Shown in pieces: positions 1-64,000 of a stretch of DNA of 64,000 nucleotides. Positions within the stretch are counted from its first letter, which is position 1. The number at the start of each line of letters is the position of its first letter. The notes below the pieces were generated by a model. It ran no database searches. It saw only the letters and a list, made by a program, of their open reading frames with translations, and was not told where the DNA came from. The translations under genes were made by a program, and so were the position numbers. Location of the stretch: the NCBI GenBank assembly GCA_019915015.1, contig JAHBBC010000051.1, positions 57,237 through 121,236 on the forward strand, read 5' to 3'. The DNA comes from Auriscalpium vulgare (Eukaryota; Basidiomycota; Agaricomycetes; Russulales; Auriscalpiaceae).

Positions 1-1335
1 AACAAGTTGATGCCAGTGTGGCACCAAGGGCACGCCATTGCTCTCCTCCTCGAACCAAGCCCGATGCAGCGATGGTACCTTGCTGCCTTCCAGGTCCACC
101 TTCGGATGGAAGAACGGCAATTGGCCCGTCGTGATCCCGAGCGCCTGCCAGAGTTGTTCAACGGTGTAGTCCTTGTATTGATCGACGCCGGTGGTCCACT
201 CCGCGTTGCTCAAGTCGCCCATGGCTGCATCGGCCGACATTGGCACTGGGTGGTCCGTTCGCTCTTCGTCGGGATCTTCGTCTCGACTGAGGTGACGCGC
301 CCAGGGGATGAGGTCCCCGCTGCCTGATTCACTCGCTATCTTTTCCAAAGCCTCGCGCATCAATTTCGGGAGCTCTGCATGTTGTCGTCAGACAGTCTGC
401 TTGCTCCATAGCTCTAGCACTTACTTGCAGTCTTGTCCGGCTCATCGGGCTGGAGCCCCGCCAAAATGTCACGCACTTGCTGCTTCCTAGCCTCCAAGAT
501 CGTCACTGCCTCACCGTCCTGGCACTTGGTGACGATGGCCATGAGTTTGTTGGCCGTGGCCAAGTACTTACGGACCCCGTCGCCATTCGCGTTCCCCTCG
601 AATATGCCTATGAGGGGTGAGCATGAGCAGACGAGCAGTTACACATGTCCTACATACCAGTCCACCGCACAGTCAGGTCTTGCTCGTACTTCGTTCGAGT
701 CTTTTTCATGCGTGTATGGCTTGTCCGCCATCCATCCCAGACATTGTTGATCAAGCAACCGACAACGTTGCGTAGCTCGGGGGTCAGGAGGGCCGCGCCC
801 GACTTGGTGATAAGGAATGCTTCATCGCCAAACAGGTGTCTGGCGATGTTCTCGTAGCTCACCGAGAGCTCGGTGTAAGACGGGAACTATGGCGCCTTGA
901 GTGAGAAACTATCATGGACAGTGGGTAACTCACCTCAGATTTTTGCATCGCAACAATATATTCATAGGGATTGACCTCTTCGACCTCCTCTAGAAACTGC
1001 CTGACGCTCTGCGGCACCTTCCACTTCTTCCAAACATTGGCGTGCCACGTGTGTGCAATCGCCCGGCCTTCTCTGTACTCCTCGTCGCGCGCCCTCTCTT
1101 TCGTCTCTTGGACCGTGAGCAGCCTTCGGGGTTTCAGGTCGTCGCCCCTGACATGCTTGGCAAACGCACACGCAGTATCCAGTTGTGACTGCGAGAGGTT
1201 GGGCACAGTTTCAGGCCTTGCCTCTGTGGCCCAGGGCGGAATATCGCCGCCCGTGTACTCAGTCCACTCGTAGCTATCGACGAAAAGGTGCGTTGGCAGA
1301 AGGACAGTGGCGAGCATATACGACAAAGTGGGCAT
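1..1335 (-). CDS. Large multi-exon protein, N-terminal part, truncated by window edge
   Basis: Minus-strand gene starting at ATG 1335 and running off the left edge. I place exons at 1335-934, 886-658, 607-425 and 374-1. The introns (933-887, 657-608, 424-375) are 47-50 nt with GTGAGT, GTATGT and GTAAGT donors and TAG/CAG acceptors, and the frame stays open across all of them (about 396 residues). No domain is recognised with confidence. The visible end (LVPHWHQLV) resembles the run-in to the motor of fungal SNF2-type helicases, where a PxHQ/WHQLVG segment precedes the ATP-binding loop; that is inference only, because the motor would lie outside the window. The middle has basic and charged stretches, and no signal peptide or membrane segment is visible. 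The exon structure is intact, so I treat it as a real gene rather than a remnant. Confidence 0.7.
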
Positions 1336-1377
1336 GGTGGGGAAAAGAGAGGGCGACTGAGACCCAACTCGTGCTGG

Positions 1378-1385
1378 TTATATAC
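1378..1385 (-). promoter_or_regulatory. TATA-like box upstream of the 1-1335 gene
   Basis: On the minus strand this reads TATATAAC, about 45 bp upstream of ATG 1335. It is the only strong TATA-like site in the gap. It is called by position and composition only. Confidence 0.35.
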
Positions 1386-2173
1386 TGCCTGGCCGATCGA
1401 ATTTAGGAGCACATGACTCACGGCAGCACCAATGCGGACGGGCACGCGTGTCAAAGCCAAAGCGGGTCCGGGGATGCCGAGCGCGAATATGACCCGGAAC
1501 CGGCCGAGCAGATGTGGCTCAGTGATTTCCCTACTCGTGCGGGTGTCGCGGTCATCAGGCCCAAATGGTCCTGAGGTGTACGTTCGGAAGGAGAGCAGTA
1601 TGCGCGTCGATGCCGCCTCCAACAATCCCTTGAAAGGCTTCGCACAGCTGCTATAAACATTTTCCCTGGGCTTAGTGTCCCGACGGGCGTTCCCTCCCAG
1701 GGCAATGACGACTGACCACTCCTTCCACAATTTGTGATGGGCTGAGCATTTTAACACGGCCTGGAATGCTCATGGCGTCCGTCCCGGACGGACACCGCGG
1801 GGACCGTCCTCATGCTGAGGCAAAACAGACGGCGTTCCACGGGAGGTATATCTGACCCGCGTGGCCTCTTCTGTCCATACGACCCTGCGGGGCGTCCGTC
1901 CAGGACGGACACACGGGGCTGTACCGCTGGGGCGTACCTTCGTCACCGGCGAGTCAACCCCAGGACCGACGTGTCCGTCCAGGACGGACCGCCCGCGCCC
2001 ACCATCTACGCTGTCCGCAGGCACAGCGCTCCACTCAGGTCACGCAGGTGTCGCATCAAAATGTTCATCGCAAATCACTCCAGGGGGGGCAACCTGAGCG
2101 GTCCGCTTCAATGCTGCGTGAACCGTGTCTTCAAATAGACCCTTAACCACAAATACCTACACCACCTTTTCCC
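1386..2173. repeat. Intergenic gap with three copies of the GTCCGTCC-N-GGACGGAC palindrome
   Basis: No gene is supported here. Three 17-bp palindromes lie at 1777-1793 (central C), 1894-1910 (central A) and 1973-1989 (central A). Their flanks are largely unrelated to one another, so only the palindrome is conserved. They are members of the dispersed set found over most of the window. Confidence 0.75.
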
Positions 2174-3543
2174 TCAATACCCGTATTCCACGGCCTCCAG
2201 CCCTATCTTTAGCCCTGGAGCGTTAACCTCCCAATCCGCGAATGTCCCCCTCGTCATCTTGCAGCGTAAAGCCTCGACGGAAAACGTATCCCGCGTCCGA
2301 CTCTTCCTCCACCTGTCGACATCCTGAGGGAACGTCGCCTTGGTGTACATGATGAAATCGACTTGCACAATGACCAACTTTGTCAAGCTGGGCAGATAGG
2401 ACCCGTCCAAGGGCGCTTCGCCCATCGCCTCGCAGAAAGTAATCGCGCTTTGGCCAAAGACTTCCACTGTACGCAGGACGTGGGCTGATGCCATCAATGA
2501 CCTCCACGTCCACGGCGCGGCTGTTGGATCGCCGATGTTGTAGACCAGGTCAACCATTTTCAGCGCGGACGTGGCAACGACAGCGGCGTGGGCAAGGCGT
2601 AAAACCATCCCACGGTTCGAGAACGGCGCGACAACGATGATGGAGGGTTTGTGGCCGGCCCGTTGAGCGCTGATTGCGATCTTCCACCAGCGCCCACTCT
2701 CACGGTCTATGGTCAATTGGTGGGAGATCTCTTGGTCCGTCTCCTGGAACCGGCGTTAAACTCTTGATCACATCGCAACAAAACTGGATCTGTCCTCACC
2801 ATTGCCATCTGTGTGGGGGGTTTAGCTAACACTGCCAGAAACCCTTCGGCCGCCTCATGGTCCGGCACCTGGTGATGCTTAACGAAGATCGTGCGCTGGC
2901 AGGTGGAGGGATGTTGGACGTGCGAGATGAGCATAGAAACCATCCGGAGAGAGCCTGAGTCCTGCCAGGTAATCTCCAGTACCTCCAGTCTCGCGAGAGT
3001 GATGATCGGCATGGTTCCCTCGATGTCAAGGGAAAGTTGAACTGTGACTTGAAGGGTTGTCAGACCCGCAAACGCACCGGAGAACCGCAGTGCGTCCGAC
3101 AACTCCAAACCCGGATAGAACCCCCCTCGAAGTATGAGTGACTTCAGCGGCACCGCAACAGCTTCCATAGAAAGGCGACTCCACAACTCGAGCGTATCGG
3201 GAGCGTTATCAACCCAAAACGTGAGGACCTCCAGGCGTTCCCGGGCGGATCGGATAAGTTGAACCATCTCAGGCGCCAGTGCTCTTTCTCCGCGAGGGGG
3301 CTCTACAAACATAGTGATCAATGCGCAACCACTCCTGGCAAGGTGGCTCGAGACCGAGGCCAGCCCACGCCGAGTGTAGACTTTCGCCCACAGAGCCTTG
3401 AAGGCGAGACCAGCGTCGTGCCATCGCCTGCACACCAGCAAGACCGCCGTCCAACTGCACATTGTTGCTTCCGATTCTTCCACCTCCGCCTTTAAAATTA
3501 GAAATATGTGGCCAAGTGTTTCTGTCGCCAGACGTGACTGCAT
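2174..3543 (-). CDS. F-box protein, paralogue of the 12.1 kb gene
   Basis: Two exons, 3543-2800 and 2743-2174, joined by a 56-nt GTGAGG...CAG intron, giving about 437 aa. An F-box-like N-terminus (residues about 2-45) shows the usual pattern: a Leu-rich first helix (ETLGHIFLIL) followed by VLLVCRRWHDAG and LWAKVYT. The rest has leucine-rich-like beta/alpha spacing typical of basidiomycete F-box proteins. In the family the F-box binds Skp1 in SCF ubiquitin ligases and the C-terminal part selects substrate; the target here is unknown. The gene at 12117-13485 has the same start, length (436 aa), intron position and phase, and near-identical blocks (RFSGAFAGLT/RFCGAFAGLT, DGSYLPSL, TATFPQDV), so the two are inverted paralogues. 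Confidence 0.85.
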
Positions 3544-3614
3544 TATTGACTGTTACCATCTCTCTGTCAGCATTTCGGCGAGAAGACTTGGGGAAGACCT
3601 ACGGTGACCGGGGG

Positions 3615-3622
3615 ATATAAAG
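3615..3622 (-). promoter_or_regulatory. TATA-like box for the F-box gene at 2174-3543
   Basis: The minus strand reads TTTATATC about 72 bp upstream of ATG 3543. Weak evidence, based on position and AT content within GC-rich DNA. Confidence 0.3.
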
Positions 3623-3711
3623 TCATTCATCGAACGAACACCCCCGCCCCGCTTTTATTCTACATGCTGTTACCAACCCCGGGTTGTTCTACGTTATATC
3701 CCTTGTCACAC

Positions 3712-4245
3712 TGCGGTTAACAACCTCAGGCCGCCCGCGATTGACGGTTTTGTCCGTCCCTGACGGACGCGTGCGCGCACGGCCAATATTCGCACGCATC
3801 ACCCGGCGACCCTGACGCACACATGCGTGATGCGGTTAACAACCTCAGGTCGCCCGCGATTGACGGTTTTGTCTGACGGACGCGTGCGCGCACGGCCCAT
3901 ATTCGCAAGCATCACCCGGCGACCCTGACGCACACATGCGTGATGCGGTTAACAACCTCAGGTCGCCCGCGATTGACGGTTTTGTCCGTCCCTGACGGAC
4001 GCGTGCGCGCACGGCCCATATTCGCAGGCATCACCCGGCGACCATCACACATGCGTGATGCGGTTAACAACCTCACTCGCCCTTCAGGGACGGTTTTGTC
4101 CGTCCCTGACGGACGCGTGCGCGCATGTCCCATATTTGCGGGCATCGCCCGACGATCGATGCGGTCAACGATCTCAAATCGCCCCTGAGAGCCAGTTATG
4201 TCCGTCCCTGACGGACGCGTGCGTGCATGGCCCATATTCGCCGAT
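3712..4245. repeat. Tandem array of ~112-bp units carrying the palindrome
   Basis: About five tandem units start with GCGGTTAACAACCTCAGG or variants near 3712, 3832, 3944, 4059 and 4160. Each carries the motif GTCCGTCCCTGACGGAC: 3752-3768, a shortened form near 3871, then 3984-4000, 4098-4114 and 4200-4216. Similarity falls off to the right. Short ORFs across it are by-products of the repeat. It sits between the two minus-strand F-box genes. Confidence 0.9.
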
Positions 4246-4381
4246 GTAATCGCGGCTATCTTGCAGGACCCGCGGCATCTTTTCGAATGCTCAACATTTC
4301 ATCGCACGCCCATGTGTGGAACCAGAGCGACGAAATAATACAAGCCCCGATTCCAACCAAGGGCTGCAGGCAGCGAAATGA

Positions 4382-5839
4382 CTACGCTCGAGTACTATCG
4401 ACTACCAAACGGGAACTCTCAGACGCTGGCGGGTCACGGAAATAACAATCTACAAACTTCAACTGCTTGACCCCATCCGCCGCAAGTCTGGCCCACTCCT
4501 CGACATATTTGCCGCTTACCATGCAGCGTTTGAAAATGACCCTTCGCTCTCGTGCTCCCCATTTGTCCGACTTCAGCCACTCCAACACCTCCCGGGTCCA
4601 TCTGCGGTTGCGTAGATCCAAGTCCCCAATGGTGACAAGTACCAGCGAGGAAAAGCATGGGTACCAGCCCAAACCTTCCAAAATAATCCCCTTCTTGCGC
4701 CGTCGCCAGAGATAGTGAAGGGTTGATACGTTCATGTCTGGTAGCAGGCGCATACAGAGGGATGACCATGAGCCACCCTCGGCGGGAAAATCGATGATGC
4801 ATTCCTCGCAGTCGTTTCCCAATTTCATGATGCGGCGGCCGCTACCTTCTGAGCAGTGGACAGTCATGGGTGACCGCGTGGGAATCTGCTGTATGTCAGC
4901 GTCCCGCATGCTCAAGGTACTCCATGGACATACCCCAATCATGTGGCGTGGGAACACCATTGAGACCAGAGTGTTCACCTCAGCGTTGTCGCCCTCGAGA
5001 ATCAATGATCGCTTGCATGTCACGGGAAAGTGCATGAGGCCCATGACCCGAACGATGGTCCGACGGGGCGACCAATTTTGCAATCTCGGCGCGTATATTT
5101 GAAGAGTAGAAAGGCGAGGGAATATGACTGGATCGCTTGCCTCGAACGTGGCGGTCTCTGCGAGGTGGAGTTCGATGTCGAGATTCTCCAAGTGGCTGAA
5201 TCCCCGCAAAAGTCGCATGGCTTCCCAGTCGTGGGTTACTGGTGAGCGAGTCAGGGGGTTCTCCCCTCCGGATCGCAATCGGAATGAGACCAACTGGCCG
5301 GAGGCGGGGACAGACTCCGGCCACACTACGTCATACCAGGTCACGCTTCGGAGGAGGGGGGTTCCTCGTGACAGGAATCGGCTGGGCAAACGTCGTACCG
5401 CCTGGAACAGCGGTCGCTCTGTCCAGCAAGCCATGGTAAGGGACTCCAGCAGCGGTGCAGGTCCTTGGAGTTGGCGCAACAGCGGGGTACCATCGCCGTA
5501 CCTCTCCGGACTCCAATCCAATTGGAGGCCCCGCAGGCGCCCTTGGTGCTCAACTATCTTCGCTGTGAGGCGTGGGTTCATGTGGCAATCCATGCCGGTA
5601 AAGTCGACCGAACGGGCCCCTGAGCGCGCAAAAAACTCGATCGCCCATTCCTCGCCGCCGTCGATCTGATTGATGCGGGTCCAAAGTTCTCCATCGTCTA
5701 TCGCTATCCGACGCCACCGTTGGCTGACGCTACTCACTGTAAGCAACAGGGACAACGTGTCGCCCCGATCGCACGCAAGATGCCGGAACACGGTGCTTAG
5801 TATCTCGGGGGCCAGGTCGTTGATTGTTGGGTGCAACAT
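4382..5839 (-). CDS. F-box protein, single exon
   Basis: A 485-aa uninterrupted ORF. The N-terminus has the F-box pattern: INDLAPEILSTVFRHL, then SSVSQRWRRIAID and GELWTRI, residues about 5-60. It is followed by about 400 residues with leucine-rich-like repeats (HLENLDIELHL, PRLSTLQIYAP) and a C-terminal Trp/Cys-containing block (RVIFKRCMVSGKYVEEWARL) that recurs in the next gene to the right (TVIFQRCVLQDQALLLWSTW), so the two genes share ancestry. The likely role is an SCF substrate receptor, substrate unknown. A TATA box lies about 110 bp upstream. No stops or frameshifts, so it is probably functional. Confidence 0.85.
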   Translation of the reverse strand: MLHPTINDLAPEILSTVFRHLACDRGDTLSLLLTVSSVSQRWRRIAIDDGELWTRINQIDGGEEWAIEFFARSGARSVDFTGMDCHMNPRLTAKIVEHQGRLRGLQLDWSPERYGDGTPLLRQLQGPAPLLESLTMACWTERPLFQAVRRLPSRFLSRGTPLLRSVTWYDVVWPESVPASGQLVSFRLRSGGENPLTRSPVTHDWEAMRLLRGFSHLENLDIELHLAETATFEASDPVIFPRLSTLQIYAPRLQNWSPRRTIVRVMGLMHFPVTCKRSLILEGDNAEVNTLVSMVFPRHMIGVCPWSTLSMRDADIQQIPTRSPMTVHCSEGSGRRIMKLGNDCEECIIDFPAEGGSWSSLCMRLLPDMNVSTLHYLWRRRKKGIILEGLGWYPCFSSLVLVTIGDLDLRNRRWTREVLEWLKSDKWGARERRVIFKRCMVSGKYVEEWARLAADGVKQLKFVDCYFRDPPASESSRLVVDSTRA

Positions 5840-5948
5840 TTCACCTTCGGAGACCCATGTCTTAGTAAACCAAGTGCTCCTGTAAACCTAGCATACATAC
5901 CAGCTTTGGGGGAAAGAGGGGTGTCTCCTCCCGTGCTGTCGTCCGGCC

Positions 5949-5956
5949 CTTATATA
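5949..5956 (-). promoter_or_regulatory. TATA box for the F-box gene at 4382-5839
   Basis: TATATAAG on the minus strand, about 110 bp upstream of ATG 5839. The spacing resembles the TATA boxes of the 6779-8224 and 12117-13485 F-box genes (about 115-122 bp). Confidence 0.5.
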
Positions 5957-6125
5957 ACATGTCTGGTACGGAGGCGCGCTTCCGCTGTGTGATTGGGACT
6001 CCGACAATGTCCTGTATGGGGAGCACCGCGCGACCCGCCTGACCTGTGACGTAGCCCGATCGGCCGTCCAGACACGGAACAAGTGCGCGTGCTACCCGAT
6101 CAACAGATTATGGTGTTCGACCCGA

Positions 6126-6480
6126 TCAGTGCGCGTGTCCGTCCTGGACGGACGCCCCGCGTCCTGGCACAGTCAATTGGCGCGCACTTCGACAGCATCG
6201 CGGGGCCCGCATTGTCCGTCCCGGACGGACGCAACGCGTCCTCGCACGGCGAGTGCTGGCGCGCACCTCGATACGCGTCCTGGCACAGTCAATGGGCGCG
6301 CACTTCGCGGGGCCCACACTGTCCGTCCCGGACGGATGCAACGCGTCCTCGTACGGCGAGTGCTGGCGCGCACCTCGATAGTGCCACGGCGGCGCAGCCC
6401 CTGACGGACGGCGGGCATGAATTGTAAGGAAGTTGCCCAAGGACCCCCTGCCTGTACGTCCGTCTGCGACGGACACCCTG
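6126..6480. repeat. Irregular ~110-bp tandem units carrying the palindrome
   Basis: Direct repeats of about 110 bp (GGCGCGCACTTCG..., GCGAGTGCTGGCGCGCACCTCGATA) contain palindromes at 6137-6153, 6214-6230 and 6321-6337 (one mismatch); a degenerate copy lies at 6458-6474. Apart from the palindrome, the unit sequence is unlike the 3.7 kb array. No gene was found between 5840 and 6778. Confidence 0.8.
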
Positions 6481-6778
6481 AAGACCACACCTCGACAAGT
6501 GTTGCTCACATTCCGCTCGCTGACCGACGAAGACTACACGAGAGGCCCCCGCGGCGGCACTGGACAAATTTATGCTATAATTCCCGCTACCTATAGGTAG
6601 TGGGTCTTGCAGTGCACTCAATGCCCATTTTACTGCAATCGTGGGTTGATCTTGTAACACGATAGAGCTCGCTTACACGACCTGATCGAGACGCTACCTG
6701 GCAATGCCTCTCATACAACAGCATCCACCTCACCTCCCCTGGTACTAGTGTAGCCCTACGCAATTATACATACTGCAG

Positions 6779-8224
6779 TCAGATCTCATCACTAAGTTCA
6801 AAGCGCCCAGCAGGGGGCGTAGGGGCTGCCACTGCATCATGGTACCGGTCAACCCAGTGGCAGCAATCCAACTTCACCATCGTACCAGCGGTCGCCCAGG
6901 TGGACCAAAGCAAAAGTGCCTGGTCCTGTAGCACACATCTCTGAAATATCACCGTGCGTTCCGCCCTGCCCCACCTCGCTTCCGCTAGAAAACCCCCGGA
7001 GTGGAAGAGGCTGACCTGTTCACAGTCGTGGATGGTGACCCGAGCGAGTTGCGGGAGGAACTGCCCGCCCTGAGCACCCACGCAGGCTCTCATCCACCCT
7101 TCGGCCCCACCCTGGTTGAGGGTGACCACAGTGAGCTGGTGTAGGGGACGCATGACTTCCCTCCAGACTGAAAAATCCGGATTCATGGTGGCACCAAGGT
7201 ACCGAAACGCCTGTATGTTTCGCCTTCTGAGCAGCCGCAGGCAAGCGGACAGCCACGCCATACGGTCCTCATAAACGGAGACGACTATTGTCGCATCTTC
7301 TGTATCATTCGTGATGTGGAGACAGCAGCTTGTGTCATTGTTCCGCACGGACACAGAGACTGTCGTAGGTGTCTGAAGAGTAGGCTGTGGGTGGCATGAC
7401 AATGAATAACGTGGGCTCATAGGCAGAAATTCCAAACATACGCTGCTCTCCGGAAATGCTAGGGCAGCTGCAATCCCTCCCATCTCGGACGGATCAATGT
7501 GACCATTGCTGAGCGTGATCTTCCGTTGACAGGTGGGGGGGATTATCACCATGGATAGGAACTGCAGCATCCCATCCGGAGGGCCACGGCCTGTGAGACG
7601 CAGGACCCGGAGGTGGGGTAATGTCACGGCTTGTACTTCCACACCCATGTGGAAGTCAACGTTGAACTCCAGGTGCTGCAATGAAGCGAATGTCCGAAGG
7701 GGCTGCAGCGCTCTGGGGACTGAATAGTTGTTGCGGTCGATGAATCCATAGCTGACTCGGTGACCAAGTGAGATGTTGGTCAGGCTATGGCATCCCTGGG
7801 AGAGAAATTCGGTGGGCCATTCATGGCGCCCGACCGGTGTAGCAAGCAAGATGCCCACCAGCGCGTCCGCCGGGCCAGTCATCCGCCGCAGCAGTGAGTA
7901 GGTGTCACCAGCTTGTCGAAGATCAACATGTCGTAGACGACCCTGGTGCTTGATGAGGAGTGCACAGGTTGCATGGTCGAGCTGGCGGCGGGCGATGAAG
8001 TCGACCAAAGCATGTTTTGAGCGTTCAAACAACTCTGTGGTCCACCACGGCCCATACCCCATGTCGATATGTGTCCACAGGTCGCCCTGGTGTAATGCCA
8101 CCTCGCGCAAATAGCGGTTCAGGCCACTCAACGCGAGCAACTCTCTCATCGAGTGTCCGTATTCATCGGCGACAAGCCGGAATATCTTCTCAACGACCTC
8201 AACGGGCTGGTTCTGGAGGACCAT
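6779..8224 (-). CDS. F-box protein, single exon
   Basis: The open frame extends to 8284, but I choose ATG 8224 (481 aa) because the F-box begins directly after it (VEVVEKIFRLV, residues about 8-18), matching its neighbours; the longer form would add 20 residues. After the F-box (YLREVALHQGDLWTHIDM) come leucine-rich-like segments (LQHLEFNVDF, LPHLRVLRLTG) and a C-terminal Trp/Cys block shared with the 4382-5839 protein. Likely an SCF substrate receptor with unknown target. No disabling change is seen. Confidence 0.82.
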   Translation of the reverse strand: MVLQNQPVEVVEKIFRLVADEYGHSMRELLALSGLNRYLREVALHQGDLWTHIDMGYGPWWTTELFERSKHALVDFIARRQLDHATCALLIKHQGRLRHVDLRQAGDTYSLLRRMTGPADALVGILLATPVGRHEWPTEFLSQGCHSLTNISLGHRVSYGFIDRNNYSVPRALQPLRTFASLQHLEFNVDFHMGVEVQAVTLPHLRVLRLTGRGPPDGMLQFLSMVIIPPTCQRKITLSNGHIDPSEMGGIAAALAFPESSVCLEFLPMSPRYSLSCHPQPTLQTPTTVSVSVRNNDTSCCLHITNDTEDATIVVSVYEDRMAWLSACLRLLRRRNIQAFRYLGATMNPDFSVWREVMRPLHQLTVVTLNQGGAEGWMRACVGAQGGQFLPQLARVTIHDCEQVSLFHSGGFLAEARWGRAERTVIFQRCVLQDQALLLWSTWATAGTMVKLDCCHWVDRYHDAVAAPTPPAGRFELSDEI

Positions 8225-8345
8225 GACGGGGTTTCTGTGGGAGCACGCTGTGAGCCATATGTACCACATGCGTCGTAGGGGCATTTACGCACTTTCGGTG
8301 ATACAGCGACGAGCTCGTCTGCCACCCATGGATGGCCCTCTGGCG

Positions 8346-8353
8346 TTTATATA
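8346..8353 (-). promoter_or_regulatory. TATA box for the F-box gene at 6779-8224
   Basis: TATATAAA on the minus strand, about 122 bp upstream of ATG 8224. The spacing supports 8224 over 8284 as the start. Confidence 0.5.
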
Positions 8354-8589
8354 TCCTCACTGCATTTCAAATCGCGCACTTTCTGCTGTCAACGGGATTC
8401 TTCGCAGCGGCCTTCTCTGCCATGTCGGCATTCATTTCCGCATCTGAGTTGAATTTAATTTTAACCTTGTCTATATCTGGCATTTAATTTTCTTGCGCAG
8501 CGCGACTGCTCTTCTCTGCGCCATCGCATGAACACTCTCAATTTGGAAGACACAACGAGGCGAGGAAGGCGTCACTGCAAGCTCAGCTG

Positions 8590-8920
8590 GTAACCCACTC
8601 GGCCTGTCCGTCCAGGACGGACAGCGCGCGCGGGGCCTAAGCTGTCCTCACGCATAGCGGTGCCCCTCAATCTGTCCGTCCCGGACGGACACGCGTGGGT
8701 GGCACCGCACCTGGACGGACAGGCCGAGCGCGGGGCCTAAGCTGTCCCCACGCACAGCGGTGCCCCTCAATCTGTCCGTCCCGGACGGACACGCGTGGGT
8801 GGCACCGCACCTGGACAGACAGGCCGAGCGCGGGGCCTAAGCTGTCCCCACGCATAGCGGTGCCCCTCAATCTGTCCGTCCCGGACGGACACGCGTGGGT
8901 GGCACCGCAGCTGACGCGTT
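8590..8920. repeat. Three-copy 100-bp tandem array carrying the palindrome
   Basis: The phrase CGGGGCCTAA recurs at 8631, 8731 and 8831, an exact 100-bp period. Palindromes GTCCGTCC-N-GGACGGAC lie at 8606-8622, 8674-8690, 8774-8790 and 8874-8890, and half-sites (CTGGACGGACAGG) occur between them. The units are nearly identical, so the array is young. Nothing else is seen between 8285 and 9474. Confidence 0.9.
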
Positions 8921-9474
8921 GCACATCTTGCTGCATATGCCGTAAAATGCGGCATCGCGTCCAATTTTGACACAGAACGCCTCGAGGAAACGTGATATGT
9001 AGTAGCTTATATGGCTCAACGTGAGAAGAAAATTCGAAAATTTGTGCCAAATACTCCAACGAAGCTCTTGTTATGCGTGACCTCAGTCTGATTGACAACA
9101 CAACATGGCCCGTTGGTACCATTCAGTGGGTACAGTACTGTATATGACCGCCAGGGACCCCTCACATCAGAGCGGCAACTTCTGCACTGCGCACCAGATG
9201 ACCTTCCAACCGCGCACAATGATGACGGCGCTAGATGGGGTATCAGCCACAAGAGTTCCCTTACAGTGAAATAACTTACGATGTACTCTCTGTGGCGACA
9301 GATGGCAACCATGCAGTGGCAGTTAACCAGACTTTCAGAGCTCTGAACCCCCAAACAGTTGCCCGTATACTGGGACGTATGTGGGCTGCCTCCACAGACA
9401 GAGCATGGCCAAATGCGTTCAGGCAAGTGATATCTGGACCTGTCTTCCCTGAAATCTGTGCCAACATTGTTACC

Positions 9475-10464
9475 TCACCGCTGGACCAAGCGCCGAAGAA
9501 AAGGACTGACCTCCAACATTGTGGATATCGCGTGTCCCAAGCCGAATACATCGAACTGAAACGGGTCACCAGCGTTCTCCTTGTCTTTGGGGTGGTAATG
9601 TGCCACAACTGTATCCACATTCGCAGTCTCTCCCAGTCGGTAGTTTGGCAACCATCTAGATGACCCGAAATCAATGAAGAAGACCTTGTTCCCTTCCTTG
9701 TCAAACACAAGATTGGAGGGTGCAATGTCCTGGTGAGGAGAAATATTAGTGAATCCCTGGCAACCAGTTGTTTCCAAAAGTAGGCCCACAATATAAGCTA
9801 TCTTGTTGTCATGCATGAAGCGCACTCCCTACAGGTGAATGATCAGTTTTCCATGTCAGATATTATATATTTGGTCTGCCAATAAATACCTCAATTAGTT
9901 GTTCAATGACATTCAAAAAACTCCACTGGGGTCCGCGCCAGAGCCACATGACTCGGTCTTGCGTCGACATTCGAGGCATGACAATTATCGCTGTAGATTC
10001 ACACTCCAATATCTCGGCAGGGATTGTGTGGTTATGACGGTGAGGCAGGTGGGTGAGGATGCGCAGGATGGATAGCTCCTCTGAGTCGCGGTCAACGACC
10101 TTGATCACATACTCCTCGCCCTCATGTCCGTCTGCGAACACCACAGTCGATTGCCAGTTCTACACATCGACTCGTCAGGACGTTCTGCCAGTCGAGAACG
10201 TAGAAATTGCCTCACCGCTGTCCTGCTGGTCAATACAATGCGTCTCCTCGCAAGGGCCTCGAGCTGATCATCCTGCCAGACGTATGGCTGCATTAATGTT
10301 ATGGTGGACAGAACAAAGAGGGGTGACAAACTAAGTTCAGAGCAAGATATCTGCTTTGCACTCAGTTTCTGACTCCGCTGCGACAACCTTACAATAATAG
10401 ATGGAGGTACATAAGGAACCCAAAGCGATTTGTGGACCACGCTGCTCTTTCTCCCAACCACCAT
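9475..10464 (-). CDS. Protein-kinase-like gene, C-terminus unresolved
   Basis: Exons inferred at 10464-10393, 10287-10216, 10159-9890 and from 9828 leftwards. Kinase landmarks in order are the beta-3 lysine (YVIKVVDRD), the alpha-C glutamate (SEELSILRIL), a hinge-like AIIVMPRM, FMHDNKIAY, the catalytic loop HQDIAPSNLVF, the DFG motif (FIDFGSS) and a DVFGLGHAI segment. The HRD arginine is replaced by Gln (HQD), as in some divergent fungal kinases. The segment between AYI and DIAPSN is open in frame and carries the catalytic His, so I do not splice it out, although a possible 60-nt intron would remove it. The C-lobe after 9475 could not be resolved. It may be a divergent kinase or a pseudokinase. 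Confidence 0.6.
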
Positions 10465-11079
10465 GTCCCCTCTACCAAACATTGTCTTTGTCCGCGTCGC
10501 GGACCGTCTCGAGGACTTGCTGAGCTCCGGGGATACGCTACAAACGTTCGCGACGAGCGTCGTCCCCGTGATCGTCCCTGTGGACGACGAGCTAACGTGC
10601 GTACTCCAACATGTTGCCCTTAGTGTAGCTCACATTACATTCATGTCAGCGTCGCTATCACGCAAACGTCTGAATCACACAACTTCAATGAGAGCCGAAA
10701 GCGCTACAGCATTACGGATGCGGTAGGGTTGTATTGGGTGTCAACGGTGTACATCACCGACGTCCTCGGCACCACCAACTGGCGCGCCATCGTCGAAGCC
10801 CTCACGAGGGCCTTGAGGAGGCTCGGCACCGGCCCCAGCGGCGCGCAGCCGCTCAGCGCCACCGAGAGTGTCCTCGTCCAGGTGGGTCCCCTCCGTCTCT
10901 ACCATGCAGGGCACATGCTGATGCGGTACAGTAAAACCGCGGGCCGAAGCCGGCCCGCCGGCCCCCACGTGAGCGTCCGGATGGTGGAGGACGGCGGAGC
11001 AAGCGGGCGGTGGGGCGCATGTGCTGAAAATATTCTTGGTTCGCGTTTGTTGTACAATCATGCTGTATTGTCGCTGTGA
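10463..11079 (+). CDS. Unrecognised gene divergent from the kinase
   Basis: ATG 10463, exon to 10596, a 53-nt intron (10597-10649, GTGCGT...CAG), then an open frame to 11079. The join preserves frame (VDDELT then VAITQTSES). I recognise no family. The second exon includes a helical stretch (NWRAIVEALTRALRRLG). A GTGGGT site after VLVQ could begin another intron, so the last 60 or so residues are uncertain. The start codon overlaps that of the kinase on the opposite strand. Confidence 0.4.
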
Positions 11080-11438
11080 AGTACGAGTCATTGATAGTCA
11101 TTGATTTTCCTGCCCCTGTCCAAACTCGAAAAGCGCCGCTGCGTGCGGCAGCTGCCTTACTTGTTGCACGCACGGATCGTCAGGTCGGGTGCGCCTCATC
11201 GATTCGCGATGAACATGCAAATGCCACGGGTAGATGACTACGTCTCAGCGCCGACGCGCCCAACCAATTGTCCCCTATAGTAGGAGACAATGAGGTTAGC
11301 GAGCTTGACAGTGTTAAATGCTCGACAGGATGGATTAAGTACGACGGCACTTTTCACACCCCCGGTAGCTTGTTTTCATGCCAGTGGAGCGCAGCCAAAC
11401 TATGTAGGCAACAGGTGTCCGCCGCATCGACCCTATTT

Positions 11439-11805
11439 GTCCGTCGCGGACGGACGGTTCGCGGCACCCCCTGTGCGAACACGTGACCTGTATGGGGTGG
11501 TCAGGGAGCGTCCGTCCAGGACGGACAGCTCCACCCCTTGATAGCGACCTTGGCATATTGTTCGATGCTCGACTACGACAGCAGTTTTTACGCGCCACAT
11601 CAGGGGAAGCCTGTTTCACGCCGGTGGGCAAGAAGTGTCCAATCCTCAGGGTGTCCGTACAGACGGCTCGTGCCTCTCCTGGCCAATCACGTGACCTGCA
11701 TGAGGTGTCCCGCCTGAACCAGCTGCCAGCGATGAAGTTGTCATGTTGCTCGGCTGGCGTGAACCACTTTGTGGGCAGGCGCGCACGTGTCCGTCCGGGA
11801 CGGAC
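11439..11805. repeat. Single copies of the palindrome in the gap before the 12.1 kb F-box gene
   Basis: Palindromes lie at 11439-11455 (centre G), 11510-11526 (centre A) and 11789-11805 (centre G), without obvious tandem units. A run of CAGGGTC-like words (about 11815-11905) follows. No gene is supported between 11080 and 12116. Confidence 0.7.
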
Positions 11806-11994
11806 GCAACCTGGTGTCAGGGTTGGGCATGGTACCCTGACACAGGGTCACTGCGACAGGGTCGGTGACAAGCCTGCGTCAGGGTCGGTCATAGCCCTGC
11901 AGCAGGGCCAACATGTATAGTATATGATAGGCGATAGATTGTTGATGGCATCACCAATGTATCATTCGCCTGGACATACCGGGAAAGCAGCTCG

Positions 11995-12002
11995 TATAAA
12001 AG
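11995..12002 (+). promoter_or_regulatory. TATA box for the F-box gene at 12117-13485
   Basis: TATAAAAG lies 122 bp upstream of ATG 12117, the same spacing as for the 6779-8224 gene. Confidence 0.55.
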
Positions 12003-12116
12003 GGCTGTGACCAGGTTTTCCTCTGGTGCAGCCTTTGAAAGCCCCAGTCTTGGTAGGTCTTCAAAGTCTAAGGCCCTTGCATTGATGATGCTAACGAAGT
12101 GGAGTAGTGATCAAGA

Positions 12117-13485
12117 ATGCCCTCACGTCTGGCAGCAGAAATATTGGGAGAAATATTCCTACACTTGAAGGCAATCGTGAAACATTCACGGAGTGGAAGT
12201 TGGACGGTCGTCTTGCTGGTGTGCCGGGATTGGAATCACGTTGCCGTCAATTTGCCTGCACTGTGGGTCACAATCTACACCCGACATGGCCCGGGCGCTG
12301 TGGCGAAGTACCTCGAGAGGACGCGTCGCGCACCAATCACCCTGGTCGTGCGGCCAGTCAAACTGCGCCGCACATTATCGAAGCAGATGGTCAAAACAAT
12401 CTTGGCTTGCCAGGACCGCTTGGAACGCCTCCATTTCTTTGTGACTGATGATACTCGCGCCTTGTGGAGTGATCTTTCGAAGGAGGTTCTTGCCGGGCCA
12501 TTGAAGTCACTTGCAATCTCCAACCATCCGGTGTACGCGGTGGACTTGCGCATGCCGGAGGTACTGCGGTTCTGCGGCGCCTTCGCTGGCCTGACGAACC
12601 TTGCAGTGCGAATGCACCTTCTGCCCGGAGGCACCCAACCAACCATCACCTTGCCGAAACTGGAGAACCTGACTATTTGGGGGGAGTCCATGGGGGAGGC
12701 TACAACGCTCATCTCACACATCCATCACCCATCCAACTGTCAACGTGCCTATATGTGGTTCCCCAACGATTGGCCAGAGGCCTACCCAGCGATATCAGAG
12801 GAGGCGTTCATCCGGCTCATGGTGAATCCCCCCACTGGAATGGGACAGGTGGGGTTCAGGTTATATTTTGCAATTCATTCAATGAAGGGTTGAACATCTT
12901 TTACAGGAGAATGTCGAAGACATTGCCTACGATGCTTGTATTGAAAAATGGGAGGGCCACCTGAGGATCCATATAATCGCGCGCACGCACGGTGACGAGG
13001 TTAAGGCCTGCTACATCACTGTCCCTTGGCGCCTCGCGCTGAGTCGTCGTCTTGCCCAGGCTGCTGTCCCTGCGATGTCCGGGCTCAAGATAGAGCGGCT
13101 GCTTTACTCAGTAGGCGACACGTCGGCCGATGAAGATGTGTGGAGGGAATGGCTGGCATCGGCCCACCACCTGTACGAGGTGACGGTCGACGGACACAAC
13201 GCGCTGGCCTTCTGTCAGGCGATGAGTAAGGCGCCTGTGGATGGGTCGTACCTGCCCAGCCTGCACACGTTGAATATTGACGAGGTGAACTTCATGAACT
13301 CCCCGACTGCGACATTCCCCCAGGATGTCGAGATGTGGAGGACGAGTCGGGATCGGGCTGCATTTTCGGTCTTGCTTTCGTGTTGCAGGATGACAAAAGG
13401 GATACTCGCGGCGTGGGAGGAGGGAGCTCCAGGGCTAAAGATAAAGAGGTGGAGCTGTACGGTTGTTAAGGTGAAGGTGGCTTAG
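12117..13485 (+). CDS. F-box protein, paralogue of the 2.2 kb gene
   Basis: Exons 12117-12848 and 12907-13485 with a 58-nt intron (donor GTGGGG, acceptor TTTACAG), giving about 436 aa. The F-box-like start (RLAAEILGEIFLHL, VLLVCRDWNHVAV, LWVTIYT) and later blocks (GAFAGLTNLAV, HHPSNCQRAY, DGSYLPSLHTL, TATFPQDVEMW) align throughout with the minus-strand gene at 2174-3543. The intron position and phase are shared, so both derive from one spliced gene rather than a retrocopy. Substrate unknown. No disabling change is visible. Confidence 0.85.
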
Positions 13486-13782
13486 GTACAAGTTGTTTAA
13501 GTCCTGTTTCAAACAAGTGTTATCGCACCATCATGTCATGCAGGATGAACGTCGAGGACGGACCGCGCAGCGCGCGGCGAGATATAAACATAGCGCAGAG
13601 AGGAATGTAAACGGGCCTGAAACATCACAATAGTGAGACACCTACCAGGCAGGGCAAATTAAGGCATTCCGCCACCATAATTCGCTATTGGAACACCTCG
13701 AAAGCGGTGGTTGTTGCTAAGGTGGGGGTTTGGGAATGCGACATGGGACGGGTTGTTGAGGTCGCTCTGAGGGGATGGGCGC

Positions 13783-14095
13783 GTCCGTCCGGGATGGACG
13801 CTCGCAGACCGCCCCATGCAAGTCACGTGATTTTGCAGGAGAGCCGCGTCCGACGTCGCGTCGCGCGACCGTCTGCCCACATAATTTTGGCTGCGCTCCA
13901 CCGGCATGATAACAAACTACCTGATATGGCGCGTAAACAGGGCTTCGAGGATTTCAGAATTTGTCAAGGTCGCTATCAAGGGTTGGGAGTGTGCGCGTCC
14001 GGCCAGGACGGACACTCCCAGGCCACCTCTTACAGGTCACGTGATTGCGTAGGAGTGCCGCGCGGCGTCCGCGGCCGTCCGTCCGCGACGGGCCC
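13783..14095. repeat. Degenerate copies of the palindrome
   Basis: Imperfect copies lie at 13783-13799 (GTCCGTCC-G-GGATGGAC), 13997-14013 (GTCCGGCC-A-GGACGGAC) and near 14077 (half-site). The interval 13486-14252 holds no gene that I can support. Confidence 0.6.
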
Positions 14096-14252
14096 TTGCG
14101 GTTGTCTTATAATTAGTCGGTTGTCTCGGGCCGCCTGGGCGAGAACGAGCCGGCGTGGGAAGGAGTCTGCGAGCTTGCGCCAGTCCGCCTCTCGTACCGC
14201 GTCCACCACCGCTGCAGCCTCCACCACCAAGCACCCTGCACACCAGCATCCG

Positions 14253-14717
14253 ATGCGCTTGAACAGGACCGAGCCCAGTTGGAAGCGAGAGGCTCGCAAG
14301 CTGAAGCAGCGAGAGGAGACGGCCATAAGATGGTGGGTCCTATGAGCACTCGCCCGTCGCAGATCGCTCACAGCGTGGAGCAGGGGCGCGCCAGCCTCCG
14401 GATGTGTCTGGAAGGACGGCGGGATTGTGTGGGATCCTGTCCGGGCGGCATTGCTGCGGAAGAAGCGGGGCACGAGCGAGAGGGGAGTATTTGGTGGGCC
14501 ACTGAGGGCCCCTGCGGGGCCTCCACGCGTCAACGACCAGATGGTCCGCAACGCGATCGCTGCTGTCTGGAGGCGGAATGGCTGGGGCGTCTCGGGGGTG
14601 GGCAATGGCGGGGAAGGGGACGCCTGAGGCGGCTCGGGGTGGAATGGCTGGCATGACGACGTCTGGGGCGGTGGGTTTGCCGGCGTTGACGAGTCCTCGT
14701 CCTCGGGGAGTGGATGA
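14253..14717 (+). pseudogene. Decayed copy of the WG/GW-rich small protein
   Basis: In one frame from ATG 14253 the sequence parallels the intact protein at 24999-25490: SWKREARKLKQREE matches GWMREARKKATELKKREE, and CVWKDGGIVWDP matches YVWIKGGLAWDP. It has in-frame TGA codons at 14343 and about 14625, and the frame then continues with a glycine/tryptophan tail (SGWNGWHDDVWGGG) to a stop at 14717. The tail keeps the GW character despite divergence elsewhere. It lies downstream of the decayed transposase end at 14880-15175. Confidence 0.7.
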
Positions 14718-14879
14718 GACGGCCTCCGCAGCGGGCGCCGCACGTAGCTCCCACCGAATACAGTCGCTGCATCTGTGCCCCCCTCTTGCCCGACGCGTGG
14801 CCTTCACTGGCATTTGCAAGTGTTTGCAAGGGCGTCACAGGTGGTCCTTCCTTGCCAGACAGATCAGTGCAATGGGGTG

Positions 14880-15175
14880 TCAATAGACTGTAATATAGAT
14901 GTGTCTGTCTACAAAGGAAGATACATAAAACTTTCTACACTTGTCGAGGACGTTCTCTGAAGTCAGTGGCGAGGAGCTTGCGGCCCGAATCGCAGCATGA
15001 GGTGCACGCTCCGGTGGATGTCCTTGACGGCAATCGCGCTTGCCTGCCTGCGGAGGCCCGTTCGGAACTTTCGCGACACCCGGTAAGTACATGAGATGGT
15101 TCGGCTCTGACGCTGGCCCGAACGGTGGAAACCACTCCACGTACACCGCCAACTCAACCAGATATCACAGAGAGC
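14880..15175 (-). pseudogene. C-terminal fragment of a Plavaka-type transposase
   Basis: Minus-strand sequence matches the C-terminus of the intact transposase at 20238-23694: YVEWFPPFG for FVEWFSPFT, EPNHLMY for EPDHLMY, RSVHLMLRFG for RSVHLLPRFG, and ENVLDKC...SSFVDRHIYITVY for DNVLDVC...SSFVDRHTYITIY. Matching pieces fall in two frames, so at least two frameshifts have occurred. Only about 95 residues survive. Confidence 0.75.
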
Positions 15176-15715
15176 TCCGGCGCGGAGCACCTGAGCGACA
15201 TCTTCCTGAAATGTCCGTGGGATCTTAATTTGAGGCCCCGGAGATCACAGCGCGTAGTTATCTGTAGGATACCTCTGAGATATCTATGAGATATCTCGAA
15301 GAGACAGTACAGATATTTTGCCTGGGCTCTCGAAAAATTTGGATATCTGTGAAAGCTCTGGAGAAAATTTCCCCCCACTCGTGCCATCACACTGTTGTTT
15401 GATGGAAGTGTCGAGCAAGCCTGCCCTAAACACACTCATGCCCGCGTGACCATGTTCAATGTTCAACCTTCGAGCGTCGCCAACCCTCTTTCCTCCCGAC
15501 TTCATCACTTCCCGCATGCCGGCCACGATGATACGTCTCTGCAAATACCAACCTGACATGAACACTGGATCCGAAAGGCCGTGGATGACACCACTCAGAG
15601 AAAACGCCAGCCTCACGCTCCCGCAGTCGCGCTCGAGTCCGTCCCACTCGCCGCTTCGTCCGCCCTGTCTGCCGCCCTGTTCGCTCGCCGCCCTGTCTGC
15701 TCACTGTCCTGTCCG

Positions 15716-15830
15716 CTTGCTGCCCTGTCCCGCTCGCTGCCCTGTCCCGCTCGCTGCCCTGTCCCGCTCGCTGCCCTGTCCCGCTCGCTGCCCTGTCCCG
15801 CTCGCTGCCCTGTCCCGCTCGCTGCCTAGC
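15716..15830. repeat. 17-bp minisatellite
   Basis: About six tandem copies of GCTGCCCTGTCCCGCTC. Seventeen is not a multiple of three, so the short ORFs through it are incidental. Confidence 0.9.
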
Positions 15831-16852
15831 ACAACTGCGCTGTCTGCTATGTCACGCTTCCCATCCTCCAAATCGTCCGGACTCCGCCGTCTGTCGACAT
15901 TCCTCATCGTCATTCTTAGGCTAGGACTGTTTAGCCAGCAACATATCGGGAGAGCTGGGGTACTGCTGGGACTGCCTGCCTACTCACGCTCCTTGTGTAG
16001 TGTTTATTGATGTTGTCATTGGGAGACTCTACTCTTACTATTGTAAATACATACTACAGTAATACATGCAGTACCTTTCAATGCTAGTTTGCTGAGCACC
16101 ACATAAGCGGCGAGCAAAAATTTTAAGCCCGGAGAAATCAAGGGAAATAATCAAGCGGTGTATATTTATAAGCGAGAGCCACGGCCGGCACCTCGAAGAC
16201 CTGGCGCATTGAATACCTGTGGGATATCCTAGGAGATCTTTGCTAGGTATCTGAATTTTCTAGCTCTCCTGTGATACTCATCTTCAGACCTCACAGGCCT
16301 GCCCTCGATATCCTACAGCTCTGATCACAAGGACTCAAGCATATTGTGCCGAGTCTTTGACTCAGACCCGGTTGAGTTGGCGGTGTACGCGAGGTGGGCG
16401 GGGCCAACGTAGTCCATTGGAAACGCTGCCGCGCGAGCTTTCACCGGGAGGGTGAAGACGACGCGCACCTGCGCAGCTTGATACCCTACAGCGGCAGCGT
16501 TACATCTGGAAACCTACTCTATACTAATATCGTCTAAATTACCTCTTATAGCTGCTAATTATGATTAGCATTATATTAGGGTACCCCTTCGTTATTGTGC
16601 ACTTATTTGTATCTTATTTGCACACAATGCACCATATCCCACAGACTCTGCAGACAGCAATAGCATATAATTAGGCTCTAATTTGGCGCACAGAGTATAT
16701 AATAAGTACAGAGCAGAAGACAAGCATGGTAGTATTAGGGACAGGGACAGGCCATGTTGCAGAAAATATGAAGGAATAAGCAATGATCGCGCGCAAATAA
16801 GCCTGCACTTACAACACCGCATCCGAAACCGCGACCACAGCGTGGCCCACAG
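15831..16852 (+). pseudogene. AT-richer gap; second transposase C-terminal remnant near 16360-16500
   Basis: The stretch is AT-richer than its surroundings and has no intact gene. On the plus strand near 16365-16480 it reads VELAVYARWAGP and later RVKTTRT, interrupted by stops. This resembles the VEWF...RVKRSY segment of Plavaka transposases, and the nucleotides around VELAVY match the 15.15 kb fragment. Only the 16360-16500 part is assigned, at low confidence. Confidence 0.35.
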
Positions 16853-19800
16853 TCAGCTCGAACCACTGGCAGCAAAATTCGCAGCAAAATGCTTGGCGTT
16901 CACGATATCGTCCTCGTCATCGCTGGGTGCGTCGCCGTCGCCGTCGTCGAACTCGTTGGGGTCGCGGCCCGCGCCAGATCTACATGCAAGGAACATCAGC
17001 ACATGATCAAGGCTATACTCCCACAAAGCTAGTGCTCACGATGCGTCTTGGTACAACTTGGCTAGCATTGCCCAGAATGCTTGGGCATTTGTACCCTTCA
17101 GGCGCGCAAGGCGCTTCAGATGGTCCTGGTACACGAGCTTGAATTTGTCCGAGTCGAAAGGGATCTTGGTCGCAGCGCCGGGGCCCAGCGCGTGAGATTG
17201 AAGGCCCGCGTCGATCTACATTGTGTCGCGGTTAGTTTGATAGATCTAGCACGACAGGAACGTACCGTTGTTGCCACAAACGCCAGCATCACTGGCGGTA
17301 TGACGGGCTCCTTGCGCCCAGGCGACACGTTGATGTACAATGCCTTCGGGAAGCGGAAGGCCGCGCGGGCTCCGAAGAACTTCTCCTCGAGGAGGTCCAC
17401 AATGGCAGGGTGGTGGAACGGCAGGCCAGTGTTGAATTTCAGAGTCTAGGCAGCCGCGCCCGCCGCCGCCAGAGGGAAGCGTCACTCCAGTCAGACAAGG
17501 CACACAAATTGGGGAGGCAAGACCCACTCACCGCGATGTCGCCTGGGAAGACGTACAGACGGCCATTGAGCCCGCCCTGAAGCACGCGTGCCATATTCTT
17601 CGCGTACTTTCCCTCGGGTATCTCCTTGAGTTTGTACGCGGACTTGACGATGTTGTCGGCCCCAACTTTGATCTTCAACCGATGGTTCGCCATCCGCGCC
17701 TCGGGCTAAAAAGATGCGTCCTCCTCAGCGCACCCCAGCAGCAGCAATGTCGATGACTCACCATGATGGCCATGCCCTCCCTGTACGCCGGGTCCTCTTG
17801 CAGCCTTGCCACGATGTCCATCTTCTTCAAGTCGGTCGCGGCGACAGTTAGCGCCTCCGCAATGTACGCTTCCCTAGCGCCCTCCACAGGGTAAGCATTT
17901 TTGAAGAACATGAACTTCGACACCTCATGCTTCATGGCGCGCTGGATGACCTGCGCCACATCTCGTGTCTGGTCGCCCATGGTCATACGACTCCTTCCAC
18001 CCTTCTCAGGGAAGACCAGGTCTGTTGACGCCGGCCAGCCGTTGCGCTCACTAGCCGGTGCAGCGATAGCAGTCTTCACGGCTTGACTTGCAGGGCCGCA
18101 GGAGTTGCTGCGTGCGACGGAGCCGGCGACGTCGGGGCCGTGGTTACTGTCCTGCCCGTCTGCACTGTCGTGCAATACGAGCTGTAGCATGTCGTCGTCG
18201 ATGCCGTTCTGAAGTTTGTTAGTACGCATACTAATCAAAACTTATCTCCTTAACTTGAGTAGATGGCGTGCCTGCGGCTCTTCTGCTGCCATTTGCTGCG
18301 GCAGTTGGTGTCTGCGCTTGTCGCGTTAGTGGCGCAGCGCAACCGATGTCGGGAGGTACATACGCGGCCGTATCTGCCCCACCCGGATGCCTCACCGTCG
18401 TCCGACGAATCTTCGACGACGACCACACCGGACATGCTCGGGAGCAGGCCAGCGGTCTGCGATGAGCAACTCGTCGTCAGCCGCGCAGACGTCAAGAATA
18501 TGGCGGCGACGTACCTTGGCAACGTTCAAACGTACCAGCCAAACAGATCAGCTAACGCCAGTGGGAGATCGGGCGTGCCAACTTACCTGTGTCTCGCTCT
18601 GATGGCCTCGAGGGTCGCTCGACGGCGCCTTCTTCTGCGCTGAAGGCCGCGACATGTTGGGCCTGCGCGGGACGACGACCATCTGCGAGGAAAACAAGTG
18701 AGTCCGACCGACAGGACATGCCTGTGGCCCGCGGGGTGCGCCTACATACCTCCACCTGTGTCGCATGGCCGTGGGTGTTGTTTGCTGGTGCCTTCTTCTG
18801 GACGGGCGGGCGCGGTTGAGCGGCCGCGATGGCAGCCTTCCCCTTACCTTTTAACGCTGACGGGATGCGCGGCGGGGAGCCCTCTGGCGAGGCAATGACT
18901 CGGGATGAGCGCGAGGAGGAGTGGCGAGGTCGGGAGGATGACTTTGCGACGTCTTCAAAGTCGGAGAGCTCTGCCAGGGAGTCGTCGAGCAAGCGTCGCT
19001 CGTCCTCTGTGACAGGCGCAGGTACAGCGTCTGTTGAGGCCCATTGGGGCGTCTGGATCCCACGGAGAAGGCGCTCAGCGCTTGAAAGCTTGAGGTCCAA
19101 ATGAGGTGAACCAACTCACCGCCCGGTTGAACTGACGCTCGACGTTAGACTTCCTACCTCCCTCTTCGCCGTCTACCTCCGCCGACCACTCTTCATCCTT
19201 CTCAGGCGCCTCTCCGTCGGACTCCGGAAGATCCAGGGCCTCGCCAAAGAGCTCTTCATCGTCCAGCGCCAGTTGTGTGCCGCGATTGGATGTGCTCAGG
19301 CTCGCGTTCGAAGCCATCCAGGAGTTGTCGGCCGCCCTCTGGAGATCTTCAACGGGCGTGACCCGGGAAAGCACCATGCGCTATGATAAGGTGAGGTTGT
19401 TCTGACTTCATCCCGAGCAATCACTCACACGTGTCGCGCGTGTCTTCATCCGTCGTGTCTTCGTCCAGCGCATCGTTCAGGGCAGACTCGTTGGCGGCCT
19501 GCTCGCGCACGGTTGGTCCTTGCTTTCCAGACTGTGCTCGCGGGGCTGTGATGGCGCTGAGGGTGAATGGTTCGCTAATGCACGCCTTCACTCACCTGCG
19601 TTTGACTTTGCTTTCTTAGTAGCGCTTGATTTAGAAGCTCTCGGCTCGGCAGTTGACGCCGCCCGCTTGCGAGCCCCAGGGCCGTCGGACGCTTCCTCCT
19701 CGCTCTCACCGTTGGCGGGGCGACTGGATCTGTCCAGCGCTGTGGAAGAGTTGTCAGACGCCGCATACGTCGAGTAAAGGTGAGCTGCTGCGTGCCAGTC

Positions 19801-20048
19801 GACGATTTTTTCTTCGCTGCTGATTTTCTTGGCTCTGTGGGTGTTGATTAACGGCCAGCGCTCTGCACTACGAGACATAGCCGCTCACGACGTATGGGAG
19901 GGGTGTTCACATCCCCATCAACGTTGACATCCCCGCCGGCGGCCTGCTTCCCGCGTTGACGTGGCGCTATCTTGCGCTGCGTACTAGGGGGCTGCTGCCC
20001 ATCGCTATCTTTGCGGGCGCCCGATGTTTTCTTGCTACGAGTGCGCAT
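16853..20048 (-). CDS. DUF6532-like protein of the Plavaka/TET cluster
   Basis: A multi-exon gene starting at ATG 20048 (MRTRSKKTSG). The 3' exons are clear: 18208-17762, 17705-17532, 17445-17266, 17215-17040 and 16979-16853, separated by introns of roughly 50-90 nt. The 5' exons between 20048 and 18212 encode low-complexity acidic and basic sequence and their joins are uncertain. The C-terminal half (KFMFFKNAYP, LPFHHPAIVDLLEEKFF, PPVMLAFVATT, FKLVYQDHLKRL) matches the pattern I know for the fungal family DUF6532, of unknown function. The tail is acidic (DPNEFDDGDGD). It is divergent from the transposase gene with about 190 bp between starts, suggesting shared expression. Confidence 0.65.
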
Positions 20049-20237
20049 CGACGAGCGGCCACCGGGCAGACAAAATGAGGGACAGTGTGGTGAGAGGACA
20101 AGTCGCACGGTCTGCCCGCTGCTGACTTGGAAGCAATTTTATAGGACCTGCCCGGGGCGCGCCACATTATAGCTCCGCCTTGGTGATTTGGTCCCTGCCT
20201 GTATCACTCCCTCCCGTTCCCCTTGAATTCACGCATC
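20049..20237. promoter_or_regulatory. Divergent promoter region of the Plavaka/TET cluster
   Basis: A 189-bp interval between the start codons of the minus-strand DUF6532-like gene (20048) and the plus-strand transposase (20238). It must hold both promoters. An AT-rich stretch, ATTTTATAGG, lies near 20136-20145; no clear TATA is assigned to either gene. Confidence 0.5.
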
Positions 20238-23200
20238 ATGTCTACCAATCGCGAGCCCTGCGGTGGCTGCGGGAAAACTTTCCTACCGTCCGGACTCACC
20301 AAGCATCTTCGCTGGACGACGGCCCTGCGCTGCGCGGCCTTTCGCGAGCAACAGCGCCAACACCCCACCGACGAAGCCCCCACAACCTCACACGATCGGC
20401 GTCGACAGCTTACCGTCGCCGCAGCGGAGTTGCATGCGCCCGGCCCACTCCCTGCCTCCAGTTCTTCCCCAGCAGCGGTCCATCCCGCCGGAGCGCCACT
20501 TCCCTCCGCCGGCAGTGAGGTCACCGTGCGCGCCCAATCACCGCTGGGCTCTGACTACGAAGAATTCGAGGCACGCGAAGAGGGATTCGATGGGGTGGAT
20601 CCTCGTGAGCGTCGTCCCTTTGAACCTCTGTGGCCAAGCACTGACGCCTCTCTGCCACCAGTCGACATCTGGCGAGACGACCTGGCCCCGGACGATCTCG
20701 ATTGGGCTGGAGAGGACGATATCGCAGCGCAGGGAGACGATGCACCCTACGACGACGACCTAGACGAGGGGCAGGAAGAAGAGGACGAGGAGCTAGCGGG
20801 CCAGCTCGACGTCGACTATGAGCCCATGGACGAGGACCGCCCCCACCCAGTAGATCCCCAACCCGCAGACGAACTCAACGGGCATCCGGCCTTCCCGGCC
20901 ATGGACGAGGAGGAGGCGGCGCGCGTCGCAGAGCAGCAGCGGCGGCATGAAGACGAGCAGGGCCTTAACAAGCGGGCGAAGATAGTCCGCTTTGGGGGCC
21001 AAGCAGGGGAGGCCGTTGCGCAGGCGGCGCCGCTGGCGACCTACGATGCTTACCGCGACGCGCTTGGTCCCGGCGGGCCTGCAAACGTGTGGGCTCCGTT
21101 CCAAAATAAGTTGGAGTGGGAGATTGCACGATGGGCGAAGCTGCGCGGGCCCTCGTCGACGGCCTTCACTGAGCTGCTACAGATTGATGAGGTGCGTCAT
21201 GGCGCTGCTCTCATACGGTTCATGGCTCATGCGCAGCGCTTTCCAAGGTTCGCCAAAAACTTGGCCTGTCGTTCAACACGTCCAAAGCGCTGAACGCCAT
21301 CATTGACTCCTCCATGCCGAAATTCCCCGAGTTCAACTGCGAGGAAATCACCGTTGACGGTGAAACATACGAGCTGTATTCCCGCGACATTGTTGCATGC
21401 ATACGATCGCTGTACGGCAACCCGGAGTATCTTCCTTCCATGGCCTTTACCCCGGAGGCGCATTATGTCGACGACGATGAAGAAGACGAAGGTGCACCCG
21501 ACCGAGCAGAGCATGATGGCCCCCGCCTGTACGGCCAGATGAACACGGGCAAGTGGTGGTGGCATATACAGGTGTGTCGCAGCGCTCGCTTCCTGGCATA
21601 TCGGCTGATATCTGGCTTGCAGACCTTGCTCGAAAGCAGAACCCCGGGCGCTACCGTTGTGCCCCTGATCTTTTCCTCTGACAAGACTCTTGTCACCGAC
21701 TTTCGCAACAAATCCGCTTACCCCCTCTATCTGACCATCGGCAACATTGCGAAGGAAGACCGGCGCAAACCATCCAAGCAGGCGCAGATTCTAATCGGCT
21801 ACCTTCCTACTGCCCGCCTCTCCCATATCACCACTGCAGAGACTCGCCGGCGCGCCGCAGCAAATCTATTCCATGCGTGCGTTCACAGAATCGTCTCGCC
21901 GACACGCACGCATGCACTTCACGGTATGAACATGGCAAGCGGCGACGGCGTTGTCCGTCGCTGCCACCCCATCTTCGCCGTGTTCATCGGAGACTACCCC
22001 GAGCAAGCTCTCGTCGCATGCGTCAAATCTGGCGAGTGTCCCAAGTGTTTTGTCCATCCCGATTCCCTAGGCGATTACACACCTTCCTTGCCGTCTCCGC
22101 GGAGCATTTCAGCTGCTCGGGAGGCCCTCTCTGCCATCGATCGCGGGCCGGAGGCGTACATCGAGGCATGCCAGAACGTTGGGCTCAAGCCAGTCCTGCA
22201 CCCCTTCTGGGAGGACCTGCCCTACTCCAACGTGTTCGTCGCAATCACTCCTGACATCCTCCATCAATTGTATCAGGGCATGGTCAAGCATCTCGTCGGT
22301 TGGCTCACAGTTGCCTTTGGCTCGGCCGAAATCGATGCGCGATGCGCCCGCCTCCCGCCCAATCACAACACACGCGTTTTCAAGAACGGCATCTCGATAC
22401 TCTCCCGCGTCTCTGGACAGGAACACAAAGACATCTGCCGTGTCCTGCTCGGCCTTATCGTCGACCTGCCACTCCCCGACGGGACGTCTCCCACACACGT
22501 CGTGCGCACGGTCCGCGCGCTCCTGGACTTCCTCTACTTGGCACAATATCCCTCGCATAGCGACGCCACTCTCAAGTACCTCAGCAAGGCTCTCAAACGC
22601 TTCCATGATAGCAAGTTCATATTTGAGCTCCTCGGCATTCGAGAAGGGTTCAATTTTCCCAAGCTGCACGCCCTTGCTCACTATGTTACTTCTATCAAGC
22701 TCATCGGAACAACAGACAATAGCAACACAGAGGCAACCGAGCGGCTCCATATCGACTACGCAAAGAACGCGTACCGGGCTTCAAACCACAAGGACGTGTA
22801 CCCTCAAATGACGAAATGGCTCGTCCGCCGCGAACAGGTGCTTCGACATGCAAAATTCATCAAGTGGCGAGTCGCAAATGCAGGCCACGCCGCCGCCATT
22901 CCAGCCGCCGTCGTTCCCCATCCACGCATCCATATTGCGCGCAATCCGAGTGCCAAGGCCGTCTCCTTTGTGCAAATGGCGCATCGCCACGGAGCGGCCG
23001 ACTTTGAGTATGCCTTGGCTCGATACATCCTTCGCGAGCGCAACCCCAACCATACGGACGCCCAGATTGCGAATGTCGCCAACGGGCTCCATCTGCCCTT
23101 CCGCACCGTTGCGACTTACAACGTCATGAAGTTTTGGCTAGCAGACCCCCAGGATATCGACGGCGCCCCGGACACTCGCGACGCCGCCCACGCTCGGCCG

Positions 23201-23694
23201 TCTTATCTCGGCCCACGAGGGGCCGTGCCTGGCCGCTTCGACACTGTATTGGTCAACACGGGAGCGGGCGATGGCGACGGAGTCCAAGGTGTGCTGCAAC
23301 AGGTTAGATATCGACTGCTGCTAAACTTCACGCAGGGTATCGCGTCGCGCAGCTACGCGCCATCTTCAGCCTGCCTGTGAGGGCTCGAGAGGCCGTCTTC
23401 CCTCCGCAGTACGAGGGCCCGAAATACCTGGCCTTTGTCGAGTGGTTTTCGCCATTCACGGGCGCTGCAGAGCCTGACCACCTCATGTACCGAGTGAAGC
23501 GGTCATACCGGGCGGATGGTGTGAGGCAGTCGGCCGTGGTGGACATCGGGGCGATACGGCGGAGCGTGCACCTTCTTCCACGATTTGGTGCGGTCGTGCC
23601 GCGTCACTGGAGGTCCGACAACGTCTTGGACGTCTGTGACTCGTTCCACGTGTCTTCTTTCGTAGACAGACATACATACATCACCATATACTAG
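20238..23694 (+). CDS. Plavaka-type (CACTA/EnSpm-like) DNA transposase, intact
   Basis: Exons 20238-21191, 21248-21571, 21623-23288 and 23336-23694 (about 1,100 aa); introns are 47-56 nt. An N-terminal zinc-finger-like start (CGGC, residues 8-11, with later His/Cys) is followed by a 150-residue acidic linker. The catalytic domain has family hallmarks: FSSDKT, a SAYPLYLTIGNIAKE segment with KPSKQAQILIGYLP, then GDYPEQALVACVK with a CPKC pair, PFWEDLPYSNVF, TPDILHQLYQGM and NTEATERLHIDYAK. I take Asp in SDKT, Asp in GDYPEQ and Glu in TEATERLH as candidate DDE residues. The C-terminus is YRVAQLRAIFSLP...SSFVDRHTYITIY. The start is ATG 20238; the frame upstream has no ATG. No internal stop after splicing, so it is potentially active. 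Confidence 0.88.
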
Positions 23695-23927
23695 TCCTAT
23701 AGTCCATTTGATATGCAGGCGTCGTGAACGTTCATCTCAAGGCAGACAGGTAGCACACAATGCGTCAAGAAATCATTCATTCGAAGCGTCAACGGTATGG
23801 ACGGTGATGGCGGGTGAAAATTTCTACGGCGAGATACTCAGGTTGGTGGCCCGCGCACCGGCTGAAGGCGAGTCAGTGCACGCAAAAAAAGCAGGCCAAA
23901 GGACACGGACAGCGAGCCCACTCCACG

Positions 23928-24269
23928 CTACTCGCTGCCGTAGACTGTAGCGACGCCGTTGATGAGGTCGACGGCCTCAGCGAGGTCAACGCGTGAGCGA
24001 TCGTTGGCCTTGTCCCCTACTTTGAGCTTCAGGTTGACGGTGCGCACAACGGGGAGACCGGATGGCCGCGCGTGTGGCAGGTTCAGCGCCGGTGGGATGG
24101 AGTACGATGTGCACGACTTCTTGCCGTTGGGAGTGACGCGAACGTCGATGACCTGGGCGAGCAACCATCAGAGGGAGTGCGGTAGGTATAGTCAATGGAT
24201 ACGCACTATGGTCCCTTGGGCTTCAAGGTCAATCTCGAGCATGACGAGGGAGAGAGTGTTGGTCGGCAT
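23928..24269 (-). CDS. Small accessory protein, 95 aa, unknown function
   Basis: Exons 24269-24207 and 24152-23928, with a 54-nt GTGCGT...CAG intron in phase 0. The protein is beta-strand-like at the N-terminus (LSLVMLEIDLEAQG) and continues IDVRVTPNGKK, RTVNLKLKVGDKAND. No family is recognised. It is convergent with the transposase gene, whose stop lies 233 bp to the left. The stop and splice sites are clean. The interval 24270-24998 to its right has no gene that I can support. Confidence 0.55.
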
Positions 24270-24998
24270 GGTTGACGGTAGGCACATAAGAATGGGTCGT
24301 AATGTTCGCTGCCGGCGGGGTGTCACAGGCCGTCACACCCAGCTCCCTTGGCCTTCAAGGTACTTACGCTGTCGGGGTCTGGTCGGGCTGCATGCTGAGC
24401 AAGGCAAGTTGTCGGGCTCACTCCAATCATTTTGTATGCTAACTAGCTCTACAGGATACGTTACAACAAGTGGGCGTCCTCCTGTCCGACACGACGGACG
24501 CCGTTGTCAGGCTGCCAGAGTCGGGGGTCGGCACAGTGAGTACACCCCTCTGTCCTTCTCTGAGGACTTAATCTGCATGACTGATCGCAACCCCGCCCTT
24601 CGCCATGCGTGGCGTGGGGCCGAGTCATTGCCTGCGGGCGCCGAAGATACCGCGAAACCCCGCCCCGCGATCTCAGCGCAAGCCGCCGCCATTCATCCGG
24701 TTACCTGTGGATACACCGCGCAGTTGTCGACCGGACCCGCTCCACCATTCCTGAGACACTGCACGAGGTCGGCGGCGCACACGGCGTACATCCCCCACCA
24801 CTCTTAGCGATGCCGCGGCCGACGTGCATCGATGGACGAACAGTCCTCACCGATCGACGGCCCCCCATGATCATCTCGACTGCCCCGTGTTGGCCGGGGT
24901 TGTGCTTGAATATATGAGCCGGCGCGGGCAAGTCGTACGCGCAATCTACTAAGTATCCTATCCATCGCCCGTCTTCCTCGCCCACGCCCTACCCACCC

Positions 24999-25490
24999 AT
25001 GCGCATTGACACCCCCCAGCCGGGCTGGATGCGCGAAGCTCGCAAGAAGGCCACCGAGCTGAAGAAGCGCGAGGAGCGCTTCAAAGAATGGTGCGCCCTT
25101 GCCGAGTGCCCACGGATGATCCAGCTGACAAGGCAGTGCAGGAGGATTGGGAAGCCCGTCTCGGGCTACGTCTGGATCAAGGGAGGTCTTGCCTGGGACC
25201 CGGACCAGGGGGTGTGGCGACACAGACAGGCAGCCGGGAGGGCGAGCGCGTTTGGGCCAAGCAGGCCGCCCCCGCGCGATCCCCGAGAGCGCGCGATCGC
25301 GGAGGTGGACACGCGCTCGCAGCCGCTCATGGAGGCGGTTGCGGAGGCCCCAGTGCAGGGGAGCTGGGGTGGGTGGTCCTGGGGGGGCTGGGGTGCGGCG
25401 GAGAGCGTGAGTGGTTGGACCGGCGGCTGGGAAGGTTGGACCGGCGGCTGGGGCGAGGAGAGCGTGAGTTCCCAGTCGGGGGGCTCGTGA
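24999..25490 (+). CDS. Small WG/GW-rich protein, 163 aa
   Basis: A single exon from ATG 24999. The N-terminal half is basic and helical (MREARKKATELKKREERFKEW) with a conserved GYVWIKGGLAWDP motif. The C-terminal 45 residues are glycine/tryptophan repeats (WGGWSWGGWG, WTGGWEGWTGGWGEE). A diverged, broken copy at 14253-14717 keeps both the VW-K-GG-WDP motif and a GW tail, so this is a real, selected coding sequence. WG/GW tails are known to dock Argonaute proteins in other systems; a role against RNA silencing is only a hypothesis here. Confidence 0.7.
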   Translation: MRIDTPQPGWMREARKKATELKKREERFKEWCALAECPRMIQLTRQCRRIGKPVSGYVWIKGGLAWDPDQGVWRHRQAAGRASAFGPSRPPPRDPRERAIAEVDTRSQPLMEAVAEAPVQGSWGGWSWGGWGAAESVSGWTGGWEGWTGGWGEESVSSQSGGS

Positions 25491-25695
25491 GCGCATCAGC
25501 ACGACAATATAGTTGAGGCATAAACATGATATTGAGAACGAAACACAGTCACTAATGTAAGCTAGTCAATGTAAGCTAGTAATGTGGGGTTGGTACGTCC
25601 GCGCAACACGCACAAAACGACCCTCGCTGCTGTCTGAAAGGAGGCCATGAGCGACGGTCAAGCAGCGCAGGGAAAGCACGCACCACAGGCGAGCC

Positions 25696-26211
25696 TTAGT
25701 GCTGCTTGTCTGCGGACGAAGACTTCACGTCGTCGCGGAGAGGCGTTGCGGGCGCACGGGTCCCAAACTCGCTCATGGGGGGCAGATGCACTGCAACCGG
25801 GTTGGAGGGCACGCGTCGGTGCGAGCCTCGCGAGGACGCGGCGCGGCGGTGTCCCTGCTTGCGGCGCAGCGGCGGAGGGGAGAGCGGGGTAAACAGCGGG
25901 GCGTCGTCGCCGGAGAGATCGGCCGCAGCGTGCTGCTGCGTGGCGACAGGTGAGGGTGGAGGAGCTGGAGGCATGCCCGTCCCAAACGTGGCAGAAGCGC
26001 CGGCACCTGGCATTGGCGGGGCGTTGGTGGGGAAGCTGGTGAAGACGAAGGGCGAACCGGTCGCGCGGCCTGCAGCCCACGCAGGGAGCGCAACATCGAG
26101 AGTCTGAAAAAGCTGTCAGCAGGGTGTGATCAAGGCCAGTGTTGGGGGACGGACATAGCGCCCTGGGGCGGCGAGGGTTACGTTGATGTTGAGGTTCCAA
26201 ACAGGCGACAT
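25696..26211 (-). CDS. Small Pro/Ser-rich accessory protein, 154 aa
   Basis: Exons 26211-26155 and 26103-25696. The 51-nt intron has an unusual GTCCGT donor and a TTTTCAG acceptor, and the join keeps frame (PGRY then TLDVALPAW). A short beta-like start (VWNLNINVTLAAPG) is followed by a low-complexity Pro/Ser/Arg-rich, probably disordered region. No known family. The arrangement of a short first exon ending after a G-x-x motif resembles the 23928-24269 gene. Confidence 0.5.
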
Positions 26212-26423
26212 GATGGAGGGCCGAGACTGGAGAGAGCGCTGGGAAGAGAAGAGGTTCGCTGGCGAGAGAGTTCACCGACTCCATCAGTGGCTGTGCAGGG
26301 TACACTTACGCGGGCAAAGTGGCACTCACGCGGGCAAAGAGGCAGCGCGTGTGGCTGTGCACGCATGGGCGCTGCCGCGTTACACAATCTCCGGACACTG
26401 TCGACTCTGCCGACTGCCAAGCT

Positions 26424-27392
26424 ATGTCCTCAAGTCAGAATACTGTGCATGTATCGCTGCCCAGACCTGGCAAGGTCGAAATTCAGTATCTCCCCGAGAT
26501 CGACCCTCTCACGGGGCGGCCGAGTCCTCTGGTGCGTCGCCGGATAAGCTTGCACCGCGTCCTTGCTGACTGCACCTCTTCTTGCCAGTTCCTCGAGGTC
26601 GATGGATCTCAGCGCCAGAACATAGAACCGCAAGATGGGCAACATGTAGCAGCGAGTATCTCCAGGAGAGACGAGAGAGTCAAGTCCGAGCCACGGTGCG
26701 TGCCCCACTCTGTCAATCATGGACGCATCTGCCACTACTGAGCTCCTACGGACAGCTCTCCATATCAGGCGCGCTCGTCGCCCCGAATCGTCAATGACGC
26801 TGCCGAGGATGTGCCCGGCGATTCCCCCGCAATCGCACGTCGGGAGAGCAGCCCACTTGCGCCGCCAGAAGCGGGCTCGCCACCTGGCGAGGCCGCATCA
26901 GTTGGCGACAGTGGCGTGTCCGAGACCCAGCTAGCAGGCACGCAATTCACGTTCGACTCGGGCTCCAGCCAGTCGTACACGGAGCCCGACTCGGACGCCA
27001 TCAATCCGCTCATTTTCGTGTCGTCGTCGCTGGCCCCGTCGTCGCCGGCACACGTCGCAGACGGCGAGGCGTCGCAAGCCCCGGAGGATTCCATAGCGAG
27101 TGCAGGCTTGCAATTGAGGTGCGTAGCAATCAACGACCAGTCAGCGCACGGGCAGATTTGTAACGAACGCCGCAGCGCCCAGGACATACTCACTACGACG
27201 CCCTCGCGCCTGCGGACCCCCTCGGGAGTGCGGACGCCTGCAAGGTACCGCGCTATTGACAATGGCTGGATAGAGCCACCTGTCACGCCATGCAAGCGAC
27301 GCCGCGAGGGCGACCGTGCGGACTCCGAGCCCCCGCGTGCTCGGGGCATCCGCGGTCCCACATTCACGGCAAAATTTAGCGGGCCTCAGTAG
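26424..27392 (+). CDS. Accessory protein, about 270-280 aa, disordered C-terminus
   Basis: Exons 26424-26531, 26589-26695 and 26757-27392; introns of 57 and 61 nt with GTGCGT donors. The start is beta-like (TVHVSLPRPGKVEIQYLP), followed by FLEVDGSQRQ and a long Ser/Pro/acidic stretch, ending in a basic segment (TPCKRRREGDRAD) that could be a nuclear signal. A further intron (GTGCGT after LQL, acceptor CGCAG before CGCCCAGGAC) is possible and would remove about 18 residues without changing frame. No family is recognised. The gap 27393-27857 holds nothing that I can support. Confidence 0.5.
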
Positions 27393-27857
27393 TGCGTGCA
27401 CTGCGCCGCGCCCGCCTGCCATGAGCGCATTCGGCGGTGCGCAGGCGATCGCTACGGGGCGCATGCATGGCTTACTTACCTCGAGGCGTATCGCACTCAC
27501 ACAAATGTAATTGACTTGGCACTCTCCTTCCCATGTGTGGCATGCCTCAAGAAATATCTGATTGCGCAAACAAGACACAAGCCTACGAACACGGTGCTAC
27601 TCTGAATTGCTGCAACACGCTCTCGGCAACCCCGCAGGCCCCGCCCGACTGTGGCCCAACCTAGATGGCCCGCAGCCGGCTTCCGCCTTTCACTCGGGGG
27701 TCGCCTGAAGGCGGGCGCGCTTGCGCACGCTCGCCGATTGACGTGGGGGCTGTGGGCTCGACCGCTTGGCGGCCGCGAGTCTGTTCGTCCGATTGGCGAC
27801 CGCAAGGCTGGATCGTCTGGTGAGAACAGGAGAGTAGGGATATGTTTGCGAGGGCAC

Positions 27858-28871
27858 TCACGGCGACGAGAGCTCGGAGGGACCAGCGCTGCGGCCGGCC
27901 AGGTCGGAAGCCCGCCGGCGCACCGAGTCGCGCAGAGGCTGGTCCGGAGCCGTCTGGTCATCGAGGTCGTAGGGGATGTCTGGCTGGCCGTCTGCAAGCT
28001 CGTCGACGTCTGCCTCAGAGGCGCTATCTCGCTGGGCGTCGTGCTGAACGCCGCTGCGGCCCTCCAGGAGAGCGAGAACGCGAGGGTTCGTCATCTTGAA
28101 GTACCCGGGAGCGCCGTCCATGGGCACGAGCTGAGCCTCGGACGGAGTGAGGACAAGCATGCCGTCGGCAGCATACTCGCCCCAGTCCGAAGGCGTGTTG
28201 GCTCGTATGCCATCATCGGACGGCGTGGTCGCGTGCGGGGAAGCCGTGTGGGTGCTCGGCGCGACGGGCTGCTCGGCGGTTTGGGGGCGCTCCTCGGGAG
28301 GAATGGTGTGGTTCATGGCAGCGGGTGCGCGCATGGCGCCGCGCACGGGGGCGTCCTGTCGATCTACGGGGGCGTCCTGTCGATCTACGTCCATCGGCGC
28401 GCCTGTGCCAGTAGGACGGCGGGTGCCCGAGACGTCGCCTTGCCTGGGTGCGGGCGTCGCAGCTGGCTCACAGGGAGCTGGGGTGCCCCCGGTGCGGTTT
28501 TCATAGAGCGGAGGTTGGGCGGCCTGGGGGAGAGGTGCGGCGGCTCGGACAGCTTGCGCAGCCCCGCGATGCTTTGGCTGCGAGACAACTCGCATGTGCT
28601 AAACAGAGAGGGTGTCAAGATACGCCGCTCGGGGTCAAAAACTGAACACGCACCGTGGGGACGCCGCCGTCGTCGGGCTTGAAGCTCACCTCCAGCGTGC
28701 CGTGCCCTGATACCACAACGTCCACATCTTGAAGAGTATCCTGGAGGCCCGGTAAGCGCACAGGTTGGAGTCCGGGGACCGACGACTGACCTTTGGCCAA
28801 AACGCCATTGAGTGGAGAGGGATGAAGGCGGAGGGCGAGGGTGCGTCGCGTGTTGTTGAAGTCGCGACCAT
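27858..28871 (-). CDS. Acidic disordered accessory protein, about 302 aa
   Basis: Exons 28871-28791, 28740-28654 and 28598-27858, introns about 50 nt; ATG 28871 or internal ATG 28808. Exon 2 is beta-like (DVDVVVSGHGTLEVSFKPDDGG). The long third exon is Pro/Ala/Asp-rich and contains a duplicated DRQDAPV word. No family is recognised. The frame is continuous across the two joins, but the first exon is the weakest call. It faces the TET/JBP gene divergently across the palindromic repeats at 29.1-29.5 kb. Confidence 0.5.
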
Positions 28872-29092
28872 CGGGGTTGGCAGTCCGTGGGAAACGACAA
28901 CCAGAATCCCGCTCAACCCACTGCGCCTCGACCGACCACCCTCCAACGCCCCCCACCCTTCGACAGCGCCCACGGATTGACCAGCCGAAGATAGGCGAGG
29001 AACACAGCGAGCGGTTGCACGTGAGTCGTTGGGTCTTGTTTCGTTTCTCTTCGGCATTCTCCCCGCCACGCGCGGGCTTTCGACGCGTCTCG

Positions 29093-29531
29093 CGCGATGC
29101 GCGTCGTCGGGACGCGTCTGCGCAGCCTTGTACGACGCTACACCAGGCGGCTCTGGGCTGCGCAGACGCGTCCCGACGACGCGCATCGCGCTGGGCACGT
29201 TCTTTTTTGGGTTCATCTGTGGCCGTCTCCGCAGTACGCACGCCGTTTCGACGCGTCTCGCGCGATGCGCGCCGTCAAGACGCGCCTGCGCAGCCTTGTA
29301 TGACGCTACACCAGGCGGCTCTGGGCCGCGCAGACGCGTCCTGACGACGCGCATGGCGCTGGACGCGTTTTTGTTCGTGCTCAGCTGTGGTCTTCTTCCC
29401 GCTGCCCGCGCCCTTTGGACGCGTCTCGCGGTACGCGCGCCGTCGAGCCGCGCCTGCGCAGCCTTGTATGACGCTACACCAGGCGGCTCTGGGCTGCGCA
29501 GACGCGTCCCGACGACGTGTATGGCGCTGGA
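29093..29531. repeat. Three tandem hairpin-forming repeats (168-bp period)
   Basis: Copy 1 is a perfect inverted repeat with 35-bp arms (29093-29127 and 29156-29190) around a 28-nt loop. Copy 2 has arms 29261-29295 and 29324-29358 with several mismatches, and copy 3 (about 29429-29531) is looser. The loop sequence (GACGCTACACCAGGCGGC) is conserved in all three. Long ORFs through here in both directions are products of the symmetry. Confidence 0.9.
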
Positions 29532-29710
29532 CGCGTCTGGTCGCGGCGCAGCGGCGCCCTCCTCTTTCTCAACATGAAACTAGCTTGCCTCTACTGACAA
29601 GAGTTGCCACAGGACGTAGCTCGACGTGCAAGGCCCGCAGACTTCGCTGCGTTGGGCGCGGCCGTCATCCTGGGGAAAGGCCGTCTGTCAGGTCGATTGA
29701 GAGGCTACTG

Positions 29711-29778
29711 AGGTGCGCCACTCATCCGTTGTTTGTGTGCCAAGAGGTGCGCCACTCATCCGTTGTTTGTGTGCCAAA
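29711..29778. repeat. 34-bp direct duplication
   Basis: AGGTGCGCCACTCATCCGTT and the bases after it are repeated head to tail at 29711-29744 and 29745-29778. The rest of 29532-30257 has no supported gene, though short exons upstream of the TET/JBP gene cannot be excluded. Confidence 0.9.
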
Positions 29779-30257
29779 GCTGATTGCTCTCCCAGCTCTC
29801 CCAGCGGCCCCAGCTTGCCCAGTGCAGGTGTGCGTCAACAGCCAGAAAAAAACCAGGTGAGCACTCGTCCTCTGCCAGCCCGCTCACTCTCTGTGCCAGC
29901 GGCGCATGCTGACGCAGCTGCATTTCATTCCTGCGCGGCAGTCGCGCTGTGCGCGCGAAGGGCGTCTGCAAGCAAAGGTCAAGGTGAGTTTGCCAGCTGT
30001 CTGCTCATTCATGGGCTGCGCAGATGCGGCGCACACGCTGACATGCCTTGTTCAGGTTGCGGGAGCCAAGCCGCCAAGGGAAGGCCTACAGCAAGCACCC
30101 AGGGTGAGGATCACGCTGGCACCAGGTCTCTCGAGAGGCGTGCGGAGCGTGCGCGCGGCGGGTACGGGCTGCGCTGGCACACGTCCACAAACGCTGACAC
30201 GTGTCGCCAAAAAGCTGCTCCTCGCAGGCAGGCATAGGAAGACGTGAGACAAAATGA

Positions 30258-32011
30258 GTGGAAGACGCACAGTACGCCGCCGTTCTACTGCGCCTTTACG
30301 TTCTGCTGAGCATGCTGCCTCCAGACGCGGTCAAAAAAAGGCTACGACGCCAATTACTCGTCCCTCGACTTCGACCTCGCGCGTGCCATCGAGGCGTCAG
30401 TTGCGCTCAGCCGCGCGAACGCGCGCTCAAGTTCGCCGGGCGGAGGTGATGCCGCATGCGAGAGAGAGGAGGCTAGGGGGTCGGGCGTGTCAAGTGAGCA
30501 GGCGGAAGCCGCCCGGAGCGCGGCGCGTGCGCGCGCCCGCGAGCGGCGGGAGTATGAAGACACGCAAGACGAGGAGAGGGCGATGCGGGTCGTGGAAGGC
30601 GAGGACCCCCAGAAGACCCGCAAGAAACGGCACCGGCGCGGCCGTCGCAAGGCAGCGAAGCCAAGGACCCAGTCAGGCCTGCCTCTGCCCACTCAGCACA
30701 TGGCGGACACCCACGCCTCCCATTCAATCACGCACTCGGAGGCCGTCCCGGCTGACACCATGGCCGACTTCAAGGTTTCCAGCGCAGGGTGGCGGGGAAC
30801 GACGGCTTTAGACGAGGTCGCGGCGACATACCTCGACAGGCTCGTACCGCCGGAGGAGCTGGTGGAGAAGCATGCGTTTCGGGTCCAGCACTGGGATGGA
30901 ACGTGAGTGACGCCGGCACGTATTTGATTGGCCATGTCGGGGGCTGATTCTTTGCCTCAATGCACTCCCCAGTGGCAGCAAGTCGGTGGCCGACCGCGAG
31001 GACCGGATACTGGTACAATTGGCTGGTCGGCCGCCTACGGACAAAACCTGGCCCGACCAAGCAAAGAGCATGAGCGAAGTGCTAGATGAAGTCGCCCCGC
31101 TTGTTGATTTCGAGCCCGGCCCTCATCAGCGCGGGCGATACCCTTTTCTGCACGCAGGGTTTACTCATGGCGGAGGGTCGGAAGTGCGTGTTTGCCAGTG
31201 CTTGTCGCTGAAAATTGAGCACTCACTTTTGATCCTCAGGAGCCTCATAATACAAAGGCCGGGAGCAGTGACCACCAGCTGGCAAGATCACGCATCCTGG
31301 CACACGAAGGCATTCAGCGCGCGGCAGGGTTCCAGAGCAGTGAGTGTCTCCCTCTGCAGCTCCCACTCGACGACTCTCAACGCGACACACACGCATTGCG
31401 GCATGTTAGGCGCAACGTCTCTCAACGCACCTCGTCTCTTTGGCCGCCTGGATGAAGTCGTGGAGGACGTGCGCGCGCGCAGGCCATTCCTCGAGAAGCC
31501 CTTCGCGCGGAGCGTGTTCCCCATGGCCACGTTCAACTTTGGACCACGGGCGTTGACCGTGCCCCACCGGGACTCAAAGAATGTGCCGTTCGGGTGGTGC
31601 GCAATAACTGCGCTCGGAAACTACGACTACAAAAAGGGAGGGCATCTGATTCTATGGGAGCTGAAGCTGATCGTAGAGTTCCCCCCCGGCTCCACTATAC
31701 TCATTCCGTCGGCACTTCTCACCCATAGCAACACCCCAATCCAGGACGGCGAAACGCGGCAGTCCTTCACACAGTGGTGCTCAGGCGATCTGGTTCGCTG
31801 GCAAGCGTACGGCCAGCGCACGGAGAAAGCACTTGAGCGCGAAGACCCGGAGCTCAAAAAACACCTAGACGAAGAGATCGATCTCCGGTGGAAGCGGTCG
31901 GTGGAGTTATTTTCAAAGAGGAGGGAGCTCCAGGACGACGTGAGGACGATGCGCGAGCGTTTGAGGGTGATGCACGGGCAGGGCGTTTCAAACCCTGCCA
32001 TGGTTGATTGA
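30258..32011 (+). CDS. TET/JBP-family 2-oxoglutarate/Fe(II) dioxygenase, 5' frameshift
   Basis: Exons 30258-30902, 30973-31183, 31240-31339 and 31410-32011; introns 30903-30972, 31184-31239 and 31340-31409. The catalytic part is in the last exon: the HxD iron ligand (PHRDSKN, 31565-31573), GGHLILWELK, the second His (LLTHSNTP, 31724) and the 2-oxoglutarate-binding Arg (GETRQSFTQW, 31757), matching basidiomycete TET/JBP proteins that oxidise 5-methylpyrimidines in DNA. Upstream are a basic coiled region (RERREYEDTQDEERA) and KTRKKRHRRGRRK, probably nuclear or DNA-binding. The N-terminus from ATG 30258 is in a different frame from 30340 on; the A7 run at 30333-30339 holds one A more than an open frame needs. 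The catalytic triad is complete. Confidence 0.82.
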
Positions 32012-32425
32012 CTTAGCTGCCATGGTACCATAATTTATGTGCATACTGTAGATATTATGTTCTATGGTCCTCTGGACAAGTGCTACCCAATACTGTCAAT
32101 ACTGGCTTGGTTTGTGCCAGAGGGATGTGTTTTGTAGTACAGGTGACATGGATGTCACATGTGACCAGCACAGTGACAATTCACTCGGGAAATCAGTACC
32201 AAATCGCAACACATATTGCTGGTCAGTGGGCAACCCAATCGACTTCATTTTTGGTGTGTGTGGTGCCCCCACTGAGGTGTACCTGCATGCCAAGTTTCAC
32301 GCTGAAACTCCAACATTTTCATTTTGGGGTGGGGTTAGACATCTGTAAGGCATTAATTAGTATAGAGTAGGTTTCCAGAAGTAGCATCTCAGCTGCTCCT
32401 GTCGGGGACCGCGGCGTACCTATCG
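32012..32425. other. Gap between the TET/JBP gene and the minisatellite
   Basis: AT-richer DNA with no gene or repeat that I can support. It contains the 3' flank of the TET/JBP gene. I looked here for the right end of the Plavaka-type cluster and found no inverted repeat matching the 15-17 kb region. Confidence 0.5.
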
Positions 32426-33797
32426 CAGTGTGAGCGTCCTGGACGCCCACTGCACGCGCAATTGCTGTCAGCGGGCCCTGCGCTGTGTGTGTCCGTCCGG
32501 GACGGACACTGCCGAGCACAGGCAACAACGCTGCGGAGGGTGGCGCACGGCGTGCGCGTCCTGGACGCCCACTGCACGCGCAATTGCTGTCTGCGGGCCC
32601 TGCGCTGTGTGTGTCCGTCCGGGACGGACACTGCAGAGCACAGGCAACACGCTACGGAGGCTGGCGCACGGCGTGCGCGTCCTGGACGCCCACTGCACGC
32701 GCAATTGCTGTCTGCGGGCCCTGCGCTGTGTGTCTCTGTCAAGGAAAGATGCTGCCGAGCATGCTGCGCAGGCTGGCGCGCGGTGTGGGCGTCCTGGACG
32801 CCCACTGCACGCGCAATTGCTGTCTGCGGGCCCTGCGTTGTGTGTCTCTGTCAAGGAAAGATGCTGCAGAGCATGCTGCGCAGGCTGGCGCGCGGTGTGG
32901 GCGTCCTGGACGCCCACTGCACGCGCAATTGCTGTCAGCGGGCCCTGCGCTGTGTGTGTCAAGGAAAGATGCTGCCGAGCATGCTGCGCAGGCTGGCGCG
33001 CGGTGTGGGCGTCCTGGACGCCCACTGCACGCGCAATTGCTGTCTGCGGGCCCTGCGCTGTGTGTCTCTGTCAAGGAAAGATGCTGCCGAGCATGCTGCG
33101 CAGGCTGGCGCGCGGTGTGGGCGTCCTGGACGCCCACTGCACGCGCAATTGCTGTCTGCGGGCCCTGCGCTGTGTGTCTCTGTCAAGGAAAGATGCTGCA
33201 GAGCATGCTGCGCAGGCTGGCGCGCGGTGTGGGCGTCCTGGACGCCCACTGCACGCGCAATTGCTGTCTGCGGGCCCTGCGCTGTGTGTGTCCGTCCGGG
33301 ACGGACACTGCAGAGCACAGGCAACACGCTACGGAGGCTGGCGCACGGCGTGCGCGTCCTGGACGCCCACTGCACGCGCAATTGCTGTCTGCGGGCCCTG
33401 CGCTGTGTGTCTCTGTCAAGGAAAGATGCTGCCGAGCATGCTGCGCAGGCTGGCGCGCGGTGTGGGCGTCCTGGACGCCCACTGCACGCGCAATTGCTGT
33501 CTGCGGGCCCTGCGCTGTGTGTGTCCGTCCGGGACGGACACTGCAGAGCACAGGCAACACGCTACGGAGGCTGGCGCACGGCGTGCGCGTCCTGGACGCC
33601 CACTGCACGCGCAATTGCTGTCTGCGGGCCCTGCGCTGTGTGTCTCTGTCAAGGAAAGATGCTGCAGAGCATGCTGCGCAGGCTGGCGCGCGGTGTGGGC
33701 GTCCTGGACGCCCACTGCACGCGCAATTGCTGTCTGCGGGCCCTGCGCTGTGTGTGTCAAGGAAAGATGCTGCCGAGCATGCTGCGCAGGCTGGCGC
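32426..33797. repeat. Minisatellite of ~112-bp units, left block (about 12 units)
   Basis: Each unit contains the palindrome GGGCGTCCTGGACGCCC or GCGTCCTGGACGC followed by CACTGCACGCGCAATTGCTG and CGGGCCCTGCGCTGTG. Two main unit types alternate: type B carries GTCCGTCCGGGACGGAC (for example 32491-32507 and 32613-32629) and CACAGGCAACACGCT; type A has GTCAAGGAAAGATGCTGC instead. The block ends inside a unit, exactly at the transposon insertion (33797/33798), and resumes at 39520. Confidence 0.95.
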
Positions 33798-33954
33798 TAG
33801 ACCGGTGACCGTTCTGCCTGACGACTTGAAAGGGTGGAGGGGCGTCGTCAGACAGACCGGTCGATCTGAGTTTAAAAACATAGGCAGTTCTGAGGTGGCG
33901 CCGACGCACCTTTTTGGGATTTAATAACGTGACTCCGGAAGTTGCCACGACGCG
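33798..33954 (+). repeat. Left terminal inverted repeat
   Basis: Aligns with the right TIR over about 157-163 bp. The inner 90 bp is nearly identical (AACATAGGCAGTTCTGAGG, TTTTTGGGATTTAATAACG); the outer part is diverged. It contains an internal stem TGACGAC (33819-33825) / GTCGTCA (33844-33850). Confidence 0.93.
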
Positions 33955-34003
33955 TGCTGGCATACCGTCGCGTCGCCGCGTCGCCTGTTCACGCTCGTCT
34001 GCA

Positions 34004-36175
34004 ATGCCCGTTGCACCATCATGCCGGCTACAGCTCTCAGAAGACCTTCGGACAACTATGCAAACAGTATATGACATTCCGGACTCACAGTTGCAGCACG
34101 AAGCTTCGACTCGGCTGTCAACTCGACTTGACTCCCTCCGCAACTTCTTGTCGACTCTTTCGACCGCGGACTTGCACGTAGCTCTTCGTGCATGCCTCTT
34201 GCTGCATTCTGTTACTCTAGGGCAGAAAATTCCGCGTCAAATGCAGCTCGAAAGCGTCCTGCCACTCTCTGCACGACGAGACTCTCTCGTGAACGCCGGG
34301 ACTGGCTCTGGAAAAACCATTTGCATGGTCCTCGCTGTTCTGCTGGACCCGTGCTCGACAACCCTGGTGATAACGCCTCTAAAGCGCCTTCAGATTAACC
34401 AGGTAAGCTTTTCATAGTTTTTCCACGGTCGATTCACTCATAACATCCGCAGGTTGCCGAGTTCGCGCAGTATGGCATCGAGGCACGAAGTATCAACGAG
34501 GACACTCCAAAAGGAGATGAAGCGCTATGGAAGGTGAGAGATATGTCTACGAAAAAGACGTCCGTGCTCATTTTTTGCAGCGCATAGGGACGGGGGAATA
34601 CCCCGTGATACTTATCGCGCCAGAATCCCTCGATGAGCACAACGGTCACGTCCCTCGCATCACGCGGCTCATTCGCGGTGACCGGTCATTCAAGAAGACC
34701 ATCAAGCGGGTCATAGTGGACGAGGCCCACTACATCTATACAACGGGACTTCGGCTCTACGGGCTCCCTGCACATCGACCGGCGTGGGGCAACATCGGGT
34801 CGCTTCGCGTTCACCTCGAGAAGGGCACACCCTTCCAGGCTATGTCCGGGACACTCCCACCTCACATAGTACGCGCCATCGTCGACAGTCTCATGCTCTC
34901 GGCGAACTATGTCACCATCACGTACACATCGAATCGTCCAAATATCACATATGCCTTCCGCGCGATCGTCGGATCGCTGTCCGACTATCGAAACCTCGAC
35001 TTTGTAGTTCCAGCACTCGGCAAGACTCTCATATTCTTTGACAACAAGACGGAGGCCATGAACGCGGCCAATTATCTTGACAACCATCCGAAGCTTCCGC
35101 CGGAGGAGCGCGGACGGAAAATGGCTGTCGAATATCATTCAGACATGTCCGCCGAGTACCTTGCACAGAAGTACAAGGAGTTTGCGGATGAAAAGGGGCC
35201 CGTGAAGATCCTCTGCGCGACATCCGGGTGCTCTACAGTATGTCGTCTTTTATGATACGCTCTTGCGCTGTGCTGACTCTTGTACTTGCAGGGCATAGAC
35301 ATCGCGTTCATCTTGCTCGTCATTCAGTACGGGTTTTGCAGAGATGTGCCGAATTTGAGACAGCGTGGCGGGCGAGGTGGACGCGATGCCGCGCTTCGGG
35401 CGCTGTTCTTAGTCCTGTACGAGCCGTGGGCCCTCGCAATCGACCTCAGCAAGCCTAGGATCGACCCGAACGACCCCGACTCGCCATTCACTCAACTGAC
35501 ATCCAAGTCGAAGAAGCGAGAACGATCCGGGTTTGCCACTCTCCATCTCATCCAGTCGAGCAAATGCGTCCGCGGGCTTCTCGCCGATTACTTCAACGAT
35601 GAGACGGAATCTCGTATGCCTTTCAATGCACAAGCTTACAGTGGTACTAATGCCTCTGTTCAGGCGTCTTGTATACGAACCCGTGGTGCTGTGATCGACA
35701 TCCTGGACAAGCCATCGACTTCACGGTGTGGATCAAGGGTGAATTTTTGACGCCCGACGTAGCAAATGCGAAGAAGCCCGCTGCGCCGCAAAAGCGAGGA
35801 AAGCGAGGGTCCGTCCGTCCCATGGTCGAGCGCAAGAAGCTTGACGAGAAGCTGATGAGCTGGCGCAAGGGCGCCCACGCTGCTCACATCTTGCGCGCTG
35901 TCCGCGTGCCGGCAATGATCTTCAATGAAAAGGGCATCAGTGCCGTCTCGCGGATTGCGTCGAAGAACCTGTCGGTCGACTCTATCGTAGAGGCCCTGGG
36001 TGAGGACAACGAGTGGAGGAAAGAGTGGGGCGAGCGGGTCCTGGAAGTCATTCGAGAATACGATGTGGAACTCCAGCATGCGCGGGATGCTGCTAGTGAC
36101 AGCAGCAGTGCAAGTCCGGAGTCAGAGGAGCCTGGCGACGGACCAGATGTCGATAGCGACAGCGAATTAGACTGA
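34004..36175 (+). CDS. RecQ-like DEAH-box helicase of the transposon
   Basis: Exons 34004-34402, 34453-34533, 34581-35237, 35292-35613 and 35664-36175, about 656 aa. Motifs in order: Walker A GTGSGKT (residues about 99-105), TPLKRL, DEAH (VDEAHYIY, about 207), MSGTLPP (motif III), ILCATSGCST-GIDI across intron 3, and motif VI QRGGRGGRD (about 403). The part after the motor has a paired-cysteine segment (NPWCCDRHPGQ) and a highly acidic tail (DSDSELD). The frame is open from 33914 inside the TIR, but ATG 34004 is the likelier start. It is presumed to act with the transposase during element movement; the polarity and substrate cannot be read from sequence. Confidence 0.87.
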
Positions 36176-36197
36176 TACCAGGTTACCAAGTAATTTA

Positions 36198-39100
36198 TTA
36201 CAGTACATCTGTGTCGACGTCTACAACGATATCCGGCAGTGGTAGCTCATCCTCCTCATCCTCAGCCAACGATGCCCCCCGCTGCATCGCCCGAATCTTC
36301 TTGTTGAAGTTCTCGAGTGAGGATGACCGTAGCTTTGCTTCGCCGACAGCGAGCAGGTCCGGCATCAACTTGACGTGCTCGTTGCCTTCTCTTCCGCTCT
36401 GGTGCTGAAGCAGCTCGAGCTCGCGGGCTTTGTCTGCGACGCGCCACACGAGCCGTGATGTGTCGGGTGTTGTATGCGTCGAGCCGTAGTAGGCTGTGCC
36501 GACCATGTCGCAGACCTGTTTCTTGAGGTGCTCGAGGTGTGTGATACACGCTGAGATGTCGCCGAGTCTATCCCAAGTTGAATAGATTCCCTTTGCCGCA
36601 AATAGCGTCTGTAAGCGCAAAGTCCGTAGTCAGCCTCATCACACAGCATGACGGGATCGCCATCTGAACGCTAGGGCAACCTTGAGAGCACGGATGCCAT
36701 GCTCAGCATTTAGGTCGACACCCATTCCGTGCCCTGGAAGCCCCGAGACGTTGACGATGATATTGTCCCGCACTATGTCTCTAGAGAGTCCCCGGGTGTA
36801 TTTAGTGAGTTTGCACAGCGCACACTGACCAGCGACAACTCACGCAAATTGAGGTGTCCATACATACTTCAGGTTGAGCATCAGATGCAGGATCTCGGCG
36901 CAGTAGTTGTTGCTGCCCGCGCCTCGGAAGATCATCGTGAGCTGCGGCAGGAGAGGTTCGACTCGACCGAAGTCAGTGTCGGAGATGGCCTTGATGATTG
37001 CGGCAACATAGAGCAGATCCCGGATGAGCAAGCGGATGTTGTTGTGCACTCGGTCCTCCATCGGATCCGCGTCTGTCGTTGGCCCAGTGTAGTCATTGAG
37101 AATGTCCGCAGCAAGCTTCAGAAGAGTGCTAGCGGACGGCTTCGACTCTGCAAAGGCTCGCAGTGTAGGGAAGCCACATGTCCGTCGCCACGCTGCCAGA
37201 ATGAGTCCGTGGAGGATCTGCATGAGCGCCGCAAGGAGGGTATGATAGTCCGGGTGCGCAGCTCCAAGTCGCGTCTTCTCCATGAGAGTGAAGAAGTACG
37301 TCAAGCTACCAATCTGAGAGAGCGTCCCTCGATGCACATGAAGCAGTGCCCAGACAAGGTTGAGGCAGAGATGGAAGAGTCCGACGACGACTTGCAAGAC
37401 CTCGCGGCGCGCCCACGGGGTGAGGTCATTTTGACGCAGCTGTTGTCCGCCTCGAATGCGTTGGTTTGTTAAGACATCGTTGATTGTGAGTATGGCGGTG
37501 GGAGAGAGCTGCTGATCTGTCATCTCGAGCTGTGTGATGTACGCGTCATCGTGAACCGCAAGGTTGCCTTGAGTTGTCGCCTCCTCGATTGTGGTGCAGC
37601 GTAGGGGGTAGACGGTAGTGACGTGTTGAGCTGAAAGGGGGCGACGTGCAGTGGGCCGCAGTTGTGGATCCCGTCTGTACGAGTCGTCAAAGTTGTCGAC
37701 AAAGTCTAGAAGAGTGGAAATAATGATATGCGACAGCTCCGAGTGGATCGCCCAAGAGCTCGCAAGTGTTGGGCGGACGTCTGAAATGTACGAGAGGCCG
37801 TGGCATTTCAGGAAGTTTGCTCGGATTGGAGCCAGCAAGACATCGGAAGGTTTTACGGGGCCGGATGAGAGATACAGAGGATAGAGCATGGCGAATGTGC
37901 CGGACTGAACCTTCTGAGGCGTGGCAGCGCCACGAAGTTCGACGAATTTTGACATGGAGATGTTGATGTTGTCGTAGCCAAGCATATGAGGCTCTCGCGC
38001 GATCGTCTGCGCAAGTGCAACGCAGCGCTTGGCTAGGTGGCCGAGCAACTGGAGGACGGAGTCGTAGGAAATGGAGAGGCCGCACCGATGGAGGACGTCG
38101 ATGAGTTTCCTCTGGGCGCCGGTTGCCCACAGAAACATGCCGAATGGCCCGCAGAATTTAATGCAGCGGTTGGAACGCTGTCGTGCGAGCTGCAGGATGA
38201 CTATGCCGCAGAGCTAAAAAGGCGTCAGCGCAGCTTCCCGCAGATGACTGGTCACGTACGACGTTGGGTTTCTTGAGCTTGTTCTTTTCCTTGGCTGTGT
38301 CGGTCTGAGCTGCTCGAATGAGAAGGCGCGAGAGTGTCGGCGCGAGCTTGACGACAGGGTCCACGATAGTGTCCCATGACCAGGTCTTGAGAAAGTCCGG
38401 CGTGACGGAGTCGACGGAAGGGAGATGTAGATTTGCCTGGACACTTGCCATCTCCGTGTTGAAAGTCTTCTCGAGGGAAGAGAGAGCGTGCGGCATCATC
38501 CAGTTTGAAAGTTTTGCGGCTCCTCGAGAATCTTCCATGATGGCGTCGAGGAAGCAATCCAGGTGCGCAAAATCAGGCCGGTACCATTGGCGACGAGTAG
38601 CCTCGTGAGCCGGCTGCGATGTATCGACCAGAGTAGTGACGGCTTCAAGCGGACAGATTCCGGCGTTCCGAAGAATGAGAAGCGCAGCCTCGATCTTCTG
38701 TGACCGTGTGAGCGTCTTGAACGGTCGGCATAGGTCGTCGAGGCAGACCATGTCGCAGTCCTCAAGCATCGCAGCGCCGTTGACAGACGCCTCCGAGGGA
38801 GAAAAGAGATCCTCGCTGTCGAATGAACTGGGATCCGGCAGTGCATATATGCGGTCGCCGGATGTCGATGGTCGAAATGTGGGCGCAGGCAGAAGTGCAG
38901 CAGGTGCGGGAGATTCTTGAGCGGGTGTGTAAGGTGCAGCGAAAACGAGTTGTCTCCCAGGAGGGAGGTGCGAAGATGCCCGCAGCGCGGACGGCGGTGT
39001 TGCCGCTGGGACTGAGTCCGAGAGAGTGCTGAGAGGTGAAAAGCTCGTAGAAGATCGAGAAGAAAAACCAGACCAGAAGCTTGAGTAAGACGACACCGGA

Positions 39101-39306
39101 GAGAAAATTCCAGCATCTTCCCCCGCAACAGATGACGAGCTCAGGGAGGTAGTCGTGTCCGGGGCGGATGTGTCAAGCTGGAGAAGTGACTCTCCGCTGT
39201 ACTGGCTCTTCAGGCGCTTGAAAGGTCTCCCAGGACCCAGATACACGTTTGAGAGCCTCCTCTTGCTGCCAGATGGCAAAGAGCTGCTGTCAGACGGCAG
39301 AGACAT
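36198..39306 (-). CDS. DUF6589-family (Academ-type) transposase
   Basis: Exons 39306-38260, 38213-36844, 36780-36681 and 36608-36198; about 975 aa (an ATG at 39369, inside the TIR, would add 21). The first 200 residues are Ser-rich with a basic patch (GSKRRLS, RPFKRLKS). The core shows the DUF6589 pattern: RQRSN and GMFLWATGA, GYDNINISMS, INDVLTNQRIRG, a long LFHLCLNLVWALLH helix with GTLSQIGSLTYF, NNYCAEILHL, GMGVDLNAEHGIR. Asp in GYDN, Asp in INDVLT and Glu in NAEHG are my candidate catalytic triad. The tail is acidic (EDEEDELPLPD). It is convergent with the helicase, 22 bp between stops, so the transcripts probably overlap at their ends. Confidence 0.82.
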
Positions 39307-39356
39307 CGAGGTGCTGAGCGTACAGGCTACGGTCGGGATGGTCGCGACGGGCGCGA

Positions 39357-39519
39357 CGCGTCGTGGCAATTTCCGGAGTCACGTTATTAAATCCCAAAAA
39401 GGAGCGTCGGCGCCACCTCAGAACTGCCTATGTATTCAAACTCAGATCTGCCAGTCTGTCTGGCGACACTTCTCCTCCCCATGCCCAAGTGTCGCCGAGA
39501 CAGAGTGGTTACGAGTCTA
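39357..39519 (-). repeat. Right terminal inverted repeat
   Basis: Reverse complement of the left TIR. Its internal stem GGCGACACTT (39462-39471) / AAGTGTCGCC (39487-39496) sits at the position of the left stem but has a different sequence. Confidence 0.93.
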
Positions 39520-42500
39520 GGCTGGCGCGCGGTGTGGGCGTCCTGGACGCCCACTGCACGCGCAATTGCTGTCTGCGGGCCCTGCGCTGTGTGTCTCTGT
39601 CAAGGAAAGATGCTGCAGAGCATGCTGCGCAGGCTGGCGCGCGGTGTGGGCGTCCTGGACGCCCACTGCACGCGCAATTGCTGTCTGCGAGCCCTGCGCT
39701 GTCTCTGTCAAGGAAAGATGCTGCAGAGCATGCTGCGCAGGCTGGCGCGCGGTGTGGGCGTCCTGGACGCCCACTGCACGCGCAATTGCTGTCTGCGGGC
39801 CCTGCGCTGTGTGTGTCCGTCCGGGACGGACACTGCAGAGCACAGGCAACACGCTGCGGAGGGTGGCGCACGGCGTGCGCGTCCTGGACGCCCACTGCAC
39901 GCGCAATTGCTGTCTGCGGGCCCTGCGCTGTGTGTCTCTGTCAAGGAAAGATGCTGCAGAGCATGCTGCGCAGGCTGGCGCGCGGTGTGGGCGTCCTGGA
40001 CGCCCACTGCACGCGCAATTGCTGTCTGCGGGCCCTGCGCTGTGTGTCTCTGTCAAGGAAAGATGCTGCAGAGCATGCTGCGCAGGCTGGCGCGCGGTGT
40101 GGGCGTCCTGGACGCCCACTGCACGCGCAATTGCTGTCTGCGGGCCCTGCGCTGTGCGTGTCCGTCCGGGACGGACACTGCAGAGCACAGGCAACACGCT
40201 ACGGAGGCTGGCGCACGGCGTGCGCGTCCTGGACGCCCACTGCACGCGCAATTGCTGTCTGCGGGCCCTGCGCTGTCTCTGTCAAGGAAAGATGCTGCAG
40301 AGCATGCTGCGCAGGCTGGCGCGCGGTGTGGGCGTCCTGGACGCCCACTGCTGTCTGTGGGCCCTGCGCTGTGTGTGCTTGTCCAGGACAGATGCTGCAG
40401 AGCATGCTGCGCAGGCTGGCGCGCGGTGTGGGCGTCCTGGACGCCCACTGCACGCGCAATTGCTGTCTGCGGGCCCTGCGCTGTGTGTCTCTGTCAAGGA
40501 AAGATGCTGCAGAGCATGCTGCGCAGGCTGGCGCGCGGCGTGGGCGTCCTGGACGCCCACTGCACGCGCAATTGCTGTCTGCGAGCCCTGCGCTGTCTCT
40601 GTCAAGGAAAGATGCTGCAGAGCATGCTGCGCAGGCTGGCGCGCGGTGTGGGCGTCCTGGACGCCCACTGCACGCGCAATTGCTGTCTGCGGGCCCTGCG
40701 CTGTGTGTCTCTGTCAAGGAAAGATGCTGCAGAGCATGCTGCGCAGGCTGGCGCGCGGTGTGGGCGTCCTGGACGCCCACTGCACGCGCAATTGCTGTCT
40801 GCGGGCCCTGCGCTGTCTCTGTCAAGGAAAGATGCTGCAGAGCATGCTGCGCAGGCTGGCGCGCGGTGTGGGCGTCCTGGACGCCCACTGCACGCGCAAT
40901 TGCTGTCTGCGGGCCCTGCGCTGTGTGTCTCTGTCAAGGAAAGATGCTGCAGAGCATGCTGCGCAGGCTGGCGCGCGGTGTGGGCGTCCTGGACGCCCAC
41001 TGCACGCGCAATTGCTGTCTGCGGGCCCTGCGCTGTGTGTGTCCGTCCGGGACGGACACTGCAGAGCACAGGCAACACGCTACGGAGGCTGGCGCACGGC
41101 GTGCGCGTCCTGGACGCCCACTGCACGCGCAATTGCTGTCTGCGGGCCCTGCGCTGTGTGTCTCTGTCAAGGAAAGATGCTGCAGAGCATGCTGCGCAGG
41201 CTGGCGCGCGGTGTGGGCGTCCTGGACGCCCACTGCACGCGCAATTGCTGTCTGCGGGCCCTGCGCTGTCTCTGTCAAGGAAAGATGCTGCAGAGCATGC
41301 TGCGCAGGCTGGCGCGCGGTGTGGGCGTCCTGGACGCCCACTGCTGTCTGTGGGCCCTGCGCTGTGTGTGCTTGTCCAGGACAGATGCTGCAGAGCATGC
41401 TGCGCAGGCTGGCGCGCGGTGTGGGCGTCCTGGACGCCCACTGCACGCGCAATTGCTGTCTGCGGGCCCTGCGCTGTGTGTCTCTGTCAAGGAAAGATGC
41501 TGCAGAGCATGCTGCGCAGGCTGGCGCGCGGTGTGGGCGTCCTGGACGCCCACTGCACGCGCAATTGCTGTCTGCGGGCCCTGCGCTGTCTCTGTCAAGG
41601 AAAGATGCTGCAGAGCATGCTGCGCAGGCTGGCGCGCGGTGTGGGCGTCCTGGACGCCCACTGCACGCGCAATTGCTGTCTGCGGGCCCTGCGCTGTCTC
41701 TGTCAAGGAAAGATGCTGCAGAGCATGCTGCGCAGGCTGGCGCGCGGTGTGGGCGTCCTGGACGCCCACTGCACGCGCAATTGCTGTCTGCGGGCCCTGC
41801 GCTGTGTGTGTCCGTCCGGGACGGACACTGCAGAGCACAGGCAACACGCTGCGGAGGGTGGCGCACGGCGTGCGCGTCCTGGACGCCCACTGCACGCGCA
41901 ATTGCTGTCTGCGGGACCTGCGCTGTGTGTCTCTGTCAAGGAAAGATGCTGCCGAGCATGCTGCGCAGGCTGGCGCGCGGTGTGGGCGTCCTGGACGCCC
42001 ACTGCACGCGCAATTGCTGTCTGCGGGCCCTGCGCTGTGTGTGTCCGTCCGGGACGGACACTGCAGAGCACAGGCAACACGCTACGGAGGCTGGCGTACG
42101 GCGTGCGCGTCCTGGACGCCCACTGCACGCGCAATTGCTGTCTGCGGGCCCTGCGCTGTCTCTGTCAAGGAAAGATGCTGCAGAGCATGCTGCGCAGGCT
42201 GGCGCGCGGTGTGGGCGTCCTGGACGCCCACTGCACGCGCAATTGCTGTCTGCGGGCCCTGCGCTGTGTGTCTCTGTCAAGGAAAGATGCTGCCGAGCAT
42301 GCTGCGCAGGCTGGCGCGCGGTGTGGGCGTCCTGGACGCCCACTGCACGCGCAATTGCTGTCTGCGGGCCCTGCGCTGTGTGTCTCTGTCAAGGAAAGAT
42401 GCTGCAGAGCATGCTGCGCAGGCTGGCGCGCGGTGTGGGCGTCCTGGACGCCCACTGCACGCGCAATTGCTGTCTGCGGGCCCTGCGCTGTGTGTCTCTG

Positions 42501-44404
42501 TCAAGGAAAGATGCTGCCGAGCATGCTGCGCAGGCTGGCGCGCGGTGTGGGCGTCCTGGACGCCCACTGCACGCGCAATTGCTGTCTGCGGGCCCTGCGC
42601 TGTGCGTGTCCGTCCGGGACGGACACTGCAGAGCACAGGCAACACGCTACGGAGGCTGGCGCACGGCGTGCGCGTCCTGGACGCCCACTGCACGCGCAAT
42701 TGCTGTCTGCGGGCCCTGCGCTGTGTGTGTCAAGGAAAGATGCTGCCGAGCATGCTGCGCAGGCTGGCGCGCGGTGTGGGCGTCCTGGACGCCCACTGCA
42801 CGCGCAATTGCTGTCAGCGGGCCCTGCGCTGTGTGTGTCAAGGAAAGATGCTGCCGAGCATGCTGCGCAGGCTGGCGCGCGGTGTGGGCGTCCTGGACGC
42901 CCACTGCACGCGCAATTGCTGTCTGCGGGCCCTGCGCTGTGTGTCTCTGTCAAGGAAAGATGCTGCCGAGCATGCTGCGCAGGCTGGCGCGCGGTGTGGG
43001 CGTCCTGGACGCCCACTGCACGCGCAATTGCTGTCTGCGGGCCCTGCGCTGTGTGTCTCTGTCAAGGAAAGATGCTGCAGAGCATGCTGCGCAGGCTGGC
43101 GCGCGGTGTGGGCGTCCTGGACGCCCACTGCACGCGCAATTGCTGTCTGCGGGCCCTGCGCTGTGTGTGTCCGTCCGGGACGGACACTGCAGAGCACAGG
43201 CAACACGCTACGGAGGCTGGCGCACGGCGTGCGCGTCCTGGACGCCCACTGCACGCGCAATTGCTGTCTGCGGGCCCTGCGCTGTGTGTCTGTCAAGGAA
43301 AGATGCTGCAGAGCATGCTGCGCAGGCTGGCGCGCGGTGTGGGCGTCCTGGACGCCCACTGCACGCGCAATTGCTGTCTGCGGGCCCTGCGCTGTCTCTG
43401 TCAAGGAAAGATGCTGCAGAGCATGCTGCGCAGGCTGGCGCGCGGTGTGGGCGTCCTGGACGCCCACTGCACGCGCAATTGCTGTCTGCGGGCCCTGCGC
43501 TGTGTGTGTCCGTCCGGGACGGACACTGCAGAGCACAGGCAACACGCTGCGGAGGGTGGCGCACGGCGTGCGCGTCCTGGACGCCCACTGCACGCGCAAT
43601 TGCTGTCTGCGGGACCTGCGCTGTGTGTCTCTGTCAAGGAAAGATGCTGCCGAGCATGCTGCGCAGGCTGGCGCGCGGTGTGGGCGTCCTGGACGCCCAC
43701 TGCACGCGCAATTGCTGTCTGCGGGCCCTGCGCTGTGTGTGTCCGTCCGGGACGGACACTGCAGAGCACAGGCAACACGCTACGGAGGCTGGCGTACGGC
43801 GTGCGCGTCCTGGACGCCCACTGCACGCGCAATTGCTGTCTGCGGGCCCTGCGCTGTCTCTGTCAAGGAAAGATGCTGCAGAGCATGCTGCGCAGGCTGG
43901 CGCGCGGTGTGGGCGTCCTGGACGCCCACTGCACGCGCAATTGCTGTCTGCGGGCCCTGCGCTGTGTGTGTCCGTCCGGGACGGACACTGCAGAGCACAG
44001 GCAACACGCTGCGGAGGGTGGCGCACGGCGTGCGCGTCCTGGACGCCCACTGCACGCGCAATTGCTGTCTGCGGGACCTGCGCTGTGTGTCTCTGTCAAG
44101 GAAAGATGCTGCCGAGCATGCTGCGCAGGCTGGCGCGCGGTGTGGGCGTCCTGGACGCCCACTGCACGCGCAATTGCTGTCTGCGGGCCCTGCGCTGTGT
44201 GTCTCTGTCAAGGAAAGATGCTGCAGAGCATGCTGCGCAGGCTGGCGCGCGGTGTGGGCGTCCAGCACGCCCACTGCTGTCTGTGGGCCCTGCGCTGTGT
44301 GTGCTTGTCCAGGACAGATGCTGCAGAGCATGCTGCGCAGGCTGGCGTGCGGTGTGGGCGTCCTGGACGCCCACTGCACGCGCAATTGCTGTCTGCGAGC
44401 TGTG
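39520..44404. repeat. Minisatellite of ~112-bp units, right block (about 44 units)
   Basis: Continuation of the 32426-33797 array after the transposon. It contains type A units (112 bp), a 108-bp subtype lacking GTGT, type B units with GTCCGTCCGGGACGGAC, and a short type C (near 40350, 41345 and 44285) with CTTGTCCAGGACAG and loss of CACGCGCAATT. The plus strand has no stop codon in any frame of the unit, so three ORFs of about 1,680-1,690 codons run through it. I do not annotate them as genes: the same residues recur with every frame in turn. Confidence 0.95.
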
Positions 44405-46947
44405 TGCTGCGTGGTGAGTGGAGAGGTTTCACCAACCCTACTGAACCCTACCATGCCCCATAACCCTAACCGCGCACACTTGCACTCGACATTGCTGCTT
44501 CGCCCGAGCCTCGCTACACGTTTGCACCGTTCGCCTGAGCCAGCCGCGTCATCGCCGAGGTCTCCCGACTCGTCCGAGCATCTAGAGCAGTCCATCAACT
44601 GCATAGTCCGTCGGATCTTGGCCATGTCTCACATCAATTAGCCCACATCGCCGAAGCCCGAGCCATGAGATAGCGACCCCGTCCACGTCGTCGCAGCCGT
44701 TCGCCGGCGCTCGCCTGTACTCAGCGGACACAGCTGCACATGCCCGACCTCCCAGCGACTCAGAGATGCAGCGCAGACTCGCAGACCATCGAGCCGTTGC
44801 CCAGCGACATCGGAGACGATCCCCGAGCCCGAGACATCAGCGGACCGGATCATCAACCACTCCTGATGCATCGCTGTCGCATCCCGAGCATCCCGGAGGT
44901 TTCGCCGAAGATAGCATCATAGTTGCGCCTAGACCGTCGCGATACTGTCCCCTCATGTCCCAGCCGTTCACCGATGTTTGCCTATGTTCAGCGAGCTCAG
45001 CTACACGTCTAGGGTCTCTCAGCAACTCGCCAACGATACAGTGACTCGCAGAACATCGAGATATCGCTCAGCAACGCAGGAGTCAGTGCCCAAGCCCGAG
45101 CCATCAGTGATCCGGATCAACGATCACTTTTGACGCGTCGCTGATGCGCCCCGAGTGTCTCGGAGACTTTGCTGGAGATATCTCCGCTTTTGTGTCTAGG
45201 CCTTTGATATCTCCTCTCTCTCATTCGCTATAATTCGCCGATGCTTCGCACGGCTTCGCTGACTGCATCGCATGACTCGTGTAGCTACTCCAACGCATTT
45301 TCCCATGTATAAGTGTAGCTAGCAGTGTCTGCATGCAATAGGAACTTCTCCCCCCAGAGACAGCACCTCAAACCTCGAGAACTATCGTCTTTCACCTTTG
45401 CAGCGCATCGTTTAGCCCTTTTATCGACATCAACATCGCATTCACCTTCGCAGCGCATCGTTTACGCACTTGCATATCGAGAACCTTCGCCCTATTGTCG
45501 CCCATCGTTGCCCAGCGTCGCCTATCATCCCCGACCTTCGCCCTACCTCCCCGACTCTTGCTACGCCACCCCAAGCCTCGTAACACCGCCCACACCTTCG
45601 CCGACACTCTCCCTCATCCCCCGTCGCTCGCTACACTTCCCCAGTGACAGCTGCGACTCTCCGAGCCCTCTGGTAGACCTGGGACACACCCCCCAACTAA
45701 AACAGTACTACTCGGCGAGCAGGGTTTGGTTTTGTCATCTGACCGCCTGTCCAACGAGTTTGGTCATCACCGGGCGGCCACCCGGGCCCCTGCAGCATCG
45801 AGAACGGGGGCGATGTCTAACTCGCGGGCCTCACCAGGCCACCGCCCTGCTGTACGCTGCGCAGTGGTCAGCACGCTACCGCATGGCACGCTCATCACCA
45901 CGCACCATTGTCGCCGCAGGCAGCGACTGGAACTCTGGGAACCGCATACCTGTGGACGATGGTTAGGGGGGAAAGGGAAGAACTATCCATCCATTCATGC
46001 GCCAGCGACATTATATGCACCAGCGCCTAGCAAACACACGTATCACGCGCAAACACTCCTTACGTATACGTTCCCCGCCCATCCTAGGGCCTACGCGCCA
46101 TCACGCTCCTTGGCACCGGCTACGCGCGCGACGAGGGCATCGCATTTTCATTGGGGGGCACATGGAGTGGGACTCCATAGGCAGAGGAGGAGGAGAGAAC
46201 ACGGATAGGAGAGAGGAGCAGAAGGAGCAGAGGATGGGGCTGGAACAGAGAGAGAAGGGATCGGAAGAAGTGAAGGGACAGGGCAGGAGGAGCAGGAGCG
46301 CGGAGCAGGAGGACGGGGTGTCGGGAGCCGCGCGCGAGTCGCCGGGGTCCCGCAGAACCACTTGTAGCGCGCCAGCGCACGCAGCAGACATCATCATCCA
46401 CGTCGCGCTGCGTCGACCAGCTGCCCGACTCGACACGAGTCCACCGGCGACGCTGAATTGATCGTTGGCGATGTTGAGCGGGCTCGCGATTGTCGGTCCA
46501 CAAATTAGCAGGGAAGGTGTGAATGTTTATAAAGATGTCGCGAAAGAGAATCGATGGTCACGACGTGAGAAAGAAAGACGACACTGGCCACGTACCCAGC
46601 ACTGTCTTCTATGCGCCATCCGGGCGATATGATCCCATTGTCCCATTCCGATTGTAACGCAGGCGCACCTCGTCGTGTGCGCGCCATAGTAGTGGGTCAT
46701 GTTTGTTGCTGTTTGGATGAAGTCGTAGATAGGCGCGCCTTCCCCTTTTGGGAAGGCATCTTCTTAACTTGTACATCCACTCTACGACTTCGGCATCCAT
46801 CGATTCGCTTCGAATATACGTGGATTCCGTTCATCCAGAGTGACCAGCAAGTCATCAAGACCACTACTTATTACAGTTTTTTGAACGCCAACAGTACGTC
46901 TATCGAAACGACTCTAGTTACTGACAGACGCTACCTAGAACCGCGCT
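44405..46947. other. No gene recognised; presumed 5' LTR/leader of the following Gypsy element at its right end
   Basis: The first 100 bp holds telomere-like words (CCCTA, TAACCCTAACC near 44460). Diverged repeats follow at 44.69-45.18 kb. The right part, up to the gag frame at 46948, should contain the 5' LTR of the Ty3/Gypsy element, but I cannot define it because the 3' LTR is outside the window. Confidence 0.5.
44689..45181. repeat. Diverged direct duplication of about 230-270 bp
   Basis: 44689-44915 and 44956-45181 share a series of words in the same order: CAGCCGTTC, CTCAGC, ACTCGCAGA.CATCGAG, GCCCGAG, CATCAG, GGATCA, GAGATA-like endings. Similarity is partial, so the duplication is old. 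Confidence 0.5.
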
Positions 46948-49900
46948 ATGGCCCCTCGCTCCGAGAAGTCTCGTGTCTCCACCCGTACCGGTGGAAACAC
47001 GAAGCCACCACCCTCGTCCAATACAACTGCCCCTCCCGAGCAGGTTGTAACGCCCCCCGATGGTGCCGGCGATCATACCGCTGACGCCCCCGTCCCCGTG
47101 GCTATCGCAGAGCCGTCTGGCCCACACGCGACGCCCGGACCGTCGACGACAACCGTCGAGCGCGGCGCTACCCCCGGTCCGTCCGGAGGTAGTGCGCTCA
47201 CGTCCCTCACGGACATAGATGAGGCGTTAGACGAGTCGGATGAGGACACGCGTGCCACGTCACGCCGAGACAAAGGCAAAGGTCGCGCAATCGATGATGG
47301 CAATGGGTCTGTAGGAACACAGATTATGGACCCCCGTCTCATAACAATGCTTGACGACCTTCAGATGCACGTTGCTGCTCACGCGTCCCAACTCGAGACA
47401 GTGTCGGTAGTAGCTGAACAGGCCCGGCAGTCTGTACAGGCTGCCACTGTAGCGCGTACGCAGATAGATAGCATTATAAAAGCCATCGTGATGCAGTACG
47501 GACCGACCTCCATTAAACAAGAGGAAGAGGACATCGACCTCAGTGCGATGGCCCCGACCGCGCCCGCATCACCATTCAGCATTGTCGTGACTCCGCCTAG
47601 CGCCTCAGAGACGAGCAGCAACGGACCCTCGGTCGGGCTTGGCACCCGCACACCCGAAGAGGGGCGTCGCAACCTCGAAAAACACCGCGCCAAGATGGTG
47701 GACATGATACAGAAAACCACTCCGCTGGGGAATTTGGACCCGCAGAATGGTACCGCGACCAATCAATTCAGAGAGCCCGATCATGCGGTTGGTCGGAATG
47801 CACGAGTGGATCGCGAGCAATATCAGCAGGATGACCGTACAGTGCGCATCGCTGAACCATACACCAGCGTCACCCCGTACAGTGTGGCGCCCGTTAAACA
47901 GCGCGTGAAACCACTGCCCCCTCAGGCCAATCCGAAGGCGGGTACATTCGGCGTGCTAGACCCCGCGGAGCGTATAAAGGAAATGGTTCTATCACGAGTG
48001 AGCGAGGCCGTTAGTATGGGGGTTCCAGATCAAGGGGCTCAAATTTACCATGCCGTCAGCATATGGCGTAGAGGATAACCTCATTACCTTCGAGGTCTGG
48101 CTCGGCGCTCTACTCCGGTGCCAGTTGCGACTCAGTCAGGCTGTAGGGCCGGACTACGACTCCCTTCGCCTAGACGCCCTGGGTCAGTGTTTGTCAGGTC
48201 GAGCCGAGAAGTGGTATAACGATGAAATCGAGTCACCGTCACGATCGCAGGTTGATTGGACCTTCCTGGAAGCCATTCTTGCATTGTTCCGACGGTTCAT
48301 TGTCGGCAAAAGTGACCAGACAGCCATGGAACACTTCATGTCGACCAGATTCTCCCGAAAGGGCGGCGTCGCCGATTTCTACAACGAGTTGAGGACGCGA
48401 TCCACCCGCCTTGTCGAATTACCCAACGATTATACTTTCCGCAAGTTATTCGTCAGTGGGTTACCGTCTGATATCGTGGAAATTATGTATAAGCATAAAG
48501 GAATCGTAGCCGAGGAGGGGACGACCACAGAGTTGCTCACCGCCGCGCTGGAAGCGGAGGCCGGTACGCGTGCCTACCGCCAAATGATCGAGAGCGCCGG
48601 TCGCAATCGTACCACCACACTAGCTGGACCATCCCAGAGCTACAGAAGTGCACGGGAAGGGGACGACGAACCCCGCACGTCACGCGCCACGTCGGTTTCA
48701 CCGCGCCCAGCGTCGAAGAACACTGAGAAGAGCGAGCCGGACAAGAGTCATGGCCCCACATCGTCGGGCCGCGGTCGTCCAGGAACGTCTTCTCGAGGGC
48801 GCGATCGATCGACCCCGAGGCCAAAGCCCGACCGCAAATCAATCGTCTGTTTTGCGTGCGGTGGCATCGGCCATTACGCCAGTGACTCTGAGTGTCCAAA
48901 ATCGGGACAGCCGCGCGTATACGCAGCCCGGGTCGTAGATGATGATACCGGCGGCAGCGGAGCGCCCGAGGAAGCACCCAGCGATAGTAGCCACGGCGTA
49001 GCCGCCGTAGGAACCAACGAGGCAGTAGAGGCCGATGACGCCGAGAGCGAGAGTGACGACGGTCTATTGGGCGCGCAATACGAATCCGCTGAGGAATTTG
49101 CGGAGGACTATGAGGAGGCTGACTCGGACGACGAGTTCGGGCCCCCCATGCGCCTCGCAACCATGCGGATAGCGGCCATGCGATGGCAGCCCGAAGACGC
49201 GACAGGCGACGCAGACGCACCCAGTGCGGAAGACGCACCCAGTGCGGAACCTGCATCCTCCGCCCCGATAGCGATTGTTACGAACGGCACCGCCGGGTCA
49301 CATTCTCCCGTTGGAGGAACCCCAGAAGGCGGATGGACGGGCGCAGAGGCAGTCGAGAACGGATGGCCTGGTAACTCCGCTCCAGAATGGGGAGAGGCAG
49401 GACCATCAGTCAACTGGGGAAACTATGAGCCCCCGGAGGATGACGCACCGCCAGTCTCATGGGAGACAAATGACGCTGCACCGTGGACTGCACATACAGC
49501 GAGGCCACAGAGATCACCGGAGCCGCAGATCATCGAGTATCCTGACGACACGGTCGTCCGACTTGATTCTCCAGCTGGAGAGGGTTCACAATATACGATA
49601 GTACCGAGACGCGTCGAGACCGGAGAAGAGGAAGTCGAAAATGCATACCAAGATGGTATCGACGCCGGTATACGTATGGCTCGCAACATGGTGACCGACT
49701 ACGCAGTGAACCTTGACGTCAATGATGACCGTTCACCGGGCATTGAGTTCGCTGGCCGAGTGTTAGAAAGACTCGCCAATAGACCGTATCAGCGAAGCAA
49801 TACCGCCGATGCTCTGTCACGGCTGCCTGCCGTTGACACGGAGGAGCTGTACGACGACATTCCTAGTCTGATTGACGTCCCGGTGTCCAGAACGAACGAG

Positions 49901-50638
49901 CAGACCCCAGATCGCGCAGAGGAACATACAGAAGCCCCTGCGCCGAGTCCCAGTACACAGGCGCCCGAATCAGCGGCAAACCCGCCTGTAGTACGGCCTG
50001 ATACTTTGGCAGCTGAAGAGGATGACGAAGAACTAGCCGTGGACAAGATCTTAGAGATACAGATCATGGCCACCCGCACGATCCCAGCGGACGCAGTGGC
50101 TACCCCACGATGGGCATACGATGCCAATATACGGCGTCAGTCCTCCACCACGGAGCAGCCGGTGCGAATTGCGCACCTGCATCAAGTACTAGCGGCGAAT
50201 CTGCAGGTTGGCGACCCCGAGATGTACGTGCTCTTTGATAGCGGCAGTACTACGAATGGGGTCAGTCACGACGCTGCACACATCGCTAAGATGGACGTGT
50301 TCCAATTGAAGGAACCGATGACATTGCAGCTGGGGTGTGTCGGAAGTCGCTCGAGGATTAACTTCGGCACGCGCTCCGCAGTCAGGATAGGCGGACAGAA
50401 ATTCCCCTGCTTCCTCGACATTGTGAACATTGAGCATTATGACGTCATTCTGGGCACACCTTTCTTGAAAGACTACAAGGTGATACTGGACTTTGAGCGG
50501 AATGTGATACGCATGGGCGACATCACAATAACACCACTCACGGTCGAGGAGGAGCGTTTAGTAACAAAGCGACGTGGCCGAACGGCTCCTCCCCATCCCA
50601 CGGCCCAGCTGAACGCTCTCGCAGCCCGCTCTGAATGA
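46948..50638 (+). pseudogene. gag: Gag-protease of the older Gypsy element, with a frame change
   Basis: ATG 46948 opens a 376-codon frame (Ser/Thr/Pro-rich, predicted coiled stretch LQMHVAAHASQLETV). Near the G5 run at 48018-48022 the coding potential moves by +1 into the frame of 48050-50638 (KFTMPSAYGVED, the usual start of the Gag core). The second part has the Gag core (LSGRAEKWYNDEI, FYNELRTRSTRLVELP), a zinc knuckle (CFACGGIGHYASDSEC), a long acidic linker and a retroviral-type aspartic protease (LFDSGSTTNG, DSG at 50237-50245; ILGTPFL). It ends at TGA 50636-50638, with pol following in the same frame. The shift may be a single-base indel or a programmed +1 event. Confidence 0.75.
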
Positions 50639-53600
50639 GGGCACGCGGCGGGATCCACGAGAGTGGAACCTGCCACCTCCGAGGGTGCGCCATCCGTGGG
50701 GCGCCCTCCCGCAAAGCCCCCGGATAATGATCAGACAATTGACGTGCTACGACGCAAGTGGTACGAACGCACCGTTGATATCATGTGCCCAGTACCACTC
50801 GAGTTACCTCCCATGCGGGCTGTCAATCATCATATCTCTCTCATTGACGAGTCACTGAAGATCTGATACCATCTCCCACGTTGCCCCGACGCCTTGAAGC
50901 CACAGCTAGCCGAAAAATTGCAGAGATATGTGGATGCGGGCTGGTGGAAGCGACAGGTGGCGCCGGAAGCCGCACCGCTGCTATGTATCCCGAAGAAATC
51001 TGGGAAGTTACGCACAGTGGTGGATGCTCGTAAACGGAATGATAACACTCACAAAGACGTGACACCTTTCCCCGACCAGGACCAAATTCGAATGGACGTA
51101 GCGCGCGCTAAATTCCGGTCCAAAATTGATATGAGCGATGCCTACGAGCAAATTCGAGTGGAAACGGCGGACGTGTGGAAGACGGCATTCGCTACCGTGT
51201 ACGGCACGTTTATCAGCCTTGTTATGCAGCAGGGAGACTGTAACGCACCTGCCACCTTCCAGCGCTTGATGACGGTCATATTCCAAGATTATATCGGAAT
51301 ATTCATACACGTTTACCTTGACGATATCTTCATCTACTCGGATTCAGTGACAGACCACGAACGTCACCTACGGCTTGTATTTGATCGACTCCGAGAGAAT
51401 CACTTGTTTCTTAGTCGGGACAAGTGCGACCTATACTCCATTCGACTTGATTGTCTAGGCCATGTGGTTGACGACAAGGGCATCCATGCGGATACAGACA
51501 AGATGGCGCGGGTACGCGGTTGGCCACGGCCCCGTAACTACCAAGAGGTCCAGCGTTTTTTGGGACTCGTACAATATCTTGCACAATTTATGCCTGATGT
51601 CAGTGCGTACACAACCCCACTCGCTGGACTTTCCTCCAATGGTCGACCATTCGTCTGGGGCCCACTCCATGAGCGATGTTTCGAAATGACCAAAGCTTTG
51701 GCCTGCCGCACCCCGATCCTTCGACCCATCGACCCTCGAACGGGTGTAACAATATGGGTAATTTGCGACGCATCGACCTATGGTGTGGGTGTCGTGTATG
51801 GGCAAGGCCTTGATTGGACCACATGCCGACCGGCTGGATTTATGTCAAAGAAGTTTTCCAGTGCTCAGAGGAACTATCGTACCTTCGAACAAGAAACGAT
51901 CGCAATTCTCGAGGCACTGAATAAATGGTCAGACAAACTGCTAGGACGCACCTTCACCGTGGTGACGGACCACAAGGCGCTCGAATTCTTCAACTCGCAA
52001 CGCAATCTGTCCCCGCGACAAGTTCGCTGGTTCGAGTTTCTGTCCAAATTCGATATGACGGTCATGTACGTCGAAGGGAAATTGAACAAAGTCGCCGACT
52101 GTTTTTCACGCTACTATGAGTCGCTTGATGACCCATCTGCGGAGCCGGTGACTGTCGACTCCATGCTGGATCCTGAGGGGGAGGACTTGTCACCCGATCG
52201 ATTAATGGAGATACGAATGCAAGCTATACGAACACTGAGAGAACGACCGATATCCGAGGCAGTTCTCCCTCGTGATAGCGAGGCAGCGACGCTCGCGCGC
52301 ACAGCCGCTGCACCAGCAGAGCCAGAGATGGACGTCCCGGTTGAGGAAACCATCAAAAATTACCCATCACTGCCCGAGACTATACAGCGACCGGATGATT
52401 GGATACCGGCAGTGCGCCAGGGATCTCGTGCAGATGGATTCCTCGCTAAGATAATTGAGAATCCAGGACAATATCCTGCGTTCTCTGTCAATGATGACAT
52501 CGTATGGGTGGAATCCCGCGCGCGTGGACAAGTGCTTTGCGTACCGGAGATGATGATAGGCGAAAGGCAACTGCGCGAAATCATCATTGACACCGCACAC
52601 GCCACCGTTGGCCACCTGGGATTTCAGAAGACCGCGGACTACTTACGACGATGGTACTGGTGGCCCAAGGTTGGCCGTGAAATCGAGCGATTCTGCGCGA
52701 CGTGTGAAACATGCCAAACGATAAAGACGAGCAACTTACCGCCGTCAGGACTACTGCACCCGATGCCCATTCCTACTCGCCCTTGGGATTCCATTGGCAT
52801 GGATTTTGCTGGCCCATTCCCCGAGAGCGAAGGTCATAATTATATGTGGATAGTCATTTGCCGACTCACCTCGATGGTACATTTGATCCCGATAATCACC
52901 ACCGCCCGGACCACGGAGCTCGCACGACTGTACTTCCGTGAAATTGTACGATTGCATGGGATCCCACGTTCGATAGTGTCAGACCGTGACCCAAAATTCA
53001 CTGCGTTGTTCTGGAAGGAGCTCCACCGCCTGACTGGGACGAAGTTGCTGATGTCGACAGCATTTCACCCCCAGACAGATGGAGCGTCGGAACGCGCAAT
53101 TCGTACGATTGCCCAGATATTGCGCGGATTGGTGAAGCCTGACCAGAGTGATTGGGCTACGAAACTCCCTCTCGTTGAGTTTGCCATTAACTCGAGCATC
53201 AGCGCGAGCACTGGCTACGCACCATTCGAGCTTAACTATGGTTACATGCCTACGATGATCACGGACTTGAAGCCGGAAGGCACGTTCGAAGGCGTACGGC
53301 AATTCGCTCGCGCGGCTATTGAGAACCTGGCTCAAGCACATGATGCAATCATAGAGAGTCGAGTACGGCAAACGTACCAAGCAAACCAGCTTCGCCGAAC
53401 CGAAGCGAACATAGCGGTGGGGGATAAAGTGTACCTCAGCACGGCCAATCTGCGACTACCAAAAGGCAGAGCGCATAAGCTGCTGCCAAAGTTCGTTGGC
53501 CCGTATACCGTATTGGAGGCCCACCCCGGCAGTTCGAGCTACAAACTCGACCTCCCGGACGCACTGCGAGCGCGACGCATACATCCAGTATTCCATGCCT

Positions 53601-53896
53601 CGCTGCTGCGACCTCACGAGCCTAATGACGACTTACTATTCCCCAAACGCGAGATCGCCGCCGTCTACGACTTCGGCATACCCGATGCGGAAGAGGAATG
53701 GGTCGTGGATTCGATAGTCGCTCATCACTGGAAAGGGCGATCAGTCGAATTCCAAGTACATTGGGCATACGGGGACTATACCTGGGAGCCGTTGCGCAAC
53801 GTCGATGAACTGGCCGCACTGGACAACTACCTCCGCCTGGTTGGAGTAGAGAACTGGCGTGACTTGCCGCGGCCACGAGCCGCGGGACGACGATAA
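50639..53896 (+). pseudogene. pol: Pol of the older Gypsy element: RT, RNase H, integrase, chromodomain
   Basis: In the gag frame, directly after TGA 50636-50638. A second TGA at 50864-50866 interrupts a conserved stretch just before YHLPRCPDALK; downstream it is open for 1,000 codons. Reverse transcriptase has YLDD (51314-51325), RNase H has CDAS and TDHKAL, the integrase zinc domain has HATVGH...CATCETC, and the integrase core has MDFAGP, VSDRDPKF and HPQTDGASERA (candidate D, D, E). A C-terminal chromodomain (EEEWVVDSIVAHHW, FQVHWAYGDYTWEP) assigns it to the chromoviruses. Probably non-autonomous. Confidence 0.85.
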
Positions 53897-54048
53897 GATT
53901 GCGAGGCCACTTGATCCGAGATCTGGGCGATTTGATTTAAGCTACGCCCGGCAGCCCCGCTCGGCTATCGCAACCCTGCACCGGTCATCTTGTATCCCCA
54001 CCTTAAAAGCTAGGGCGTCCTACCTACCTCGAATGTTATCCCCCCGTC

Positions 54049-56031
54049 ATGCCGCCGTCGGAGCCCCCCGAGGGCCCGCCCCCCGTTGACACTTGCGCCC
54101 CCACCGAGCGCATGAATGTCGATGTTGATGAATTTTCCCCGATCGTGGATACCTCTATCGCGCCCGCGATCACTTTGCCCCCCGCCGATGGCGCCGCGGC
54201 CACCGCTGAGCCCGCTGCACTTAACATTCCCTCCACGGCACCTGCGGCGGACCCCCCAATCGTGGGGTCGACGCACTACTCGCTCCACCCTCTCCTCAAC
54301 ATACCCATCCATTCGAACGGGTGCTCCATCTGCACGACGTTCCTGGAGCACCAGGATCCGTCCCACCCGTCCTACCCGCATGTGCAGGAACAATTTCGAA
54401 TCCATCAGAAGGCCCGATTCCAATCAGGCATCAGCCACGGGCTCGCTGTCGCCGCCGAACAGGTTGCCGCTGCGGAGGCCATCCGGCGTCAGGCTGAGGA
54501 GAATGTCCTGCGCCTTACACGCCAGCGCGACATAGCCCGTCGGTCTGAAGCCGCTGCCCACGAAAAGGTCAGCGACCTACAGGCCCAACTGGAGACCATC
54601 CGGCTGGAACATGCGGCGTTGGTCCGTGACCATGTGGCCACGGAACAGGCACTCGATTGCGCCCGTACCGCCTCGCAGTCCCGCCCCCGGTCCCCTCTTG
54701 GCGAAACCTCGTCCGTCACATCACAACGACGACGATCGCCTCGCCCTGACTCTCGAAAACGCCGCCGCACTTCCCCGATTCCCGCGCAGGATGCGAAACC
54801 GCGCAAGGCCGTCGCCCCGCGAGTGTCCACCGCACCGCACGCTGCCCGGCCCACGCACTCGCCACAGGGTGCCCCATGGCAAGACTGGGTCCCCCAATCG
54901 CACGACGACGTGTCGATGATGCTCACATGCGCGACGTCCGACCCGCACGCCACAGCACGCGCTCGTGCGCTAGCCCTGGACACCAGCGACTTAGCCGTCG
55001 AAGACCGCCACCCTGTGATGCGCTTCCTCGTGCAACAATGGGGCGTGCGTCGCAATGAATTGGCCGAGGCCCCAACACCATCGTCGGTGGCGTCCTCGTC
55101 CAGTGGGGGAGGGCACGGCGGCCCCAGTCGTCACCACGACACGCGCCGTGATACACGTGTTACCGACGGCGTATGGACGACCGTACCACACGGCAAGCAA
55201 CGCTCCCACAGCTCCCAGACTGTCCCATCTGCCGCGTCCGCATCACCAGCCCCACTGCCGGCGCCCATTCAGAGCGCGGCCACGGTTACCCGCACCACCG
55301 CTCGTGCACGACAGCCGCGTCACGATCCACCCCCGTCATACACAGATCCCATCGAGGATTGGATCGAGTACATCCGTGCTAACCCGGATCGCTGCCCACG
55401 CGGTGTTCCCATGCACCCGGAGAACAGCATACTTTGTGGCGGACCCGTACGGCGAGTGCTAGAGCGACACATTGAGCTACGCCGCAACGGCCCCGAAGGC
55501 CGCGAGCAGGTTCACCGCGCTAGCCGCGGCCACTGGGTCACGCGCACCACGCAGCTGCTCTCGATCCGCGGGCTGCTCGAACGAGTGATGCACAAACACC
55601 ACATACAGCCTGTCGGCAACATCCCCCAGAGTCGGCCGTACACTGAAGACACTCGTAACCTATCGTTCGAGAACGTCGCCCGACATTTGGCTAACAACGG
55701 GTACCACCCGCGGTCGTTGTCCATCACCGAATTCCAGGAATACGCCACGCGTAGGCGCAACATTACCGAGGGCCGGTCGCCCACCTCCACGGCCGAGTGG
55801 ACCACCTACCCTACGTTGGTGGCTATGCACATCGAGTACCCTCCTATCCATACGCCGGCGCAGGCCGCTGGTCCCTCCCGCAATTTGTACCCCAACATGT
55901 CGATCGACCTGCGCGCCGTCAATAGCACGGCGCGCGCTTCTACTCCCGACGGCCCCGCGCTCGCACCGACACTTGGCTCAATGTCCCCCGATTTCCCGGC
56001 CCATTACGAGCCCCCGACGCCACTCTCTGTC
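54049..56031 (+). CDS. Third ORF of the older Gypsy element, interrupted by the younger element
   Basis: An open frame of 661 codons starting 152 bp after pol and cut at PTPLSV by the 5' LTR at 56032; the nine residues after the cut in the apparent ORF are LTR sequence. The frame resumes at 63988 (PLAD), past the CTGTC duplicate. Content: a Cys-containing start (NGCSICTTFLEHQD), a coiled coil of about 70 residues (RQAEENVLRLTRQRDIARRS, DLQAQLETIRLE), an Arg/Ser-rich basic region (RRRSPRPDSRKRRRTSP) and a C-terminal region of unknown fold. It has no similarity I recognise to envelope proteins and no membrane segment. Function unknown. Confidence 0.7.
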
Positions 56032-56474
56032 TGTTACACGCCGCGCTGCCTCGCTTGGTAACGGCACGGACATATGACTTTCTTTCTTTTATCCCCTAAC
56101 ACCTTACTTTATCATGTGACTGATGGATGACTGATCCATGACTGATATGCCTGCAGGCCTCCTGCATGCATCCCAACAGCTGTTGGACTTGTATCCCGCA
56201 CGTACTGATTGGCTGATAACGGAAGACTCCCTTTACTATATAAACCTCATGTACATACGACGACTCTTCAGCCTATTCATTTGTATCTGATCCCCTCTGA
56301 TACTCTGAAGCGTGTGCTAGAACGGCGCAGGGCTACCTCCTCTCATCTTGTACCCTCGCCCTCAGACAGGTCGATCTAGACTTGCATCGATACCACTACA
56401 ACTCCTTGCGGCGTTGTTAGTGCGTGACCCCGATACCCTCTCCCCGCATCTCGCGTGCGGGCTAGAGCGTAACA
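56032..56474 (+). repeat. 5' LTR of the young Gypsy element
   Basis: Begins TGTTACACGCC and ends GAGCGTAACA, with short inverted ends (TGTTAC/GTAACA). A TATATAAA box is at 56237-56244. Confidence 0.95.
56237..56244 (+). promoter_or_regulatory. TATA box within the 5' LTR
   Basis: TATATAAA about 205 bp into the LTR, the expected promoter of the element; duplicated in the 3' LTR. Confidence 0.65.
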
Positions 56475-56509
56475 TCTGAATAGGCTCTCCCAAAGTCTAC
56501 ATCGACGCA

Positions 56510-58216
56510 GTGGCGACCTTCAAGAAAATCAAAGGAGAAGAGCGATTCTTCTCAGATTGGTACTCATACCCAGAAAGGATCAACTACGACGAACGCCTAG
56601 GACACTACTTCGAGAGAGACGAAGACCGAACACTCAAAATTGTACCAACTCGACTTGGTTGGTTCTACAACCTCGGAGAAGGGTGGCAACAATTCGAGAG
56701 CCCTGACGCTCCAGATCCACCAAAGACTCTCAAGATCAGAATAGGGAACCAGGACAGGCCATTCCCCTACAATTACCCAGAACATCCAGAACTCCCTGGA
56801 CACGATTCATCACAAGTCGCGCAGACCCTCGGTACCCAAGCAGGGACGTCGAAAGGGGAAGCAGTCGCACCAGAATTATCCCATCAGGATATTGAAGTCG
56901 ATCCGCCGGAACTACCCCAGTATCCACCACCGGAATCAAGCTTTGATCAAGCATACCGCGAAATATACGATCCCATTGAATCATCACCTTCGGTGAAATC
57001 AGACAGACCCATTGAACCACCATCGACATATCCCTCTCCACCTCCACGATCATCCCCACTCCGTCCACCGACACCACCGCTTCCACCATCGAGACCTCCT
57101 ACACCCCCAGAACCCCACGCATTTTATCAGAACCCAACAGCCGCAATGTCAACCAAAGAGATCGGACAGAAGCCGGACAAGTACGATGGAGCTCGAAGCA
57201 AGTTCAGAGCGTTCAAGAACAGCTTCATGATCTATGCATCCATCAACGATGTCATCTACGATAACGACAAGAAGAGGAACGGCTTACTCTTCACCCTCCT
57301 CACCGGAGCAGACATGGACAACTGGAAGGAGACAATGCAGGAAGAAGCGGTGCTCAGAACCTCATCAGCGGTGATATCGACGGAGAAGCTCCTTGAAATA
57401 TTGGAGCAAGAGAGAGGCGCGCAGAAGCCGAAGGAGACCGCATTCCGCGAACTCCAAGAACTCAAGCAGAACGCTTGGGAGGTCGACACCTATATCACGA
57501 CCTTCAAAGGACTCCAACGCATGGCAGGCCTAACCGATTCCATGTCCACCCTGGAATTCTTCAAGCGCGGTCTAAACCACACGCTTTATCGATCGGTGCT
57601 CAGCCGAGAGAAGAAGATGCCAGAGACACTAGGCCTATCCAAAGATGCGCGAGGTACGGAGATCCCGGAGACAGGATGGTTCCATTGTGCCCTAGAGGCC
57701 GAAAACATGGACCGCGAGACCTTCTACAAGAAGGAAGGACACTACCCCAAAGGAGGGCAGAACAAGAAGAGCAACTCAAGCTCGAGCGACTATCGCAAGA
57801 AACGCGATCCCGACGCCATGGACACATCCCCCGACAACGTTCCCTCGGCATACAACCGACGAGTCTTCCTCAGCCCTGACGAAAGGAAGAAGCTCATGGC
57901 CGAAGGACGTTGCTTCCAATGCAAGCAGAAGGGCCACCTTATCGGGAAGTGCCCTGAAGCGACGAACGACAAAGGGAAGCAGAAGGAAAAGACGTCCTCG
58001 GCATCCACCAATTGGCGCAGCCGATTCCAGAAGGCTAGAGAAGCCAAGACGGAAGAAGCCAAAGACAAGGACAAGGAAGAGAAACCCCCGACATACGCTT
58101 CATCGTCCGACGACGCGAAGCTAGACGTCCGAACCCTTGTAGCAATGTTCAACAACATGAAGGACGAAGAACAAGAAGAGTTCTACGAAGAATCCATGAA
58201 ACAGGATTTTGCTTAG
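56510..58216 (+). CDS. gag: Gag of the young Gypsy element, no ATG at the apparent start
   Basis: Open from just after a TGA at about 56477 to TAG 58216. At the natural-looking start (56510) the codon is GTG followed by GCG, a context typical for ATG-GCG; the first in-frame ATG is 57146 (MSTKEIGQKPDKYDG), at the edge of the Gag core. Order: a Trp/Tyr-rich N-terminal part (GWFYNLGEGW), a Pro-rich linker, the Gag core (KFRAFKNSFMIYASIND, LQRMAGL, EFFKRGLNHTLY), the zinc knuckle CFQCKQKGHLIGKC and a charged tail. Pol lies in the -1 frame and is open across the gag stop, so -1 frameshifting near GGATTTTGCTTAG could join them. Confidence 0.85.
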   Translation: MATFKKIKGEERFFSDWYSYPERINYDERLGHYFERDEDRTLKIVPTRLGWFYNLGEGWQQFESPDAPDPPKTLKIRIGNQDRPFPYNYPEHPELPGHDSSQVAQTLGTQAGTSKGEAVAPELSHQDIEVDPPELPQYPPPESSFDQAYREIYDPIESSPSVKSDRPIEPPSTYPSPPPRSSPLRPPTPPLPPSRPPTPPEPHAFYQNPTAAMSTKEIGQKPDKYDGARSKFRAFKNSFMIYASINDVIYDNDKKRNGLLFTLLTGADMDNWKETMQEEAVLRTSSAVISTEKLLEILEQERGAQKPKETAFRELQELKQNAWEVDTYITTFKGLQRMAGLTDSMSTLEFFKRGLNHTLYRSVLSREKKMPETLGLSKDARGTEIPETGWFHCALEAENMDRETFYKKEGHYPKGGQNKKSNSSSSDYRKKRDPDAMDTSPDNVPSAYNRRVFLSPDERKKLMAEGRCFQCKQKGHLIGKCPEATNDKGKQKEKTSSASTNWRSRFQKAREAKTEEAKDKDKEEKPPTYASSSDDAKLDVRTLVAMFNNMKDEEQEEFYEESMKQDFA

Positions 58217-58290
58217 GCCCAAACCTGACGGCTTGGACGAGGGCCATATTCCATCGCTCTGTATTTGTACGCGGAAATCAGTCAAATTCC

Positions 58291-61200
58291 ATGCGTTTTT
58301 CTATTCAACTACAGAGCGAACAAAGAGCCGAGATAGCAGCGTTGATCGATAGTGGTGCTACCGCAAACTTCTTGCATCAGAAGCTGGTAGACCGCTATAA
58401 GATCCCTGCTCAAAAACTTCCGCGACCCATCACGGTCAGAAATGCGGATGGAACGCCCAACAAAATGGGCGTAGTCACGAAGTACGTCGAGATGGACTAC
58501 TCCATGGATGAACATCAAGGACGAGCACGATTCCTGGTCACGGAACTCGGGCAAGAAAACATTATCCTTGGTCTTCCATGGTTGCAGAAGAACAACCCAC
58601 ACATCGACTGGAACCAAGGAACAATGCAATTCGAGCGATGCCCGCCGATTTGCCAGATGAAGACCTCCAACTGGCGGTCTATTGCGATCAAGATGATCGA
58701 AAAGAAGGCTGGACGACGACAGCGCATCCAGCGGATGAAGGAAGCCTTTGTACACCGAATGGAGACAAAAGCGCAGACAGAACAAGGAGCGGAAGAATTC
58801 CTGCGAGGATATTTCGCCGAACAAGGACTCGACACAATCGATGTCGAAGATGACGACGAAATCTACTGGAACCCAGGGTACGGAGGGACCGAATGCCCAG
58901 AAGAGACCCTCAGACGGACAACCCCGGCGCAACAGATGGCGGAACAAGCAGCGGACAAGACGGCCAAGACATTCGAAGAAATGGTACCGGAGCAGTATCG
59001 ACCGTTCCACAAGGTGTTCTCAGAGGAAGAGGCACAACGATTCCCCGCAGAACGACCTTGGGATCACGGGATAGAACTAAAAGACGACGCTCCGAAGACG
59101 ATGGACTGCAAGGTGTATCCCTTGACGGCGATAGAACAAGAAGCATTGAACAAAATGCTCGAAGAACACGTCAAGAAGGGATACATTCGTCCATCAAATT
59201 CACCATACGCATCCCCTTTCTTCTTCGTAAAAAAGAAAGATGGCAAACTCCGTCCGGTACAAGACTACAGACAGCTCAACGACAAAACGATCAAGAATCA
59301 CTATCCCCTTCCCCTGATTCCCGAACTTATCGACCGCATCAAGGATGCCAAGATCTTCACGAAGTTCGATGTACGGTGGGGGTACAACAATATTCGGATC
59401 AAGGAAGGCGATGAATGGAAGGCCGCATTCAAAACAAATCAGGGACTATTCGAACCCTTGGTTATGTTCTTTGGGCTCACGAATTCGCCAGCAACCTTCC
59501 AAACGATGATGAACGAGCTGTTCAAAGATCTGCTTGCCACAGGAAAGGTCATCATATACATGGACGATATCCTTATCGCAACAAAGGATCTCGAAGAACA
59601 TAGACGACTGGTGACACAAGTTCTCCAACGACTTCAGGATAATGACCTCTTCCTGAAGCCGGAGAAGTGCGCTTTCGAGCAAGACGAAATCGATTACCTC
59701 GGAATGATTATCGGAAACGGACATACGCGCATGGACCCTATCAAGATCCGCGGTATTGAAGAATGGGCTCGACCAACCACGGTGAAGCAAGTCCGTGGAT
59801 TCCTTGGTTTCGCCAACTTCTACCGCCGGTTCATCCAGGACTTCGGACGCATATCAAGGCCACTGAATGACCTCACCAAAAAGGGACACGAATTCGTTTG
59901 GACCACGGACTGCGAACGAGCGTTTAATAACCTCAAACGACGCTTTACCACAGCCCCAGTCCTGGTACAGGCAGATCAAACGAAGCCCTTTATCGTGGAC
60001 ACGGACGGATCAGGCTTTGCCTCCGGAGCGGTATTACAACAGAAGGATGACCAGGGACGACTCCATCCATGCGCATTCGACTCGCACTCTTTCTCGCCAG
60101 AAGAACGGAACTACGACATCTATGATCGTGAACTCCTGGCGGTAATGCGAGCTCTCGAGACATGGAGACATCACCTCCGAGACGCACAACACACGGTGAC
60201 GATACGCACAGATCACAAGAATCTGACGTATTTCAAGAAGGCACACAAGCTGAACAGAAGACAAGCCCGATGGGCCGAAGAACTGATGCAGTACGATCTA
60301 CACCTCGTTCATATCCCGGGCAAAACCAATGGTGTTGCCGACTACATGTCGCGCAACTGGGAACTAGACGATGGAAAGAAGGACAACGAAGATCGCATCC
60401 TTCTTCCCGAAGAACTATTCACAGACCCGGAACAACGACAACAGGTGCGAACGGCAGAAACAAGCGGAGTGGCCAGCATAGGACTGGACCAATTACGCGA
60501 GGACATCGAGAAGGCAATCGACAACCACCACGAGGAATACCTGATGGGTATCAAGAAGAAGAACGGCTGGTCGACGGACTACGATGCAGAACGGCAAGTG
60601 GCAGTTTTGTTATACCAAGGCAAAGCTTTTGTCCCAGAAGCATGTCGACGAGACGCACTACGGCGATTCCACGATCACCCGGCATTTGGACATCCTGGCA
60701 TCGACAAAACTCTTCTCCTTATACGAGAAGAATTCAACTGGCCAGGAATGAAGGACTACGTCACAGCATACGTCAATGGCTGTGGCAATTGCCAGACGGT
60801 GAAGAACCTGCCCAATCGCAAGAAAGCACCGCTTGTGCCGATTCGACCTGCAGCGGACGCCCACCCCTACGACACGATCTCTGCCGATTTCATCGTCAAA
60901 TTGCCCGTTAGTGATGGTTTCGACTCCATTTTGGTCGTGGTGGACCACGATATTACGAAGGGGGTAAATTTCATCCCTTGCAATGAAACCATCACGGCAG
61001 AACAGACGGCAGAGCTCCTGTACATCCATGTGTGGCGAAGATTCGGACTTCCGAAGCGATTCATATCCGACAGAGGTCCCCAATTCGCGTCCAAGGTAAT
61101 GCGAGCGTTATGCGCAAACCTGGGCATAGAACAGAACATCAGCACGGCATACCATCCCCAGACGGACGGACAAACGGAACGGGTTAATCAAGAACTGGAG

Positions 61201-62014
61201 CAGTACCTTCGAGCATACTGCAACCACGCGCAAGACAATTGGGCGAAACAACTGCCTATGGCCGAATTCGCGCATAACATCCGACCACACTCCACGACAA
61301 AGAAGTCCCCGTTCGAGTTACTCATGGGATATCAACCACGAGCAATCATGCCTCATGGGATATCAACCACGAGCAATCATGCCGAGAACGATCACGTCCA
61401 ACGTTCCGACAGCAGCCGCAAGGCTGGGAGACCTCCTCAAAGCACGGCAGCAAGCGAGAGAGGCGCGAAAAGTCAAAGACCAATTGGTGGCAAACCGAAT
61501 CCGAAACAACCTTCGACCTCTGAAGGAAGGAGATGAGGTATTACTTGAAGCCACCAATCTGAAAACGACACATCCAACGGCGAAATTGGCACCAAGACGC
61601 TACGGACCCCTCAAGGTCAAGCGGGTACTAGGGCCAGTGACGTATGAACTAGACATTCCGAAGCAATGGAAGGACCGAGGCCTCCACCCGGTTTTCCACG
61701 TCAATCTCCTAACGCCGTACAGAGAGACTGCGGAGTACGGGAAGAACTTTGAACGACCACCGCCTGACCTCGATGACAAAGGACAAGAACAATGGGAGAT
61801 CGAGACAATCCTCCAATCGCGAAAGTACCGGAACAACGTACAGTTCTTCGTCCAATGGAAGGGCTACCCCGAGTCAGAGAACTCGTGGGTCGCAGCAGCA
61901 GACATGGGAAGCGCACTGGAATTGGTAGAAGAATTCCACGAGAAGAACCCCGCAGCAGTCCACATGACGGACACGATGCTGAAGAAGCTGGGGAAACAAA
62001 GGGCCGACCAATGA
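58291..62014 (+). pseudogene. pol: Pol of the young Gypsy element, broken by a 31-bp tandem duplication
   Basis: From ATG 58291 (the frame is open further upstream): protease DSG (58348-58356, LIDSGATANF; ILGLPWL), RT YMDD (59557-59568), RNase H (DTDGSGFASGAVLQQ, TDHKNL), integrase zinc domain (HPGIDKTLL...CGNCQTVK), integrase core (SADFIV, ISDRGPQF, HPQTDGQTERVN). At 61321-61351 and 61352-61382 a 31-bp sequence is repeated head to tail; this shifts the frame so that the first frame ends at 61536. The correct frame continues from 61355 to 62014 with the integrase C-terminus (GDEVLLEATNLK, HPVFHVNLL) and a chromodomain (WEIETILQSRK, FFVQWKGYPESENSWV). Confidence 0.9.
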
Positions 62015-62159
62015 GGAGAAAAGATAGCGGAGCGGAGTACGGACGACACCCTATTGGACAAGATAAGCAGACGTCAAGAGCATAAAGACGACGCTAGCAG
62101 AGGGTAGATTCCCTCAGACTCCCCCGTCTACTCAAACACGCCCCACTTCCTCAGCCATT

Positions 62160-63500
62160 ATGTCGACTCGCTCCGTCAACAGCTACTACTACGCGGTCCC
62201 CAACGGACCCCGCGTTCACATCAGACTACTTGGCTCCAACGTCACCATCAGAAGAGTCACCCCAGCAGTATTCCTAGAGTTCGATGCCACGGTTCACGAC
62301 AACGAACCGATCATGGAGCGCATCGCGTTCATCAACCACTATCGGACCAGCCCCGAACACTATCAAGTAGTGCAAGCTCATATGGCATACGTCAATGAGT
62401 ACATCGACCACGTCCTCGACACCCTGACAGTACCCGATCCGGTCGTCGAGATCACTCAAGGCATCCCGAATACCCGCACGCCGACAACCAGCGATGAAGA
62501 ACCGAGCGCACCCCCTATCCTATCGAATGGTGCACCGTCGCCTGCACCAGGAGAGCAATCCCCTCCATCTGAGTACGACGACGCAGAATCGTCGTTCGAG
62601 TACCCTGTATCAGAACCATTACCCATTCCATCCGGTGATGAACTCCCTATCGACGTCAGTACATGGGAGGAGCCGACATCACCACCATATCAACCAGCAC
62701 GAACACAATCCCCCGAGCTTGGAAGCAGTGGACGTCCCATTGACTTATGCTCGCCGTCGCCTAGCTGGACACGAGACACATCCCCATCCCCAGAACCACG
62801 ATCACCGTCGCCTGAAGAACAGGACCCATGGCGACTTCAAGAACACCCCCGAACCTTCGGGGAATACGGAACACAGTACGAAGGCCGACCGCTGCTCGCT
62901 AGACCGTGGGGAGGAGTCTATGAACCCCTGGACGAGGAAACAGGACGACTCCCCGACGAAACCCATCAGATCCTCATCAACGACAACGTCCACACTCAGG
63001 AAGTAATCGCTCGGGAGGGAGACGAGGGTCTACGAGCGGACATACGCCGCTACCAGGACGCCCACCGCCTCTATTGCGAGGCCGATGAACAACTGGATGG
63101 CTTGAAGACCCAAGTACTAGGTCTTCAGCGACAGATGTATGCAACGGAGCTGCAGCTGGAGCGGTTCACAGAGATGCGGCGAGAAGCCGGTCAACGACTT
63201 TCAGACGCGAACATTGACCATAGACTCGACCGACGGAGCTACAAGATGGCGCGCGCACGTGTCGTAGCGCAGAGAATCCGCGGAGGAACAGACAAGGCAG
63301 GAGAAAGGAGACGCCGACGCAAGAAAGGCAAGCAGGTCCGACGCTGTTGGATCTGCCACTCCCCGGATCACATCCAACGCGACTGTCCTCGCAACCCCTA
63401 CTCCATTCCCCGCAGCCATTACTACGACGATGACGAAGAAGACCGTATCGCCGGCGACAACATGCTTTGCGAGTTCGACAACCTGAACGGCGAATGCTGA
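62160..63500 (+). CDS. Third ORF of the young Gypsy element: coiled coil plus zinc knuckle
   Basis: 446 aa, intact, starting 146 bp after pol. N-terminal globular-looking part (VHIRLLGSNVTIRRVTP, EYIDHVLDTL), a long Pro/Ser/acidic linker, a coiled coil (QLDGLKTQVLGLQRQMYATE, ERFTEMRREAGQ), a basic stretch (ERRRRRKKGKQVRR) and a zinc knuckle CWICHSPDHIQRDC near residue 400, then an acidic tail. The knuckle makes it Gag-like in part, yet it lies in the position where envelope genes sit in other lineages; no signal peptide or membrane segment is visible. It may bind element RNA or DNA. Confidence 0.82.
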   Translation: MSTRSVNSYYYAVPNGPRVHIRLLGSNVTIRRVTPAVFLEFDATVHDNEPIMERIAFINHYRTSPEHYQVVQAHMAYVNEYIDHVLDTLTVPDPVVEITQGIPNTRTPTTSDEEPSAPPILSNGAPSPAPGEQSPPSEYDDAESSFEYPVSEPLPIPSGDELPIDVSTWEEPTSPPYQPARTQSPELGSSGRPIDLCSPSPSWTRDTSPSPEPRSPSPEEQDPWRLQEHPRTFGEYGTQYEGRPLLARPWGGVYEPLDEETGRLPDETHQILINDNVHTQEVIAREGDEGLRADIRRYQDAHRLYCEADEQLDGLKTQVLGLQRQMYATELQLERFTEMRREAGQRLSDANIDHRLDRRSYKMARARVVAQRIRGGTDKAGERRRRRKKGKQVRRCWICHSPDHIQRDCPRNPYSIPRSHYYDDDEEDRIAGDNMLCEFDNLNGEC

Positions 63501-63525
63501 GGTGTTGTCGCGGTCGACAACAATT

Positions 63526-63539
63526 CTAGCAGAGGGTGA
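63526..63539 (+). promoter_or_regulatory. Polypurine tract of the young Gypsy element
   Basis: CTAGCAGAGGGTGA directly abuts the 3' LTR, the place and composition expected for the plus-strand primer. The first 12 bases recur at 62094-62105, just downstream of pol. A short hairpin (TTGTCG/CGACAA) precedes it. Confidence 0.65.
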
Positions 63540-63982
63540 TGTTACACGCCGCGCTGCCTCGCTTGGTAACGGCACGGACATATGACTTTCTTTCTTTTAT
63601 CCCCTAACACCTTACTTTATCATGTGACTGATGGATGACTGATCCATGACTGATATGCCTGCAGGCCTCCTGCATGCATCCCAACAGCTGTTGGACTTGT
63701 ATCCCGCACGTACTGATTGGCTGATAACGGAAGACTCCTTTTACTATATAAACCTCATGTACATACGACGACTCTTCAGCCTATTCATTTGTATCTGATC
63801 CCCTCTGATACTCTGAAGCGTGTGCTAGAACGGCGCAGGGCTACCTCCTCTCATCTTGTACCCTCGCCCTCAGACAGGTCGATCTAGACTTGCATCGATA
63901 CCACTACAACTCCTTGCGGCGTTGTTAGTGCGTGACCCCGATACCCTCTCCCCGCATCTCGCGTGCGGGCTAGAGCGTAACA
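63540..63982 (+). repeat. 3' LTR of the young Gypsy element
   Basis: 442 of 443 bases match the 5' LTR by eye. The TATA copy is at 63745-63752. It is followed by the CTGTC target duplicate. Confidence 0.95.
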
Positions 63983-64000
63983 CTGTCCCGCTCGCAGATG

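Follow-up and report, generated by a model that had tools for sequence, protein, structure and literature searches.

The window, by which we mean the whole analysed stretch of 64,000 nucleotides, holds a complete DNA transposon with two genes, flanked by perfect target site duplications (TSDs) of 9 bp. The element likely moves by cut-and-paste, through a predicted DDE transposase of the DUF6589 family and a predicted RecQ-like helicase, and likely is of the AcademH kind, a reading to which we give a probability of about 85%. The features are as follows, with coordinates counted from the first base of the window.

32424..33797, no strand: left-hand minisatellite array with 112-bp units, the insertion target
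33789..33797, no strand: left TSD, GGCTGGCGC
33798-39519: whole element, 5722 bp; the outer edges of the 9-bp repeats are 33789 and 39528
33798..33955, + strand: left terminal inverted repeat (TIR), helicase side, starting with TAGACCGGTGACC; a palindromic stem lies inside the outer 65 bp
34004..36175, + strand: predicted RecQ-like SF2 helicase gene, 656 aa
34403-34452, 34534-34580, 35238-35291, 35614-35663, + strand: the four predicted introns of the helicase gene (GT-AG)
36198..39306, - strand: predicted DUF6589 DDE transposase gene, 975 aa
38259-38214, 36843-36781, 36680-36609, - strand: the three predicted introns of the transposase gene
37971-37973, - strand: transposase D430
37476-37478, - strand: transposase D595
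36702-36704, - strand: transposase E832
39356..39519, - strand: right TIR, transposase side, starting with TAGACTCGTAACC on the - strand; a palindromic stem lies near its end
39520..39528, no strand: right TSD, GGCTGGCGC
39520..44397, no strand: minisatellite array right of the element

A previous sequence-only reading had placed the element at 33789..39528, which is correct for the outer edges of both 9-bp repeats, the element proper lying inside them. The TIRs of about 160 bp claimed there were found again: over the outer ~160 bp, 137/164 alignment columns are identical, and the ungapped core measures 124 nt at 90% identity. That reading had further described a perfect 9-bp duplication inside a minisatellite, the exact unit being restored upon removal of the element. 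Indeed, GGCTGGCGC is present on both sides, and the flanks (60+60 bp), joined with a single 9-mer, give a 120-bp junction that matches two intact places of the array at 100%. Within a tandem array such a duplication is non-trivial, since the array breaks off after the 9-mer on the left and resumes with the first base of the 9-mer on the right. One might suspect that the junction results from faulty assembly or from a coincidence of phase within the minisatellite, as tandem arrays are difficult to assemble and GGCTGGCGC is repeated across the array, 11 times left of the element and 37 times right of it. However, the perfect match of the joined flanks, together with nine further sites on other contigs which show the same or relatives' ends and a 9-bp repeat, makes this highly improbable. 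The flanks and the minisatellite were also used to look in the same genome for an allelic contig that lacks the element. This returned only repeats, as the left flank is multi-copy, the right flank high-copy in part and the minisatellite dispersed, and yielded no allelic empty site.

A genome-wide search for other copies with 9-bp duplications, as had been suggested before, was made in the own genome (51.6 Mb, 96 contigs), where the searches with element ends gave 24, 22 and 24 matches. The TSD count is based on fifteen two-ended copies at 14 sites, including the window element and its relatives on contigs C7 and C2; L072 and L073 share their flanks and were counted as a single site, and seven copies with one end missing or decayed (L008, L074, L077, L079, L080, L081, L082) were left out. 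Perfect 9-bp direct repeats were found at 10 of these 14 sites and perfect repeats of 4–8 or 10–14 bp at none, a pattern beyond chance, and the duplications are varied in sequence among sites. The sites without a perfect 9-bp repeat are L006 (6/9), L070 (7/9), L076 (2/9) and L078 (1/9), the last of which has GTTGAATGG on both sides, 7 bp off one end, and was scored as a miss. The C2 relative had been found by a TIR/TSD scan that required a direct repeat; without it, the count is 9/13 sites. The same scan, at 9 bp, missed the C7 relative, as its ends differ from each other; this copy was recovered through end similarity. Different ends in other copies would, according to the sequence-only reading, have counted against the element; the other two-ended copies show TAGAC ends or close variants. 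Both hAT and P elements have target duplications of 8 bp, from which the 9 bp seen at 10/14 sites differ.

Only one full-length copy of the element's family was found in the 51.6 Mb. Four non-autonomous copies, L003, L004, L005 and L006, have both ends ~91–93% identical to those of the element, with a middle part of roughly 280 bp that matches it only over a 29-bp stretch. L003 and L004 (609 bp) are 2 substitutions apart, as are L005 and L006 (608 bp). A further copy, L069, is 103 bp long and consists of exactly the first 52 and the last 51 bp of the element, with its own GGAGACACG duplication. The near-identical short copies and L069 together point to recent movement of the element ends, and L069 suggests that about 50 bp per end are enough for movement. 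The view that the window copy is an intact, recent insertion thus finds support in the open predicted frames, the perfect empty site within the array and the near-identical short relatives, and this copy may have kept its mobility. The sister element on C7 (L044, L015; C7:47823-53582) carries its two end types the other way round with respect to the genes: the TAGACTCG end lies on the helicase side there and on the transposase side in the window element. The interior of the C7 element may have flipped through recombination between the inverted repeats. Equal scores or identical flanks on two contigs were observed for L072/L073, C14/C49, C40/C43 and C5/C73, which suggests uncollapsed haplotypes or duplicated assembly segments.

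The insertion likely lies in a subtelomeric region. Contig C51, which holds the window, starts with CCCTAAA repeats, and the insertion is ~91 kb from that end. The 112-bp minisatellite is dispersed, with matches near contig ends (C1:2059-2291; C8:1796315-1796891 of 1801361; C2:3153659-3155909 of 3210677), and is likely a dispersed subtelomeric family. Telomere-like repeats are present at four of the eight contig ends inspected (the start of C51, C27, C2, C8) and not clear at the other four (the right end of C51, C1, C13, C26). At L086 (C8 end) and L083 (C51 start) the repeat is TTTAGGG (7 bases), and at L089 (C27 start) 6- and 7-base units are mixed. On C1, C2, C8, C13, C26 and C27, all of known length, the listed minisatellite matches are on the + strand near contig starts and on the - strand near contig ends.

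Several other features were seen next to the arrays. To the left, 30400-32380 is a multi-copy repeat, which recurs on five other contigs at 98–100% identity. Its ORF of 341 aa (30986-32011), which looked like a dioxygenase by eye, has no Pfam match and this assignment was dropped. To the right, at 48050-53896, retrotransposon ORFs encode an aspartyl protease and, after it, domains of three kinds: reverse transcriptase, RNase H and integrase zinc-binding. All three + frames stay open across the right minisatellite array (39363-44641), and the resulting ORFs of 1677–1691 aa could be mis-annotated as genes.

The two genes of the element are convergent on opposite strands. Both had been claimed to be open after splicing, and this is borne out by gene models predicted from GT-AG sites (656 aa and 975 aa). 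For the third intron of the transposase gene an alternative, 36644-36609, is also open and keeps 12 residues lacking in the aligned homologues; 36680-36609 was chosen since these homologues have no insert at that place. The 656-aa product contains DEAD and Helicase_C domains (Pfam) and the helicase motifs GTGSGKT (residue 99), DEAH (207) and QRGGRGGRD (403). It has 39 matches among PDB sequences (best E 2.8e-16), 37 of which are RecQ-family helicases. An RQC domain was not reported for it by Pfam at E<=0.001.

At the same cut-off, the sole Pfam match of the 975-aa product is DUF6589 (E 1.2e-94, residues 490–884), a family of unknown function in Pfam; the profile check proposed for the product of 36198-39306 thus gave no other named transposase family. 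The model of a DUF6589 homologue with 57% identity is similar to the Hermes, P-element, Transib and RAG1 transposases, the nearest folds being Hermes (hAT), the P element and ISCth4. It predicts an RNase H-like core into which a long, purely helical segment is inserted ahead of the last E, and the set of D430, D595 and E832 is conserved. Directly after beta 5, the only site scanned, GxxH is present in 38 of 40 homologues and AxxH in the remaining two, with H in 40/40. We infer that it takes the position of the C/DxxH motif, which, according to PMC10045372, is located between the second D and the last E in hAT, P, MuDR and Kolobok. Assignment to MuDR/MULE by domain was rejected: the MULE transposase domain PF10551 (PMC8290104) is absent from the window transposase at E<=0.001, where DUF6589 is the only match, and 0/40 DUF6589 homologues match it at E<=0.01. 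A PDB sequence search with the transposase gave no match, nor did phage records searched with its second exon, and viral contigs searched with the DUF6589 homologue P0002 gave no related locus. For DUF6589, a likely function as DDE transposase is gained; its DDE-type fold, as predicted from the homologue model, is an addition of the present analysis.

The AcademH lineage of the Academ superfamily reportedly goes back to Kojima 2020. PMC10045372 gives TSDs of 9 or 10 bp for AcademH and of 3 or 4 bp for AcademX and links them to helicase versus nuclease, in agreement with the 9–10 bp named in the sequence-only reading, and the combination of a DDE-type transposase, an SF2 helicase and a 9-bp duplication fits that description. 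The label AcademH is well supported but not proven; its basis is architecture and duplication length, not sequence. In the papers searched, the term DUF6589 does not occur, and no link between DUF6589 and Academ was found. This, the modelled fold closest to Hermes, the P element and ISCth4, and the GxxH where we would place C/DxxH favour another possibility, namely an undescribed superfamily, akin to hAT, P or MuDR-like elements, which recruited a RecQ-like helicase independently of AcademH. We regard it as unlikely, because a helicase together with a 9- or 10-bp TSD is just what is reported for AcademH in PMC10045372, and because AcademH is described as low-copy in Basidiomycota, as well as in Ascomycota and Mucoromycota, in PMC10799480. 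AcademH stays the preferred assignment.

The pairing of the two genes extends beyond the window. In the own genome, 25 DUF6589 loci were counted, 12 with a related helicase no more than 6 kb away and 13 without one; the chance expectation is ~0.006 per locus. Pairs are convergent in the window and on C7, C2 (1773-1778k), C35, C38 and C23, and divergent on C20, C6, C14 and C49 (L060/L034, L058/L038, L062, L063), where the C14 and C49 loci may be two haplotypes of one locus. Of the 120 DUF6589 clusters listed, 31 are on contigs whose exact size recurs among the contigs of the 120 helicase clusters listed; two of these 31 fall on a single contig size. The DUF6589-helicase gene pair is conserved. 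The closest named homologues among the matches listed are from Dentipellis and Auriscalpium, which points to a host that likely belongs to the Russulales, and all named homologues listed for both proteins come from what we take to be mushroom-forming fungi.

Kolobok elements duplicate TTAA, and provided that this holds, KolobokH is excluded by the 9-bp duplications, varied in sequence, of the window element and its relatives. This Kolobok type, which we consider very improbable here, resembles the window element in having a RecQ helicase and a DDE transposase in fungi; its helicase is encoded downstream of the transposase domain, according to PMC9587614, whereas the window helicase is on the opposite strand and convergent, and the window transposase matches only DUF6589 in Pfam.

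Both ends of three relatives were folded as single-stranded DNA, and five of the six beat nearly all of 200 shuffles (3, 0, 0, 2 and 0 of 200 folded as well). At the helicase-side end of the C2 element the palindrome is not significant, 43/200 shuffles being equally good. The palindromes of the window and C7 elements have G-rich loops, and their stems differ by paired changes, as judged by eye. That they serve to load the helicase or to bind the transposase is a guess. Since the stems are retained only in part in the 103-bp copy L069, intact palindromes are perhaps unneeded.

Judged by its products, that is, duplications, ends and one deletion derivative, transposition of the element would most likely proceed as follows. 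The transposase would bind the TAGAC-ended repeats and cut at both ends, and the element would be joined to a target opened by cuts 9 bases apart, the repair of which would yield the 9-bp duplication. The helicase would probably help by opening DNA at the element ends or at the target. The window element or a close relative would also mobilise the short non-autonomous copies. A wider and more tentative proposal is that DUF6589 might act as DDE transposase in a group of transposons widespread among mushrooms, with a partner RecQ-like helicase that would melt the palindromic, G-rich-looped ends for cutting and for insertion with a fixed 9-bp stagger; if ~50 bp per end suffice, one intact source could spread 100-bp derivatives.

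Helicase-carrying DNA transposons are little studied. In this copy both genes seem intact, the ends are exact, the empty site is perfect and a natural derivative of 103 bp suggests how little end DNA suffices, so that the role of the helicase becomes directly testable. The palindromic ends, the presumably short sufficient ends and the likely subtelomeric setting are further additions of the present analysis.

Among the matches listed, the Dentipellis fragilis DUF6589 protein is the best (61% identity), and the helicase encoded next to it ranks second among the helicase matches (55% identity); both genes (EVG20_g10773/EVG20_g10774; P0001, P0122) are on one 5161-base contig. MuDR/MULE elements have long TIRs and a duplication of ~9 bp, and the window element is like them in its TIRs (~160 bp) and its 9-bp duplication. 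With the hAT (Hermes) and P-element transposases it shares the predicted RNase H-like core and the long all-helical insertion before the last E; unlike these, it has a 9-bp duplication, a separate helicase gene and no PDB sequence match. AcademH, likened here by its published description, agrees with the window element in that a DDE transposase, judged as such from the homologue model and conserved residues, and an SF2 helicase are encoded in the same element, in the TSD (9 bp at 10/14 sites, none at 10 bp) and in the low copy number, with one full-length copy in 51.6 Mb.
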